Assembly: GCF_018863195.1 (NCBI RefSeq)
Contig: NZ_JAHKRT010000001.1
Location: 310,001-374,000, forward strand
DNA: 64,000 nt
From: Sphingomonas quercus
GTDB lineage: Bacteria; Pseudomonadota; Alphaproteobacteria; Sphingomonadales; Sphingomonadaceae
Reading direction: 5' to 3'
In this document: positions 1 to 64,000 of the stretch, one piece after another
Layout: each line of letters opens with the position of its first letter
Position numbering within the stretch: the stretch's first letter is position 1
Notes under the pieces: model-generated
Databases searched by the model: none
What the model was told of the DNA's origin: nothing
What the model saw: only the letters and a program-made list of their open reading frames with translations
Program-made: the position numbers and the translations under genes

Positions 1-169
1 CCCCTCGGACGTGAAGAACGGCCGCTTCACCAGCCTGCGCGTGCTGATCGGGCCCTATGAGGCCGGCCCCTATGCCGAGGGCAGCTACGACGTGAACCTT
101 CCCGTCGACGCCGCCATCCTCGCCCTGCTCCGCCCCGAGCGCCGCGGCGCCTTCGCCGCACGGCCATGA
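1..169 (+). CDS. C-terminal end of a DUF3298/RsiV-like protein (5' truncated by window)
   Basis: Only the last 55 codons are visible, read from base 2 to the TGA at 167-169. The tail contains IGPYEAGPYAEGSY and then LPVDAAILALL, which resembles the end of DUF3298 (RsiV/PdaC-type) domains in secreted or lipoprotein sphingomonad proteins, where a GPY.AGPYAEGSY segment precedes the terminal strand. The stop overlaps the radC start by ATGA, so the two genes are probably cotranscribed and translationally coupled. The N-terminus and any signal peptide lie outside the window. The family call rests on this short motif alone. Confidence 0.5.
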   Translation, partial: PSDVKNGRFTSLRVLIGPYEAGPYAEGSYDVNLPVDAAILALLRPERRGAFAARP

Positions 170-852
170 ACGAAATCGCCACCTCCGACGCCGCCGGCCA
201 TCGCGCGCGCATGCGTGAGCGACTGCTCCGCCATGGCGCGGAGACGCTCGGCGATGTCGAACTGGTCGAATATCTGCTTATGCTCGCCATCCCGCGCCGC
301 GACACCAAGCCGCTCGCCCGGCGGCTGCTGCGCGAGTTCGGCGATATCGAGCGGCTGATCTCCGCCCCGCCGGAGGCGCTGATGGCGATGGATGGCGTCG
401 GCGAGACGGTCGCCGCCGCCTTCAAGATCGCGCAGGGCGTCGCCATCCGCCTGCTCCGCCAGCGCACGCTCGAGCAGCCGGTGCTGGCCGGCTGGGAGGC
501 GCTGCTCGACTATCTCCACGCCGACATGGCCCATATCGGCATCGAGCGAGTGCGCGTGCTGCATCTCGATCGCCGCAACCGGCTGCTTCGCGACGAGGTG
601 ATGGCGGAAGGATCGGTGGATCAGGCGGCGTTGCATGTGCGCGAAGTCATCGCGCGCGCCATCCAGCTCGGCAGCTCCGCCCTGATCCTCGTCCACAATC
701 ACCCGAGTGGAGACGTGAAGCCCAGCCGGCAGGACATCGCGCTCACCCGCGAGGTCGTCGACGCCGGCCGTCCGCTGGGCATCACCGTCCACGATCACGT
801 CATCGTCGGCGGCGCCGGGCATAGCAGCATGCGCGCGCTGGGGCTGCTCTAG
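166..852 (+). CDS. radC: RadC family JAB-domain protein
   Basis: A 228-residue protein of the RadC/UPF0758 family. Residues 65-90 hold a helix-hairpin-helix-like segment (ALMAMDGVGETVAAAF) and residues 105-228 an MPN/JAB domain. The JAMM metal site is intact: H177 and H179 in HNHPSGD, S187, and D190. The family was once called a DNA repair protein, but that phenotype was withdrawn for E. coli; the domain predicts a zinc-dependent isopeptidase-like or nuclease-associated activity whose substrate is unknown. Start ATG 166 overlaps the preceding stop by 4 nt. The next gene is convergent, so radC ends this transcription unit. Confidence 0.93.
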   Translation: MNEIATSDAAGHRARMRERLLRHGAETLGDVELVEYLLMLAIPRRDTKPLARRLLREFGDIERLISAPPEALMAMDGVGETVAAAFKIAQGVAIRLLRQRTLEQPVLAGWEALLDYLHADMAHIGIERVRVLHLDRRNRLLRDEVMAEGSVDQAALHVREVIARAIQLGSSALILVHNHPSGDVKPSRQDIALTREVVDAGRPLGITVHDHVIVGGAGHSSMRALGLL

Positions 853-895
853 CGCCCCCCGCCTTCGCGCTCACCGTGAAAGCCCGCTCCTTTTC

Positions 896-1318
896 CTATT
901 GCGCCAGAAAGCTCGTCAGCTCCTGCGGCGTGATGACATGATCGCCATTCGCATCCGCCTTGCCGAAGAAGCCGGCGGTGGCGTTCAGCACCTGCGCCGG
1001 CGGCATGCCGTCGGCGCTGCGGCCGTTGGCGGCCATCACCCAGGCGCCGAATTCCAGAGGGGTCAGCGCACCCTTGTTCTCGCGATCATATTTGCCCCAT
1101 TGCGCGCGCACCGCATCGGCGATGACGCCGGAGGGCAGCGCCGCCGCCTGTGCCTGCGACTCCGCGGACGGAGAGGGAAGAACGGGGCCCTGCGGCGTAT
1201 CGGGCAGCGGCGGCAGCGCCCCGGCCGGCACGGCGGCGGACTGGGGAATGGCGGTCATGGGCGCTTGCGCGAGCGCCGGGCCGGCGAGCGCCGCCGCGGC
1301 GATGAGCAAGGTCTTCAT
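896..1318 (-). CDS. Secreted EF-hand domain protein
   Basis: A 140-residue protein starting MKTLLIAAAALAGPALAQ, a clean Sec signal peptide with cleavage after ALA. I chose ATG 1318 over an open extension to 1396 because GGAGA lies 6 nt upstream and the signal peptide begins there. A Pro/Ala-rich linker follows, then a pair of EF-hand-like segments. The second, DANGDHVITPQE, is a canonical loop with D1, N3, D5, I8 and E12; the first, DRENKGALTPLE, is degenerate. It probably binds calcium in the periplasm or outside the cell. Small EF-hand proteins of this kind are common in sphingomonads and their role is not known. It is convergent with radC. Confidence 0.8.
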   Translation of the reverse strand: MKTLLIAAAALAGPALAQAPMTAIPQSAAVPAGALPPLPDTPQGPVLPSPSAESQAQAAALPSGVIADAVRAQWGKYDRENKGALTPLEFGAWVMAANGRSADGMPPAQVLNATAGFFGKADANGDHVITPQELTSFLAQ

Positions 1319-1471
1319 CGAGAGTCTCCGATCGGTCTCATTGCCCGCCATAATCGCAGGCCTTGCCGCCACGACAAAGGTCGGTTCGTCGCGCAAAGCG
1401 GTTGACAGGGCGCACGCGGCATGATGCTGCGAGCGCTTCTCCTAACCCGGCAACCCTGACAGGACAGCGCC

Positions 1472-2773
1472 ATGATCCCCCGCTACGCACGCCCGCAGAT
1501 GGTCGATATCTGGACGCCGGAAAGCCGTTTCCGGATCTGGTTCGAGATCGAGGCGCATGCGCTGGACGCGATGGCCGAACTCGGCGTCGTGCCGAAGGAA
1601 GCCGCCGCTGCGGTGTGGGCCAAGGGGGGCTTCGACGTCGCCCGCATCGACGAGATCGAGGCCGAGGTGAAGCATGACGTCATCGCCTTCCTCACCTCCG
1701 TCGCCGAGCATGTCGGCCCCGAGGCGCGCTTCCTGCACCAGGGCATGACCAGTTCGGATGTCCTCGACACCTGCCTCGCGGTGCAGCTGAAGCGCGCCGC
1801 CGACCTGCTGATCGCGGACCTCGACGCGCTGCTCGCCGTGCTGCGCCGCCGGGCGGAGGAGCATCGCTACACGCCGACGATCGGCCGCAGCCACGGCATC
1901 CATGCCGAACCGGTCACCTTCGGCCTCAAGCTTGCCCAGGCCTACGCGGAGTTCGATCGCTGCCGCGCCCGCCTCGTCGCCGCGCGGGAAGAGATCGCCA
2001 CCTGCGCCATCTCCGGAGCGGTGGGCACCTTCGCCAACATCGACCCGCGCGTGGAAGCGCATGTCGCCGAGAAGATGGGCCTGACGGTCGAGCCCGTCTC
2101 GACGCAGGTCATCCCGCGCGATCGCCACGCGATGTTCTTCGCGGTGCTCGGCGTCGTCGCCTCCTGCATCGAGCGGCTGGCCATCGAGGTTCGCCATCTC
2201 CAGCGCACCGAGGTGCTCGAGGCAGAGGAATATTTCTCGCCCGGCCAGAAGGGCTCGTCGGCGATGCCGCACAAGCGCAACCCGGTGCTGACCGAGAACC
2301 TTACCGGCCTCGCCCGCCTCGTCCGCGCGGCAGTGACCCCGGCGATGGAGAATGTCGCGCTATGGCATGAGCGCGACATCAGCCATTCCTCGGTCGAGCG
2401 CGGCATCGGCCCCGACGCCACCGTAACGCTGGACTTTGCCCTGGCGCGGCTGACCGGGGTGATGGACAAGCTCGTCATCTATCCCGAGCGGATGCGCAAG
2501 AATCTCGACAAGATGGGCGGTCTGGTCCACTCCCAGCGCGTGCTGCTGGCCCTGACCCAGGCGGGCGCGTCGCGCGAGGACGCCTATCGGCTCGTCCAGC
2601 GCAACGCGATGAAGGTGTGGGATTCGGACGGGGAGCTCTCCTTGATGGAGCTGCTCAAGGCGGACCCCGACGTGACGGCGTCGCTGTCGGCGGAAGATAT
2701 CGAGGAGAAGTTCGACCTCGGTTATCATTACAAGCACGTCGATACGATCTTCCACCGCGTGTTCGGGGCCTGA
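1472..2773 (+). CDS. purB: Adenylosuccinate lyase
   Basis: A 433-residue lyase of the fumarase/aspartase superfamily, acting twice in purine synthesis: it splits SAICAR to AICAR plus fumarate, and adenylosuccinate to AMP plus fumarate. The superfamily signature SSAMPHKRNP lies at residues 262-271 and supplies the flexible catalytic serine loop. A TSSDVLDT segment earlier in the protein supplies further substrate contacts. Length fits the short bacterial PurB type. A TTGACA hexamer at 1402-1407 is a possible -35, but I see no good -10 with it. The region after the stop carries a palindromic repeat. Confidence 0.97.
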   Translation: MIPRYARPQMVDIWTPESRFRIWFEIEAHALDAMAELGVVPKEAAAAVWAKGGFDVARIDEIEAEVKHDVIAFLTSVAEHVGPEARFLHQGMTSSDVLDTCLAVQLKRAADLLIADLDALLAVLRRRAEEHRYTPTIGRSHGIHAEPVTFGLKLAQAYAEFDRCRARLVAAREEIATCAISGAVGTFANIDPRVEAHVAEKMGLTVEPVSTQVIPRDRHAMFFAVLGVVASCIERLAIEVRHLQRTEVLEAEEYFSPGQKGSSAMPHKRNPVLTENLTGLARLVRAAVTPAMENVALWHERDISHSSVERGIGPDATVTLDFALARLTGVMDKLVIYPERMRKNLDKMGGLVHSQRVLLALTQAGASREDAYRLVQRNAMKVWDSDGELSLMELLKADPDVTASLSAEDIEEKFDLGYHYKHVDTIFHRVFGA

Positions 2774-2786
2774 TCCGGCCAAAGCC

Positions 2787-2875
2787 GTCACCCTGAACCT
2801 GTTTCAGGCTCCATTCCGCCACAAGCTCCGGGGCTTGTGGCCGGTGGACGCTGAAACAACTCCGCATGACATCGC
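2787..2875. repeat. REP-like palindromic intergenic element (copy 1)
   Basis: An imperfect long palindrome between purB and the convergent acetyltransferase gene. The outer arms are TGTTTCAG..TCCA (from 2800) and TGGA..CTGAAACA (to 2858). The core CCACAAGC (2819-2826) and GCTTGTGG (2833-2840) can form an 8-bp stem. The leading GTCACCCTGAAC recurs at three other places in this window. It could fold in either transcript and act as a terminator or mRNA end stabiliser. Confidence 0.75.
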
Positions 2876-2886
2876 GACGATGCCAA

Positions 2887-3405
2887 TCACCCCCGCCGCA
2901 TGATGAACTCGTCGTCGCGCCAGTTGCCGACGGCATATTGATAGGCGCCCACCGTGGCGAAGCCTCGCGCCGCATAGAAATGCTGCGCCTTGTCGTTGCC
3001 GGACCATACGCCGAGCCACAGCCGGCGCGGCCCGGAGCGCTCAAGCCAGCCGATCGCCGCATCGAACAGGCGCGCCCCAAGCCCGGTTCCCTGCGCCGCC
3101 CTGGCGACATAAAGCATGCGCAACTCGCCGTCCTCGGTTGAGGCTTCGGGGTGCGGAAGCTGGCAGGGGCCGGCCACGGCATAGCCCCGGGCCACGCCGT
3201 CCGCCGTCTCGCCGATCCATACCCGCGTGTCGGGCCCGGCGATGCGGGCAGCGAACACATCCGCGCCAAACGTCTTCGGCGCCCAGACGGCGACATCCTC
3301 AGGCGGATAGGGGATGCCGAAGCCGCCCTCCATGAACGTCTCGCGGAAAGTCGCCTCGCTCAGGCGGGACAGGGCCTCGGCATCGGTGGCTTCGGCCACC
3401 CGCAC
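2887..3405 (-). CDS. GNAT family N-acetyltransferase
   Basis: About 172 residues. The acetyl-CoA binding region is visible as LRMLYVARAAQGTGLGARLFDAA, matching GNAT motif A (V..QG.G.G..L), followed by the motif B region where FYAARGF marks the usual F-Y-x-x-x-G-F end. Substrate is unknown. The start is uncertain: GTG 3405 (VRVAEATD) follows the dnaJ stop by 13 nt with AAGG upstream, while open frame continues back into dnaJ. GTG 3399 is another option. Placed directly behind dnaJ on the same strand, it may be read through from the dnaKJ transcript. Confidence 0.83.
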   Translation of the reverse strand: MRVAEATDAEALSRLSEATFRETFMEGGFGIPYPPEDVAVWAPKTFGADVFAARIAGPDTRVWIGETADGVARGYAVAGPCQLPHPEASTEDGELRMLYVARAAQGTGLGARLFDAAIGWLERSGPRRLWLGVWSGNDKAQHFYAARGFATVGAYQYAVGNWRDDEFIMRRG

Positions 3406-3418
3406 GCGCGTCCCGGCC

Positions 3419-4540
3419 TTATTCAGCGAACCGGCCCTTGAGGCGCGAGAAAAAGCCCTCCGGCTGATCCTCCACCGCGCCGCCCAGTTCGATCGAGCGC
3501 AGTTCCTCGAGCAGTTCGCGGCTGCGCGGATCGAGCCTCGTCGGCGTCTCGACATCGACCTGGATGACGAGGTCGCCCGCGCCGCGGCCATTGAGCACCG
3601 GCATGCCGGCGCCGCGCTGGCGCAGCTGGCGGCCGGACTGGATGCCGGCCGGCACGCGGATCTCATGGTTATGGCCGTCAATACCCTCGACGGAGATGAC
3701 CCCGCCGAGCGCCGCGGTTCCGAAGCCGATCGGCACCCGCGTCAGCAACATGGTGCCGTCACGCTCGAACCGTTCATGCCGGGCGACATGCAGGAAGATG
3801 TAGAGATCGCCCGGAGGCGCGCCGCGTGCGCCGGCCTCGCCTTCGCCGGTGAGGCGGATGCGCGTGCCCTCGTCGACACCGGCGGGAATCTTCACCGACA
3901 GTGTCTTGCTGCGATCCACCCGGCCCTCGCCGCGGCAGCCGGGGCACGGATCGGCGATCACCTGCCCCGCGCCGTGGCAGGACGGGCAGACCCGCTCGAC
4001 CACGAAGAAGCCCTGCTGCGCGCGCACCTTGCCGTGGCCCGCGCAGGTGCGGCAGGCGCTGGCCGAAGTGCCCGGCTTGGCGCCACTGCCGTCGCATTGT
4101 TCGCACGTCGCAGCGACCTCGATCGAGACCGAGGCGTCCTTGCCGTGAAACGCATCCTCGAGGGTGATCTCCATGTCGTAGCGCAGGTCAGCGCCGCGCT
4201 GGTTGGTGCGCCCGCGCCCGCGGCCGCCCCCCATGAACTCGCCGAAGATATCCTCGAAGATATCCGAAAAGCCTTCGAAGCCCTGCGCGCCGCCACCGCC
4301 CCGGCCGCCATTCTCGAAGGCGGCATGGCCGAAGCGATCATAGGCCGCGCGCTTCTGCGGGTCCTTCAGGCAATCATAGGCGTGGCTGATCGACTTGAAT
4401 TTCGCCTCTGAATCCTTGCAGCCCGGATTCTTGTCGGGATGATAGCGCAACGCGAGGCGGCGATAGGCGGCCTTGATGGTCTTGTCGTCGGCGCCGCGCT
4501 CGACCTCAAGAAGCTCGTAGAAATCCACACTCTCGGACAT
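3419..4540 (-). CDS. dnaJ: Chaperone protein DnaJ (Hsp40)
   Basis: A 373-residue class I J-protein that delivers unfolded clients to DnaK and stimulates its ATPase. Domains in order: J domain (residues 5-70) with the HPD motif at 34-36, a Gly-rich linker around 75-115, four CxxCxGxG zinc-binding repeats ([32 protein letters not shown]), then the two C-terminal client-binding domains. ATG 4540 is chosen because [11 protein letters not shown] begins the J domain and AGGGG sits 5 nt upstream. It follows dnaK by 52 bp on the same strand, with a strong hairpin between them. Confidence 0.98.
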
Positions 4541-4556
4541 GACGACCCCTGCGTGA

Positions 4557-4584
4557 CGGGGCCGCCGCATGTGCGGCGGCCCCG
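4557..4584 (-). promoter_or_regulatory. Intercistronic stem-loop between dnaK and dnaJ
   Basis: A perfect 13-bp inverted repeat, CGGGGCCGCCGCA (4557-4569) with its complement at 4572-4584 and almost no loop. On the minus-strand transcript it lies after the dnaK stop and before the dnaJ Shine-Dalgarno. No run of T follows it, so it does not look like a standard intrinsic terminator. It may instead attenuate or stabilise the upstream dnaK mRNA, giving more DnaK than DnaJ. Confidence 0.7.
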
Positions 4585-4592
4585 CTCATTCC

Positions 4593-6515
4593 TCACTTCT
4601 TGTCGTCTTCCACTTCGGAGAATTCGGCGTCGACGACATCCTCGCCGCCGCCCGCATTCCCCGCGCCCGTGCCCGCGCCGGCAGCGGCGTTGGGCGAGGC
4701 CGAGGCCTGCTGCTCCTTCTCGTAGATCGCCTGACCCAGCTTCATCGCCACCTGGCTGAGCGCCTGGGTCTTGCTGTTCATGGCGTCCGCGTCGCCGCCT
4801 TCCACCGCGGCTTTCGCCTCGGCGATCGCCGCCTCGATCTCCGACTTGAGCCCCGCGTCGACCTTGTCGCCATGCTCCTTGAGCTGGCTCTCCGTCGAAT
4901 GGATCAGGCTGTCGGCCTGGTTCTTCGCCTCGGCGGTCGCACGGCGCTTCTTGTCCTCCTCGGCGAAGGCCTCGGCGTCCTTGACCATCTTCTCGATGTC
5001 GGTGTCGGACAGGCCGCCCGACGCCTGGATGCGAATCTGCTGCTCCTTGCCGGTGCCCTTGTCCTTGGCGTGGACGTTGACGAGGCCGTTGGCGTCGATG
5101 TCGAACGTCACCTCGATCTGCGGCACGCCGCGCGGCGCCGGCGGGATGCCGATCAGGTCGAACTGGCCGAGCAGCTTGTTGTCGGCGGCCATCTCGCGCT
5201 CGCCCTGGAAGACGCGGATCGTCACCGCCGACTGATTGTCGTCAGCCGTGGAATAGACCTGCGACTTCTTGGTCGGGATGGTGGTGTTGCGGTCGATCAT
5301 GCGGGTGAACACGCCGCCCAGCGTCTCGATGCCCAGCGACAGCGGGGTCACGTCGAGCAGCAGCACGTCCTTCACGTCGCCCTGCAGCACGCCGGCCTGG
5401 ATGGCGGCGCCCATTGCCACGACTTCGTCCGGATTGACGCCGGTGTGCGGCTCCTTGCCGAAATAGGCCTTCACCACGTCGCGCACCTTGGGCATGCGCG
5501 TCATGCCGCCGACGAGCACGATCTCGTCGATCTGGTCCGCCTTGAGGCCGGCGTCGGCCAGCGCCTTCTTGACCGGCTCGATCGAGCGCTGGATCAGCGG
5601 CTCGACCAGCTTCTCGAGGTCGGTGCGGCTGATCGACTTGACGAGGTGCTTCGGTCCCGTCGCATCGGCGGTGATGAAGGGCAGGTTGACCTCGGTGGTC
5701 TGCGCGGAGGACAGCTCGATCTTCGCCTTCTCGGCCGATTCCTTCAGGCGCTGCAGCGCGAGGCGATCGTTGCGCAGGTCGATGCCCTCGGCCTTCTTGA
5801 ACTCGTCGGCCAGAAACTCGACGACCCGGCTGTCGAAATCCTCGCCGCCGAGGAAGGTGTCGCCGTTGGTCGACTTCACCTCGAACACGCCGTCGCCGAC
5901 TTCGAGGATCGAGATGTCGAACGTGCCGCCGCCAAGGTCATAGACGGCGATCGTCTTGTTCTCGTTCTTCTCGAGGCCATAGGCGAGCGCGGCCGCGGTC
6001 GGCTCGTTGATGATGCGCAGCACCTCGAGGCCGGCAATCTGGCCGGCGTCCTTGGTCGCCTGGCGCTGGGCGTCGTTGAAATAGGCCGGGACGGTGATCA
6101 CCGCCTGCGTCACGGTCTCGCCGAGATAGGCCTCGGCGGTCTCCTTCATCTTCTGCAGCGTGAAGGCGGAGATCTGCGACGGGGAATAATCCTTGCCGCC
6201 CGCCTGCACCCAGGCGTCGCCATTCTGGCCGCGCACGATGTGGTACGGCACCAGCTCGGTATCGCGCTTGGTCACGGGATCGTCGAAGCGGCGGCCGATG
6301 AGGCGCTTCACCGCAAAGATCGTGTTATCGGGATTGGTCACCGCCTGGCGCTTGGCCGGCTGGCCGATGAGCCGCTCGCCGTCCTTGGCGAAGGCGACGA
6401 TCGACGGGGTGGTTCGCGCGCCCTCGGAATTCTCGATCACCTTGGGCTTGCCGCCCTCCATCACCGCCACGCAGCTGTTGGTGGTCCCGAGATCGATCCC
6501 GATCACTTTAGCCAT
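4593..6515 (-). CDS. dnaK: Chaperone protein DnaK (Hsp70)
   Basis: A 640-residue Hsp70. The nucleotide-binding domain starts [15 protein letters not shown]; the second phosphate loop is seen as [12 protein letters not shown] and the adenosine motif as [12 protein letters not shown]. The substrate-binding domain follows, then a helical lid and the acidic tail ending EVEDDKK. ATG 6515 is fixed by this N-terminus and by AAAGGA 5 nt upstream; an open frame upstream of it is not coding. It acts with DnaJ and GrpE in cytoplasmic folding. An RpoH-like promoter lies about 95-120 bp upstream. Confidence 0.99.
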
Positions 6516-6609
6516 GTTAGTCCTTTCATCCCCACATATAGAGCCGCCGCCCGCTTCCCTCATCAAGCAGAAGCGGAATGGCGAGCCAGTGCGTTCATTT
6601 CGCCCGGCG

Positions 6610-6637
6610 ATATAGGGGTGCGGCCAGTTGCTGCAAG
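6610..6637 (-). promoter_or_regulatory. RpoH (sigma-32)-like heat-shock promoter of dnaK
   Basis: Read on the minus strand, CTTG (6637-6634) is separated by 17 nt from CCTATAT (6616-6610). This fits the alphaproteobacterial RpoH pattern CTTG-N16/17-CYTATNT. Transcription would start near 6600, giving a leader of about 85 nt. The leader can also form a 7-bp CCGCTTC/GAAGCGG hairpin. The position before dnaK is where a heat-shock promoter is expected. Confidence 0.65.
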
Positions 6638-6693
6638 ACGCCTTGGCGGTTAAGCAGCCGCCGAATTCCTGCCGATCGCAAAGGATGTTGGCC

Positions 6694-7131
6694 ATGGTCC
6701 GTCGCACGCTCACCCTCATGGCGGCATTCGGGCTGGCCGCATGCGGCGGCGGCGGCGGCAAGGAGGTCAGCGTCACCGACGCCGAGGTCCGCTTGCCGGT
6801 CGTGCCGGGCCGCCCGGGCGCTGCCTATTTCACGGTCACCGCCGGCGGGCAGGCCACCCGCCTCGTCTCCGTCGAGGGGCCGGCGGCGACGCGGATCGAG
6901 CTGCATTCCAACACCAACGTCAACGGCCATATGGAGATGCACCGGCTGGACGGCGTGGCGCTGGCCGCCGGCCAGAAGATCAGCTTCGCGCCCACCGGCA
7001 ACCACGCCATGCTGTTCGGCGTCCCCCCGACGCTGAAGCCGGGCGACACCACCCGCCTCACCTTCCGCTTCGAAAAGGGCGTCCCCGTCACCGCGGAGGC
7101 GAAGGTCGTGGCGGGGACGGACGCCCACTGA
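6694..7131 (+). CDS. PCu(A)C-type copper chaperone lipoprotein
   Basis: A 145-residue lipoprotein. LAAC at residues 14-17 is a good lipobox, so the mature protein would start at C17 and be anchored in the membrane facing the periplasm. The body matches the PCuAC (DUF461) fold: an ELH segment, then HMEM, then AGQKISF, then NHAMLFGV, giving the spaced His and Met ligands used to bind Cu(I) for delivery to cytochrome oxidase. ATG 6694 is preferred over ATG 6685 because AAGGA at 6681-6685 is 8 nt from the former. It is divergent from dnaK and overlaps the next gene. Confidence 0.85.
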
Positions 7132-7607
7132 TCGCCACCGCGCCGGCCGCGAGCCGCGCCCTCACGCCGGGCGAGGTGGCGCTGGTCCGCGCCATGTTCG
7201 GCGATGCCATCGACACCGCCGCCGTCAGGCTGCACCGTCGCCGCTGGTGGCCGTTCCAGCCGCGCCATTACTGCATGGCGCCGGACGGGCACCTCTGGTT
7301 CCACCCGGAAGGCGATCTCTGGCAGGAGGATTTCGCCGACGCGCCGCTGGCGCTGCAGGGGCTGTTCATCCATGAGATGACCCATGTCTGGCAAACGGCA
7401 CGCGGCGGCCGATGGTGGCTGCCGCTGATGCGGCATCCCTTCTGTCGCTATCGCTATGCGCTGACGCCCGGAAAGCCCTTCGCCGCCTACGGCATCGAGC
7501 AACAGGCCGAGATCGTCCGCCACGCCTTCCTGCTGCGCAATGGCTGGATATTGGAAGGTCGCCCGCAATTGTCCGTTTACGAGACGCTCCTGCCCTTCCC
7601 GGCCTAG
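7128..7607 (+). CDS. HEMTH-motif putative zinc metallopeptidase-like protein
   Basis: Roughly 159 residues with HEMTHVWQ, an HExxH zinc-binding and catalytic motif, in an otherwise basic, Trp-rich protein (RRRWWPFQPRHYC, GHLWFHPEG). This resembles a small sphingomonad family often labelled vgr-related protein, and more loosely the DUF4157-type HExxH domains. No signal peptide is seen. The start is a problem: no ATG, GTG or TTG precedes the conserved LTPGEVALVRAMFG region in a sensible place. CTG 7128 overlaps the upstream stop by 4 nt and is my best guess; an internal GTG 7176 or ATG 7194 would remove conserved sequence. Confidence 0.65.
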   Translation: MIATAPAASRALTPGEVALVRAMFGDAIDTAAVRLHRRRWWPFQPRHYCMAPDGHLWFHPEGDLWQEDFADAPLALQGLFIHEMTHVWQTARGGRWWLPLMRHPFCRYRYALTPGKPFAAYGIEQQAEIVRHAFLLRNGWILEGRPQLSVYETLLPFPA

Positions 7608-7672
7608 CGGCTTGGCAAGCCCGCGCGGCCGAGTTACGGCGCCGAAACCAGTTTTGTTAAGGGTTGAAGGCG

Positions 7673-8224
7673 ATGAAGGCCGGCCAGGGTCCGGTCGTGC
7701 GGCGAATAGTCTCCGTCCTGTTCCTGATCGTCGGCAGTGCGGCCTGCCTCTCGATGACGGCGCAGGACCCGTCCGGACGCGTCAACGAACGGCTGCTCGC
7801 CGCCCATAATGGCGAGCGTGGCCGGGTCGGCGTGCCGCCGCTGCGCTGGAACGCGAGACTTGCCGCGGAAGCGGCGCGATACGCCGCCGAGCTCGTCGCC
7901 CAGCCGGTGCCGGTCTTGCGGCACGATGTCCTGATGGAGAGCCCCGACAATATCGAGGGCGAGAATATCTGGCTCGGCACCCGCGCCGCCTATTCGCCCG
8001 AGGACATGGTCGGCCTGTGGCTCGGCGAGCGCAGGGCGTTCAGGAACGGCCTGTTCCCCAACGTCTCGGCGACCGGCAACTACATGGATGTCGCCCATTA
8101 TACCCAGGTCGTCTGGCGCAGCACCCGCGAGGTCGGCTGCGCCATCGGGACCGGCGAAGATTACGAGGTGCTGGTCTGCCGCTATCTGGAAGGCGGCAAC
8201 GTCACCGGCGAGCGGAGCTTCTAG
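7673..8224 (+). CDS. Secreted CAP (SCP/PR-1) domain protein
   Basis: About 183 residues. An N-terminal hydrophobic stretch (VVRRIVSVLFLIVGSAAC) is a signal peptide, possibly a weak lipoprotein signal at SAAC. The CAP domain follows: AHNGERGRVGVPPLRW at the start, GENIW in the middle, and HYTQVVW, the CAP signature, then VGCAIG and VCRY near the end. Bacterial CAP proteins are extracytoplasmic and mostly uncharacterised. ATG 7673 has TAAGGG 9 nt upstream; a TTG at 7664 is less likely. The gene is convergent with grpE. Confidence 0.85.
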   Translation: MKAGQGPVVRRIVSVLFLIVGSAACLSMTAQDPSGRVNERLLAAHNGERGRVGVPPLRWNARLAAEAARYAAELVAQPVPVLRHDVLMESPDNIEGENIWLGTRAAYSPEDMVGLWLGERRAFRNGLFPNVSATGNYMDVAHYTQVVWRSTREVGCAIGTGEDYEVLVCRYLEGGNVTGERSF

Positions 8225-8225
8225 C

Positions 8226-8783
8226 TCAGCCCGCCGCCTTCGCCACCGCGACCAGCGCCGGGCGCAGCAGCCGATCCTTCAGCATGTAGCCGGCCTGCAT
8301 CTCCTGGACGATCGTGCCCGGCTGGGCGTCGTCGCTGGGCAGCTCGACCATCGCCTGATGGCGATGCGGATCGAGCGGCTGGCCGAGCGCCTCGACACGG
8401 GTGATGCCATGGCGAGAGAAGACATTGTCCAGCTCGCGGCCCGTCGCCTCCAGACCTGAAACGAGGCCCTTCAGCTTGTCGTTGGCGCGCAGCTCTTCGG
8501 GGATCGCGGCCAGCGCGCGGGCGAGATTGTCGGCGACGGACAGCATGTCGCGGGCGAAGCCGGTGGCGGCGTAGGCGGCAGCGTCCGCCTTTTCCTTCTC
8601 CAGCCGGCGGCGGACATTCTGCGTCTCGGCAGCGGCATAGAGCGCCTTCTGGCGGAGATCCTCCACCTCGGCGCGCAACGCCGCCAGCCCGTCCTCGCCC
8701 GCAGGGGCGGAGTCGGCGGCCTCGGCGATATCCTCGCGCAGCTCTTCGTTCACGGATTCGTTGGCGGAATTCTCTGTGCTCAT
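8226..8783 (-). CDS. grpE: Nucleotide exchange factor GrpE
   Basis: A 185-residue GrpE, the ADP-release factor for DnaK. The N-terminus is acidic and disordered (about 1-30). A long helix and coiled coil spans about 30-95, including AAAETQNVRRRLEKEK. The C-terminal beta domain ends with EMQAGYMLKDRLLRPALV, the family signature. Its start overlaps the hrcA stop by 4 nt (ATGA), so both are made from one message. The gene is on the same strand as dnaK, about 1.7 kb upstream of it. Confidence 0.97.
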   Translation of the reverse strand: MSTENSANESVNEELREDIAEAADSAPAGEDGLAALRAEVEDLRQKALYAAAETQNVRRRLEKEKADAAAYAATGFARDMLSVADNLARALAAIPEELRANDKLKGLVSGLEATGRELDNVFSRHGITRVEALGQPLDPHRHQAMVELPSDDAQPGTIVQEMQAGYMLKDRLLRPALVAVAKAAG

Positions 8784-9823
8784 GCCATCAATCTGGACAG
8801 GGTCTTTGCGGTGAAGTCAACCATGGGGACCACGCGCGCATAGTTCAACCGGGTCGGCCCGATCACTCCGATCACGCCGACGACATGGCCCTCCGCATCA
8901 TGCCACGGCGCCGCGATCACCGACGAGCCGGACAGCGAAAAAAGCTTGTTCTCCGATCCGATGAAGATGCGGGTCGCCGGCGCGTGGCGGGCGCCTTCGA
9001 GCAGGCGGGCGATCTCTTCCTTGTCCTCCAGCTCGTCGAGCAGCTGGCGGACGCGCTCCAGATCGGCGGCGGCGGCCTGATCGATCAGATTGGCCTGGCC
9101 GCGGACGATCAGCACCGGCCGGCTCGCTCCATCCTCGGACCAGATGGCGAGCCCGCGCTCGACGAGATCATGGGCGGCCGCGTCGAGCGCGGCATGGCCC
9201 TGGCTCAGCTCGGCGCGCAGCCGCGCCTGCGCCTCGGCCAGCGTGTAGCCGGACAGCCGCGCGCTGACATAATTCGCCGCCTGATTGAGCGTCGAGGAGG
9301 ATGTGCCGGGCGGCACGTCCACCACTCGATTCTCGACGGTGCCGTCCGTGCCGACGAGCACCGCCAGCGCGCGGCCCGGCGACAGCGGCACGAAGCCGAA
9401 CTGGGCCAGCACCGGCTCGCGCTTGGGCACCATGACGATGCCCGCGCACGCCGAGAGGCCGGACAGCGCCGCCGTCGCCGCGGCCAGTGCATCCTCGATC
9501 GGGCCGCCGCGCTGGACGAGCTGCTGCTCGATCGCGGCGCGCTCCTCCGCGCTCGGCTCGGCCGCCTGCATCATGCCGTCGACGAACAGGCGCAGGCCCG
9601 TCTCGGTCGGCATGCGCCCGGCCGAGACATGGGGGGCGGCAAGCAGGCCCAGCTCCTCAAGGTCCTGCATGACATTGCGAATCGACGCCGGCGACAGGTT
9701 GAGCCCCGACAGGCGCGAGATGGTGCGGCTGCCCACCGGCGCGCCCGAGCCGAGATAGCTTTCCACCACGACGCGGAAAACGGCGCGGGCGCGATCGGAG
9801 AGCTCGGCTACGGGCTGGGTCAT
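8780..9823 (-). CDS. hrcA: Heat-inducible transcription repressor HrcA
   Basis: A 347-residue HrcA. The N-terminal winged helix (about 1-85) includes VVESYLGSGAPVGSRTISR and LSPASIRNVMQDLEELG, the DNA-recognition part. A GAF-like dimerisation and inducer domain follows, ending GVIGPTRLNYARVVPMVDFTAKTLSRL. HrcA usually represses groESL or dnaK operons by binding the CIRCE inverted repeat. I found no convincing CIRCE upstream of hrcA or of dnaK here, so its target is probably elsewhere, such as groESL. The operon is hrcA-grpE. Confidence 0.96.
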   Translation of the reverse strand: MTQPVAELSDRARAVFRVVVESYLGSGAPVGSRTISRLSGLNLSPASIRNVMQDLEELGLLAAPHVSAGRMPTETGLRLFVDGMMQAAEPSAEERAAIEQQLVQRGGPIEDALAAATAALSGLSACAGIVMVPKREPVLAQFGFVPLSPGRALAVLVGTDGTVENRVVDVPPGTSSSTLNQAANYVSARLSGYTLAEAQARLRAELSQGHAALDAAAHDLVERGLAIWSEDGASRPVLIVRGQANLIDQAAAADLERVRQLLDELEDKEEIARLLEGARHAPATRIFIGSENKLFSLSGSSVIAAPWHDAEGHVVGVIGVIGPTRLNYARVVPMVDFTAKTLSRLMA

Positions 9824-9931
9824 GGCATGCTGCTATCTAGGACGCTAAGCGGACAGCGACAACGGCCATGCAACCGGCCACGGGCTCCGCGCGCTTGGCG
9901 CCGCGAGCCTGAGACGCGAAGGAGACAGACC

Positions 9932-10417
9932 ATGGCCACATCCACTCCGGATATCCGCAAGGGAGCGCTGGCCGGACTCGCCGCCGGCCTCGTCGCCTCG
10001 CTGGCGATGGACGGCTTCCAGCGGCTGTTCAGCAGCCCCAAGGGCATGCCAGCCACCGAGAAGGCCGCCGAGCGGATCGGCGAGGCGGTGACCGGAGACG
10101 CTCCCGGCCGGGAAAGCCGCAAGGCCGGCGCCTCCCTCATCCACTATGCCACAGGCATCGGCATCGGCATCGCCTATGGCATCGCCGCCGAATTCGCGCC
10201 GGAGGTGACCAAGGGCGGCGGCACCGCCTTTTCCTCCGGCGTCGCCGGCTTGCTCGATGAAGGCGCGGTCCCGGCGCTCCGCCTCGGCCCGGCGCCGTGG
10301 GACACGGATGCGGAAACCCACGCCTTCGGCCTCACCTCCCATCTCGTCTTCGGCGTCGTGGCGGAAGGGACGCGCCGCGCCGCCCGCGCGCTTGCCGATC
10401 GCGCGCTCGACACGTGA
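9932..10417 (+). CDS. DUF1440 (YagU-like) membrane protein
   Basis: A 161-residue protein with hydrophobic segments at about 11-27 (ALAGLAAGLVASLAMDGFQ), 75-92 (GIGIGIAYGIAAEF) and 130-150. The pattern and the DEGAVPALRLGP segment fit DUF1440, whose E. coli member YagU is an inner-membrane protein linked to acid resistance. ATG 9932 has GAAGGAG 6 nt upstream. It is divergent from hrcA. Function is not known beyond the family. Confidence 0.75.
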   Translation: MATSTPDIRKGALAGLAAGLVASLAMDGFQRLFSSPKGMPATEKAAERIGEAVTGDAPGRESRKAGASLIHYATGIGIGIAYGIAAEFAPEVTKGGGTAFSSGVAGLLDEGAVPALRLGPAPWDTDAETHAFGLTSHLVFGVVAEGTRRAARALADRALDT

Positions 10418-10460
10418 TGCGCCTTGAAAGCGGCCTGGCTTTGCGCCCATCTAGAAGGCG

Positions 10461-10964
10461 ATGACCGAACCGCTGCCCTCCGCACCCCAGGATCTTACCG
10501 GGGCCTTCAAGGGGGCAATGCGCCGCCTCGCCACGACCGTCACCATCGCCACCACCCGGGCCCCGGACGGACATCCGATCGGGATGACGGCGACGGCCGT
10601 CACCTCGCTCTCGGCGGATCCGCCGGCGCTGCTGATCTGCGTCAATCGCGCCGCCAGCATGCACAAGGCGCTGACCATGGGACACCGCTTCTGCGTCAAC
10701 CTGCTGACCTGCGATCATGGCGAGCTGAGCTATGCCTTTGGCGGCGGGCTCGCCGCTGACCAGCGCTTCAGCGTCGGCAGCTGGGAGCGAAGCGATGGCG
10801 AGGTGCCCTATCTCGCCGATGCCCAGTCCAACCTGTTCTGCGTCGTCGACGGGCTTCACGATTACGGTACACATACGATTGTGATCGGCCGGGTGGAATC
10901 GGTGCGCCTGCACGGGGACGTGCGGCCGCTGATCTTTGGCGACGGGCGCTTCCTGCCCGTGTGA
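10461..10964 (+). CDS. Flavin reductase family protein (HpaC/NtaB type)
   Basis: A 167-residue flavin reductase-like domain that would use NAD(P)H to reduce FMN or FAD. The family pattern is clear: AMRRLATTVTIATTRAPDGHPIGMTATAVTSLSADPP near the start (flavin contact), HRFCVNLL in the middle, and GDGRF at the C-terminus. Such reductases feed two-component monooxygenases or act alone; no monooxygenase gene is nearby. It lies 18 bp upstream of acs and may be cotranscribed with it. Confidence 0.9.
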   Translation: MTEPLPSAPQDLTGAFKGAMRRLATTVTIATTRAPDGHPIGMTATAVTSLSADPPALLICVNRAASMHKALTMGHRFCVNLLTCDHGELSYAFGGGLAADQRFSVGSWERSDGEVPYLADAQSNLFCVVDGLHDYGTHTIVIGRVESVRLHGDVRPLIFGDGRFLPV

Positions 10965-10982
10965 CGAGCGAGCGGAGGGGGA

Positions 10983-12941
10983 ATGATGAGCGACGACAAG
11001 GCCGGCGTCTATCCGGTGCCCGCGGAATGGGCGCACGCGAAGATCGATGCCGCCGGCTATCGGGAGATGTATCGCCGCTCGGTGGAGGATCCGCACGGCT
11101 TCTGGACCGAGCATGGCCGGCGGATCGACTGGATCAAGCCCTTCACCCGCACCGGCGACTGGTCCTTCGACGCGGAGCATTTCGGCATCGCGTGGTTCGC
11201 GGACGGCACGCTCAACGTGTCGGCCAATTGCCTCGATCGCCATCTCGCCACCCGTGGCGAGCAGGTCGCGATCCTGTGGGAGCCCGACGATCCCGCCGGC
11301 GAGGGGCGCTCGCTCACCTATCGCGCGCTTCATGACGAGGTCTGCCGCTTCGCCAATGCGCTGAAATCACTGGGCGCGGGCAAGGGCAGCCGCATCACCC
11401 TCTACATGCCGATGATCCCTGAAACGACGGTGGCGATGCTCGCCTGTGCGCGGATCGGGGCGATCCATTCGGTGGTGTTCGCCGGCTTCTCCCCGGAAGC
11501 GCTCGCCGGCCGCATCCAGGATTGCGATTCGACGATCGTCATCACCGCCGACGAAGGCCGGCGCGGCGGCAAGACCGTGCCGCTCAGGGCCAATGTCGAC
11601 GAGGCGCTGACCCACTGCAACTCGGTCGAGCATGTCATCGTTGTCCGCCACACCGGCGGCGGCGGCGCGCCGAAGGAGGATGGCCGCGAGCATGACTACG
11701 CCGCGCTGGTCGCGGCCGCCTCGCCGGATTGCCCTCCCGAGGAAATGGCGGCGGAGGACCCGCTGTTCATCCTTTACACCTCGGGGTCGACCGGCAAGCC
11801 GAAGGGCGTGCTGCACACCTCCGGCGGCTATCTCGTCTGGGCGGCGATGACCCACGAGATCGTGTTCGATTATCGCGCGCCGGAGGTCTATTGGTGCGCC
11901 GCCGATGTCGGCTGGGTCACCGGCCACAGCTACATCGTCTACGGCCCGCTCGCCAATGGCGCGACCAGCCTGATGTTCGAGGGTGTGCCCAACTGGCCGG
12001 ACGCCTCGCGCGTCTGGCAGGTCGTCGACAAGCATCGCGTCACCATTTTCTACGGAGCGCCGACGATGCTGCGCGCGCTGATGCGCGAGGGCGATCAATG
12101 GGTCGCGCGCACCGAACGTTCGTCGCTGCGCCTGCTCGGCTCCGTAGGGGAGCCGATCAATCCCGAGGCCTGGGAATGGTATCACAAGGTGGTCGGCGGC
12201 GGCCGCTGCCCGATCGTCGATACCTGGTGGCAGACAGAGACGGGCGGCCACATGATCACTCCGCTGCCCGGCGCCACGGCGCTCAAGCCGGGCTCGGCCA
12301 CCCTGCCCTTCTTCGGCGTGGTGCCCGAGCTGGTCGACGCCGAGGGCAAGCTGCTGGAAGGCGCGGCCGAGGGCAATCTCGTCCTCGCGACGAGCTGGCC
12401 CGGCCAGATGCGCACCGTCTGGGGCGATCATGCGCGTTTCTTCCAGACCTATTTCTCGGCCTATCCGGGCAAATACTTCACCGGCGACGGCTGCCGTCGC
12501 GACGCCGACGGCTATTACTGGATCACCGGCCGCGTCGACGACGTCATCAACGTTTCCGGCCACCGCATGGGCACCGCCGAGGTGGAGAGCGCGCTCGTCG
12601 CCCACCCCAAGGTGGCCGAGGCCGCCGTGGTCGGCATGCCGCACGCGGTAAAGGGCCAGGGTATCTACGCCTATGTCACGCTGAATGCCGGCGAGACCGG
12701 CGACGAGGCGCTGCGTGCCGAGCTGGTCCGCTGGGTGCGCCACGAGATCGGGCCGATCGCCGCGCCCGATGCCGTGCAATTCGCGCCCGGCCTGCCGAAG
12801 ACCCGTTCCGGCAAGATCATGCGCCGCATCCTGCGCAAGATCGCCGAGGGGGAGGTCGGCTCGCTGGGCGACACCTCGACGCTCGCCGATCCGAAGGTGG
12901 TCGACGATCTGGTCGCCAACCGGGTGCCGGCCGCGTCCTGA
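10983..12941 (+). CDS. acs: Acetyl-CoA synthetase
   Basis: A 652-residue AMP-forming acetate-CoA ligase that makes acetyl-CoA from acetate, ATP and CoA through acetyl-AMP. The P-loop-like signature [11 protein letters not shown], the [11 protein letters not shown] acetate pocket and the [18 protein letters not shown] hinge are all present. K611 in TRSGKIMRR is the catalytic lysine and the known acetylation control site. Two Met codons open the gene (10983, 10986); GAGGGGG lies just upstream. A 6-bp hairpin follows the stop. Acetate activation next to a phasin suggests a link to carbon storage. Confidence 0.98.
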
Positions 12942-13017
12942 GCCGACGCTGTCGGCGCCTTGGTGAACCCGAAGGGCCGGCCTATACGTTGTCACGTTGA
13001 AAAACGGGAGGAAAACC

Positions 13018-13299
13018 ATGCTCGAACCCAATAAGGCAGCGAAACAATCCGCGGCCCAGGCGCAGTCTCTCAACGCCAAGGTGCTCGATCACGCCGAGGA
13101 GAATGTGCGCGAGGCATTCAAGGCACTGCGCGCTGCCGCCGGCTCCAGCTCCGTCGCCGATGTGCTGAAGGCGCAAGGCGATTATGTGAAGGAACAGAGT
13201 GCCCGCAGCATGGCCCAGGCCAAGGAGATCGGCGAGCTGATCGCCAATTTCGGGCGCAGCGCGATGACCGGCTGGGGCGGCTTCGACAAGAAGGACTAA
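13018..13299 (+). CDS. Phasin family protein
   Basis: A 93-residue, Ala- and Lys-rich, fully helical protein without signal peptide or membrane segment. SLNAKVLDHAEENVREAF, then VADVLKAQGDYVKEQ, match the phasin_2 pattern of small granule-associated proteins. Phasins coat polyhydroxyalkanoate granules, but some act as general stress or membrane-associated proteins. No PHA synthase lies in this window. ATG 13018 has GGGAGG 5 nt upstream, which is better than an open TTG at 12997. Confidence 0.85.
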   Translation: MLEPNKAAKQSAAQAQSLNAKVLDHAEENVREAFKALRAAAGSSSVADVLKAQGDYVKEQSARSMAQAKEIGELIANFGRSAMTGWGGFDKKD

Positions 13300-13321
13300 G
13301 CCCCGCCGCGCCGATGCGAGA

Positions 13322-13360
13322 CGGACGGGCGACGAGCGGTTGCTGCCGCGCGCCCGTCCG
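13322..13360 (+). terminator. Stem-loop after the phasin gene (terminator-like)
   Basis: A perfect 10-bp stem, CGGACGGGCG (13322-13331) paired with CGCCCGTCCG (13351-13360), with a 19-nt loop. It starts 22 nt after the phasin stop. No T-run follows, so termination would need Rho or be partial. It ends only 12 nt before the -35 box of the dacF promoter. Confidence 0.5.
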
Positions 13361-13372
13361 AATCAAGGATTC

Positions 13373-13401
13373 TTGTTCGATTCCAGCGAGTCGTCTATAA
13401 T
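13373..13401 (+). promoter_or_regulatory. Sigma-70-type promoter of the DD-carboxypeptidase gene
   Basis: TTGTTC (13373-13378), a 17-nt spacer, then a perfect TATAAT (13396-13401). This is the best housekeeping promoter seen in the window. The predicted transcript starts near 13408, 46 nt before TTG 13454, so any start upstream of 13408 for the next gene is unlikely. Confidence 0.7.
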
Positions 13402-13453
13402 TCCCCATGGGCGGAGCAAAAACCAGGCCCGCCGGGGAAAGGGGTTTGCGGGG

Positions 13454-14383
13454 TTGCGACACGCTATCATTGCTGCGCTCGCGCTGACTGCGGGCATCGC
13501 CGGAACGCCTGCGATGGCGCCGGCCGCCGGTCTCACACCGATCATCCAGCCGCGCTATGCGGCGATCGTGATGGACGCCTCGACGCGCGAAGTGCTGTAC
13601 GCCAACGCCGCCGACGAAATCCGCCACCCCGCCTCGATCACCAAGGTGATGACGCTGTTCCTCACCTTCGACGCGCTGCGGTCCGGCCGCCTGCAGCTTG
13701 ACGACCAGGTGCCGATTTCCCGTCACGCCGCCGCGCAGCGCCCGTCCAAGCTGGGGCTGCCCGCGGGCCGTTCGATCAGCGTGCGGGAGGCGATCGAGGT
13801 CGTCGCCGTCAAATCCGCCAACGACATCGCCGTGGCGCTGGCCGAGAAGATCGCCGGCTCCGAACCCGCCTTCGCCCGGATGATGACGAACAAGGCCCGC
13901 ATGCTTGGCATGAAGGCGACCTATTTCTCCAACGCCTCCGGCCTGAACGACGTGGCGAATTTCACCACGGCGCGGGATCTGGCGATCCTGTCGGCGTCGA
14001 TTCTGGCCGCCCATCCGGATCGCTACAGCTATTTCGGCATGCGCACCGCTTCCTTTGGCAAGCTGCGCTTCGCCAATCACAATCCGTTGCTCGGCAAGCT
14101 GGACGGCGTGGACGGCATCAAGACCGGCTTTACCAACGACGCCGGCTATACGCAGGCGGCGTCGGCCGTGCGCGGCGGGCGCCGGCTCATCACGGTGGTG
14201 ATGGGCGAACCGACCATCGCGGCGCGCAGCCGCGATCTGACGGCGCTGCTCGACGCCGGCTTCTCGGTGCTTGAAAAGCGGGCCAGGGGCCAGCTCACCA
14301 CCGTCGCGGCAAACCTCCCGGACATTAGCCATCCGGCGCTCAGGATAATGCCCGGCCACGCAGAGGGTTCGGCCGAATATTGA
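13454..14383 (+). CDS. D-alanyl-D-alanine carboxypeptidase (S11, PBP5/6-like)
   Basis: About 309 residues. It removes the terminal D-Ala from peptidoglycan pentapeptides in the periplasm. The three penicillin-binding motifs are intact: S61-I-T-K64, S121-A-N123 and K223-T-G225. A Sec signal peptide, RHAIIAALALTAGIAG, follows the proposed TTG start at 13454, which has AAAGGGG 9 nt upstream; there is no in-frame ATG before the domain. The open frame to 13340 would start upstream of the mapped promoter. It leads a run of three cell-wall genes. The C-terminal PBP5 beta domain is short or absent. Confidence 0.92.
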   Translation: MRHAIIAALALTAGIAGTPAMAPAAGLTPIIQPRYAAIVMDASTREVLYANAADEIRHPASITKVMTLFLTFDALRSGRLQLDDQVPISRHAAAQRPSKLGLPAGRSISVREAIEVVAVKSANDIAVALAEKIAGSEPAFARMMTNKARMLGMKATYFSNASGLNDVANFTTARDLAILSASILAAHPDRYSYFGMRTASFGKLRFANHNPLLGKLDGVDGIKTGFTNDAGYTQAASAVRGGRRLITVVMGEPTIAARSRDLTALLDAGFSVLEKRARGQLTTVAANLPDISHPALRIMPGHAEGSAEY

Positions 14384-14466
14384 CAGGACTTGACAACGCC
14401 GCCTGATTGTGCGGATCGGGCGGCCGCATTGTTCGTTTTACGGGAAACCGCCTGGGGTTTCTCGCA

Positions 14467-15702
14467 ATGCCTGTTGCTTTTCCCGCTGCTGCCCGCCCCG
14501 CCCTCGCCGGCCCGTCCTTCGGGGCGCTGGCCTCCATCCTGATGCTGGGCATGCAGCCCGCCGTCCGCGCGCAGGAGCCGGCGCCGCCTGCCGGCTGGTC
14601 CCTCACCGCGGCCCGCGGCCTGCTCAAGGCGATCGAAGCCTCCGCAGCCGAAGGGCTCAATCCCGCCGACTATGATCCGGAGGCGCTGCGTCAGGCGATC
14701 GCCGGCGGTGAAGGTCCGGGACTGGACGGCGTCGCCGACAGCGCCGGCATGGCCATCGCCCGCGACTATTTCCTCGGCCGGGTGCGGGATCGCGCCGCGT
14801 TCGACTGGCATATCGAGCGATCGCCCTACGAGGCGTTCGCGCTGGGCGAGGGGCTGCACAAGGCGGTCGCCACGGGCGATGTGGAGGCATGGCTGGCCGG
14901 GCTGCTGCCCAAGGCGCCGCAATATCGCGCGCTCCGCGATGCGCTGCCCGCAGCGCATGACCCGGCCGAGATCGAGCGCCTGCGCGCCAATATGGAGCGG
15001 TGGCGCTGGCTGCCGCGCACGCTCGGCGACGATTATCTTCTGGTCAACGTCCCCTCCTACACGCTGCGCGTGGTGCGCGGCGGCGTCGAGGAGGCACGCT
15101 ACGACGTGGTGGTCGGCGCGCCGAAAACGCCGACCCCGGCGATCGTCGCTCCGGCCGGCCAGGTCGTCGTCAACCCATGGTGGACATTGCCGCCGAGCGT
15201 GCTGGCGGAGGGCGGCAGCTACCCGGCGGCGCGCGGCTTCGTGCGGGTGCGGGCGGCCTCCGGCGAGACGATGATCCGCCAGCGCCCCGGCCCGCAGAAC
15301 GCGCTCGGCCGGATCAAGATCGACATGCCCAACCCGCAGGCCATCTACCTTCACGACACGCCGGCCAAGGCCGCCTTCGCCCGCAAGGACCGCGCGCTGA
15401 GCCATGGCTGCATCCGCGTCCGCGGCATCGCCCAGCTGGCCGCCTCGCTGCAGGACGACGGCGCCGTCGCCGCTGCGCTCGACGGCGACGCCACCACCGC
15501 CATCGCCCTCAGCCGGCCGCTGCCCGTCTACATCGTCTACATGACGGCCGAGGCGAAGGACGGCCGCGTCGCCTCCTTGCCGGATATTTACCGGCGAGAT
15601 GAACGACTTGTCGCAATGATGGACAGCGCGACGAAGCGTGCATCAAGTGGGCCGATCTTGGCCAGCAGGGACGGAACCGGGGCCGCCATGGGGTCCAATT
15701 AA
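14467..15702 (+). CDS. L,D-transpeptidase with YcbB/LdtD-like architecture
   Basis: About 411 residues. The N-terminal part has a hydrophobic signal (FGALASILMLGMQ) and a mature start near AQEPAPP. A helical scaffold typical of LdtD-type enzymes spans about 50-190 (YEAFALGEGLHKAV, LRANMERWRWLPR). The YkuD catalytic domain follows, with YLHDTP, the histidine region and S312-H-G-C315-IRVR, in which C315 is the nucleophile. These enzymes form 3-3 cross-links between meso-diaminopimelate residues. ATG 14467 begins the signal peptide; GTG 14407 is also open. PG-binding-1 repeats are not obvious. Confidence 0.9.
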   Translation: MPVAFPAAARPALAGPSFGALASILMLGMQPAVRAQEPAPPAGWSLTAARGLLKAIEASAAEGLNPADYDPEALRQAIAGGEGPGLDGVADSAGMAIARDYFLGRVRDRAAFDWHIERSPYEAFALGEGLHKAVATGDVEAWLAGLLPKAPQYRALRDALPAAHDPAEIERLRANMERWRWLPRTLGDDYLLVNVPSYTLRVVRGGVEEARYDVVVGAPKTPTPAIVAPAGQVVVNPWWTLPPSVLAEGGSYPAARGFVRVRAASGETMIRQRPGPQNALGRIKIDMPNPQAIYLHDTPAKAAFARKDRALSHGCIRVRGIAQLAASLQDDGAVAAALDGDATTAIALSRPLPVYIVYMTAEAKDGRVASLPDIYRRDERLVAMMDSATKRASSGPILASRDGTGAAMGSN

Positions 15703-15761
15703 CGGGATATTATGCTAAATGGGCCATTACCAAGCGGGTAGGCAGTTTAGCAGGTTTCGTC

Positions 15762-16403
15762 TTGAACGATCTTCTCAACGCGAGCGCGGTCTCGCGTCGC
15801 AGCTTCCTGTCGGTCACGTCCCTGGGGATCGCCGGCACCCTTAGCGCAGGCCGCGTCGCCGCGGCCCTGCCGGCCGCGGCCGCCACGCCGGCGGCGGTTC
15901 GCCCGTCGCTGATGGCGAAGGCGATGGCCGCCCTCCAGCGCCATGGCGACGCCATTCCCAATCGCGATCTGGTCGGCATCGCCGATTTCGCCATCGCCTC
16001 GGGCACGCCGCGTTTCCACCTCGTCGACATGGCCAGCGGTCGCACCACGACGCTGCTCGTCTCGCACGGCAAGGGGTCCGATCCGTCGCATAGCGGCATG
16101 CTGCAACGCTTCTCCAATATCGAGGGTTCGGAGGCTTCGTCCTCTGGCGCCTACCGCACCGGCGACATCTATGTCGGCAAGCATGGCCGCTCACGTCGGC
16201 TGGTCGGGCTCGATCCGACCAATTGCAACGCGCTGGGCCGCGCCATCGTCGTCCATGGCGCCTGGTATGTCTCGCCGGACATCGTCCGCCAGCATGGCAA
16301 GCTCGGTCGCAGCCAGGGCTGCCTCGCCGTCTCCACCGCCGAGCTCGAGCAGGTGCTCACCCGCCTCGGCACGGGGCGGATGATCTACGCCGACAAGGTG
16401 TGA
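15762..16403 (+). CDS. Tat-exported murein L,D-transpeptidase (YkuD_2 type)
   Basis: A 213-residue protein beginning at TTG 15762. SRRSFLSV at residues 11-18 with the following hydrophobic stretch is a twin-arginine signal peptide. The catalytic domain belongs to the smaller YkuD_2 class: LVSHGKGSDPSHSG, then FSNIEGSEASSSGAYRTG, and GRSQGCLAVS with C187 as the probable nucleophile. Its family is predicted to act on peptidoglycan. It follows the LdtD-like gene by 59 bp. An AT-rich stretch (15709-15724, with TATTATGCTAAAT) may hold a separate promoter. The TTG start is not supported by a strong ribosome site. Confidence 0.83.
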   Translation: MNDLLNASAVSRRSFLSVTSLGIAGTLSAGRVAAALPAAAATPAAVRPSLMAKAMAALQRHGDAIPNRDLVGIADFAIASGTPRFHLVDMASGRTTTLLVSHGKGSDPSHSGMLQRFSNIEGSEASSSGAYRTGDIYVGKHGRSRRLVGLDPTNCNALGRAIVVHGAWYVSPDIVRQHGKLGRSQGCLAVSTAELEQVLTRLGTGRMIYADKV

Positions 16404-16416
16404 GGGCCGGGCGGGA

Positions 16417-17457
16417 TCAATCCCCCGCCCTCTCCCTCGCCAGCAACGCCCGCTTGATCGCGAGCCCGTAGGCATAACCGCCCAGCGAGCCATCGCCACG
16501 TTGCGCGCGGTGGCAGGGAATCAGCAGCGCAATCGGATTAGCCCCGCACGCCGATCCCGCCGCCCGCGCCGCGCCTGGGCGCCCCGCCCGCGCCGCCAGC
16601 GCCGCATAGGACAGCGTCTCGCCCGGCGGGATGCGCGCCAGTTCCCGCCACACCGCTTCCTGAAAGGCGGTGCCGCGCACGTCGAGCGGCAGGGTCATCG
16701 CGCGTCCCGGCTCCTCGACATAGGCCACGGCCTCCGTCACCAGTCCGGCCAGCGCCTCTCCGCCCGGTTCGATCGTCGCGTTGGGGAAGCGCTCGGCCAG
16801 CATCTCGGCGTCTTCGTCGAAGGACAGCCGGCAGATGCCGCGCGCCGTCGCCGCCACGAACAATGTGCCGAGATCGGTCTCGGCGGTAGCCCAGCGGATC
16901 GTCTCGCCCCGTCCGCCGTTCCGCCATGCCGACGGCGTCATCCCCAGGCGATCCCCGGCATCGGCGTAGAAACGGGCTGGCGCGGCATAGCCGGCATCGT
17001 AGATGGCCTCGGTCACGGTCTCGCTCTCCTTGAGGGCCTTGGCCGCCCGCTCGGCGCGGCGCGCACGGGCATAGGCGGCGGGCGTGACGCCGGTCGCCCG
17101 GCGGAACAGTCGGTGGAAATGGAACAGGCTGTATCCCGCCGCCTCGGCCAGCGCGGCAAGCGACGGCGGCTGCTCCGCCGCCTCGATCAGCGCGAAGGCG
17201 CGGGCAAGGCCGGCCTCGTCGGCGGCGATGTCGTCCGGACGGCAGCGCAGGCAGGGCCGCAAGCCGGCCTGCCGTGCCTGGCCGCCGCCGACGAAGAAGC
17301 GGACATTCTGCCGCTTGGGGTGTCGCGCCGCGCAGGACGGCCGGCAATAAATGCCCGTGGTCATCACGCCGGTGACGAATTGCCCGTCCCAGGCGCGATC
17401 CCGCCGCAGCACGGCCTGCCAGCGATCGCGATCCAGAAGTGATTCGGCCTGTTTCAT
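16417..17457 (-). CDS. ada: Bifunctional Ada: methyl-phosphotriester sensor regulator and O6-methylguanine-DNA methyltransferase
   Basis: A 346-residue Ada protein. The N-terminal zinc domain has C38, C42, C69 and C72 (CRPSC and CLRC); C38 accepts methyl groups from phosphotriesters and turns the protein into an activator. An AraC-type helix-turn-helix region follows (about 85-185). The C-terminal O6-alkylguanine transferase has PCHR with C315 as acceptor. ATG 17457 (MKQAESLLDRDRW) is the natural start; a longer open frame upstream lies in the divergent atp promoter region. No alkB or alkA lies next to it. Confidence 0.95.
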   Translation of the reverse strand: MKQAESLLDRDRWQAVLRRDRAWDGQFVTGVMTTGIYCRPSCAARHPKRQNVRFFVGGGQARQAGLRPCLRCRPDDIAADEAGLARAFALIEAAEQPPSLAALAEAAGYSLFHFHRLFRRATGVTPAAYARARRAERAAKALKESETVTEAIYDAGYAAPARFYADAGDRLGMTPSAWRNGGRGETIRWATAETDLGTLFVAATARGICRLSFDEDAEMLAERFPNATIEPGGEALAGLVTEAVAYVEEPGRAMTLPLDVRGTAFQEAVWRELARIPPGETLSYAALAARAGRPGAARAAGSACGANPIALLIPCHRAQRGDGSLGGYAYGLAIKRALLARERAGD

Positions 17458-17643
17458 GCCCCAGATATGGCGCGGCCCGCCTCCGTGCGCATCCCGCGCC
17501 TTGCGCTCAAAGCGGCTCGCCGAGCGCGCGCCTTGCATCCACCGGCCCGCTTTGCTAACCGGCCCGCGACCCGAGGGGGCGCGCCATTGGCCGCCGCCCC
17601 TTTTCTATATGGGCAAAGCGCATTTACAGGGGAAGCAAGGCGC

Positions 17644-19730
<2,087 letters not shown>

Positions 19731-19762
19731 TAATCTCGCCCTCGCGCGGTCGGAACGGATAA

Positions 19763-20650
19763 ATGGCTAGCCTCAAGGCTCTCAAGCTTCGCATCGGCTC
19801 GGTGAAGTCGACGCAGAAGATCACCAAGGCGATGAAGATGGTCGCCGCCGCCAAGCTGCGCCGTGCGCAGGAGGCGGCGGAGGCCGGCCGTCCCTATGCG
19901 GAGCGCCTCGCCGAGGTGATGTCCAGCCTCGCCGGCAAGGTGACGGTGGGGCCGCAATCGCCCAGGCTGCTCGCCGGCACCGGCGAGGATCGGGTGCATC
20001 TGCTCGTCGTCGCCACGTCCGAGCGCGGGCTTGCCGGCGCCTTCAACACCAACATCGTCCGCGCCGCCCGCAAGAAGGCCGAGGAGCTGGTCGCGCAGGG
20101 CAAGCAGGTGAAGTTCTACCTGATCGGCAAGAAGGGCCGCGCCGTTATCCAGCGCATCTTCCCGGGCAAGATCGTGCATCAGGTCGATCAGAGCCATATC
20201 AAGAACGTGTCGTTCGGCGACGCGCTCGAGGTCGCGCAGGACATCACCCGCCGCTTCGAGGCGGGCGAGTTCGACGTGGCGCATCTGTTCTACGCCAAAT
20301 TCCAGTCGGCGCTGGTCCAGATCCCGACCGAGCAGCAGATCATCCCGGTGTCGATCCCGACCGCCGGCTCTGTCGCGCCCGCCGCGGGCACCGCCGCCGC
20401 CGTCGAATATGAGCCGGGCGAGGAGGAAATCCTTGCCGCGCTGCTGCCGCGCAACATCGCCGTGCAGCTGTTCCGCGCGATGCTGGAAAATGCCGCATCC
20501 GAGCAGGGCAGCCGCATGACGGCGATGGACAACGCCACCCGCAACGCCGGCGACATGATCAATCGCCTCACCATCCAGTATAACCGCACCCGCCAGGCGG
20601 CGATCACGACCGAACTGGTCGAGATCATCTCCGGCGCGGAAGCGCTCTAA
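19763..20650 (+). CDS. atpG: ATP synthase F1 subunit gamma
   Basis: A 295-residue gamma subunit, the central rotor shaft. The N-terminal helix [34 protein letters not shown] and the C-terminal helix with [15 protein letters not shown], which together form the coiled coil inside the alpha-beta ring, are both present. The middle has a Pro/Ala-rich insert (about 195-215, [14 protein letters not shown]) that is modest for the group. It is third in the F1 operon, 32 bp after atpA. Confidence 0.98.
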
Positions 20651-20670
20651 GGCATAAAGGCAAGGAATAA

Positions 20671-22140
<1,470 letters not shown>

Positions 22141-22141
22141 G

Positions 22142-22327
22142 GTGGCGGATGCGCTGCGCCTTGTCGATGCGGTGAACAGCGTCTGTCCCTGGTCGGGCGA
22201 TCCGATCAGGGACGACAGCCTGACGCTCTATCGCGGCGCAGTCGTGGGCTTCTGCAATCCGGGTTGCCGCGACAAGTTCGAAGCGGCGACCCGCGCATTC
22301 GACCGCGCGATCGCGGACAAGGATTAA
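22142..22327 (+). CDS. Small YHS-like cysteine protein inside the atp operon
   Basis: A 61-residue protein starting at GTG 22142, 1 nt after the atpD stop, and ending 3 nt before atpC. It contains VCPWSGDPI and GFCNPGCRDKF, which matches the short YHS or heavy-metal-binding pattern C-P-x-(T/S)-G-x-P ... G-F-C-x-x-x-C-x-x-x-F. The three cysteines could bind a metal ion. There is no signal peptide. Its place between atpD and atpC makes cotranscription almost certain. The role is unknown; metal sensing or assembly help for the ATP synthase would be speculation. Confidence 0.75.
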   Translation: MADALRLVDAVNSVCPWSGDPIRDDSLTLYRGAVVGFCNPGCRDKFEAATRAFDRAIADKD

Positions 22328-22330
22328 GTC

Positions 22331-22597
22331 ATGGCAGAGCTGCATTTCGAACTCGTCACGCCCGAGCGGCTGATCCGCTCCGAGGATGTGTACATGGTGG
22401 TCGTGCCCGGCACCGAGGGCGATTTCGGCGTGCTCGCCGGCCACGCGCCGCTGATGTCCGTGATTCGCAATGGCGAACTCGCCATTTACTCATCCCCGAC
22501 CAACGTCACCGCGCGCATCCACGTCGAGGGCGGCTTCGCCGAGGTCAATGAGCGCGGCCTGACGGTGCTCGCTGAACGGGCGACCGAGGCGGCTTGA
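22331..22597 (+). CDS. atpC: ATP synthase F1 subunit epsilon (short form)
   Basis: An 88-residue epsilon subunit. The N-terminal beta-sandwich is complete ([48 protein letters not shown]). It then stops, whereas E. coli epsilon is about 139 residues and continues into two alpha helices. Without that helical domain the usual epsilon inhibition of ATP hydrolysis cannot occur; alphaproteobacteria use a separate zeta inhibitor instead. It is the last gene of the operon and a hairpin follows. Confidence 0.94.
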
Positions 22598-22603
22598 CAG
22601 GCC

Positions 22604-22627
22604 CCTCCCCGAGCAATCCCGGGGAGG
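22604..22627 (+). terminator. Stem-loop after atpC
   Basis: An 8-bp GC-rich stem, CCTCCCCG (22604-22611) paired with CGGGGAGG (22620-22627), with an 8-nt loop. It lies between the convergent atpC and acetyltransferase genes. No clear T-run follows on either strand, so it is only terminator-like. Confidence 0.45.
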
Positions 22628-22634
22628 AATATCT

Positions 22635-23156
22635 CTACAGGTCCAGCGCCAGCACCGGGTCGTCATAGACCTGGGCGCCGACCTGAAACCGGCGCTGCCC
22701 GATCTGCGCGAAACCCTGGCGGCGATAAAAGGCCAGCGCCCGAAAATTCTCGTCCCACAACGCAAGCAGCAGACGCGCCATGCCCTGCTCCCGTGCCCAA
22801 CGGATCGCCTCGTCCATCAGGGCTTGCCCCGCGCCCGTGCCGTAAAGGCGGGACAGCAGGTAGATGCGCTTCAGCTCGACGTCGCCGGGCGCGGCCGTGA
22901 AGCCATCCATGTCGGGCGGCGCCACCACCTGATAGCCGACCGGCGCCCCGCCCTCGTCGGCCTCGACCAGCCATAGCGCATGATCGGCCGCGGTCCCCCA
23001 GCGGGCATAGGTGGCCGGCTGGTTCTTGGCGGCGGCATGGGCGACGATGCCCGCCCCCGGCATCCGGCCTGCATAGGCATCGAGGAAGGTCGCCGACCCG
23101 ATCAGGGCCAGCGCATCGGCATCGCGTTCGTCCGCGCGTCTGATCCGCCACCGCAT
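22635..23156 (-). CDS. GNAT family N-acetyltransferase
   Basis: About 173 residues. GNAT features: VELKRIYLLSRLYGTGAGQALMDEA (motif A, with the usual Q/R-x-x-G-x-G/A pattern read as LYGTGAGQ) and FYRRQGFAQIG (motif B end), then VYDDPVLAL at the C-terminus. The N-terminus RIRRADERDADALALIG is typical. Substrate unknown. ATG 23156 is used rather than TTG 23165. It is convergent with atpC and divergent from cpaF. Confidence 0.87.
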   Translation of the reverse strand: MRWRIRRADERDADALALIGSATFLDAYAGRMPGAGIVAHAAAKNQPATYARWGTAADHALWLVEADEGGAPVGYQVVAPPDMDGFTAAPGDVELKRIYLLSRLYGTGAGQALMDEAIRWAREQGMARLLLALWDENFRALAFYRRQGFAQIGQRRFQVGAQVYDDPVLALDL

Positions 23157-23214
23157 GGCGCTCAATCCCGTGCGGTTAGCATATTGTCAAACCTCATCCT
23201 TTAGTCGGTTGCGC

Positions 23215-24705
23215 ATGAGCGCATTCGGACGACGTGGCGGAGCAGCGGGACCGGGCAGCGGACGCCCGGCCTTCGGCGTGGCGCGACCCATGCAGAGCGC
23301 TGACGGCGCTCAGGCCGGCGGGGGCGACCAGTTTCCGCCGATCGAAAGCCTTTCCGCCGACACGGGCGGCGGCGATGACGCGATGGCGCGTCTGCACAGC
23401 CGCTCGGCCTTCGTGCCCGAAGCCGCGGCCAAGGCCGAGGGCTTCGAGGCCTCGGTCCACCGCATCAAGGAGCAGGTGCTGCCGCAGCTGCTCGAGCGCG
23501 TCGATCCGGAGGCGGCGGCGACGCTGACCAAGGACGAACTGGCCGAAGAGTTTCGCCCGATCATCGGCGAGGTGCTGGCCGAACTGAAGATCCACCTCAA
23601 CCGCCGCGAACAGTTCGCGCTGGAAAAGGTGCTGGTCGACGAACTGCTCGGCCTCGGCCCGCTGGAGGAGTTGCTCGCCGATCCCGACATCAGCGATATC
23701 ATGGTCAACGGTCCCGGCCAGACCTATGTCGAGCGCAAGGGCCGGCTGGAGCAGGCCACTGTCCAGTTCCGCGACGAGGAGCATCTGTTCCAGATCGCCC
23801 AGCGCATCGTCTCCAAGGTCGGACGCCGCGTCGACCAGACGACCCCGCTCGCCGATGCGCGCCTCGCCGACGGCAGCCGCGTCAACGTCATCGTCCCGCC
23901 GCTCAGCCTGCGCGGCACCGCCATCTCGATCCGTAAATTCTCGGCCAAGCCGATCACCATCGACATGATGTCGAAGGGCGGCTCGATGTCGGAGAAGATG
24001 GCGACCTGCCTGAAGATCGCGGGCGCCAGCCGCTTCAATATCGTCATTTCGGGGGGCACCGGCTCGGGCAAGACGACGATGCTCAACGCCATGTCGAAGA
24101 TGATCGACCCGGGCGAGCGCGTGATCACCATCGAGGACGCCGCCGAGCTCCGCCTGCAACAGCCGCACTGGCTGCCGCTGGAGACGCGACCGGCCAATCT
24201 CGAGGGTCAGGGCGCGGTCACCATTCGCGATCTCGTCGTCAATGCGCTGCGCATGCGGCCCGATCGCATCATCCTCGGCGAGGTGCGTGGCGCCGAATGT
24301 TTCGACATGCTGGCGGCGATGAACACCGGCCATGACGGCTCGATGTGCACCCTGCACTCCAATTCCCCGCGCGAATGCCTGGCGCGCATGGAGAATATGG
24401 TGATGATGTCGGACATCAAGGTGCCGAAGGAGGCGATCAGCCGCCAGATCGCGGATTCGGTGGACATGATCGTGCAGGTCAAGCGCCTGCGCGACGGCAG
24501 CCGCCGGGTCACCTCGATCACCGAGGTGACGGGCATGGAAGGCCCGGTGATCGTCACGCAGGAGCTGTTCAAGTTCGTCTATCAGGACGAAGGCACCGAC
24601 GGGAAGATCCGCGGCGAATATCAGGCGTGCGGCCTCCGCCCCTATACGCTCGACAAGGCCCGGCAGTTCGGCTTCGACGGGCCGTTTCTCGAAAGCTGCA
24701 TGTAG
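23215..24705 (+). CDS. cpaF: CpaF/TadA-type secretion ATPase
   Basis: A 496-residue hexameric traffic ATPase of the type II/IV secretion family, which drives Tad/Flp pilus assembly. A disordered N-terminus (about 1-60) leads into the N-terminal domain (RIKEQVLPQLLERVDPEAA), then the RecA-like core with Walker A GGTGSGKTTMLNA, the ITIEDAAEL Asp box, and LILGEVRGAE as Walker B. No other cpa or tad genes (pilin, CpaE, TadB, TadC) are near, so this copy is detached from its machinery or serves another locus. ATG 23215 is the first Met with coding character. Confidence 0.94.
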   Translation: MSAFGRRGGAAGPGSGRPAFGVARPMQSADGAQAGGGDQFPPIESLSADTGGGDDAMARLHSRSAFVPEAAAKAEGFEASVHRIKEQVLPQLLERVDPEAAATLTKDELAEEFRPIIGEVLAELKIHLNRREQFALEKVLVDELLGLGPLEELLADPDISDIMVNGPGQTYVERKGRLEQATVQFRDEEHLFQIAQRIVSKVGRRVDQTTPLADARLADGSRVNVIVPPLSLRGTAISIRKFSAKPITIDMMSKGGSMSEKMATCLKIAGASRFNIVISGGTGSGKTTMLNAMSKMIDPGERVITIEDAAELRLQQPHWLPLETRPANLEGQGAVTIRDLVVNALRMRPDRIILGEVRGAECFDMLAAMNTGHDGSMCTLHSNSPRECLARMENMVMMSDIKVPKEAISRQIADSVDMIVQVKRLRDGSRRVTSITEVTGMEGPVIVTQELFKFVYQDEGTDGKIRGEYQACGLRPYTLDKARQFGFDGPFLESCM

Positions 24706-24718
24706 CAACGCTCGAACA

Positions 24719-24759
24719 GGCCGGCTGTCTGCTCGCCCTGATCAGCCGCTGAGCCGGCC
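24719..24759 (+). terminator. Possible stem-loop after cpaF
   Basis: GGCCGGCT (24719-24726) and AGCCGGCC (24752-24759) form an 8-bp perfect stem with a 25-nt loop, starting 13 nt after the cpaF stop. No T-run is present. It could mark the end of the cpaF transcript, but chance GC pairing cannot be excluded. Confidence 0.3.
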
Positions 24760-24836
24760 GAAGCGTCGGGGCGCCAACGGGCTCGTCTGGGCCACCCTTC
24801 CTCGACAAGGCCGTGGACTTCGTTTGGTCGGAGCGC

Positions 24837-25019
24837 TCAGCCGTGCATCCCGAGCGCTACCGCGCCCGCGAACACGAACAGCGCCAGCACGGTCAGCCCG
24901 GACCACGGCACCCAGCCGACGCGGTCCATGCCGTCGCGCCTCCCGCGGCGACGCTCGGCGAGGCCGCAGCCGCCGGCGGCAGCGAGCGCGGCCGCCGCCA
25001 CCAAAACCCAAACTTGCAT
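24837..25019 (-). CDS. Small two-segment membrane protein
   Basis: A 60-residue protein with two hydrophobic stretches: VWVLVAAAALAAAGG (3-17) and WSGLTVLALFVFAGAVAL (39-56), separated by a basic loop (AERRRGRRDG). ATG 25019 has GGGAGGG about 7 nt upstream, a strong site, and the predicted topology is regular, so I read it as a real gene. No family is recognised. It is divergent from the exported methyltransferase gene, with 62 bp between the two starts. Confidence 0.6.
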   Translation of the reverse strand: MQVWVLVAAAALAAAGGCGLAERRRGRRDGMDRVGWVPWSGLTVLALFVFAGAVALGMHG

Positions 25020-25081
25020 TGCCGGCCCTCCCCCCACATCCTGCCGCCAGAGACCAGCAACCACTGGCCCAAGGAGAAACA

Positions 25082-25888
25082 ATGCGCCACCTGCTTCTCG
25101 CCGCCGTCGCGCTGGGCGCGACGGCCCCCCTGTCGCTGCCGATCGCGCCCGCCTTCGCGCAGACGGCGTCCCCCGCCATCGCCAAGGCGGTCGCCGATCC
25201 GCGCCGCAAGGCGGAGAACCGCGCCCGCGACCGCTATCGCCACCCGGCCGAGACACTCGCCTTCTTCGGCGTGAAGCCGAACCAGACGGTGGTCGAGGTG
25301 TTGCCCGGCGGCGGCTGGTATTCGGAAATACTGGCCCCCCTGCTCCATGATCAGGGTCGTTATATCGCCGCGGTGCCGGCCGGCGGACGGGCCGGGTTCA
25401 GCCGCTTCACTGCCGCCGATCCGGCGCGGTTCGGCAAGGTCACGGTGACCGAGTTCGCGCCCGGCAAGGTGCCGATCGCCCCGGACGGCTCGGCGGACGT
25501 GGTCCTGACCTTCCGCAACGTCCACAATTTCCTGATGGGTGAGGACGCGACCCCGGCCGCCGCCTTCGCTGCTTTCTTCCGCGCGCTGAAGCCCGGCGGC
25601 GTGCTCGGCGTCGTCGACCATCGCCTGCCCGAGGGTCGCGACAGCGCGCTGGAAAAGAAGAGCGGCTATCTCAAGCGCTCCACGGTGGTGCGGCTGGCCG
25701 AGCAGGCCGGGTTCCGCCTCGCCGGCGAAAGCGAGGTCAACGCCAACCCCAAGGACACCGCGGACTGGCCGGACGGCGTATGGACCCTGCCCCCGACCTA
25801 CCAGCTGAAGGACAAGGATCGCGCCAGATATGCCGCGATCGGCGAGAGCGATCGCATGACCCTGCGCTTCGTCAAGCCGGCGCGCTGA
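25082..25888 (+). CDS. Exported class I SAM-dependent methyltransferase-like protein
   Basis: A 268-residue protein. MRHLLLAAVALGATAPLSLPIAPAFAQ is a Sec signal peptide (cleavage after AFA). The rest has a Rossmann methyltransferase fold: motif I VVEVLPGGGWYSE, a second strand RYIAAVPAG, motif IV ADVVLTFRNVHNFL, and FFRALKPGGVLGVVDH. This matches the COG4798 type of predicted methyltransferase. SAM is not known in the periplasm, so an enzymatic role there is puzzling. ATG 25082 has AAGGAG upstream. It lies 3 bp before the glutathione peroxidase gene. Confidence 0.85.
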   Translation: MRHLLLAAVALGATAPLSLPIAPAFAQTASPAIAKAVADPRRKAENRARDRYRHPAETLAFFGVKPNQTVVEVLPGGGWYSEILAPLLHDQGRYIAAVPAGGRAGFSRFTAADPARFGKVTVTEFAPGKVPIAPDGSADVVLTFRNVHNFLMGEDATPAAAFAAFFRALKPGGVLGVVDHRLPEGRDSALEKKSGYLKRSTVVRLAEQAGFRLAGESEVNANPKDTADWPDGVWTLPPTYQLKDKDRARYAAIGESDRMTLRFVKPAR

Positions 25889-25891
25889 ACG

Positions 25892-26374
25892 ATGACCAGC
25901 GCGTTCGACTTCACCGTGAGGGGCGCGGACGGCGCCCCTCACCCGCTGGACCAGTATCGCGGCCGCGCGCTGCTGATCGTCAACACCGCGTCGAAATGCG
26001 GCTTCACGCCTCAATATGCTGGGCTTGAGGCGCTGTGGAAGCGATATCGGGACCAGGGGCTGACGGTGATCGGTTTCCCCTGCAACCAGTTCGGCGAGCA
26101 GGAACCGGGCAGCGCCGAGGAGATCGCCAGCTTCTGCTCGCTCACCTACGACGTCGACTTCCCCCTGATGGCCAGGATCGACGTCAATGGCCGCGATGCC
26201 GAGCCGCTTTACGAGTGGCTGAAATCCGCGGCGCCCGGCTTGCTGGGGTCGAAGGGGATCAAGTGGAACTTCACCAAGTTCCTCGTCGGCCGCGACGGCC
26301 GCGTCATCGAACGCTATGCGCCGACGACCAAGCCCGAGGCGATCGAGGACGACATCGTCAAAGCGCTCGCCTGA
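25892..26374 (+). CDS. Glutathione peroxidase (cysteine type)
   Basis: A 160-residue thiol peroxidase of the GPx/BtuE family that reduces hydroperoxides in the cytoplasm. The catalytic Cys is C36 in NTASKCGFTPQ; the Gln lies in FPCNQFGEQEPG and the Trp in KWNFTKF, completing the tetrad with Asn of the last motif. FPCNQF also holds the resolving-type cysteine region. It has no signal peptide. The ATG lies 3 bp after the exported methyltransferase stop, so the two are probably one operon. Confidence 0.95.
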   Translation: MTSAFDFTVRGADGAPHPLDQYRGRALLIVNTASKCGFTPQYAGLEALWKRYRDQGLTVIGFPCNQFGEQEPGSAEEIASFCSLTYDVDFPLMARIDVNGRDAEPLYEWLKSAAPGLLGSKGIKWNFTKFLVGRDGRVIERYAPTTKPEAIEDDIVKALA

Positions 26375-26490
26375 TCCGCCGGAGTCTGAACGGCGACCTG
26401 GCCCGCCGTTCAGCTCCACGACAAAGCGCGTGGGATACAGGCCAGCCCGCATGCGTTGCACTTGCCCTCCACGGAAAGCCTGACCATCTC

Positions 26491-28002
26491 ATGATCATGG
26501 ACCAACCGACCCGCCGGGACATGCTCGCGACGCTCGGCATGGCCCCCCTGCTGTTGGCGCCCGGTGCGGCGCTGGCGGCGGCGGAGCCCTTCTCCTTCGA
26601 TCTGCTGAAACGGCGCGCGGCCCAGCTCGCCCGGCGCCCCTATCAGGCCGCGCCGCCGGTGCCCGGCGCGAGCGGGGTCGATTTCGACGCTGCGTGGAAG
26701 ATCAGGTTTCGCGCGGAACGCACCCTGTTCGCCGGCACTGCGACGCCAGTGCGGTTGTTCCCGCCGATCGCCACCGCGCAGCTGCCGATCGCGATCAACA
26801 TCGTCAAGAACGGGGTGGCGACGCCCCTCGATGCGGCGGGGGACTGGTTTTCGGCGCCCGACGGCATTCGGGTGCCGGCGGGCTTCGCCGGCTTCCGGGT
26901 CATGACCGAGGGCAAGGAAAGCGACTGGCTGGCCTTCATGGGCGCATCCTATTTCCGTTCCTCGGGCGAGCGCGACCAATATGGGCTGTCGGCGCGCGCG
27001 ATAGCCGTGAATGTCGGCATCGACGGACGCGAGGAATTCCCGCGCTTCACCGAATTCTGGCTGGAGCCCGCGGCGGACGGCGCGCTCACCATCTATGCGC
27101 TGCTCGACGGCGAGAGCCTGACCGGCGCCTTCCGCTTCGTCTGCCGCTCGGGCAAGAAGGGCGTGACGCAGGACGTCACCGGCTTCCTGCGCATCCGCCG
27201 CGACATTCAGCGCCTCGGCTTCGCCCCGGCGACGAGCATGTTCTGGTACGGCGAGGGCAATCGCCGTGACGCCACCGACTGGCGACCCGAAATCCACGAC
27301 TCGGATGGGCTCGCGATCATCAACGGCCGGGGCGAGCGCGTCTGGCGGCCGCTCGCCAATCCGCGCCGGCCGATCATCAACACCTTCGCGGACGACAGTC
27401 CGGCCGGCTTCGGCCTGCTCCAGCGCGATCAGCATTTCGACCATTATCAGGACGACGGCGCATTTTACGATCGCCGGCCGGGCCTGTGGATCACGCCGCA
27501 GGGCAAATGGGGCAAGGGCGCCGTGGCGCTCTACGCCTTCCCGACCCGATCGGAGACGGACGACAATGTCGTCGCCTATTGGTCACCCGCCGGAATCGCC
27601 AAGAGCGGACAGGAGTTCAACTACGCCTATCGGCTGGACTGGACCTCCGAAGATCCGACCGCCTCGCCACTGGCGCGCGTGACCGACGTGTGGACCGGCG
27701 CCGGCGGCATTCCCGGCGCGCCGCAGCGGGCCGGCGTCACCAAGCTCGTCGCAGATTTCCGCGGCCCGACGCTCAAGGGGCTGGGCCGGGACAGCGGCGT
27801 CACCTTCGCGGCCAGCATGGTGCGCGGCCGCATCCTTTCCGCCACTCCCTATCCGGTGGCGGGCTCCGAATCCCACTGGCGCGCCATGCTCGAGCTGTCG
27901 CTCGACGGCGGCGGCGAACCCGCCGATCTGCGCCTCACGCTGCAGCAGGGCGGCAAGGCGATCAGCGAGACGCTGATTACCCAACTCTTTGCGGGAAATT
28001 GA
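26491..28002 (+). CDS. opgG: Osmoregulated periplasmic glucan biosynthesis protein (OpgG/OpgD family)
   Basis: A 503-residue periplasmic protein. The N-terminus has a twin-arginine motif (PTRRDMLATLG) followed by a hydrophobic run to ALAAA, so it is probably Tat exported. That is a trait of OpgD, whereas E. coli OpgG uses Sec. The body matches the family throughout (FSFDLLKRRAAQLA, GASYFRSSGERDQYGLSARA, TSMFWYGEGN, RDQHFDHYQDDGAFYDRRP). It shapes the backbone and branches of osmoregulated periplasmic glucans. ATG 26491 fits the signal. The opgH gene starts 5 nt after its stop. The symbol could equally be opgD. Confidence 0.92.
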   Translation: MIMDQPTRRDMLATLGMAPLLLAPGAALAAAEPFSFDLLKRRAAQLARRPYQAAPPVPGASGVDFDAAWKIRFRAERTLFAGTATPVRLFPPIATAQLPIAINIVKNGVATPLDAAGDWFSAPDGIRVPAGFAGFRVMTEGKESDWLAFMGASYFRSSGERDQYGLSARAIAVNVGIDGREEFPRFTEFWLEPAADGALTIYALLDGESLTGAFRFVCRSGKKGVTQDVTGFLRIRRDIQRLGFAPATSMFWYGEGNRRDATDWRPEIHDSDGLAIINGRGERVWRPLANPRRPIINTFADDSPAGFGLLQRDQHFDHYQDDGAFYDRRPGLWITPQGKWGKGAVALYAFPTRSETDDNVVAYWSPAGIAKSGQEFNYAYRLDWTSEDPTASPLARVTDVWTGAGGIPGAPQRAGVTKLVADFRGPTLKGLGRDSGVTFAASMVRGRILSATPYPVAGSESHWRAMLELSLDGGGEPADLRLTLQQGGKAISETLITQLFAGN

Positions 28003-28007
28003 CGCGA

Positions 28008-29873
28008 ATGCGCGACGAAGACAGGAACGCGGAGGCGGGCAACGGGTTTCTTGACCTCAGAAGGGGTCCGACCGTGTCACATGCCGCCGCCAATGAGCTG
28101 ATGCCTCCCGAAGCGCCGCTGGCGATGAGGGAGCAGGATTTCGCACGCCATGGCGGCACCGCGCGCATGCCCGAGCCGCTGAGCGACGATATGACCGCGC
28201 GGCGGACCATCCTGGTGCTTGCCACGCTGTTGCTCGCCGCGGCCGCCGGCACGGAGCTGCGCGTCGCCCTCTCGCAGGATGGGCTGACGCTGAGCGACAT
28301 CCTGTTGCTGCTGTTGTTCTGGCCGCTGTTCGCATGGATCGCGTTCGGCTTTGTCGGCTCGGCGGTCGGCTTCTGGCAACTGCTCACCCGCCGCACGATG
28401 ATCGAGCCGGCGCCGCCCTCGGCCCGGCCGGTGGGACGGACCGCGATCCTGGTGCCGATCCGCAACGAGGATATCGACGCGGTCAGCCGCCGTATCGCCG
28501 CCATGGCGAGCTCGATCGCCGCCACTGGCTCGGCCGATCGCTTCGCCTTCTTCATGCTGAGCGATTCCGGCGCCGCGGAGGGCGAGGCCGAGGTCAAGGC
28601 GGCGAGGCGCCTGCGCCGCAACAGCCCGGTGCCGGTCTATTATCGCCGCCGCGCCATCAACCACGCCCGCAAGCCCGGAAATATCGCCGACTGGGTGCGC
28701 AACAACGGCGCCGACTGGGATTACATGCTGGTGCTGGACGCCGACAGCATGATGGGCGGGCGGACGATCGCCGGCCTTGCCGCAGCGATGGACGCACGGC
28801 CCGGCGTCGGCCTGATCCAGACCTCGCCGAACATCATCGGCGCGCAGACCCTGTTTGCCAGGTGGCAGCAATTCGCCACCCGCCTTTACGGGCCGATCGC
28901 ATCGGCCGGCCTGATGTGGTGGTCGGGCTCCGAGGCGACCTTCTGGGGCCATAATGCGATCCTGCGCACCCGTGCGTTCGCGGAGAGCTGCGGCCTGCCC
29001 GCGCTGCCCGGCGCGGCGCCATTCGGCGGGCACATCATGAGCCACGACATGGTCGAGGCGGCACTGCTGCGCCGCGACGGCTGGGGCGTGCACATGATCA
29101 TGGTCGCCGACAGTTTCGAGGAATATCCGCCGACGCTGGTCGACCACGCCATCCGCGATCGCCGCTGGTGCCAGGGCAATATCCAGCATGTCCGCCTGTT
29201 CGGCGCCGCCGGCTTCCATTGGGTGAACCGACTTCAGCTGATCATCGGGGCCTCGGCCTATGTCACCTCGCCGCTGTGGCTGCTGCTGCTGCTCGCGGCG
29301 ACTGCCGGCCACCTGACGCCAGCCGGGGTCGACGCGCTGGCGCCGTCGCCATGGATCCTCGGCCTCACGCTGCTGCTGTTGTTCGGGCCGAAGCTGATGG
29401 GCCTCGGCCTCGCTTTGGCGGATCCGGCGCGGCGGGCGGCGTTCGGCGGGGCGAAGCGGCTGATCCTGTCGACCGCGGTCGAAATCCCGCTTGCCATCCT
29501 CACCGCCCCGGCAACGATGCTGACCCAGACCATGGCGCTGATCGACATTGTGCGTGGCCGCGCCAGCGGCTGGGCACCGCAGAGCCGCGAAAGCAATGGC
29601 ATCGCGCTTGCCGACGCGCTGCGCCACTATCGGCCGCACATGATCGCCGGCGTCGGGCTGCTCGCGCTCAGCGCCTTGCTCAATGCCGACCTGTGGTGGA
29701 TCGCGCCGGTAGTCGCCGGCCTGCTTGCCGCTCCGCTGGTGGCGTCGATCACGTCCCGCCGCGACCTTGGCGAGCGCGCCGCTGCAATCGGCCTGTTCCA
29801 GGTGCCCGGCGAGGGCCTTCCCAGTCGCGAGCCACGGTCGCCGACCTCGGCGCGAGCCGCCCAGCGCGTCTAA
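28008..29873 (+). CDS. opgH: Glucan glucosyltransferase OpgH (MdoH)
   Basis: A 621-residue inner-membrane family 2 glycosyltransferase that builds the beta-glucan backbone from UDP-glucose. Hydrophobic segments lie near 65-85 and 92-115, then a cytoplasmic GT2 domain with ILVPIRNED, VLDADSMMGG (DxD), SHDMVEAALL and RDRRWCQGN (the Q-x-x-R-W type acceptor motif), followed by about five further membrane segments. It is shorter than E. coli OpgH (847 residues), mostly at the N-terminus. ATG 28008 gives 5 nt spacing from opgG; a GTG at 28074 is a shorter alternative. An intrinsic terminator follows. Confidence 0.95.
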   Translation: MRDEDRNAEAGNGFLDLRRGPTVSHAAANELMPPEAPLAMREQDFARHGGTARMPEPLSDDMTARRTILVLATLLLAAAAGTELRVALSQDGLTLSDILLLLLFWPLFAWIAFGFVGSAVGFWQLLTRRTMIEPAPPSARPVGRTAILVPIRNEDIDAVSRRIAAMASSIAATGSADRFAFFMLSDSGAAEGEAEVKAARRLRRNSPVPVYYRRRAINHARKPGNIADWVRNNGADWDYMLVLDADSMMGGRTIAGLAAAMDARPGVGLIQTSPNIIGAQTLFARWQQFATRLYGPIASAGLMWWSGSEATFWGHNAILRTRAFAESCGLPALPGAAPFGGHIMSHDMVEAALLRRDGWGVHMIMVADSFEEYPPTLVDHAIRDRRWCQGNIQHVRLFGAAGFHWVNRLQLIIGASAYVTSPLWLLLLLAATAGHLTPAGVDALAPSPWILGLTLLLLFGPKLMGLGLALADPARRAAFGGAKRLILSTAVEIPLAILTAPATMLTQTMALIDIVRGRASGWAPQSRESNGIALADALRHYRPHMIAGVGLLALSALLNADLWWIAPVVAGLLAAPLVASITSRRDLGERAAAIGLFQVPGEGLPSREPRSPTSARAAQRV

Positions 29874-29893
29874 GCCGCTCATCCTGCTGCACG

Positions 29894-29929
29894 AAAAGAG
29901 AGGTCGGCCTCAGGGTCGGCCTCTTTTTT
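29894..29929 (+). terminator. Rho-independent terminator after opgH
   Basis: Stem GAGGTCGGCC (29900-29909), loop TCAG, stem GGTCGGCCTC (29914-29923), then six T. Flanking A residues pair with the T-run, extending the helix to about 16 pairs with three G-T wobbles. It lies 20-50 nt after the opgH stop and is the clearest plus-strand terminator of the opg operon. Confidence 0.85.
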
Positions 29930-29944
29930 ATGTCTGAATGAGTA

Positions 29945-29980
29945 GTCCCGGAGCCGCGAGGCTCCATGCGACTCCGGGAC
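29945..29980. promoter_or_regulatory. Overlapping inverted repeats upstream of the nupC control region
   Basis: GTCCCGGAG (29945-29953) is a perfect partner for CTCCGGGAC (29972-29980). Within it, GGAGCC (29950-29955) is a perfect partner for GGCTCC (29960-29965). The two stems share GGAG, so they cannot form together. It lies between the opgH terminator and the CRP-like site. It could be a protein binding site or, if transcribed, a pair of alternative hairpins. Confidence 0.4.
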
Positions 29981-30005
29981 CGAGGATTCTGTAATCCATT
30001 TCGAT

Positions 30006-30021
30006 TGTGATTTGCATCACA
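30006..30021. promoter_or_regulatory. CRP-like operator upstream of nupC
   Basis: TGTGATTTGCATCACA: the half-sites TGTGAT and ATCACA are exact inverted repeats around TTGC, matching the CRP consensus TGTGA-N6-TCACA at all ten fixed positions. It sits in a short AT-rich stretch (29995-30046), the only one in this region, 145 bp before the nupC start. A CRP/FNR-family regulator binding here is the natural inference. A promoter may follow in the AT-rich stretch, where TATATC lies at 30041-30046. Confidence 0.7.
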
Positions 30022-30165
30022 TTTTTCGTGTTTTTGTATTTATATCTGGCCGCAATTGAATCTGACCGCCCGGCGGCCTCGCCGTTTGCCGGGAGGGGCT
30101 GGCGTGGGCTCGCGGCGCGTGGCAATTCTCCGGCGCAATCCTGCCCGGAGCTCCCTGCCGCACTC

Positions 30166-31407
30166 ATGCACAAGCTCGTCATCGGCATCGCCGGCATCGC
30201 CCTCATCCTGGGCATCGCCTTTGCGCTGTCCGCCAACCGTCGCCATATTCGCCTGCGGGTGGTCGGCTCCGCTTTCGCGCTTCAGGTCGGCATCGCCGTG
30301 CTGGTGCTCTATGTGCCGGCCGGACGTGCCATCATCGGCTGGATGTCGGCGGGCGTCGGCAATCTCCTCTCCTATGCGCAGGAGGGAACGAATTTCCTGT
30401 TCGGCGCCTTCGCCACCTCCGAGCTTGGCAAGAATTTCGCCATTCAGGCGCTGCCGGTGATCATCTTCTTCGCGGCCCTTGTCTCGATCCTGTATTATCT
30501 CGGCGTCATGCAGGCCGTTGTCCGGTGGATCGGCGGAGGCATCGAGAAGGTGATCGGGGTCAGCAAGGTGGAGTCGCTGTGCGCCGCGGCAAACATCTTC
30601 GTCGGCCAGTCGGAAAGCCCGCTGGTCATCCGCCCCTATCTGCCGGGCCTCACCCCACCGCAGCTGTTCGCGGTGATGACCAGCGGCATGGCCGGCGTCG
30701 CCGGCACGATCCTCGCGGCCTATGCTTCGATGGGCATCCGCATCGAATATCTGCTGGCGGCCTCGTTCATGTCCGCGCCGGGCGGCCTGCTGATGGCCAA
30801 GATGATCATGCCGGACGATCCGCACCTGCCGCTCGACCGGGTGGTGGAGGTAGCGGATTCGCCGCATTCCCCCGGCCACCCCGAGGAGCGCGACGCCAAT
30901 ATCATCATGGCCGCCGCGTCCGGCGCGCAGACCGGCGTGAGGCTGGCGGTGGCGGTTGGCGCGATGGTGCTGGCCTTCGTCGCGCTGGTCGCGCTGGCCA
31001 ACGGCATCCTCGGCGGCATCGGCCACTGGTTCGGCCTTGAGGGGCTGAGCTTCCAGCGGCTGCTCGGCTTCCTGTTCGCGCCGGTGATGTACCTGCTCAA
31101 CGTGCCGTGGAACGAGGCACTGGCGGCTGGCGGCCTGTTCGGCGAGAAGGTCGTGCTCAACGAGTTCGTCGCCTACATCCATCTCGGCCAGATCGCCGGT
31201 CAGCTCAGCGCGCATACCATCGCCGTGGTCACCTTCGCGCTGTGCGGCTTCGCGAATTTCTCCTCGATCGCCATCCAGATGGCGGTGACTGGCAGCCTCG
31301 CGCCTTCCCAGCGGCCGACCATCGCCCGGCTGGGCGTGAAGGCGCTGGTTGCCGGCAGTCTCGCCAACCTGATGTCGGCGGCGCTGGCCGGCCTGCTCAT
31401 CCCCTAG
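30166..31407 (+). CDS. nupC: Concentrative nucleoside transporter (NupC/CNT family)
   Basis: A 413-residue inner-membrane symporter that imports nucleosides with protons or sodium. About nine to ten hydrophobic segments are visible. Family motifs: NIFVGQSESPLVIRPYL (substrate-binding G-Q-S/T-E-x-P), MTSGMAGVAGTILAAYA, FMSAPGGLLMAKMI, KVVLNEFVAY and FALCGFANFSSIAIQ. ATG 30166 starts the first membrane segment (HKLVIGIAGIALILG); no close ribosome site is seen. The 5' region has a CRP-like operator, as known for E. coli nupC. The phoD gene follows after 21 bp, probably in the same transcript. Confidence 0.95.
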   Translation: MHKLVIGIAGIALILGIAFALSANRRHIRLRVVGSAFALQVGIAVLVLYVPAGRAIIGWMSAGVGNLLSYAQEGTNFLFGAFATSELGKNFAIQALPVIIFFAALVSILYYLGVMQAVVRWIGGGIEKVIGVSKVESLCAAANIFVGQSESPLVIRPYLPGLTPPQLFAVMTSGMAGVAGTILAAYASMGIRIEYLLAASFMSAPGGLLMAKMIMPDDPHLPLDRVVEVADSPHSPGHPEERDANIIMAAASGAQTGVRLAVAVGAMVLAFVALVALANGILGGIGHWFGLEGLSFQRLLGFLFAPVMYLLNVPWNEALAAGGLFGEKVVLNEFVAYIHLGQIAGQLSAHTIAVVTFALCGFANFSSIAIQMAVTGSLAPSQRPTIARLGVKALVAGSLANLMSAALAGLLIP

Positions 31408-31428
31408 AGGCCCCCGGGAGTGGCTGCC

Positions 31429-32973
31429 ATGCTATCGCGCCGCCGGTTCCTTGCCGCCACGGCAGCGGTATCGCTGGGCGCGCCGGCCGTGCTGCGCGCC
31501 CAGCCGATGCGCTTCGCCGCATGGCCGTTCCGGCTTGGGGTAGCCGCGGGCGATCCGACCAGCGACGGCATGGTGCTCTGGACCCGCCTCTGCCCGGAGC
31601 CGGCCGACGTGCGCGGCGGCATGCCGATGACGCCGATCGCGGTGAGCTGGGAGGTCGCCACCGACAAGGCCTTCGCCAGCATCGTTGCGAGCGGCGAGGC
31701 AACCGCCTGGCCGGACCTCGCCCACAGCGTCCATGTCGAGGTGGCGGGGTTGCAGCCGGACCGGCCCTATTTCTACCGCTTCCACTGCGGCGGCGAGCGC
31801 AGCGACACCGGCGCCGCGCGCACCCTCCCCGCCCCGGGCGCGGCGGTGGGGCGGATACGCTTCGCGGTTGCCGGCTGCCAGCAATATGAGGACGGCCTCT
31901 ACACCGCCTGGCGGCGCTTGGCTGCCGATCCGGACCTCGCCTTCTGCTATCACTTTGGCGACTATATCTACGAGAACCGCGAATATCTCTCGCCCACCGA
32001 TCGCGCGCGCGCGCCGGCCGTCCGTCACCACGACGCGCCGGAGTGTTTCAGCCTCGACGATTATCGGCGCCGCTACACGCTCTACAAGCAGGATGCCGAC
32101 CTCCAGGCGGCGCATCGCGCCCTCGCGATGTTCCCGACCTTCGACGATCACGAGGTGCAGAACGACTGGACGTCGAACCACGGCCCTGCCGGCACCCCGC
32201 CCGAAATCTTCCTGCTTCGGCGCGCCAGCGCATTGCAGGCGTGGTACGAGCATATGCCGGTGCGTGCCCGCTCGATGCCGCATGGCGGAATGATCGAGAT
32301 GGCCCGGTCGGCGCGGATCGGCACGCTGCTCGACCTGCGGCTGCTCGACACCCGCCAGTTCCGCACCGCCCAGCCGTGCGGCGGCGGCTTCCGGCCGGTC
32401 TGCGCGGGGATCAACGACCCGGGCGCGCAGATCATCGGCGGACCCGCCGAACAGGCGCTGGCCAAGGCGTTGGCCCGGCCCGAGACGCGCTGGACGGCGC
32501 TCGCCCAGCAGGTGATGATGATGGATCTGGACCGTCGCACCGCCGACGCACCGTCAAAGATCGTCAATATCGACACCTGGGCCGGCTATGCGGTGCCGCG
32601 CGCGCGCGTGCTTGATCATCTCGGCGGCCGCGGCGACGTGGTGGTACTGACCGGCGACGAGCATCAGAATTTCGCGGGCCATCTCCGTGATTCAAGGGGC
32701 AGGACGGTGGCGGTCGAGTTCGTCTCCACCTCGATCAGCTCCGGCGGCGATGGATCGGACAAGCGCTCCGGCACCGACAGGATACTCGCCGAGAATGACT
32801 GCCTGACCTTCATGAACGACCAGCGCGGCTTCACCGTCTGCGAGGTGACGCCGGATCGCTGGAGCACCGATTTCATGGTCCTCGACCGGGTCTCGTCGCC
32901 GGGGGGCACGTTGTCCAGGCGCGCGCGTTTCTCCATGGAGCGCGGCAATCCGATGCTGGTGCAGGACGCCTGA
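31429..32973 (+). CDS. phoD: Alkaline phosphatase D (PhoD), Tat exported
   Basis: A 514-residue phosphodiesterase/phosphomonoesterase. SRRRFLAATAAVSLG is a classic twin-arginine signal, as expected for PhoD, which is exported folded with Ca and Fe. The PhoD N-terminal domain (about 35-130, FRLGVAAGDPTSDGMVLWTRL) is followed by the metallophosphatase domain with VAGCQQYEDG, HFGDYIYE, TFDDHEVQNDW and LTGDEHQNF, which hold the metal ligands. ATG 31429 has GGGAG 9 nt upstream. It follows nupC by 21 bp. PhoD releases phosphate from nucleotides and other esters in the periplasm. Confidence 0.96.
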   Translation: MLSRRRFLAATAAVSLGAPAVLRAQPMRFAAWPFRLGVAAGDPTSDGMVLWTRLCPEPADVRGGMPMTPIAVSWEVATDKAFASIVASGEATAWPDLAHSVHVEVAGLQPDRPYFYRFHCGGERSDTGAARTLPAPGAAVGRIRFAVAGCQQYEDGLYTAWRRLAADPDLAFCYHFGDYIYENREYLSPTDRARAPAVRHHDAPECFSLDDYRRRYTLYKQDADLQAAHRALAMFPTFDDHEVQNDWTSNHGPAGTPPEIFLLRRASALQAWYEHMPVRARSMPHGGMIEMARSARIGTLLDLRLLDTRQFRTAQPCGGGFRPVCAGINDPGAQIIGGPAEQALAKALARPETRWTALAQQVMMMDLDRRTADAPSKIVNIDTWAGYAVPRARVLDHLGGRGDVVVLTGDEHQNFAGHLRDSRGRTVAVEFVSTSISSGGDGSDKRSGTDRILAENDCLTFMNDQRGFTVCEVTPDRWSTDFMVLDRVSSPGGTLSRRARFSMERGNPMLVQDA

Positions 32974-33063
32974 TCCCGCCGGCCCACGGGGCGTATCCCG
33001 AATGCCACAGTCGGCAACAGATATTGGCGCGATTGCGGGCTTCTTCGCCAACTTGCTGCAACT

Positions 33064-33081
33064 GCGTCATCAATCTGTCAA
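33064..33081 (+). promoter_or_regulatory. Pho-box-like site upstream of the TonB receptor gene
   Basis: GCGTCAT (33064-33070), spacer CAAT, CTGTCAA (33075-33081). Against the PhoB consensus of two CTGTCAT repeats 11 nt apart, 11 of 14 positions match, and the spacing is exact. It lies about 97 bp before the receptor ATG and 91 bp after the phoD stop. PhoB control would fit the neighbouring alkaline phosphatase. A single match found by eye is not proof. Confidence 0.45.
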
Positions 33082-33177
33082 ACGCGCGCCCCAAGGGCAG
33101 CGCAATGCGGGCCAGTCTCCGGATTAGCGCTCTCCATCGGCGAGAATCGGGCTCGCCAAACCAACCAGGGGGTTGAA

Positions 33178-36100
33178 ATGCGTAACTATCTTCTTGGAAC
33201 GGCCGGCATGGCGATCGCCATGGCGGTGGTGTCGCCTGCGTCTGCGCAGGAAACCACTTCGTCCATCCGCGGCAGCGTGAACTCGGCCGGCACGCCGGTC
33301 GCCGGCGCTTCGATCACCGTCACCCACACGCCGTCGGGCACGGTGTCGACGGCGACGACGGACGCCGCCGGTACGTTCAACGTCACCGCGCTGCGCGTCG
33401 GCGGCCCCTTCACTGTCGCCATCTCGGCGCCGGGCTATTCCAACGCCACCGTCACCGACATCTTCACCGTCGTCGGCCAGCCGTTCAGCCTGCCGGTGGA
33501 GCTCGCCAGCGCCGGTCAGGAGATCGTCGTCACCGCCTCGTCGATCGGCGCGCGTACCGTCAGCCAGGGCCCGCAGACCGTCCTCACCACGGCCGACATC
33601 GCCAATGTCGCCACGATCAACCGCGACATCCGCGACCTGATGCGCCGCGATCCGTTCGCGCGTCTCGACGACACCCCCTCGGGCGGCCGCGCCATCTCCT
33701 TCGCCGGCCAGAATGCCCGCTTCAACCGCTTCACGGTGGACGGCGTGCCGATCACCGACAATTTCGGCCTCAATCCAGACGGTCTGCCGAGCCGCCGCTC
33801 GCCGATCCCGCTCGACGCCATCGGCCAGTTCCAGACCAAGGTCGCGCCCTATGACGTGCGCGAAGGCAATTTCCAGGGCGGCACGATCAACGTCGTGCTC
33901 CGTTCCGGCACCAATGATTTCCAGGGCACCGGCTTCTTCTCCTATTCGTCGGACGAACTGACCGGCAAGAAGACCAAGGCCGGTCCGGGCGTGCCGACCG
34001 GCCGCGTCGTCCAGCCGAATTTCGAGATCAAGAATTACGGCGCCGAGCTGTCCGGCCCGATCATCAAGGACAAGCTGTTCTTCATGGTCGCCGGCGAACG
34101 CATCCGCGCCCCACGCCCGATCGCCGAAGGTCCCGGCGACAACAATGCCGGCACGGCCATTCCGACGCTCTCCCAGGCCCAGGTCGACAAGATCAGCGGC
34201 ATCGCCAAGTCGAAGTACGGGTATGACACCGGCGGCGTCGTCAGCAGCAATGGCGACAAAGACGACCGGCTGGTCGCCAAGATCGACGCCAACCTCACCG
34301 AGAAGCACCGCGCCTCGCTGACCTTCACCTACGCCAAGGACTCGATCGTCCTCACCAACAACACGGTGGCGACGCCGAGCGCGCCGTCGCTGGGTCTCGC
34401 GTCCAACGCCTATCTGCAGGGCAACAAGCTCTACACCGGCGTCGCCCAGGTCAATTCCGAGTGGAGCGACAGCTTCTCCACCGAGGTCCGCGGCTTCTAC
34501 AAGGACTATACCCGCATCCAGGACCCGCTGATGGGCCGCGGCTTCGCCGAGATGCGCGTCTGCACGGCGCAAGACTCCGATCGCAACAATCCCGGCGCGG
34601 CCGGCAGCGGCGCGTCCACCACGTGCGCCCCGGGCTCGGCGGTGGTCGCGTTCGGCCCCGACGTCTCACGCCAGACCAACGCGCTCCATACCGAAACCTT
34701 CGGCGGTATGGTCCAGGGCCGGCTGAACGTCGCCGAGCACGACATCCGCCTGTTCACGGAGTTCCAGTACACGAAGGTGTTCAACGCCTTCCTGAGCAGC
34801 TCCAACCCGCGTGGCGGCACCAGCGGCACCTATTATTTCGACTCCATCACCGACTTCCAGGCCGGCAACGCCCAGCGCTTCGGCTATACCAACGCGGTGC
34901 CGACGGCGAACCCGGACGATGCCTCGGCCCGCTTCGCCTATGCCAGCTACGTGTTCGGCATCCAGGATACCTGGCGCATCAACGACATGCTGACCGTGTC
35001 CTATGGCGGCCGCTACGACCTTTACGGCAGCAAGAGCCGCGCCGCGATCAACCCGGCCTTCACCAGCCGCTACGGCTTCCCGAACAACGAGTTCATCAGC
35101 GGCCGGGGCATCTTCCAGCCGCGCCTGGGCATCGAGTTCAAGCCCGATCGTCGCCTGTCGGTACGCGGCGGCGTCGGCATCTTCTCCGGCGGCATGCCCG
35201 ACGTCTACACCTCGAACAGCTTCTCCAACACCGGCATCCTGTCGAATACCATCGACATCAGACAGGAGAATAACGGCAGCTACACCGGCAATTCGACCTT
35301 CCCGGCGGGCTTCCAGCCGCAGGCGATCCTGACCAACGTCAACGGCGCGGCGATCCCCGCGACTGCCAACCAGTATCTCGTCGGCGGCGTTTCGGCGGCG
35401 GCGACCAACGCCGTCGATCCGAAGTTCAAGGTGCCGTCCCAGTGGCGCGGCACCCTGTCGGCGGATTACGACCTCAATCTCGGCGCGCTCGGCGATCACT
35501 GGGATATCGGCGGCGACCTGTTCTACTCCAAGGTTCGCAACCAGGTGTTCTTCAAGGACATCCGCCTGACGCCACTCGCGTCGACGACGCCGGACGGCCG
35601 CGTCCGCTACGGCTCGCTGACCACGTTCAGCGACACGCTGAACGACATCCTGCTCACCAACACCAGCAAGGGCCGCAGCTACGTCGCCGTCGCCCGCATC
35701 CGCAAGGCATGGGATTTCGGCCTCGAGGCGGGCGTCAGCTACACCTACCAGAACATCAAGGACCAGACCCCGGCGACCTCGTCGACGGCCGGCTCCAACT
35801 ACGCCAACGGCGCGTTCCTGGACGGCAATCTCGCCGCCTACGGCACGTCGAACGACGAGGTGAGGCACAACTTCAAGTACGACGTCACCTTCGAGCGCGC
35901 CTTCTTCGGCGACTACAAGACGACCATCGCCCTGTTCGGCGAAACGCGCATCGGCCGTCCGTACAGCTACACCTTCCAGGATACGTCGAGCGGCCGCTCG
36001 GCCCTGTTCGGCACCACCGGCTCGACGGCGCGCTATCTGATCTACGTGCCGAGCGGCATCGACGATCCGCGCGTGTCCTATGACTCGGCGGCGACCGCCT

Positions 36101-36522
36101 CGGCGCTGGATGCGTTCTTCAAGTCCTCGGGTCTTGCCAAATATCGCGGCCGGATCGCGCCGCGTAACGCCTTCAACTCCAGGTGGTTCACGCGCATCGA
36201 CCTGCACTTCGCGCAGGAGGTCCCGACCTTCCTCGGCCGCTCGCGGATCACCTTGTTCGCTGACGTGGAGAACTTCACCAACCTGCTCAACAGCAAGTGG
36301 GGCCAGATCCGCGAATACGCCTTCCCCTATACCTCGGTGGCGGCGCGCGTGCAGTGCCTGGTAACCCCGGCCGCGACCGGCACGCCCGGCACCGTCGCCA
36401 CCAACACGTCGCAGGCGTGCGGCCAGTATCGCTACAGCATGCCCAACGCGACGCCGAGCGACACGATCTACAGCAACCAGTCGCTCTACGCGATCCGCGT
36501 CGGCGCCCGCTTCACCTTCTAG
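33178..36522 (+). CDS. Oar-like TonB-dependent receptor with carboxypeptidase-regulatory-like domain
   Basis: An 1114-residue outer-membrane protein. Signal peptide about 1-24 (AMAVVSPASAQ). A CarboxypepD_reg/PEGA-like beta domain spans about 28-105 (SIRGSVNSAGTPVAGASITV, then AAGTFNVTALRVGGPFTVAI). A plug follows about 110-235 (EIVVTA, RDLMRRDPFARLDD, RFTVDGVPITDNFGLN, GGTINVVLRSGTNDF), then a 22-strand-type barrel to the terminal Phe (IRVGARFTF). This is the Oar architecture, with no siderophore-type features. ATG 33178 has AGGGGG 5 nt upstream. Its neighbours phoD and nupC, and the Pho-box-like site, suggest an organophosphate-related substrate. A strong terminator follows. Confidence 0.9.
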   Translation: MRNYLLGTAGMAIAMAVVSPASAQETTSSIRGSVNSAGTPVAGASITVTHTPSGTVSTATTDAAGTFNVTALRVGGPFTVAISAPGYSNATVTDIFTVVGQPFSLPVELASAGQEIVVTASSIGARTVSQGPQTVLTTADIANVATINRDIRDLMRRDPFARLDDTPSGGRAISFAGQNARFNRFTVDGVPITDNFGLNPDGLPSRRSPIPLDAIGQFQTKVAPYDVREGNFQGGTINVVLRSGTNDFQGTGFFSYSSDELTGKKTKAGPGVPTGRVVQPNFEIKNYGAELSGPIIKDKLFFMVAGERIRAPRPIAEGPGDNNAGTAIPTLSQAQVDKISGIAKSKYGYDTGGVVSSNGDKDDRLVAKIDANLTEKHRASLTFTYAKDSIVLTNNTVATPSAPSLGLASNAYLQGNKLYTGVAQVNSEWSDSFSTEVRGFYKDYTRIQDPLMGRGFAEMRVCTAQDSDRNNPGAAGSGASTTCAPGSAVVAFGPDVSRQTNALHTETFGGMVQGRLNVAEHDIRLFTEFQYTKVFNAFLSSSNPRGGTSGTYYFDSITDFQAGNAQRFGYTNAVPTANPDDASARFAYASYVFGIQDTWRINDMLTVSYGGRYDLYGSKSRAAINPAFTSRYGFPNNEFISGRGIFQPRLGIEFKPDRRLSVRGGVGIFSGGMPDVYTSNSFSNTGILSNTIDIRQENNGSYTGNSTFPAGFQPQAILTNVNGAAIPATANQYLVGGVSAAATNAVDPKFKVPSQWRGTLSADYDLNLGALGDHWDIGGDLFYSKVRNQVFFKDIRLTPLASTTPDGRVRYGSLTTFSDTLNDILLTNTSKGRSYVAVARIRKAWDFGLEAGVSYTYQNIKDQTPATSSTAGSNYANGAFLDGNLAAYGTSNDEVRHNFKYDVTFERAFFGDYKTTIALFGETRIGRPYSYTFQDTSSGRSALFGTTGSTARYLIYVPSGIDDPRVSYDSAATASALDAFFKSSGLAKYRGRIAPRNAFNSRWFTRIDLHFAQEVPTFLGRSRITLFADVENFTNLLNSKWGQIREYAFPYTSVAARVQCLVTPAATGTPGTVATNTSQACGQYRYSMPNATPSDTIYSNQSLYAIRVGARFTF

Positions 36523-36539
36523 GAACCGGGCCGAGACAG

Positions 36540-36578
36540 AAAAAGGCGGCATCCCGATGGGGTGCCGCCTTTTTCTTT
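36540..36578. terminator. Bidirectional Rho-independent terminator
   Basis: GGCGGCATCCC (36545-36555), loop GAT, GGGGTGCCGCC (36559-36569), flanked by AAAAA on the left and TTTTTCTTT on the right. The full helix is about 16 bp with one wobble. It starts 17 nt after the receptor stop. Because of the A-tract it could also end transcripts from the minus-strand kinase gene. Confidence 0.9.
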
Positions 36579-36685
36579 GGATGCGCACCGGTATCGGCGG
36601 CTGCTTCCCGACAGGCTCGAAGCGATCGGGCGGGGTGATCAGGCGTCACCAGCCTCGGGGGGAAACGGGAAAGAGGCGCGCAGCC

Positions 36686-37720
36686 CTATCGCGCGGCGCG
36701 CAGCACCGCGCTCACGCCCACCGCGCGCGGCTCATAGTCGACGCTGGAACGCAGCTGCGCCGCCATGCTGCCGATCAGCTTCGTGCCGAGGCCGGTGCCC
36801 TTGATCTCGCCGTCCTGCATGCCGCGGCCGTCATCCTGCACGCACAGCCGGAAATGATCCTCCCCGTCGGCGGCGAACTCGATCCTCACCGCGCCGGAGC
36901 AATCCTCCGCATAGGCATATTTGCAGGCGTTGCTGACCAGTTCGGTGACGATGATGCCCACCGCCACCGCCTTGTCGGTAGCGAGCCGGATCGGATCGGC
37001 CTCGAGGGTCAGCGAGCGCGGCGCGGCGCTCGTCGACCAGGTCGCGGCGAGCTCGTCGATCAGCGAGCCGAGATAGTCCTTCATGTCCACCACCTCGACC
37101 GAATCCGAGGTGTAGAGCCGCTTGTGGACCTGGGCGATCGCCTGAATGCGCTGCTGCGTGTCGGCGAGCACCGCGCGGGCGGCCTCGTCGGCCACCTCGC
37201 GCGACTGGAGATGGACGAAGGCCGAGGCGAGCTGGAGGCTATTGGCGACACGATGGTTGACCTCGTGCAGCAGCGACTGAAGCCGCTCGTTGCTCTCCCT
37301 CAGCCGCTCTTCCGCGCGGTCGCGCTCGTTGCGCAGGCGGACGGTCTCCAATCCCTGCTCGACGGCGCGCGCCAGCAGGTCGAAGAAATCGTCGCTGACC
37401 GATTTCACCACATAGTCGATGGCGCCGGCCTTGAGCGCGGCGACCGCGATGCGGCTCTCCTCCGATCCGGTGACGTAGATGACCGGCGGCGTCTCCGGCA
37501 GCTCGCGCAGGGCCGCAAGCGTCGCCAGTCCGTCCTGGCCGGGCATGTAATGATCGACCGCGACGAGGTCGAAGCGCGTCTCGGCGGCCTTGGCCACCCC
37601 TTCGGCGCCGCTGGCGGCCAGCTCCACGCGGAAGCCCCGCCGCTCCAGCGCGCGGCGGGTCAGCCGGCGCAGGCCTTCATCATCGTCAATGTAAAGGATT
37701 GCGGGCTTGTCCGTCATCAT
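36686..37720 (-). CDS. Response regulator receiver fused to HWE/HisKA_2-type histidine kinase
   Basis: A 344-residue cytoplasmic protein. A receiver domain (about 5-125) has D12-D14, the phosphoacceptor D56 in VAVDHYMPG, and K106. A coiled linker leads to a HisKA_2/HWE dimerisation motif LLHEVNHRVANSLQL, with H156 in HRVAN as the probable phosphosite, and an ATPase domain (ELVSNACKYAY, DDGRGM, GTGLGTKLI). In such proteins the receiver tunes kinase output, often toward general stress response phosphorelays. ATG 37720 overlaps the upstream stop by 4 nt, making it last in a three-gene coupled cassette. Confidence 0.93.
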   Translation of the reverse strand: MMTDKPAILYIDDDEGLRRLTRRALERRGFRVELAASGAEGVAKAAETRFDLVAVDHYMPGQDGLATLAALRELPETPPVIYVTGSEESRIAVAALKAGAIDYVVKSVSDDFFDLLARAVEQGLETVRLRNERDRAEERLRESNERLQSLLHEVNHRVANSLQLASAFVHLQSREVADEAARAVLADTQQRIQAIAQVHKRLYTSDSVEVVDMKDYLGSLIDELAATWSTSAAPRSLTLEADPIRLATDKAVAVGIIVTELVSNACKYAYAEDCSGAVRIEFAADGEDHFRLCVQDDGRGMQDGEIKGTGLGTKLIGSMAAQLRSSVDYEPRAVGVSAVLRAAR

Positions 37721-38157
37721 TCCTCGATGTCGGGAACCTGGATGACGGACAGGAACAGGCCGAGCTGGCGGATAGCGTCCGCGAAGCTCTCATAATTCAC
37801 CGGCTTGGTGATGTAGACGTTGCAGCCGAGATCATAGCAACGCTGGATCTCCAGCTTGTCGTCGGTCGTCGTCAGCACCACCACTGGCGCGCGCCGAAGC
37901 GGGCCGTCGCTCTTCAGTCGGGCGAGGATGTCGGTGCCGCTCATGTCCGGCAGGTTGAGGTCGAGCAGGATCAGCGCCGGGCCGTTATGCGCGGGGCCAA
38001 CCGGATCCTCGTAGAGAAACTCCAGCGCCGAGGTGCCGTCGGTGAAATGACGAATGTCGTTGAAGATGCCGGCGCGGCGGATGTTCTTCTCGATCAGGCG
38101 GGCATGGCCTTCATCGTCCTCGATCATGACGATGCTGACGGGCTGATGCGTGTTCAT
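37717..38157 (-). CDS. Single-domain response regulator (Rcp1-like)
   Basis: A 146-residue stand-alone receiver. Acidic residues E13-D14-D15, phosphoacceptor D66 in ILLDLNLPDMSG, conserved T95 region (VVVLTTTDD) and K in NVYITKPVNYESF are all present. The loop HFTDGTSALEFLYEDP is typical of Rcp1-type regulators paired with phytochrome-like kinases. It has no output domain, so it probably shuttles phosphate between the kinase upstream and the receiver-kinase downstream. Both its ends overlap neighbours by ATGA. Confidence 0.95.
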   Translation of the reverse strand: MNTHQPVSIVMIEDDEGHARLIEKNIRRAGIFNDIRHFTDGTSALEFLYEDPVGPAHNGPALILLDLNLPDMSGTDILARLKSDGPLRRAPVVVLTTTDDKLEIQRCYDLGCNVYITKPVNYESFADAIRQLGLFLSVIQVPDIEE

Positions 38158-39725
38158 GCAAGCTTTCCTTGTTCGCCGGCAAACACCGCCGGCAGGTTCA
38201 CGCGGAACGTCGCGCCTTCCCCCAGACGCGAGTCTATCGCGATCGTACCGCCAATCCGGTAAGCCAGAGCGCGCACATGCGCTAGCCCGATCCCCTCGCC
38301 GGGCTGGTCCTGCACACCGGAACGCCGGAAAAGATCGAAAATGCGCTCATGATCGCGGGGATCGACACCACGACCGTTATCCGCCACCTCGAACGTCACC
38401 CGCGGCCCGTCGCGCCGGCCCCTGATCTCGATCAGCCCCGGCCGGCCGGGTTTGAGATATTTGACGGCGTTCTCGACAAGGTTCGACAGGATCTGCTCGA
38501 TCGCCAGCCGATCGCAGACGATCTGCGGCAAGGGCTCGTCGACCCTGATCTCGGCGCCGAGTTCCAAGACGCGATGCTGGAGCGATCCGGCGATGGCATG
38601 GGCCATCGCCGTCATGTCCAGCGCCTCCGGCGTCATCGTCCGCCGGCCCTCGCGGGACAGGCGCAGGATGGCGTTGATCAGGCGGTCCATCTTCTGGGTG
38701 GACGTGCGGATGAAGGCGATCGCCTCGGGCAGCTCCTCGCATGCCGCCTCGCGCGCCTCGACGGTGAGCACCTCCGGGGCCTGCGCCTCGACCGTCTCGA
38801 TGAGCGTGGTGATGGTGCGCGTCGCCGCTTCCAGCTCGGCGGTGAAGCCCATCACGTTGACCAGTGGCGATCGCAGGTCGTGGCTGACGATATAGGCGAA
38901 GCGCTGGATCTCGTCATTGGCGCGCTGCAGATCCACGGTGCGCTCGCGCACGGCATCCTCCAGCCCCTCGTTGAGCTTGCGCAGCTGATCGCGCGACGAC
39001 ATCAGCGCCAGCGTGTAGCGCCGGATCACCCACAATGAGCCCACCGCCACCGCTGCCAACATCACCCCTGTCAGCACCAGTGTGACGTAGAACCATGTGA
39101 CCGCGCCCTGTCGCTGGCTTTCGCGCGTCGCCAGCAGGCGCCGCTCCGCCTCGAGCATCCGGTCGCTCATCTGCACCACGGCCGCCGATGCGACCTGCCG
39201 GCGCGCTTCGACCTCGGGGCTGCGATCGCTCCTCGCGGAGAGCGAAAGGCTCATCAGCGCATCAAGCGCGCGCGCGCTTTCACGCAGCCGGCCGACGTTG
39301 GCCTGCTGTTCCGGATTATCGGCGGTGAGCCGCGCCACACGCTGGATCGAGCGATCGAGCAGGCGTGTGGAGGCGACATATTGATCGCGCATCGTCGGCG
39401 ACAGATTGAGCAGCGCGCCGCGGCGCGCGCTGCGCATCTGCTCCAGGGCCAGACGAATGCCGGCGAGCTCGCGCTCCACCTGGTAGGTGTGCGAAATCCA
39501 GTTCGCCCGCTCCTGGCTGCGCGACATGGCGATGCCCGCGACGCCGACCGCGAGCAGCACCGCCGCGAATCCGGCCAGCATGAGCAACAGCACGGTGCGG
39601 CCGAAACGTGCCTCGGCAAGGCTTTGCGGTGTCTCGGTCGTGCTGGCCACGAGCGCACTCGTAGTCGGCGAAACCCCGAGCGCCAATAACCTATCGCAAT
39701 CCCGCCGCCGCTCGCCGGTCGGCAT
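38154..39725 (-). CDS. Membrane sensor histidine kinase with CHASE3-like periplasmic region
   Basis: About 523 residues from ATG 39725. Membrane segments at about 45-65 (TVLLLMLAGFAAVLLAVGVAG) and 215-240 (VTLVLTGVMLAAVAVGSLWVI) flank a helical extracytoplasmic region that resembles CHASE3. A coiled coil follows, then HisKA with SHDLRSPLVNVMGF and an HATPase domain (NLVENAVKYLKPG, DNGRGVDPRD, GEGIGLAHV). This is the phytochrome-type kinase class that pairs with Rcp1-like regulators. The start is uncertain; GTG 39650 would shorten it by 25 residues. It is first in the cassette. Confidence 0.9.
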   Translation of the reverse strand: MPTGERRRDCDRLLALGVSPTTSALVASTTETPQSLAEARFGRTVLLLMLAGFAAVLLAVGVAGIAMSRSQERANWISHTYQVERELAGIRLALEQMRSARRGALLNLSPTMRDQYVASTRLLDRSIQRVARLTADNPEQQANVGRLRESARALDALMSLSLSARSDRSPEVEARRQVASAAVVQMSDRMLEAERRLLATRESQRQGAVTWFYVTLVLTGVMLAAVAVGSLWVIRRYTLALMSSRDQLRKLNEGLEDAVRERTVDLQRANDEIQRFAYIVSHDLRSPLVNVMGFTAELEAATRTITTLIETVEAQAPEVLTVEAREAACEELPEAIAFIRTSTQKMDRLINAILRLSREGRRTMTPEALDMTAMAHAIAGSLQHRVLELGAEIRVDEPLPQIVCDRLAIEQILSNLVENAVKYLKPGRPGLIEIRGRRDGPRVTFEVADNGRGVDPRDHERIFDLFRRSGVQDQPGEGIGLAHVRALAYRIGGTIAIDSRLGEGATFRVNLPAVFAGEQGKLA

Positions 39726-39851
39726 GACCAGCCGATTGCGCCATTCCGGTTCTAGGCAGACGGCCACTGATCGCCGTCGCGGCGCTCCGCTGCGCCGGTT
39801 TCACCCCGGCCCCGCAGGGGGCGACGGATCATTCCGGCGGGGATGGGATGC

Positions 39852-39926
<75 letters not shown>

Positions 39927-39967
39927 ATCGCCAGCATGGACGACCACGCAATTGCGCGGTGGGCGGC

Positions 39968-39996
39968 GCTATGAAGAAGGATAGGCCGAGCGTCAA
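39968..39996 (-). promoter_or_regulatory. Possible promoter of the tRNA-Thr gene
   Basis: On the minus strand TTGACG (39996-39991), a 17-nt spacer, then CATAGC (39973-39968). The -35 is near consensus and the -10 is weak (3 of 6). The start would be about 35 nt before the tRNA. This is the only candidate with good spacing in that gap. Confidence 0.35.
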
Positions 39997-40017
39997 GGCT
40001 TGGGCTAAGGCAAAGCG

Positions 40018-40149
40018 ATGACGAAGGATGAACGCGAACGGAGGCTGGCCGAAGCGCTGCGGGCCAACCTGCGCCGCCGCAAGGCACAGGCGCGGGAGGC
40101 GGAAGCGGAGCCGCCTCCCAAGCCGGAGCCCCCGCCGGAACGGACCTGA
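40018..40149 (+). CDS. Small conserved-type basic helical protein (43 aa)
   Basis: A 43-residue protein: a charged helix MTKDERERRLAEALRANL, then RRRKAQAREAEAE, then a Pro-rich tail (PPPKPEPPPERT). I recall closely similar short proteins (M..E.RE.RLA.ALR.NLRRRKAQ.R) in many sphingomonad genomes, often near murA, but I cannot verify that here. There is no signal or membrane segment. The basic helix could bind nucleic acid. No strong ribosome site is visible at ATG 40018. Confidence 0.6.
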   Translation: MTKDERERRLAEALRANLRRRKAQAREAEAEPPPKPEPPPERT

Positions 40150-40167
40150 GCGCTATGCCGCGCCGCT

Positions 40168-40248
40168 GTCACCCCGAACCTGTCGCCGGCCCAGTGCGCC
40201 AGGCTCGGCAGCGCGTGGCTGTGTGGATGCTGCAACAGTTCGGCATGA
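40168..40248. repeat. REP-like palindromic intergenic element (copy 2)
   Basis: The left arm GTCACCCCGAACCTGT (from 40168) and the right arm TGGATGCTGCAACAGTTCGGCATGAT (to 40248; given as its ends TGGATGC and GGCATGAT) are imperfect inverted repeats of the family seen at 2787, 51139 and 53394. It fills the gap between the 43-aa gene and the end of the aminopeptidase P gene. Confidence 0.65.
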
Positions 40249-40259
40249 TCGCGAATTGG

Positions 40260-42059
40260 TCAGTCGCCGATCGGCGCGGTGACAGCATCCAGCCATTGCC
40301 GCGTCTCCTCCGGCAGCAGCGGGCCGATGCGCGCCCGGACGTCGGCATGATAATCGTCGAGCCAGGCGCGCTCCATCTCGTTCAGCAGGCCCGGCGCGAT
40401 CAGCGCGCGGTCGATCGGCGCAAAGGTGAGCGTTTCAAACCCGAGTACCGGCTTCTCCTGCCCATCCACAGGCCGATCCACCACCAGCACCAGATTCTCG
40501 ATGCGGATGCCATATTCCCCCGCCTTGTAATAGCCGGGCTCGTTGGAGAGGATCATGCCGGCGCGCAGCGGCTCGTCTCCGCCGGATTGGCTTGAGCCGG
40601 CCGGCGAAATGCGCTGCGGCCCCTCATGTACGGACAGGAAGGCGCCGACGCCGTGGCCGGTGCCATGTGCGTAATCAAGCCCCGCCGCCCACAGATATTG
40701 GCGGGCGAGACTGTCCAGCTGCGAGCCGCGCGTCCCGGCCGGGAAGCGGGCGGTGGCAATGGCGATATGGCCTTTCAGCACCCGGGTGAAGCGGTCCTTC
40801 ATTTCGTCGCTGGGCGTGCCGACGATGATCGTGCGCGTCACGTCGGTGGTGCCGTCCTGATATTGGCCGCCGGAATCGACGAGATAAATTTCGTCCAGCC
40901 GGAGCGGCAGGTCGCTTGCCTCGCTCACCCGGTAATGCGGGATGGCGGCGTGCGGGCCGGCGGCGGAGATGGTGTCGAAGCTGAGGTCGCGCAGCAGCCG
41001 CGTCTCGTCACGAAGCTCGCGGAGCCTGGCGGCGGCGGACAGCTCCGTCAGCCCGCCCTTCGGCGCCTCGATCGACAGCCAGTGGAGAAAGCGGACCAGG
41101 GCCGCACCGTCGCGGGCCTGCGCTGCCTTGTGGCCGGCGATCTCGGCCGGGTTCTTGATCGCCTTGGGCAGCACGGTCGGGTCGCGCTCGGCGCGGATCT
41201 GCGCGCCGCCTGCCGCCAGCGCCTCGAAGATCGCGGCCACGGCGCGCTCCGGATCGACCATCACCGTCTTGCCGGCCAGCGCCTCCAGCGCCGCCGGGAA
41301 GGCGGCACGGTTGGCGATGCGCACCGCATTGCCGAGATGCTGGCGAACATCGTCGCCAATCTTGGCGGCATCTACGAACAGGTCCGCCGTCCCGTCGGCG
41401 TGGACGATGGCATAGGCGAGCGCGACCGGCGTGCGATCGACATCAGCGCCGCGCACGTTGAACGCCCAGGCGATCGAATCGAGCGCGGACAACACGGTGG
41501 CGTCGGCGCCGGCCTTGCCCAGCCATTCGGCGATATCCTGCCGCTTCTCGGCGGCGCTGCGGCCGGCGAGCGCGTCCGGATGCACGATCAGGCGGGCGTC
41601 GGACGGCGCCGGATGGTCCGGCCAGACGGCGTCGATCGGATTGGTCTCCACCGCGACCAGCTCCGCGCCCTTGCCGGCGAGAGCGGCGCGGGCCGCCTCC
41701 ACCCAGCCGCGCGTGTGCAGCCACGGGTCATAGCCGATGCGCGCGCCGGCGGCAGCATTGGCCTCCAGCCATTTGGCGATGCTGGTGTCGGGCACGGACT
41801 GGTATTGCCAGTGCCGGCTGTCGACCTGCTCTCGCACCTGGAGGGTATAGCGTCCATCGACGAAGATCGCCGCATCCTCGGGCAGCACCACCGCCGAGCC
41901 GGCCGAGCCCTCGAACCCGGTCAGCCACGCCAGGCGCTGCGCATAGGCGCCGACATATTCGGACATATGCTCGTCGGTGAGCGGCACGACGAAGCCGTCG
42001 AGGCGGCGCCGTGCCAGTTCGGCGCGCAATGCCTTGAGGCGATCTTCATAGGTGGACAT
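40260..42059 (-). CDS. Xaa-Pro aminopeptidase (aminopeptidase P family, M24B)
   Basis: A 599-residue metallopeptidase that removes N-terminal residues preceding proline. It has the long three-domain form: creatinase-N domain (about 5-140), a second creatinase-like domain (about 150-310), then the M24 pita-bread domain with LVDSGGQYQDGTTDVTRT (Asp ligands), GTGHGVGAFLSVHEGP (His) and MILSNEPGYYKAGEYGIRIEN (two Glu). There is no signal peptide, so it is cytoplasmic. ATG 42059 (MSTYEDRLKALR) is the natural start. It is divergent from a secreted prolyl-oligopeptidase-family gene 86 bp away. Confidence 0.95.
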   Translation of the reverse strand: MSTYEDRLKALRAELARRRLDGFVVPLTDEHMSEYVGAYAQRLAWLTGFEGSAGSAVVLPEDAAIFVDGRYTLQVREQVDSRHWQYQSVPDTSIAKWLEANAAAGARIGYDPWLHTRGWVEAARAALAGKGAELVAVETNPIDAVWPDHPAPSDARLIVHPDALAGRSAAEKRQDIAEWLGKAGADATVLSALDSIAWAFNVRGADVDRTPVALAYAIVHADGTADLFVDAAKIGDDVRQHLGNAVRIANRAAFPAALEALAGKTVMVDPERAVAAIFEALAAGGAQIRAERDPTVLPKAIKNPAEIAGHKAAQARDGAALVRFLHWLSIEAPKGGLTELSAAARLRELRDETRLLRDLSFDTISAAGPHAAIPHYRVSEASDLPLRLDEIYLVDSGGQYQDGTTDVTRTIIVGTPSDEMKDRFTRVLKGHIAIATARFPAGTRGSQLDSLARQYLWAAGLDYAHGTGHGVGAFLSVHEGPQRISPAGSSQSGGDEPLRAGMILSNEPGYYKAGEYGIRIENLVLVVDRPVDGQEKPVLGFETLTFAPIDRALIAPGLLNEMERAWLDDYHADVRARIGPLLPEETRQWLDAVTAPIGD

Positions 42060-42145
42060 GGGGCAAGCCTTGCGATCAGGGAATGTGGCGCCAAGATAGG
42101 CGGCCGCCGCCATCGGCAACAAGGGGCCGGCACAAGGGGAAGTCC

Positions 42146-44311
42146 ATGCGCCGCCTGATCCTGCCCTTCGCCTTCCTCGCCACCACAGCACAGGCCGCCA
42201 TGATCGACATCTCCAAGCTCCCCGCGCCCCCCGTCGCCGCCGTCCGCCCGCATGAGACGACCGCGCATGGCGTGACCATCGCCGACCCCTATTTCTGGCT
42301 GAAGGATCAGGGCTATCCCAAGGTCGATGATGTCGAGGTGCTCGATTATCTGAAGGCCGAGAATGGCTATTTCGAAGCAGCGATGAAGCCGGTCCGGCCG
42401 CTCGTCGATCGCCTGTTCGCGGAGATGAAGGGCCGCATCCAGGAAGATGATTCGGGCGTGCCGCAACAGGATGGCGACTGGATCTATCGCTGGGCGTTCG
42501 CCGCCGGGGGCCAGTATCGCGTCTGGTATCGCAGGCCCGTCGCCGGCGGCACCGAGGCGATCGTGCTCGACGAACCCAAAGAGGCGGCGGGCAAGGAGTA
42601 TTTCAAGCTCGGCACGCTCGCCGTCAGCCCCGATGGCCGCCTGGCGGCGTGGTCGGCCGACGATAATGGCTCGGAGCGCTTCACGCTGCGCATCCGCGAT
42701 CTTGCCACCGGGCAGGACATCGAGACGGTGTCCGCCGTCACCAACGGCGCGGTGGCGTGGAGCGCCGACTCCACCGCGCTGCTCTACACCGAGGTCAACG
42801 AGAATTGGCGCAGCTACCGCGCCCTCCTCCACCGCCTCGGCACCGATGCCAAGGCGGACAAGGTCGTTTACGAGGAGACGCAGAACCCCGGCTTCCAGAT
42901 CGGCGTCGGCAGCACCCAGGATCGGCAATGGCTGATCGTCGCCACCGGGGACAATTCCTCCGACGAAGTCCGCCTGATCCCGGCCGACCGGCCCGAGGCC
43001 GAGCCGATCATCGTCAGCCCGCGCAAGGAGAAGCGCAAATATTCGGTCGACGCCGCCCACGGGAAGCTGTGGGTGCTGACCAATGACGAGCACATCAATT
43101 TCCGCCTCGCCGAGGCGGACCCGACCCGGCCGGGCGAGTGGAGCACCGTCATTCCCGGCTCGGACCATGTCTATCTGACCGGCGTCACCAGCTTCGCGAA
43201 ACATCTTGTCGTCAGCGAGCGGGTCGACGGCCTCGATCAGATCATCCTGCGCAGTTATGACGGAGGACGGGAAGAGCGCGTCCCCTTCGCCGAGGCGAGC
43301 TATGCCGCGGGCCTCGCCAGCAACCCGGAATATGATCCGCCGGCCTATCGCCTCGCCTATACCTCGATGGTCACGCCGGCGACGGTCTATGATTATGATC
43401 CGGCCACCGGCCAGCTCGCCACGCTGAAGGTGCAGAAAATCCCGTCCGGCTATGACGCCGGCCAATATGTCACCGAGCGGGTGATGGTGCCGGCGCGCGA
43501 CGGCAAGCGCATCCCGGTGTCGATCCTGATGCGGAAGGGCTTTGTGAAGGACGGCAAGGCGCCGCTCTATCTCTACGCCTATGGCGCCTATGGCTACGCC
43601 ATCCAGCCGACCTTCAACGCCAATTGGCTGAGCTTTGCGGATCGCGGCTATGCGGTGGCGATCGCCCATATCCGCGGCGGCGACGAGATGGGCTATGGCT
43701 GGTATCTCGACGGCACCGCGAAGAACCGCTGGAACACGTTCCGCGATTTCGTCGACGCGGCGAAAGGGCTGGTGGCGGAGGGCTACACCTCGGCCGGCCG
43801 CATCGGCATCCAGGGCGGATCGGCGGGCGGCGAGCTGATGGGCGTCGTCGCCAATACCGATCCCAAGCTGTGGGGGGCGATCGTCGCCGATGTGCCGTTC
43901 GTCGACGTGCTCAACACCATGCAGGACGAGAGCCTGCCGCTGACCCCGGGCGAATGGCCGGAATGGGGCAATCCGATCACCGACAAGGACGCCTTCGCGC
44001 TGCTCCGCTCCTACTCGCCCTATGACAATGTCACGGCGCAGGCCTATCCGCCGATGCTGATCACCGGCGGCCTCAACGATCCACGCGTGACCTATTGGGA
44101 GCCGGCCAAATGGGCCGCCCGCCTGCGTGCCACCAAGACGGATCGCAACCCGCTGCTTCTCAAGATCAATATGGGCGCCGGCCATGGCGGCAAGACCGGC
44201 CGCTACGTGGCGCTGGAGGAGCGGGCGGAAGCCTATGGCTTCATCATCAGCCAGCTCGGCTATGGAGCGGCGGCGGCGCCGGGCGTGAAGGAGGGAGATG
44301 ACGGCCGGTAG
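42146..44311 (+). CDS. Exported prolyl oligopeptidase family serine peptidase (S9A, oligopeptidase B-like)
   Basis: A 721-residue peptidase. The N-terminus MRRLILPFAFLATTAQAA is a signal peptide. Then comes the S9A entry segment (TTAHGVTIADPYFWLKD), a seven-blade propeller (about 75-440), and the alpha/beta hydrolase domain with catalytic S559 in GGSAGG, Asp in TGGLNDPRV and His in GAGHGGKTG. The KTGR tail and EE-rich features resemble oligopeptidase B, which cuts after basic residues. Cytoplasmic OpdB lacks a signal, so this is a periplasmic form. It is divergent from aminopeptidase P. Confidence 0.93.
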   Translation: MRRLILPFAFLATTAQAAMIDISKLPAPPVAAVRPHETTAHGVTIADPYFWLKDQGYPKVDDVEVLDYLKAENGYFEAAMKPVRPLVDRLFAEMKGRIQEDDSGVPQQDGDWIYRWAFAAGGQYRVWYRRPVAGGTEAIVLDEPKEAAGKEYFKLGTLAVSPDGRLAAWSADDNGSERFTLRIRDLATGQDIETVSAVTNGAVAWSADSTALLYTEVNENWRSYRALLHRLGTDAKADKVVYEETQNPGFQIGVGSTQDRQWLIVATGDNSSDEVRLIPADRPEAEPIIVSPRKEKRKYSVDAAHGKLWVLTNDEHINFRLAEADPTRPGEWSTVIPGSDHVYLTGVTSFAKHLVVSERVDGLDQIILRSYDGGREERVPFAEASYAAGLASNPEYDPPAYRLAYTSMVTPATVYDYDPATGQLATLKVQKIPSGYDAGQYVTERVMVPARDGKRIPVSILMRKGFVKDGKAPLYLYAYGAYGYAIQPTFNANWLSFADRGYAVAIAHIRGGDEMGYGWYLDGTAKNRWNTFRDFVDAAKGLVAEGYTSAGRIGIQGGSAGGELMGVVANTDPKLWGAIVADVPFVDVLNTMQDESLPLTPGEWPEWGNPITDKDAFALLRSYSPYDNVTAQAYPPMLITGGLNDPRVTYWEPAKWAARLRATKTDRNPLLLKINMGAGHGGKTGRYVALEERAEAYGFIISQLGYGAAAAPGVKEGDDGR

Positions 44312-44347
44312 CCTCGTCCTCCCTCAAAGCGGGAGAAGGCCGAGGCA

Positions 44348-45106
44348 TCAGATCCCGTCCGTCACCGGCGCGAACCCGGCCGCCGCCAGCCCCCGGGCGA
44401 GGGCGGCCGCGCAGGCGTCGAGCAGCGCTTCGTCGCTCGATCTCACGACGAAATTCGCCCCCACCCGCCCCTCGCGGAAGAAGGGATAGCTGCCGATCTG
44501 GCAGCCGGGATGGGCGCGCTCCGTCTCGCTCAGCAAATCCGCGACCTCGCTCTCCGCCACCCAGCAGCCGATGGTGCGGCTGATCAGCGGCCGGCCGCCT
44601 TCGAGCGTGCCGGTCAGCGCTTCCAGCATCATGCCGGCGATGTGCGGCACGCCGGCAAGGATGAAGACGTTGCCGATGCGGATACCCGGCGCGCCCGACA
44701 TGCGATTCTCGATCAGCGTCGCCCCTTCGGGCACGCGAGCCATGCGCAGCCGCGCCTCGGTGAGCCCGCCGCGCGCCGCATAATAATCCTCCAGCACCGC
44801 GCGCGCCCGCGGATGGACGATCACCGGCACGCCGAGCGCGGCGGCGATCGCGTCGACGGTGATGTCGTCATGGGTCGGCCCGATGCCGCCGGTGGTGAAC
44901 AGATAGTCATGGGCGGCGCGTAGCGCGTTCACGGCCCCGCCGATCGCCTCGGCGACGTCGGGCACCACGCGCACCTCGGCGAGGCGGATGCCCTGCACGT
45001 TCAGCCACAGAGCGATTTGGGCGATGTTGCGATCCTGCGTGCGGCCGGACAGAATCTCGTCGCCGATGACGATCAGGGCGGCGGTCCAGATACGATCTTC
45101 AGCCAT
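44348..45106 (-). CDS. Molybdopterin-binding domain protein (CinA N-terminal type)
   Basis: A 252-residue protein of the MoaB/Mog fold as found in the N-terminal half of CinA (COG1058). Signatures: ALIVIGDEILSGRTQDRN, then FTTGGIGPTHDDIT (the cofactor loop), and RIGNVFILAGVPHIAGMM. The PncC-type nicotinamide amidase domain of full CinA is absent. Stand-alone CinA-N proteins have been linked to ADP-ribose or FAD pyrophosphatase activity; the role here is not known. It is divergent from map, with 55 bp between the starts. Confidence 0.9.
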   Translation of the reverse strand: MAEDRIWTAALIVIGDEILSGRTQDRNIAQIALWLNVQGIRLAEVRVVPDVAEAIGGAVNALRAAHDYLFTTGGIGPTHDDITVDAIAAALGVPVIVHPRARAVLEDYYAARGGLTEARLRMARVPEGATLIENRMSGAPGIRIGNVFILAGVPHIAGMMLEALTGTLEGGRPLISRTIGCWVAESEVADLLSETERAHPGCQIGSYPFFREGRVGANFVVRSSDEALLDACAAALARGLAAAGFAPVTDGI

Positions 45107-45161
45107 GGCGCTGTCATAGACACCTGCGAGCCCGCTCGCAAAGCGGGGTGGAGGGCGCTAT

Positions 45162-45998
45162 ATGAGGGTCATGACCAATTATGTCTTCGCCGCCGACGAC
45201 GCCGTGGCCGAGCGCACGGGCGCCATCAAGCTTCACGGGCCGGAGGGCTTTGCCGGGATGCGCGCCGCGGGCCGGCTTGCCGCCCAAGTGCTGGATGCGC
45301 TCGTCCCCCATGTCGTGCCGGGCGTCACCACCGGCGAACTCGACGATCTCGTGCGCGAGCATATGCTTCGCGAGGGCGGCCTGCCGGCCACGCTCAATTA
45401 TCGCGGCTATTCGAAGAGCTGCTGCATCTCGATCAACCATGTCGTCTGTCATGGCATCCCCAGCGATCGGGTGCTCAAGGAAGGCGACATCGCCAATATC
45501 GACGTCACCGTCATCCTGGACGGCTGGCATGGCGACACCAGCCGCATGTTCCTGATCGGCGACGTGCCGTTGAAGGCGCGCAAGCTGGTCGAGGTCACCT
45601 ATGAGGCGATGATGCGCGGGATTGCCCAGGCGAAGCCCGGGAACCGCATGGGCGATGTCGCCCACGCCATCCAGAGCTTTGCCGAGCAGTTCCGCTACGG
45701 CGTGGTGCGCGACTTTTGCGGCCATGGCCTCGGCCGGCTGTTCCACGATGCGCCGGAAGTCGTGCATGCCGGCAAGCCCGGCACCGGGCCGGAGCTGAAG
45801 CCCGGCATGTTCTTCACGATCGAGCCGATGATCAACATCGGCCGCCCGGACGTGAAAGTGCTCGACGATGGCTGGACGGCGGTGACGCGCGACCGCTCGC
45901 TCTCCGCCCAGTTCGAGCATTCGGTCGGCATCACCGAGGATGGCTGCGAGATCTTCACGAGGAGCCCCGCCGGCCTCGATTGCCCGCCTTACGCCTGA
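45162..45998 (+). CDS. map: Methionine aminopeptidase, type I
   Basis: A 278-residue M24A enzyme that removes the initiator methionine from nascent proteins. The metal ligands lie in IANIDVTVILDGWHGDTSRMF (two Asp), GHGLGRLFHDAPEV (His), FFTIEPMINIG (Glu) and AQFEHSVGIT (Glu). ATG 45162 has GGAGGG 8 nt upstream; ATG 45171 is a second option. It is somewhat longer than E. coli MAP (264). No secY or rps genes lie beside it. Confidence 0.97.
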   Translation: MRVMTNYVFAADDAVAERTGAIKLHGPEGFAGMRAAGRLAAQVLDALVPHVVPGVTTGELDDLVREHMLREGGLPATLNYRGYSKSCCISINHVVCHGIPSDRVLKEGDIANIDVTVILDGWHGDTSRMFLIGDVPLKARKLVEVTYEAMMRGIAQAKPGNRMGDVAHAIQSFAEQFRYGVVRDFCGHGLGRLFHDAPEVVHAGKPGTGPELKPGMFFTIEPMINIGRPDVKVLDDGWTAVTRDRSLSAQFEHSVGITEDGCEIFTRSPAGLDCPPYA

Positions 45999-46098
45999 GC
46001 CAGGACGACACAGGCTGGCGAGCGCACTTTCAACGGTGGCGAACAGCCGCTAAGCAAAGGTTCAGCCGGCCTGTGCAACGCCGGGCTTCAACCCTCGC

Positions 46099-47481
46099 AT
46101 GTTCGGAACGGTAACAGCCTTGGTCTCTCGTTTCCCGCGCCTTGCCGCCGCCTTTCTCCCGCTCGGACTCATCGCGGTCGCCGTTCCTGCCGTGGCGCAG
46201 ATGGATGCGTCGCCCGCCGATAATCCCGTCAACAGCGCGGACAATCTGAAACTGCCGAGCTCGGTCGAGCTGTTCGGCAAGGCGGACCCGAATGTCCGCA
46301 AGGCCACCGCCATCGTGAACGGCGCGATCATCACCGACACCGATGTCGACCAGCGGCTGAACCTGTTCCTCGCCGCCAATGGCGGCAAGATCGAGGGGGA
46401 GGAGCGCGAGCGGCTGCGTCTCCAGGTGCTGCGCAACCTGATCGACGAATCGCTGGAGATCCAGGAAGCGAGGGCCAATGACATCACCATCACCCGTGAT
46501 GAACTGACCCAGGCCTTCAACCGTGTCGCCGGCAATTTCCGCCGCACGCCGAAGGATTTCGGCGAGTATCTGAAGTCGATGGGCTCCTCGGAAGCCTCGA
46601 TCCGGCGGCAGATCGAGGGCGAACTTGCCTGGCAGCGCCTGCTGCGCCGGCGCGTCGAGCCCTTCGTCAATGTCGGCGAGGAAGAGGTCCGCTCGGTCAT
46701 CAACCGGCTGAACGCGGCCAAGGGCACCAACGAATATCGCGTCGGCGAGATTTTCCTGTCGGCCACGCCGGAGAACACCAGCGAGGTGTTCGCCAACGCC
46801 CAGCGCATCGTCACCCAGATCCGCGGCGGCGCCTCGTTCGTGGCCTATGCCCGCCAATATTCGGAAGCCTCGACGGCGGCGGTCGGCGGCGATCTCGGCT
46901 GGGTGCGTGCCGAGCAGCTGCCCGAGCCGCTCAGCAACGCGATCAAGGGCATGCGCAGCGGCGAGCTGTCCGAGCCGATCCCGATTCCCGGCGGCTTCTC
47001 CGTGCTGGTGCTGATCGACCAGCGTCAGGTGCTCACTGCCAATCCGCGCGACGCGATGCTCAGCCTGAAACAGGTGTCCCTGAAATTCCCGCCCGGCGCC
47101 AGCCGCGCCAGCGCCGCGCCGCTGGTCGAGAAGCTCGCCGCCGCCGGCAAGGCGGTGCAGGGCTGCGGCAATGTCGACGCGATGGTCGCTGGGCTGCCGG
47201 GCGCCGAAGTGGTGCAGAATGACAGTGTGCGCGCCGGCGACCTGCCGCCGCAGCTCCAGGACATGATCCTCAATCTTTCGGTGGGTCAGGCGACCCAGCC
47301 GTTCGGCTCGCTGGAGGATGGCGTGCGGGTCCTCGTGCTGTGCGGGCGCGACGATCCGGAGCAGGCCAAGGGCCCCTCGCCCGAGCAGATCATGGCGCAG
47401 ATGGAGGAAGAGCGCGTCAACATGCGCGCCCGCCGCTATCTGCGCGACCTGCGTCGCGATGCGGTGGTCGATTATCGCTGA
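46099..47481 (+). CDS. surA: Periplasmic chaperone / peptidyl-prolyl isomerase SurA
   Basis: A 460-residue SurA homologue. Signal peptide about 1-34 (LAAAFLPLGLIAVAVPAVAQ). The chaperone core (about 65-200) includes IVNGAIITDTDVDQRL and LRLQVLRNLIDESLEIQEA. A parvulin domain follows at about 210-310 (EYRVGEIFLSATPEN, then FVAYARQYSEASTAAVGGDLGWV), and a second, degenerate one to the C-terminus. It escorts outer-membrane barrels such as LptD and TonB receptors to the Bam complex. It leads the operon surA-pdxA-rsmA. The lptD gene, usually just upstream, is not here. Confidence 0.95.
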   Translation: MFGTVTALVSRFPRLAAAFLPLGLIAVAVPAVAQMDASPADNPVNSADNLKLPSSVELFGKADPNVRKATAIVNGAIITDTDVDQRLNLFLAANGGKIEGEERERLRLQVLRNLIDESLEIQEARANDITITRDELTQAFNRVAGNFRRTPKDFGEYLKSMGSSEASIRRQIEGELAWQRLLRRRVEPFVNVGEEEVRSVINRLNAAKGTNEYRVGEIFLSATPENTSEVFANAQRIVTQIRGGASFVAYARQYSEASTAAVGGDLGWVRAEQLPEPLSNAIKGMRSGELSEPIPIPGGFSVLVLIDQRQVLTANPRDAMLSLKQVSLKFPPGASRASAAPLVEKLAAAGKAVQGCGNVDAMVAGLPGAEVVQNDSVRAGDLPPQLQDMILNLSVGQATQPFGSLEDGVRVLVLCGRDDPEQAKGPSPEQIMAQMEEERVNMRARRYLRDLRRDAVVDYR

Positions 47482-47491
47482 CCCCCGCCCC

Positions 47492-48496
47492 GTGAGGCCA
47501 TTGGCCGTCTCGCTCGGCGATCCCAGCGGGATCGGGCCGGAGATCGTTGCGAAGGCGTGGGATGCGCGCGACAGGGCGGGGCTGCCGCCATTCTTCGCGG
47601 TCGGCGACGGGCTGAGCATTGAGGCCGTGTGGCCCGGCCCCATCGCCCGGCTGTCCGATCCGGCCGACGCCGTGGCCGCCTTCCCCGACGCGCTGCCGGT
47701 GATCGAGGTGCAGGACACCGGCCCGATCACCCCCGGCGCGCCCGATCTCGCCGGCGCGCGCTGCTCGCTCGACGCGCTCGAGCTGGCGGTCGGCCTCACC
47801 CGCTCGGGGACGGCGGCGGCGCTGGTCACGGCGCCGGTCGCCAAGTCCCAGCTCTATGCGATCGGCTTCACCCATCCCGGGCAGACCGAGTTCGTCGCCG
47901 AGCGCTGCGGCATCGCGCGCGAGAATGCGGTGATGATGCTGGCCGGCCCGACGCTGCGCACGGTGCCGGTGACGACCCATTTGCCGCTGGTCAAGGTGCG
48001 CGACGCGCTGTCCGTCGAGCTGATCGTGCAACGGGCGCGGATCACCTGGCGGGGGCTGGTCCGCGATTTCGGGATCGAGAATCCGCGCATCGTCATCGCC
48101 GGCTTCAATCCCCATGCCGGCGAGGGCGGCGCGCTCGGCACCGAGGAGATCGACCTGATCCAGCCGGCGATCGAGCGGCTGGCGGCGGAAGGGATCAATG
48201 TCGGCGGCCCGTTCGCGTCGGACACCCTGTTCCACGCCCGCGCGCGCGCGACTTATGACGCGGCGCTCTGCCTCTACCATGATCAGGCGCTGATCCCGAT
48301 CAAGACGCTGCATTTCGACGAGGGCGTGAACATGACGCTCGGCCTGCCGATCGTGCGCACCTCGCCCGACCATGGCACGGCCTTCGCGCTGGCCGGGCGG
48401 AACGAGGCCGATCCGGGCGCGATGATCGCCGCCATCGCCCTGGCCGGCCAGTGCGCCGCGCGGCGCGCCGGTGCGGAGCTTGCCACCGCGGGATGA
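47492..48496 (+). CDS. pdxA: 4-hydroxythreonine-4-phosphate dehydrogenase
   Basis: A 334-residue NAD-dependent enzyme of pyridoxal phosphate synthesis, oxidising 4-phosphohydroxy-L-threonine. Signatures: [14 protein letters not shown] at the start, [22 protein letters not shown] and [11 protein letters not shown], which contribute three zinc-binding histidines. GTG 47492 gives the usual family length; ATG 47459, overlapping the end of surA, is also in frame. It lies 10 nt after surA, and its stop overlaps the rsmA start by 4 nt. Confidence 0.95.
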
Positions 48497-49314
48497 CGCT
48501 CGACGACCTGCCGCCGCTGCGCGAGGTGATCGCCCGCCACGGGCTCGCCGCCTCGAAGGCGCTCGGCCAGAACTTCCTGCTCGACGGCCAGCTGCTGGAC
48601 CGGATCGCCCGCGTGCCCGGTCCGCTGGATGGCGCACGCGTCTATGAGGTCGGTCCCGGTCCCGGCGGGCTGACCCGCGCGCTGTTGCGCGCCGGCGCCA
48701 GCGTGACGGCGGTGGAGCGCGACGATCGCTGCCTTCCCGCCCTTGCCGAACTGGCGGAGGCGGCGCCGGGAAGGCTCAGCGTCGTGCCCGGCGACGCGAT
48801 GGATATGGACGAGGAAGCGGCCGTGGGGCGCGGCGCGCACATCGTCGCCAACCTGCCCTACAATGTCGGCACGGCTTTGCTCGTCCGTTGGCTGACCGGC
48901 ACGGAATGGGCGCCGTGGTGGGCGTCGCTCACCCTCATGTTCCAGAAGGAGGTGGCGGAGCGGATCGTCGCCGCGCCGGACAGCGACGCCTATGGCCGGC
49001 TCGCCGTGCTCGCCCAATGGCGGACCAGCGCGTCCCTTGCCTTCACGGTACACCGCTCGGCCTTCGTGCCGCCCCCCAAGGTGATGTCGGCGGTGGTGCA
49101 TATCCGCCCGGCCGCCGCGCCCGAGGGGGTGACGGCGGCGCGGATCGGCCAGCTGACGGCCGCAGCCTTCGGACAGCGGCGCAAGATGCTGCGCCAGAGC
49201 CTGAAATCCCTGCCCGGCGCGCTCGGCGCACTGGAGCAGCTCGGCATCGACCCGGCGCGGAGGGCAGAGACAGTGAGCGTCGCCGAATATGTGGCGATCG
49301 CGCGAGCGCTCTAG
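48493..49314 (+). CDS. rsmA: 16S rRNA (adenine1518/1519-N6) dimethyltransferase RsmA
   Basis: A 273-residue KsgA/RsmA enzyme that dimethylates two adenines near the 3' end of 16S rRNA late in 30S assembly. Motifs: [33 protein letters not shown] (SAM site), and [15 protein letters not shown] (catalytic NxPY). The C-terminal helical domain has [18 protein letters not shown] 48493 overlaps the pdxA stop by ATGA. The gene is the end of the operon; its last bases overlap the end of the convergent TPR gene. Confidence 0.97.
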
Positions 49315-49841
49315 TTCGGCTTGACCGTCGTCTGTTCCTGGCCCTTGGGCGGCACCTTGTCACTCGCCTGCGCGGTCTGCACCGCAGGCGGCGGACCCTT
49401 GGCGATGGCGGCGGCAAGCGTGGTGGCGGGCTGGCACGTGGTCTTGCACAGGCTCTGGATGCGGGCGAGATTGGCCTTGGCGCGTTCGATCGCGCCGCGC
49501 TGGACCATGGCATCGCCCTGGGCGGAAAGCGCGTTGACGTCGTCCGGCTTGAGCGCCAGCGCCTCGCGATAGAAGCGGATCGCCTTGCCCGGCAGGGCCT
49601 GCGCCTGGGCGACGCGGCCGAGCGCGATATAGGCGTCGCGATTGCGCGGATCGACCGCCAGCGCCGTCTCCAGCAAATCCTGCGCGCCGGTGAGATTGCC
49701 GGCGGTACGAAGCGCGTCGGCCTGCCTGACGAGCGCCGTGGAGCGCGGATTGATGGCGTCGTCAGGCTTCTGGCCGACACCCTGGCTCGACACGGTGAGC
49801 AGGGCGAGGCCGAGCGCGATGACAGGCGGCGTGAAGCGCAT
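49311..49841 (-). CDS. Exported TPR repeat protein
   Basis: About 176 residues. The signal peptide is [24 protein letters not shown]. Two to three TPR units follow at about 36-135 ([61 protein letters not shown]). Two cysteines (CKTTC) lie near 130-135, and a Pro/Gln-rich tail ends it. Periplasmic TPR proteins act as assembly scaffolds; no partner is clear. ATG 49841 fits the signal peptide better than the upstream open frame, which overlaps rsmB. Confidence 0.83.
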
Positions 49842-49873
49842 AAGCGTCTCCGAAGACGGTACGAAACGCCCGT

Positions 49874-51043
49874 CTAGCACGGGCGCCGCATCCGCGCGAA
49901 GAAAAACCCGTCAGTTCCGTCACGTGACGGGGTGAGCCGAATGCCCGGCGGGGCGGGCGTACCGGCGCCGATCTCCACCTCGTCCGCCGGCCAGTCGAGC
50001 CCGGCGGCGATCGCCGGCCCCTCCTCGGGCAGCAGCGAGCAGACCCCGTAAACCAGCGCGCCGCCCGGCCGCACCAGCCGCGCCGCAACCGCCAACAGCC
50101 GCGCCTGCAGCGTCGTCAGGCGGGTCAGCCGCTCCGCCGTCAGCCGCCAGCGCGCCTCGGGATTGCGCCGCCAGGTGCCGGTGCCGGAACAGGGCGCGTC
50201 GACCAGCACGATGTCCGCCGCGCCGGCAAGATCGGCGAGCGCCTCGGCCTCGCGCCCGCCGTCCAGCAGGCGCGTCTCGATGATCGACACGCCGGCGCGC
50301 TCGGCACGCGGCGCGAGTCGCGCGAGGCGGGCGCGGTCTGCGTCGCACGCGATGATCCGGCCCTTGCCCGCCATCATCGCGGCCAGCGCCAGCGTCTTGC
50401 CCCCCGCGCCTGCGCACAAGTCGACCACCGTCATCCCGGGCGCCGCGCCGCAGGCGAGGCTGAGCAGCTGGCTGCCCTCGTCCTGCACCTCGACCTGACC
50501 GGCGAGGAACGGCGCGCTCGCCTCGACCGCGAACGGCTCGGGGAAGCGCAGGCCGTCAGGCGCGTGCGGCGTGTCGAAGGCGTCGGGAAAGGCGGCGCGC
50601 ATCTGGCTGCGAGTCGCCTTGAGGGTGTTGACGCGCAGATCGAGCGGCGCGCGTTCGAGCAGCGCGGCAAGATCGCCGGCGCCGAGCGTGGCAGCCAGCC
50701 TGGCGGCGAGCCATTTGGGGGCCACGCCGGCCGGGGCGCGCGGCTCGCCGGGCGAGAGCGGCGCCGGGCCGTGCGGTGCGCCGTCAAACAGGGCCGCGAC
50801 GGCGGGATCATCCTCGGCGAGGCCGGCGAGCGCGGCCCGACCGCTTTCGGGCCGCTCGCCGGCGCGACGGATCGCGGCATAGACGAGGTCGCGCACCGCC
50901 CGACGGTCCTTCGCACCGGCATAGCGCCGCGCCTTGAAATAGCGCTGGACGAGCGTGTCGGCGGCGGGGCCGGCATCGCGGGCGGCGGCGATCACCGCAT
51001 CCAATATCTCGATCGCCGCCTGGGCGCGGGCCTGCGGGGTCAT
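49874..51043 (-). CDS. rsmB: RsmB-type rRNA (cytosine-C5) methyltransferase
   Basis: A 389-residue RsmB/NOP family enzyme (m5C, 16S rRNA C967 in E. coli). An N-terminal NusB-like helical domain (about 1-90, [39 protein letters not shown]) precedes the SAM domain: [35 protein letters not shown], then [15 protein letters not shown] and [12 protein letters not shown], which carry the two active-site cysteines. In other sphingomonads rsmB often sits near guaB; here a hydrolase gene and two repeats lie between them. Confidence 0.93.
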
Positions 51044-51138
51044 CGGCTGAGCATGGGAATGGTGGGGGAGGAGGCGCGCATCGCCGGAACGTTAATGGAA
51101 CGGTGACGCCGAGGAAAGCGGCTGCCGCGCCCCTCCCC

Positions 51139-51303
51139 GTCATGCCGAACTTGTTTCAGCATCCACTCATCCACAAACGCCGGAGCCTGTGGCGCAGTGG
51201 CCCCCTGAATCACGCCTGCCTGAGCCTGTCGAAGGGTTCAGGGTGACGAGCCTGCTGCTGCGGCGGCTCGCCACGCTCATGCGTCATGCTGAAACAAGTT
51301 CGG
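51139..51303. repeat. REP-like palindromic intergenic element (copy 3, composite)
   Basis: CCGAACTTGTTTCAGCAT (51145-51162) has an exact inverted copy at 51286-51303, giving 18-bp perfect terminal arms across 159 bp. Between them lies a nested element, CTGAGCCTGTCGAAGG followed by GTTCAGGGTGAC (51220-51247), of the related GTCACCCTGAAC type. The right end falls 38 bp beyond the hydrolase stop. No open frame or transposase is inside. Confidence 0.8.
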
Positions 51304-51340
51304 ATAACGGTTGTCGTTGGCGGAAGCGGGTGACCGCGCC

Positions 51341-53278
51341 TTATCGCCGCACCAGCCCGGCGGGCGCCTCCGGCACCACCGGCAGCAGCACCGCGCTGGC
51401 ATTCGCCCCGCCGCGCATCACCGTGATCGTCGCCTTCTGATAGTCCGCCTTTTTCGCGTAGAAGATGTTGGGAACGAACTTCTGCGGATTGCGATCATAG
51501 ACCGGGAACTGGGTCGACTGGATCTGGATCATGATGCGGTGGCCCGGCTCGAAGACATGGTTCACGGCCGGCAGCCGGAACTTGTATTCCTGCACCTGAT
51601 TGGCGGGGATCGCGGTCGGCTTGGCGAAGCTGTTGCGGTAGCGGCCGCGGAAGATGTCCTGGCTGATCGCCAGCTGATAGCCACCCATCTTCGGATCGGT
51701 CGCATCCTCCGCCGGGAACACATCGATCACCTTGACGATGAAATCCCCGTCGGTGCCGGTGGTCTTTGCGAAGATGTCGGCCATCGGCACGCCGGACACG
51801 CGCACCGGCGCGGTCAGCACCGGCGTCGAATAGGACAGCACATCCGGCCGGCCATCATAGCTGCGCTGGTCCTGCACCAGCCAGTCGCCCCAGCGGCCGT
51901 CGCCGAAATTGACCGGCCGCGGCAGGTGCGGGACCGGCTTGGCCGGATCGGAGACGTAGGAATCGCCCCCTGCCCCGCCCTTGCCGAAGCCGAGCCCGTC
52001 ATCGTCCTGCATGTAGATCGGACGCAGCGGGGTTTCGCAGCCGGCCTCGCATGCCGCCGGCCAGGACTTGAAATAATCCCAATGATTCTCGGACGTGTTG
52101 TAGATCGCCGCCGGCGCCGGCGTGAAGGCCGGGCCGTCCTTCAGATAATGATTGAAGAAGGGCAGGACCATGTCTTCGCGATATTGTGCGGCGGTGTCGC
52201 CGTTCCACTTGAACGGCCCGAGTTCATAGCCGACGCGATTGATCTGGCTGTGCCGCCACGGCCCCATGACGATGAAGTTGTTGGCGGTCTTGCCGGCCTT
52301 GACCAGCGATTCATAGCTGTGGATGGCGCCGTACATATCCTCCTGATCCCACAGCCCCTGTTCCCAGAGGGTGGGCACGTCGGAGGGGGACTTGGCGAGC
52401 AGCTTGTCGAGCGCCTGGCCGGACCAGAATTCGTCATAGGCGGGGTGCTGCGACATGCGCTCCCACGCCGGAAGCTGGTCATAACCCGACTTCTTCGCCC
52501 ATTCGCTGGCCGAGCCGACCTCGCGGAAATTGTCGTAATCGTCATAGCCGCCGGACGGCGGCGCCTTGCCCTCGCCCTTGTAGCCGGTCTGCGATCCGAT
52601 CCAGCCGATATTGGCGAGGCGGAACGCGCCGTGGTGGAACCAGTCGTCGCCCATCCAGCCGTCGATCATCGGGCTCTGCGGCGCCGCCACCTTGAGCGCG
52701 GGATGCGGATGGAGCAGCGCCATCACCACCGTGAACCCCTCATAAGAGGAGCCGATCATGCCGACGCGGCCGTTGGACTGGGGCAGGTTCGCCTTGTTCA
52801 CCAGCCAGTCGATCGTGTCATAGGCGTCGGTGGTATGATCGACCTTGGTCGGGTTGAGCGCCCCGATCACCGGGCGGGTGACGATGTAATTGCCCTCGGA
52901 CTTATACTTGCCGCGAATGTCCTGATAGACGCGGATATAGCCGTTGCGCACGAAGATCTCGTCGGCGAGCGGCAGGGTGGACAGCATCGACGGGCTGTCC
53001 GAGCGCTTGGCCCGCGCATCGGCGTGATAGGGCGTGCGGGTGAGCACGATCGGGGCGTTGGTGGCGTTCCTGGGGATGACGATGACGGTGTGCAGCTTGA
53101 CGCCGTCGCGCATCGGGATTTCCACCTCGCGCTTGATATAGTCGGCGTTGGCGGTGATCGGCGGATTGAACTTCGCCGGAATGTCGTTGCCGCTCGCCGG
53201 CCAGACGGGCGCATCCTGCGCGATGGCGGCGGTGAACATCAGCGCCGCGAGCGGCAGGAACATCAGCGATTTCTTCAT
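51341..53278 (-). CDS. Exported CocE/NonD-type hydrolase (alpha-amino acid ester hydrolase-like)
   Basis: A 645-residue secreted alpha/beta hydrolase. MKKSLMFLPLAALMFTAAIAQ is a signal peptide. The core has VEIPMRDGVKLHTVIVIP, RTPYHADA, VYQDIRGKYKSEG, the nucleophile elbow GSSYEG, and later FDVGGWWD-like features replaced by LWDQEDMYGAIHSYE, then a jelly-roll PepX C-domain (PVRVSGVPMADIF, VFEPGHRIMIQIQSTQFP). This fits AEH or glutaryl-7-ACA acylase enzymes, which split alpha-amino acid esters and some beta-lactams. ATG 53278 fits the signal. Palindromic repeats bracket it on both sides. Confidence 0.9.
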   Translation of the reverse strand: MKKSLMFLPLAALMFTAAIAQDAPVWPASGNDIPAKFNPPITANADYIKREVEIPMRDGVKLHTVIVIPRNATNAPIVLTRTPYHADARAKRSDSPSMLSTLPLADEIFVRNGYIRVYQDIRGKYKSEGNYIVTRPVIGALNPTKVDHTTDAYDTIDWLVNKANLPQSNGRVGMIGSSYEGFTVVMALLHPHPALKVAAPQSPMIDGWMGDDWFHHGAFRLANIGWIGSQTGYKGEGKAPPSGGYDDYDNFREVGSASEWAKKSGYDQLPAWERMSQHPAYDEFWSGQALDKLLAKSPSDVPTLWEQGLWDQEDMYGAIHSYESLVKAGKTANNFIVMGPWRHSQINRVGYELGPFKWNGDTAAQYREDMVLPFFNHYLKDGPAFTPAPAAIYNTSENHWDYFKSWPAACEAGCETPLRPIYMQDDDGLGFGKGGAGGDSYVSDPAKPVPHLPRPVNFGDGRWGDWLVQDQRSYDGRPDVLSYSTPVLTAPVRVSGVPMADIFAKTTGTDGDFIVKVIDVFPAEDATDPKMGGYQLAISQDIFRGRYRNSFAKPTAIPANQVQEYKFRLPAVNHVFEPGHRIMIQIQSTQFPVYDRNPQKFVPNIFYAKKADYQKATITVMRGGANASAVLLPVVPEAPAGLVRR

Positions 53279-53393
53279 CTGGGGCCCATCCCTGAACGAC
53301 TTTATGCCCGCGGTCTTAGGACCGGCGGGCGATGGGAGCAATGAAATGAAATGCGCGGCGTCGGGGGGCGAGCCGCCGCCGCCAAACAAACCC

Positions 53394-53504
53394 GTCACCC
53401 CGGACTTGATCCGGGGTCCATCTCTCTCCACCAGCGAAGGCGCCGGTGCTGACATGGATGCTGAAACAGGCCTGCCCTGAACGTGTTTCAGGGTTCAGCA
53501 TGAC
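53394..53504. repeat. REP-like palindromic intergenic element (copy 4)
   Basis: It opens with the palindrome CCCCGGACTTGATCCGGGG (53398-53416) inside GTCACC..GTCCA, a unit common in rhizobial and sphingomonad intergenic regions. It ends with GTGTTTCAGGGTTCAGCATGAC (53483-53504), whose ends match the other copies; the middle holds GGATGCTGAAACAGG. It fills most of the gap between the hydrolase and guaB genes. Confidence 0.75.
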
Positions 53505-53535
53505 GGGTGCAAATTGCCGGCGAGCATTCGCCTCC

Positions 53536-55011
<1,476 letters not shown>

Positions 55012-56484
55012 TTAACGTCGGGGGGAGGGATAAAGGGCAGGATCGGCGAGCGCGCGGGCGAGTGCGACGTGCAGCGTCGCATCCTCGGCGGCCCCGTCGA
55101 GCGGGGGCAGATGGGCGACATCGTCCAGCGGCCCGTGATAATTGGCGCGAAGATAGGCCATCAGCTTGTTCATGTCGCTGAACGAGCCGGACACCATCAC
55201 GGCCGGCACGCCCTTCTCGCCGAACGCCCAGCCGTCCTGCCGTTTGAGCATGATGTCGGCCTCATTGTCGCTGTCGAGCTGGCGGCCGGCCTTGCGGATG
55301 GCGGCGTCGATGGCGGTGTCGAGGGCGGGGGTGCGGCCGCGGCCCATGATCGCGACCGGCATGCCGGCCGGCGCGATGGCGGCGGTGTCGATGTTGAGAT
55401 TGGCGACGACGCGGCCGAGCGGCACCGGCGGCGCGTCGGCAAAGGCTCTGGCGCCGAGCAGGCCCAGCTCCTCCGAGGTGGTGGCGAGGAAATAGACGTC
55501 GCGCCGGGGCCGCGGGCCGGCAGCGACGCGGCGGGCGATCTCGATCAGCATCGCCGTGCCGCTGGCATTGTCGACGGCGCCGTTGCAGATGCGATCCGGC
55601 GCGCCTTCGGGGCGGCATTGGGCGCCGAGATGATCCCAGTGCGCGCTCAGCACCACGGCGCCAGCCGCGGGATCGCTGCCTGCCACCTTGCCGACGATGT
55701 TTGCGGTCTGGAACGGCGCCACGCGCGTCTCCGCGCTGAGGGTGGCGCCGCCCGGCAGACGGAGGGGCCGGAACCCGGCGCCGCCGGCGGCGGTCAGCAG
55801 CGCGTCGAAGCTCTGGCCGGTGAACTGGGCGAGCCGCGCCGCGGCTGGCCGGGCGATGGCGCCTTCGATCCTCGCGCCGAAATCGGGCAGGCGGGCGCGG
55901 CCGCCCTGCTCGGCGGCGAAGGCCGGCCAATCGGCGTCGGCAGCGGGAATGATCAGGATGGCGGCGGCGCCGGCGGCGCGCAACGCCTCCTCCCGATCGC
56001 CGAGGCCATGACCGCCGCCGGGCAGCTCGCTGGCGAGGAGGACGATGGCGCCGTGAAGATCGGTGTCGGCGATCTGCTCGGGCAGGGCCGCGCCGACGAA
56101 GAACACCGGCGCCCCGTCCAGACCTTCCGAACCGCCGCGCCCGGTCAGGGCAAGCTGGTCCGCGCCGATTCCGACCGGGCCGAGGCGAAATGCGGCGGTG
56201 ACCGGCGTGCGGCGCACGAGGGTGATCGTCTGCCGCCAGCCGCCGCCCGCCGCGCCGGGCGCGAGCTTCGCCCGGGCGAACGCCTTGGCGACATAGGCCT
56301 CGGTGCGCAGGCCGCCCCTGGTGCCGGGCTGGCGACCCTGGAACTTGTCGTCGGCAAGGGTGGCGATGCGCGCCTGCAGTTCCTTCACGCTCACCGTTTC
56401 CGGGATCGCCCTTGGCGAAACAGCGGCAGCACCGGCCCCCGTGGCGAGGAACAGGGCGAGAGTCGCAGCGAAGAAGCGGGGCAT
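55012..56484 (-). CDS. Exported M28 family zinc aminopeptidase-like protein
   Basis: About 490 residues. Signal peptide MPRFFAATLALFLATGAGAAA. A PA-like inserted domain spans about 110-240. The M28 catalytic core has the two-zinc ligands in SAHWDHLG (His), GAVDNASGTAMLIEIA (Asp), TSEELGLLGARAFAD (Glu pair) and ANLNIDTA (Asp), and a late His in NYHGPLDDV. It would trim peptides in the periplasm. ATG 56484 is preferred to GTG 56499. Its end is 18 bp before guaB. Confidence 0.92.
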   Translation of the reverse strand: MPRFFAATLALFLATGAGAAAVSPRAIPETVSVKELQARIATLADDKFQGRQPGTRGGLRTEAYVAKAFARAKLAPGAAGGGWRQTITLVRRTPVTAAFRLGPVGIGADQLALTGRGGSEGLDGAPVFFVGAALPEQIADTDLHGAIVLLASELPGGGHGLGDREEALRAAGAAAILIIPAADADWPAFAAEQGGRARLPDFGARIEGAIARPAAARLAQFTGQSFDALLTAAGGAGFRPLRLPGGATLSAETRVAPFQTANIVGKVAGSDPAAGAVVLSAHWDHLGAQCRPEGAPDRICNGAVDNASGTAMLIEIARRVAAGPRPRRDVYFLATTSEELGLLGARAFADAPPVPLGRVVANLNIDTAAIAPAGMPVAIMGRGRTPALDTAIDAAIRKAGRQLDSDNEADIMLKRQDGWAFGEKGVPAVMVSGSFSDMNKLMAYLRANYHGPLDDVAHLPPLDGAAEDATLHVALARALADPALYPSPRR

Positions 56485-56526
56485 ATCCGGCCTTGGCACC
56501 AGCTTCGCCTTAGCGCAACCCCGCTC

Positions 56527-57336
56527 CTACTCTCCCGCCAGCGCCAGCACGCGGCGCGCCTGCGCGACATGCATCGCCTCGATCATGCGATCACGGAAGC
56601 GTTCCGCCCCGCCCCCGAATGCGGCGATGAGCGCGCGGGCCTCCTCCACTTCCTGCGGCGTCGGACCGAAGGCGGCGTTGGCGGTGGCGATCTGGGCAGG
56701 ATGGATCAGGGTCTTGCCGTCGAAGCCGAACGCACGGCCCTCGGCGCATTCGGCGGCGAGGCCCTCGGCATCGTCGAGCCGGTTGAACACCCCGTCCAGC
56801 ACGGGCACGCCCGCCGCGCGCGCCGCCAGCACCACCGCTTGCAGCGCGAAGCCGAGCCCGCCCCGCCCGCTGCCCGGCGGCAGCTGCAGCGTCGCGGCGA
56901 GATCGTTGGTGCCGACGATCAACCCGGCGCACGCCACCGCGATCGACGGCGCGGCGAGCACGCCGGCAGGCGTCTCGATCATCGCCAGCACGGGTCGCTC
57001 GACGCCCCGCGCGACGGTGGCGACGGTGACCGCGTCCTCGACCTTGGGCAGCACCACGAAGGTCGCCTTCGATGCGCGCACCGCGGTGACGTCGCCGACG
57101 TGCCACGGGGTGCCGCGCAGGTTGAGGCGGACGCCCGCCTCGGCCCGGCCGAAACCCTCGGCCAGCGCCGCGATGGCGGCATCGCGCGCGCCGTCCTTGC
57201 CGTCGTCACGAACCGAATCCTCGAGATCGACGATGATCATGTCGCAGGGCAGCGCCGCCGCCTTGGCGAGCGCGCGGTCGTTCGAGCCGGGCACGAACAG
57301 CGCCGAGCGGCGCGGACGATCGGGGGAGAGATGCAT
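56527..57336 (-). CDS. HpcH/HpaI aldolase / citrate lyase beta (CitE)-like protein
   Basis: A 269-residue TIM-barrel lyase. RRSALFVPGSNDRALAKA, MIIVDLEDSV (metal-binding Asp/Glu), VRLNLRGTPWHVGD, MIETPAGVL (Glu), LIVGTNDLAATL and GKTLIHPAQI match CitE-like enzymes that act on malyl-CoA, citramalyl-CoA or related thioesters. No citD or citF is present, so it is a stand-alone form. ATG 57336 has GGAGG about 10 nt upstream. An upstream open frame to 57642 shows no family sequence. Confidence 0.9.
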   Translation of the reverse strand: MHLSPDRPRRSALFVPGSNDRALAKAAALPCDMIIVDLEDSVRDDGKDGARDAAIAALAEGFGRAEAGVRLNLRGTPWHVGDVTAVRASKATFVVLPKVEDAVTVATVARGVERPVLAMIETPAGVLAAPSIAVACAGLIVGTNDLAATLQLPPGSGRGGLGFALQAVVLAARAAGVPVLDGVFNRLDDAEGLAAECAEGRAFGFDGKTLIHPAQIATANAAFGPTPQEVEEARALIAAFGGGAERFRDRMIEAMHVAQARRVLALAGE

Positions 57337-57669
57337 GCGGCTGGCCCTCCTTGTCTGGCCTGGCGCCACGAACGCCGCATGAAGGGCAACCATGTCAAGC
57401 CCGCCCCCCGCCTTCGGACCGCCGGGTCGTTTTTCCGCCTGATGTCGCCGATCGCTCGTCCATCGGCGGACCAGCGCGATCGCGTCCGCATCGCCGGCCG
57501 GCGCTGCCCGGCGCGCCCGGCGCTCCACCTCGTCGATATCGCGCACGACGCCGGTCCCGTTGCCATGCATCAGGGCGCTGCGCCGGCCATTGCGCCGCGC
57601 GCATATTGGCGGACATCCGCGAACGGCGCATAACATCCGCAATCATGACCGCCGCGGAAGGATGATCCC
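57337..57669. other. 333-bp intergenic region with no supported gene
   Basis: The region separates the divergent CitE-like and SPFH genes. Open frames cross it on both strands but their Arg/Pro-rich translations look like GC-driven noise. A short direct repeat, ACATCCGC, occurs at 57613 and 57627. I see no clear -35/-10 pair, tRNA or terminator. It presumably holds the two divergent promoters. Confidence 0.5.
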
Positions 57670-58641
57670 TTGCTGTTCGCCCTTGCTCTCCTCGCCCTGC
57701 TTGCGGTGATGTTCGTCTTCGCCGGCGTGACCGTGGTCCGCCAGGGCTATCAATACACGATCGAGCGGTTCGGCCGCTTCACCCAGGTGGCGCGGCCGGG
57801 CTTCACTTTCATCGTGCCGTTCGCCGATCGGGTCGGACGGCGTGTGAACGTGATGGAGCAAGTGCTTGATATCCCCGGGCAGGAGATCATCACCCGCGAC
57901 AATGCGATGATCTCCACCGACGGCGTCGTATTCTTCCAGGTGCTGGACGCCGCCAAGGCGGCCTATGAGGTGTCCGACCTCTACAACGCCATCCTCAACC
58001 TGGTGACGACCAACCTGCGCACCGTGATGGGGTCGATGGACCTCGACGAGACCCTGTCCAAGCGCGACGAGATCAACGCCCGCCTGCTCTCCGTGGTCGA
58101 TCACGCGACCGTGGCGTGGGGGGTGAAGATCACCCGCGTCGAGGTGAAGGACATCCGTCCGCCGGCGGACATCGTCAACGCCATGGCCCGGCAGATGAAG
58201 GCCGAGCGCGAGAAGCGCGCCAGCATCCTCGAGGCGGAGGGCGCGCGCGCCTCCGAGATCCTGCGCGCCGAAGGTGCCAAGCAAAGCCAGATTCTCCAGG
58301 CCGAGGGACGGCGCGAATCCGCTTTCCGCGACGCCGAGGCGCGCGAGCGCGCCGCCGAGGCCGAGGCCACCGCCACCCGCCTCGTCTCCGAAGCGATCGC
58401 CGGCGGCGATGCCAAGGCGATAAACTATTTCGTGGCGCAGAAATATGTCGAGGCGGTGGCCCAGTTCGCCTCGTCACCCAATGCCAAGACCATCCTGTTC
58501 CCGGTCGAGGCGACGCAGCTGATCGGCACGCTGGGCGGCATCGGCGAGATTGCGCGCGAGGCGCTGGCGCCCGGCAAGGCGGGCACGCCGCCCGCCCCGC
58601 CGGCCGGCGGCGTGCCGCGTGTCACCAGCCGGGAGGGCTGA
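57670..58641 (+). CDS. SPFH/Band-7 membrane protein (QmcA/paraslipin type)
   Basis: A 323-residue stomatin-like protein. One N-terminal membrane segment (FALALLALLAVMFVFAGVTVV) is followed by the SPFH domain (about 25-190, GYQYTIERFGRFTQVARPGF, QEIITRDNAMISTDGVVFF) and a long charged coiled coil (about 190-250, MKAEREKRASILEAEGARA). These proteins form large membrane rings and often regulate FtsH-type proteases. TTG 57670 has GGAAGGA 7 nt upstream and no better ATG is in frame. An nfeD gene follows, as usual. Confidence 0.93.
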   Translation: MLFALALLALLAVMFVFAGVTVVRQGYQYTIERFGRFTQVARPGFTFIVPFADRVGRRVNVMEQVLDIPGQEIITRDNAMISTDGVVFFQVLDAAKAAYEVSDLYNAILNLVTTNLRTVMGSMDLDETLSKRDEINARLLSVVDHATVAWGVKITRVEVKDIRPPADIVNAMARQMKAEREKRASILEAEGARASEILRAEGAKQSQILQAEGRRESAFRDAEARERAAEAEATATRLVSEAIAGGDAKAINYFVAQKYVEAVAQFASSPNAKTILFPVEATQLIGTLGGIGEIAREALAPGKAGTPPAPPAGGVPRVTSREG

Positions 58642-58646
58642 GCGGC

Positions 58647-59108
58647 GTGGACGGGATCGATCCGGCCTGGGCGTGGATCAGCGCCGGCCTCGCGCTGGCC
58701 GCGGCGGAAATCCTGCTGCCGGGCTATTTCCTGATCTGGATCGGGCTGGCGGCATTGGTCACCGGCACGCTGACGCTCGCTTCCGGGGTGGCGCTGGTGC
58801 CGCAGCTCGGCCTGTTCGCGGTGGTGACGGTCCTTTCCGTGCTGGTGGCCCGGCGCTGGACGACGGAAGTGCTGCCGGACGAGACGCTGATGCTCAACGA
58901 CCCTGCCGCGCGCCTGATCGACAGCATCGTCATCGTCGAGGAGACGGTGAATGCCGATCACGGCCGGGTGCGGGTCGCCGATGGCACATGGCCGGCACGC
59001 GGCGACCCGGCGCGCCCCGGCGACAAGGTGCGCGTCGTCGCGGTGGAGAATGGCTGCCTGATCGTGACGCGCCGCAGGCGGAGTGGACAAGGGCGCGGGA
59101 ATCGCTAA
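58647..59108 (+). CDS. NfeD-like membrane protein
   Basis: A 153-residue short-form NfeD. Two or three membrane segments (WAWISAGLALAAAEILLPG, LIWIGLAALVTGTLTLASG, LGLFAVVTVLSVLVAR) precede an OB-fold C-terminal domain (DHGRVRVADGTWPARGD, GDKVRVVAVENGCLIV). NfeD proteins pair with SPFH proteins, and the gene starts 5 nt after the SPFH stop at GTG 58647. The long-form serine protease domain is absent. Confidence 0.92.
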   Translation: MDGIDPAWAWISAGLALAAAEILLPGYFLIWIGLAALVTGTLTLASGVALVPQLGLFAVVTVLSVLVARRWTTEVLPDETLMLNDPAARLIDSIVIVEETVNADHGRVRVADGTWPARGDPARPGDKVRVVAVENGCLIVTRRRRSGQGRGNR

Positions 59109-59138
59109 AAGTTCGCCTTCCGTTCCAGTGGAGGCCTC

Positions 59139-60542
59139 GTGGATCCCGCGCTTGTCATCGGCCTGATCGTAGCGCTGCTTGCCGGCCTCGGCGCCGGCTG
59201 GCTGCTCGGGCGGCAGGGCCTCGCCGCCGCGCGCGGCGAACGCGACGAGGTTCGTCGTGATTTCAACCGCGCCATCACCGAGCTCGCCGCCGCCGCGACG
59301 GAAGCGAAGCAGGTTGAGCCGCTGAAGGCGGAGCGCGCCGCGGCGGAGGCACGCGCCGTCGCCGCCGAGACGGCGCTTGGCGCGGCACGCGCTCAGGCGG
59401 AGGAGCGCGCCGCCGCTCATGCCGCGCAGATCGCCCAGCTCAACGAGGCGCGCGAGGCTCTGGCCGCGCAATTCGGGGAGGTCGGCACCAAGCTGCTCGC
59501 CGAGGCACAGCGCAATTTCCTCGAGCGCGCCGACCAGCGCTTCGCCGAGGCCGGCAAGGACAGCGAGACCAAGCTCAAGGCCCTGCTCTCGCCGGTGCAG
59601 GATACGCTCAAACGCTATGAGGAAGGCCTGTCGCGCGTCGAGAAGGAGCGCGTCGATTCCTACGCGGAACTGCGCCAGACGGTTACCCAGCTCGCCCAGG
59701 GCAATGACGTGGTGCGGCGCGAGACGGCGCGGCTCGCCAATGTGCTGCGCTCCAGCCCGAAGCATCGCGGCCGCTGGGGTGAGGAGCAGTTGCGGACCGT
59801 GCTGGAATCGGCCGGGCTGTCGGAGAATGTCGACTTCTCGCTGCAAGGCGCGGTGAATGACGGCGAGCGGCTGTTGCGGCCGGACTGCGTGATCCACCTG
59901 CCGGGCGGGCGCTGCATCGTCATCGACGTGAAATGTCCGCTGGTCGCCTTCGAACAGGCTTTCGACGAAGAGGATGAGGAGCGCCGCGCCGCGCTGTTGC
60001 TCGCCCATGCCAATGCGATGCGCAGCTATGCCGCCGATCTCGGGCGCAAGGGCTATTGGCGGCAATTCGAGCTATCGCCCGATTTCGTGATCATGTTCAT
60101 CCCGGGCGAGCATTTCCTCGCCGCCGCCGCCGAGCGCGCCCCGGACCTGATCGAGACCGCGTTCCGATCCGGCGTGATCATCGCGTCCACGATCAACATG
60201 CTGGCGCTGGCCAAGGTCATGGCGGGCATGTGGCGGCAGGAGAAGCTTGCCGAGCAGGCCGAGGCGATCGGCGCGCTCGGCAAGGAGCTTTATGCCCGCC
60301 TGGCGGTGATGGGGGACCACGTCGCCAAGCTGGGCCGTAACCTCAATCAGGCGACGGGAGCCTACAACGCCTTCGTCTCGAGCCTCGACCGCAACGTCCT
60401 GACCAGCGCGCGCCGCTTCGAGGCGCTCAAGGTCGACACCTCCGGCAAGGCGATCGAGCCGGTGTCACTGATCGACGCGACGGCGATCGGCTCGACCAAG
60501 CTGTCCGCCTTGGCCGACGGCACGGCGGAGGCCGCGGAGTAG
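59139..60542 (+). CDS. rmuC: DNA recombination protein RmuC
   Basis: A 467-residue RmuC family protein. An N-terminal membrane anchor (LVIGLIVALLAGLGAGWLLG) is followed by a long coiled coil (about 25-130) and the RmuC domain (about 165-430), a PD-(D/E)XK-nuclease-like fold: SSPKHRGRWGEEQLRTVLE, RLLRPDCVIHLPGGRCIVIDVKCPL (D and VDVK-type core) and FIPGEHFLAAA. In E. coli it limits inversions at short repeats. GTG 59139 begins the anchor. It lies 30 bp after nfeD on the same strand. Confidence 0.93.
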   Translation: MDPALVIGLIVALLAGLGAGWLLGRQGLAAARGERDEVRRDFNRAITELAAAATEAKQVEPLKAERAAAEARAVAAETALGAARAQAEERAAAHAAQIAQLNEAREALAAQFGEVGTKLLAEAQRNFLERADQRFAEAGKDSETKLKALLSPVQDTLKRYEEGLSRVEKERVDSYAELRQTVTQLAQGNDVVRRETARLANVLRSSPKHRGRWGEEQLRTVLESAGLSENVDFSLQGAVNDGERLLRPDCVIHLPGGRCIVIDVKCPLVAFEQAFDEEDEERRAALLLAHANAMRSYAADLGRKGYWRQFELSPDFVIMFIPGEHFLAAAAERAPDLIETAFRSGVIIASTINMLALAKVMAGMWRQEKLAEQAEAIGALGKELYARLAVMGDHVAKLGRNLNQATGAYNAFVSSLDRNVLTSARRFEALKVDTSGKAIEPVSLIDATAIGSTKLSALADGTAEAAE

Positions 60543-60562
60543 GCGACCCGGCGCCCCGTCGA

Positions 60563-61162
60563 TCAGGCGACGGAATGCGCCGTCTCGATCAGGGAAGGCC
60601 GGCCGCGCATCGCCAGCCACCACGCCGCCAGCGAGGGGCGATGTGCGCGCCAGTCCCGTTCCGGCCAGCGGAAATCGAGATAGCCGAGCAATGCCGCCAC
60701 GGCGATTTCGCCGATCGTCCACGCCTCGTCAGCGAGCCCGGTGATTTCCAGCCTGTCCAGCGCGGCATCGCGCGCCTCATGGAATCGGGCGATCATCGCC
60801 GGCACTTGCTGTCCGGCCGGGCGCCGTTCGTCAGCGAACAGGCGCCCTGCCGCAGTGCAGGCGCCGTCGGCGAGCCCTTGCAGAAGAAGCGCCCGCCACC
60901 GCGCCGCGCCCTCCGCCGGGATCAGCCGGCGGATCGGGCCGAGACTGTCCAGCCAGTCGCAGATGACAGCGGACTCATAGAGGACGCCCCCCTCATCCGT
61001 GACCAGCGTCGGCACCTTGGCGAGCGGATTGAGCGCGCGGAGGCCGGCGTCCGTCCACGGATCGACCCGCCGCAACACGAGGCGCCCGGTGAGCCCGAGT
61101 TCATGCGCGGCGATCCGCACCTTGCGCGCGAAGGGGGAGGTCGGCGCGTAGTAAAGCTCCAT
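60563..61162 (-). CDS. Glutathione S-transferase family protein
   Basis: A 199-residue GST. The thioredoxin-like N-terminal domain (1-80) has LYYAPTSPFARKVRIAAHELGL (catalytic Ser region), NPLAKVPTLVTDEG (cis-Pro) and LYESAVICDWLD (glutathione contact). The helical C-terminal domain follows, with IGEIAVAALLGYLDFRW. Substrate unknown. ATG 61162 is chosen for its GGGGG site 7 nt upstream; a GTG at 61168 overlaps the upstream stop by GTGA. It is coupled to the TrmH-family gene. Confidence 0.93.
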   Translation of the reverse strand: MELYYAPTSPFARKVRIAAHELGLTGRLVLRRVDPWTDAGLRALNPLAKVPTLVTDEGGVLYESAVICDWLDSLGPIRRLIPAEGAARWRALLLQGLADGACTAAGRLFADERRPAGQQVPAMIARFHEARDAALDRLEITGLADEAWTIGEIAVAALLGYLDFRWPERDWRAHRPSLAAWWLAMRGRPSLIETAHSVA

Positions 61163-61164
61163 GC

Positions 61165-61968
61165 TCACCCCCGCCGATGCTGGTTGAGCACCTCATAGGC
61201 CATCACCGCCGTCGCCACCGCGGCGTTGAGGCTGTCGGCGGCGCCCTGCATCGGAATCTTGACGCGCACGTCGCAGGCCGCCGCATAGTCGGCAGGCAGG
61301 CCCTGCGCCTCGTTGCCGACGAGGAGGAAGGTCGGGCGCGGATAGCGCGGCGCCTGATAATCCTCCGACGTGTCGAGGCTGAGGCCGACGAGCAGCCCTT
61401 CCCCTGCCCTTAGCCACGACAGGAAATCCGGCCAGCGCGCGCGGGCCACCTGCTGGGTGAACAGCGCACCCATGCTGGCGCGCACCGCCTCGACCGAGAA
61501 GGGGTCGACGCAATCGTCGATCAGGATCAGCCCGCCCGCGCCGACCGCGTCGCCGGTGCGCAGGATGGTGCCGAGATTTCCCGGATCGCGCAGCGACTGA
61601 GCGACCAGCCAGATATCGGCCCGGCTGCGATCGACGGCGCCAAGATCGGTGGCGAACTCGTCATAGACGCCGAGCACCGTCTGCGGATTATCCTTGCCCG
61701 ACAGCTTGTGCAGAATGTCCCGATCGGTCTCGATCGCCTCACCGCCAGCGGTTTCGGCGGCCGCAGAGAGGCGCCGGACGAGCGGATGGCCGGCGGTGTC
61801 GGCGGTGTGGAAGATGTAGCGCGGCAGGCGACCGGCCGCTTCCGCCTCGGCGAGAATGCGGAGCCCCTCGGCAAGGAACATGCCTTCGTCGCGGCGATGC
61901 TTCTTATCGCGAAGCGCGCGTACGCGCTTGACCAGCGGATTGGAGAAGGCGGTGATGACGCGCGGCAT
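61165..61968 (-). CDS. TrmH/SpoU family RNA 2'-O-methyltransferase
   Basis: A 267-residue SPOUT methyltransferase. A small substrate-binding domain (about 1-95, NPLVKRVRALRDKKHRRDEGMFLAEG) precedes the knotted SAM domain with the three SpoU motifs: QSLRDPGNLGTILRTGDA, FLLVGNEAQGLP, and IPMQGAADSLNAAVATAV. It probably methylates 23S rRNA (RlmB-like) or tRNA; sequence alone does not decide which. It starts the two-gene unit with the GST gene. Confidence 0.92.
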   Translation of the reverse strand: MPRVITAFSNPLVKRVRALRDKKHRRDEGMFLAEGLRILAEAEAAGRLPRYIFHTADTAGHPLVRRLSAAAETAGGEAIETDRDILHKLSGKDNPQTVLGVYDEFATDLGAVDRSRADIWLVAQSLRDPGNLGTILRTGDAVGAGGLILIDDCVDPFSVEAVRASMGALFTQQVARARWPDFLSWLRAGEGLLVGLSLDTSEDYQAPRYPRPTFLLVGNEAQGLPADYAAACDVRVKIPMQGAADSLNAAVATAVMAYEVLNQHRRG

Positions 61969-62081
61969 GCTGGCGGGTTAGCCGATGCCCTGGTGGAGGA
62001 ACAGACTTAACCGAAACGAAACCAGAAACATGGAAATGCCGTGGCCGCGCGGGAAGCACCCGCCCCGGGGGGAAGAACCAT

Positions 62082-62306
62082 ATGTTGATGCAGTCACGCG
62101 ACTTCGGCGCGATGCGAATCGTCGCGCCGCCACGCCGCTCCGCCATCGTGATGCGCAGGGCCACCGGCGCGGCGGTACGCGCGATCACCGCCCCGCTCGC
62201 CGCGATCCTGTTCCTGATCCTGGCGACGTGGCTGGTCGTGGGCACCGGGCTTGGCGTCGCCGCCTATCTCGGCCGGCGCGCGCGGGGCGCGGCCGGCGTG
62301 CGATAG
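62082..62306 (+). CDS. Small single-pass membrane protein
   Basis: A 74-residue protein. A basic N-terminal part (MRIVAPPRRSAIVMRRATG) leads into one membrane segment (APLAAILFLILATWLVVGTGLGVAAYL, about 37-63) and a short basic tail (GRRARGAAGVR). ATG 62082 has GGGGGGAAG 6-8 nt upstream. The plain hydrophobic segment and good ribosome site support it. No family is recognised. It is convergent with the HPr gene 2 nt away. Confidence 0.6.
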   Translation: MLMQSRDFGAMRIVAPPRRSAIVMRRATGAAVRAITAPLAAILFLILATWLVVGTGLGVAAYLGRRARGAAGVR

Positions 62307-62308
62307 CG

Positions 62309-62581
62309 CTAGTCCTCGCCGAACTTGGCCTCGACCAGTTCGGCGAGCGCCAGCACCGCGACCTCGGCGCCGTCGCCGGCGGCACTGATCGTGACGCTGT
62401 CGCCCATCGCGGCGCCGAGCATCATCAGACCCATGATCGATGTGCCGGCGACGCTGGAGCCGTCCTTCTCCACTTCGACATTCGCCGGCTGCCGGCTGGC
62501 GAGCGTGACGAATTTCGCGGATGCGCGCGCGTGAAGACCGCGCTTGTTGGTGATCTGGACCGTCCGTCGGACTGGGGTCAT
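62309..62581 (-). CDS. ptsH: Phosphocarrier protein HPr
   Basis: A 90-residue HPr. H17 in RGLHARAS is the phosphohistidine; S48 in GTSIMGLMML is the site phosphorylated by HprK. Its start overlaps the EIIA gene stop by 4 nt. With hprK, rapZ and an EIIA in the same operon but no EIIB, EIIC or EI gene in view, it belongs to the regulatory PTS of alphaproteobacteria, which senses carbon or nitrogen status and does not transport sugar. Confidence 0.97.
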   Translation of the reverse strand: MTPVRRTVQITNKRGLHARASAKFVTLASRQPANVEVEKDGSSVAGTSIMGLMMLGAAMGDSVTISAAGDGAEVAVLALAELVEAKFGED

Positions 62582-62985
62582 GCAGCAGCCTCTCCGAGAA
62601 TTTCGGACGCCACCGATATATATTTCCTGCCCGCCTCTCGGGCGGCGGCGGCGGCAGCCTTAACCTGCATCGTCTTTCGCGCCCCGTCCAGACGGATAAG
62701 CATCGGCAGATTGACGCCGGCGATAACCTCCACCCGCTCGCTCTTCATCAGGCTGATGGCGAGGTTGGAGGGCGTACCCCCGAACAGATCGGTGAGCAGG
62801 ATCACCCCGCTGCCGTCATCGACACGACCGACGGCGGCGGCGATCTCCTCGCGCCGGGCTTCCATGTCGTCCTCGGGGCCAATGCAGATCGCGGCGATCG
62901 CCTCCTGCGGCCCGACCACATGCTCCATCGCATTGACGAACTCGGTAGCGAGTCGTCCGTGCGTCACCAGCACCAAACCAATCAT
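62578..62985 (-). CDS. PTS EIIA component, mannose family
   Basis: A 135-residue EIIA of the mannose (ManX-N) type. H9 in LVLVTHGRLA is the phosphoacceptor. ILLTDLFGGTPSNLAISLM and VIAGVNLPMLIRLD are the family signatures. It receives phosphate from HPr. It overlaps both neighbours by 4 nt (rapZ stop and ptsH start), showing a tight operon. Confidence 0.95.
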   Translation of the reverse strand: MIGLVLVTHGRLATEFVNAMEHVVGPQEAIAAICIGPEDDMEARREEIAAAVGRVDDGSGVILLTDLFGGTPSNLAISLMKSERVEVIAGVNLPMLIRLDGARKTMQVKAAAAAAREAGRKYISVASEILGEAAA

Positions 62986-63905
62986 TCAATCCCACCCGCG
63001 CCATGCTCCCCGGCTGGCCGCTCTTGTGTGATGGCGGCGTGCGCGAGGTCCCTGTGCTGGACCGTGAGCGAAAAACCGCTGCAGCGCAACAGCGCCGCCA
63101 CACGCTCCGCCGCGTGAACCGACCGGTGTTTCCCTCCGGTACACCCGAAAGCCACTGTAACATAGGACTTTCCCTCCCCGGCGTAGCGGGGAAGCAACAG
63201 ATTCAGCAGCCCTTCGATCCGCTCCAGCGACTCCTCATAGGCCGGGTCGCCCGCGATATAGTCGGCGACGGCGGGATCCCGGCCGGTCAGCGGGCGGAGC
63301 GCGACGTCCCAATGCGGATTGCGCAGATAGCGCATGTCGAACACCAGATCGGCGGCACGCGGCAAGCCGCGCGAGAAGGCGAAGGAGAGGATGGCGAGCG
63401 TCATCGTCCCCTGCCCTCCGGCGCTGCCGAAGCGCTGGCGGAGTTCCGCCTGGAGGGCGTTGCTGGTGAGGCCGGTGGTGTCGATGAGGTGATCGGCGCG
63501 GGCGCGCAGCGGGGCCATCTGGCGACGATCCTCGGCAATGCCGAGCGCGGCGGGGCGATCCAGCGCCAGCGGGTGGCGGTGGCGGGTCGCGGAAAAGCGA
63601 TGCTCCAGCTCGGCATCGGCGCAATCGAGGAACACGATCTCGACGTCATGTCCGCTGCGCGCCAGCTCGGCGACGATGCGGCCGCCGTCAAAGCCGCGCG
63701 TGGCGCTGCCCAGGCCGATGGCGAGCGGGCGCTCCTCGGGCGCATGGGCGGCGGGGGCGACGCCGAGCAGGCGGTCGAACAACCGCACCGGGATGTTATC
63801 GACCACCTCCCAGCCGAGATCCTCGAATGTCTTGAGCGCGGTGGTCTTGCCGGCGCCGCAGAGGCCGGTGACGATCATCACGCGCTGCGGCACGACCTCG
63901 CTCAT
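62982..63905 (-). CDS. rapZ: RapZ (YvcJ) nucleotide-binding regulator
   Basis: A 307-residue RapZ-family protein. The N-terminal P-loop is G14-L-C-G-A-G-K20-T-T; a Cys stands where most relatives have Ser. The Walker B-type VEIVFLDCADAELEHRF and the FGCTGGKHRS segment in the C-terminal half are also present. In E. coli RapZ guides RNase E to GlmZ to control glucosamine-6-phosphate synthesis; in alphaproteobacteria its target is less clear. Its ATG overlaps the hprK stop by ATGA. Confidence 0.96.
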   Translation of the reverse strand: MSEVVPQRVMIVTGLCGAGKTTALKTFEDLGWEVVDNIPVRLFDRLLGVAPAAHAPEERPLAIGLGSATRGFDGGRIVAELARSGHDVEIVFLDCADAELEHRFSATRHRHPLALDRPAALGIAEDRRQMAPLRARADHLIDTTGLTSNALQAELRQRFGSAGGQGTMTLAILSFAFSRGLPRAADLVFDMRYLRNPHWDVALRPLTGRDPAVADYIAGDPAYEESLERIEGLLNLLLPRYAGEGKSYVTVAFGCTGGKHRSVHAAERVAALLRCSGFSLTVQHRDLAHAAITQERPAGEHGAGGIE

Positions 63906-64000
63906 GCGCCGTGCCTGCCCAGATGAGCCAGCGCCAGCTCGACCTTGAGCGGCGCGGAAGCCTCCAGCGCGGCGAGCCGCACCAGCGGCACGGCGATGCC
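63902..64000 (-). CDS. hprK: HPr kinase/phosphorylase, C-terminal end (truncated by window)
   Basis: The last 32 codons plus stop are visible: VPLVRLAALEASAPLKVELALAH and a short tail. This fits the C-terminus of the short alphaproteobacterial HprK, which phosphorylates HPr on serine. The operon context (rapZ, EIIA, HPr) makes the call firm despite the short stretch. The catalytic P-loop lies outside the window. Confidence 0.8.
   Translation of the reverse strand, partial: GIAVPLVRLAALEASAPLKVELALAHLGRHGA

Follow-up and report, generated by a model that had tools for sequence, protein, structure and literature searches.

To our knowledge, few of the numerous TonB receptors found in sphingomonads have a known cargo. 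In Sphingomonas quercus, the gene for one such receptor, of the Oar type, follows genes for a nucleoside transporter (nupC) and a PhoD-type phosphatase (phoD), which raises the question of whether the three products act together. A preliminary description had read them as one nucleotide/organophosphate-scavenging system, with a CRP-like operator before nupC and a Pho-box-like site before the receptor. Here, we report a computational analysis of the locus in the surrounding 64,000 bp (positions 310001 to 374000 of contig C1 in a 3.64-Mb genome; hereafter, the window) and in a sample of 249 genomes of the host's family.

Gene products and probable transcription unit

The features of the locus, in window coordinates and with their basis in parentheses, were as follows:

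29891..29933, + strand, intrinsic-terminator-like hairpin with a T-run, after opgH (mdoH) and before nupC (RNA folding)
30006..30021, + strand, CRP-like palindrome TGTGATTTGCATCACA (pattern scan of window and genome)
30166..31407, + strand, nupC, concentrative nucleoside transporter, CNT/NupC (Pfam/TIGR profiles, PDB 4pb1)
31429..32973, + strand, phoD, PhoD-type phosphatase/phosphodiesterase with a Tat-type signal (Pfam/NCBIfam profiles, PDB 2yeq)
33064..33081, + strand, Pho-box-like direct repeat GCGTCAT-N4-CTGTCAA, GCGTCATCAATCTGTCAA (consensus and matrix scans)
33178..36522, + strand, Oar-type TonB-dependent receptor (Pfam profiles, AlphaFold2 model, Foldseek)
36538..36576, + strand, intrinsic-terminator-like hairpin with a T-run, 3' of the receptor gene (RNA folding)

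The three genes were thus present where previously placed, with domain profiles in agreement. The start previously given for the locus, 30006, coincides with the 5' end of the CRP-like site, and nupC itself likely starts at the ATG at 30166; the 21-bp nupC-phoD spacing stands, provided that phoD begins at the ATG at 31429. All three genes run in the same direction, with opgGH (MdoG, MdoH) upstream and a response-regulator/histidine-kinase gene, convergent with the receptor gene, downstream. The convergent stretch (36686 to 39767) encodes a HisKA_2/HWE-type kinase with a receiver, a stand-alone receiver, and a CHASE3 kinase.

Full-length CNT domains of NupC exceeded curated cut-offs (450 bits for TIGR00804, whose cut-off is 442; PF07662 and PF01773 matched), and its best PDB match, the NupC family protein 4pb1 (E, 9.4e-124), aligned over the length of the protein. 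PhoD matched PF09423 (303 bits) and PF16655, with alkaline phosphatase D (2yeq; E, 3.5e-126) as the best PDB match, aligned across the catalytic part; because it did not reach the cut-off of the NCBIfam equivalog AlkPhosPhoDBac (496 bits against 1000), it was filed as PhoD family and not as that equivalog. Its N terminus, MLSRRRFLAATAAV, holds a putative twin-arginine (Tat) type signal, which agrees with the previously proposed Tat export.

The receptor begins with a signal-peptide-like stretch, followed by a carboxypeptidase-like N-terminal domain, the sequence EIVVTA (presumably a TonB-box-like stretch), a plug, a barrel, and a C-terminal F. Its N-terminal carboxypeptidase-like domain, plug, and barrel are those of an Oar-type receptor; CarboxypepD_reg and OMP_b-brl_4 scored above their cut-offs, and Plug and TonB_dep_Rec scored slightly under theirs. 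The PDB held no sequence match for the receptor. Its AlphaFold2 model (mean pLDDT, 76.9) adopts a predicted TonB-receptor fold, and the 50 Foldseek matches listed all carried titles of TonB-type outer-membrane receptors or of SusC.

Both outer hairpins, which the preliminary description did not mention, were more stable than any of 200 shuffles (29891 to 29933, −25.7 kcal/mol, z of −6.1; 36538 to 36576, −32.3 kcal/mol, z of −7.6), and the nupC-phoD and phoD-receptor gaps folded no better than shuffles. From these strong outer hairpins and inner gaps of ordinary folding, nupC, phoD, and the receptor gene are predicted to form, probably, a single transcription unit. A consensus scan found no sigma-70 promoters and flagged neither outer hairpin as a terminator; having missed both hairpins, its silence means little.

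A literature search, thin on subscription journals, found no published description of the nupC-phoD-Oar set, in keeping with the earlier remark that no description of it as one system was known. The nearest published analogue found is the Flavobacterium PUS (PusCD) loci, in which, in the available part of the source, a TonB-dependent outer-membrane transporter lies beside phosphomonoesterases/phosphodiesterases, in some cases with inner-membrane transporters, and for which the authors propose the use of phosphodiesters, e.g., lipid head groups and nucleic acids (PMC8115612). The window locus likewise has a TonB receptor gene beside a phosphatase gene but differs from PUS, as far as that text goes, in including a nucleoside CNT transporter and in its Oar-type receptor, whereas PusC is SusC-like and accompanied by a SusD lipoprotein (PMC8115612). 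The Pfam matches of the window receptor were not SusC-type, and none of the 16 proteins or stretches scanned, 15 of them from the window, matched SusD in Pfam; the SusC/SusD pair of PUS was thus not found. Similarly, in the text examined, the Caulobacter PhoB regulon places several alphaproteobacterial TonB receptors under phosphate control along with phosphatases, but nupC is not named there and no nupC-phoD-oar unit is described (PMC11208175).

Neighborhoods of the three genes in relatives

Homologues of PhoD (E ≤1e-60), NupC (E ≤1e-40), and the Oar-like receptor (E ≤1e-60) were found in 67, 193, and 120 of the 249 family genomes, respectively. A simple script, which overlooked genes in G121 and G243, served for gene calling in the relatives. 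Pair counts used NupC positions from 178 of the 193 NupC-positive genomes; the remaining 15, which include PhoD-positive ones, were omitted. Apart from the window genome, the full trio occurred together in a single genus among the 249 genomes, with NupC placed in 178/193. In that genus, G156 carries nupC, a yhhQ-like gene, and oar, with phoD divergent from oar; G206 has the same arrangement across broken contigs, and G094 has nupC and the yhhQ-like gene with the Oar gene far off. In G014, nupC, a yhhQ-like gene, and phoD lie together. A second set comprised 80 named PhoD loci, several of which end early at contig ends and which possibly do not include the window genome; these PhoD relatives were mostly from Sphingopyxis, Sphingomonas, and other sphingomonads, and a single one of the 80 (Sphingomonas solaris, apparently G156 again) had both NupC and this Oar. 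None of four congeners of the window genome had the trio; their NupC genes lie near a YhhQ-type gene, a neighbor that the window nupC does not have, and their opgH is only 55 to 56% identical to that of the window. In G241, which has the closest orthologue of the window receptor (77%), neither nupC nor phoD lay within the 19 kb examined, and the gene of this orthologue sits before a LytTR two-component pair. Conserved adjacency, the test set beforehand, therefore failed, since the exact trio recurred in one further genus only. As a family-wide conserved system, the trio is ruled out by the 249-genome survey and the 80 named loci.

Pairs of the genes did recur. NupC and an Oar-like receptor lay ≤5 kb apart in 53 of the 107 genomes with both placed. 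PhoD and Oar were ≤2.5 kb apart in 5/34 genomes, from four lineages (window, G156/G206, G091, and G226), for a rough expectation of 0.14 (P of about 1e-5 for 4 or more). NupC and PhoD were within 2.5 kb in 2/56 genomes (P, about 0.015), within 5 kb in 3/56 (P, about 0.004), and within 10 kb in 4/56. These chance expectations rest on an assumed genome size of 3.6 Mb with 1.5 gene pairs in each genome and take no account of kinship, and because the counted rows are related genomes, the P values overstate independence.

Separate rearrangements may have brought nupC, phoD, and the receptor gene together, leaving a proximity with no functional meaning. A nearly private trio, a nupC without its congeners' YhhQ-type neighbor, and a phoD that stands apart from oar in 29/34 genomes and from nupC in 53/56 would all fit such an origin; we nonetheless consider it clearly unlikely, given pairings above rough chance, the bracketing hairpins, and the nupC-phoD gap of 21 bp.

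The PhoD-Oar pairs of G091 and G226, which have no NupC nearby, suggest another explanation, in which phoD and the receptor gene form a general phosphate-ester scavenging pair (for lipid head groups, sugar phosphates, or phytate-like esters) and nupC is a neighbor for nucleoside salvage (carbon/nitrogen) under its own CRP-like control. It agrees with a Pho-like site (12/14) between the divergent phoD and oar of G156 and G206, with the breadth of substrates of PhoD enzymes in the part of the source available (PMC6950083), and with the Caulobacter PhoB regulon, whose TonB receptors and phosphatases appear in the text examined with nupC unnamed (PMC11208175). It also agrees with the surroundings of the genome's second phoD (C9:211000-229000, L050), beside glycerophosphodiester phosphodiesterase and TonB-receptor-type genes. 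The outer hairpins around gaps with no unusual fold, and the position of NupC beside Oar-like receptors on several branches, also where PhoD is absent, tell against this pair, which we regard as rather unlikely.

In the Oar tree (quick method, some long branches), the window receptor grouped with G241, and the window, G156, and long-branch G138 fell in the other half from most NupC-linked Oars; the G223 Oar, not included in the tree, was also nearer to the window's type. From this position of the window receptor, nupC and phoD probably joined its branch separately. Seven loci (L038, L172, L173, L176, L177, L180, and L183) had an Oar of the window's half near a LytTR-type response regulator and its kinase, as judged from clustering and, for L172 alone, from Pfam. 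The NupC tree joined the window row to deo-linked and congener rows in a supported group of 9, with the branching inside it unsettled. Of the three NupC homologues closest to the window protein, two (G027 and G046, but not G107) are flanked by a pyrimidine-phosphorylase (deoA-type) gene and a deoC-type gene (L034 and L045), while the window genome has no PYNP_C match.

A 2OG-Fe(II) dioxygenase gene stood between nupC and Oar in 22 of the 53 NupC-Oar genomes, all 22 from opened loci (18 of 20 fetched; G234 and G193; and, by tblastn, G243 and G223). No such gene separates these neighbors in the window, G156, or G206, and the rest comprised G121, opened with its middle genes not called, and 27 genomes not opened. 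The best solved relative of the dioxygenase was 3oox, with thymine dioxygenase lower, and a TonB_C gene follows the run in some loci (one member scanned). In loci L152 to L171, L047, L048, and L214, the nupC-dioxygenase-Oar run has Pho-like repeats before the receptor. It thus resembles the window locus in joining NupC and an Oar-type receptor behind such repeats but has the dioxygenase in the middle place taken by phoD in the window, and its receptors are mostly only about 32 to 39% identical to the window receptor. This run is possibly a nucleoside-modifying uptake system.

Promoter elements

The CRP-like palindrome TGTGATTTGCATCACA matches with 0 mismatches, lies about 145 to 160 bp upstream of the nupC ATG, and is the sole exact TGTGA-N6-TCACA in the window and in the 3.64-Mb genome, where the backward-read control also occurred once. 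The operator claimed before nupC is therefore an exact site, but no counterpart with up to 2 mismatches was found in the 350 bp upstream of any of the 10 other NupC genes scanned. Three Crp-type helix-turn-helix matches were found in the window genome, and the exact palindrome is single although three such proteins are encoded.

The Pho-box-like repeat GCGTCATCAATCTGTCAA begins 114 bp ahead of the receptor gene and matches the consensus at 11/14 bases. A repeat does precede the receptor as claimed, but the window count is at chance level (4 matches against 2.3 expected; as many in 25/100 shuffles), and one of the other matches, at 45100, fits the consensus better. With a matrix, the site scored 12.5 bits, reached by 4.3% of the upstream regions of other genes; the matrix was built from two further strings and four pstS sites of other genera, of which one is only 11 bp before its assumed start and another falls within the longest reading. 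The window phoD had no Pho-like site of its own, nor was there one upstream of the G241 orthologue of the receptor. A pre-receptor stretch common to G094 (local score, 33; shuffles, ≤27) covers the first Pho half-site only, and the other five relatives compared shared no stretch with this region.

Across the Oar genes, whose rows are related genomes and not independent trials, upstream matches of ≥11/14 were found for 18/48 against 33/624 other genes, the latter partly from regions picked for Pho-like sites. At ≥8 bits of the matrix, the counts were 37/48 for Oar, 5/9 for PhoD, 5/29 for NupC, and 67/558 for other genes, the 558 being without such picked regions. Given these comparative data, the Pho-like site of the window receptor is a plausible candidate. 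The dual CRP/Pho control proposed before stays conjectural, the CRP-like site being private to the window genome among those scanned and the window Pho site moderate.

Two further elements differed between gene groups. TGTAAC occurred upstream of 10/21 NupC-linked Oar genes, 3/27 other Oar family genes, and 6/614 other genes; TGCAAC occurred upstream of 12/27 Oar genes of the window's tree half against 47/614 and may be the true control element of that half. TGCAAC also lay 121 to 143 bp before several close Oar genes of the LytTR-linked loci. The pstS of the window genome carries a triple repeat (CTGTCAC, GCGTAAC, and ATGTCAT) in 11-base steps. An E. coli-like Pho pattern, with 10 genome matches, was of little use as a regulon list and was set aside; two of its matches, C10:29129 and C11:7944, lie near genes that by eye resemble TonB receptors, the former also near a gene that by eye resembles a phospholipase C.

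A possible nucleotide-scavenging unit

Our tentative reading, which we hold to be quite possible, is that nupC-phoD-Oar is a self-contained nucleotide-scavenging unit, an analogue of phosphate-utilization loci aimed at nucleotides. Powered by TonB, the Oar-type receptor would carry phosphorylated nucleosides or short pieces of nucleic acid through the outer membrane. PhoD, once exported, would remove phosphate in the periplasm, and NupC would take up the nucleosides by cation symport; the freed phosphate would be left to the Pst system (the window genome encodes a PstS-type protein). Expression of nupC would respond to carbon state via the CRP-like site, and that of the receptor would respond to phosphate starvation. 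The receptor substrate, the PhoD substrate at this locus, both control modes, and the joint action of the three proteins are what we infer here.

This scavenging unit gains from the recurrent, differently arranged pairs, which are spread over separate branches of the Oar tree, the Pho-like repeats, the domain and structure matches, the outer hairpins, and the deo-linked NupC homologues, as well as from a Cobetia PhoD that, in the part of the source available, frees phosphate from CMP, GTP, UMP, AMP, and others (PMC6950083). It is weakened by the unconserved trio (0/4 congeners), by the G241 receptor without nupC, phoD, or a Pho-like site, by the window Pho site at chance level and the phoD without a site, by the lack of a PF07831/PYNP_C (deoA-type) match in the window genome, and by the same Cobetia enzyme, which in that text cleaved neither DNA nor oligonucleotides (PMC6950083). 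The functional idea first proposed gains from the recurrence of the pairs and the Pho-rich promoters of Oar genes, whereas the exact trio is not conserved and its dual control stays conjectural. A broader version, in which the Oar receptors of the family are phosphate-controlled nucleotide/oligonucleotide transporters modularly coupled to NupC and an interchangeable enzyme (dioxygenase or PhoD), the window holding the phosphatase version, seems doubtful.

From the recurrent link of Oar with NupC and PhoD comes a guess at the substrate of Oar-type receptors that is concrete enough to test. The trio is rare, yet similar pairings arose several times in relatives, so the idea merits testing; if true, it would explain how dissolved nucleotides could serve sphingomonads as a source of both phosphorus and nucleosides.
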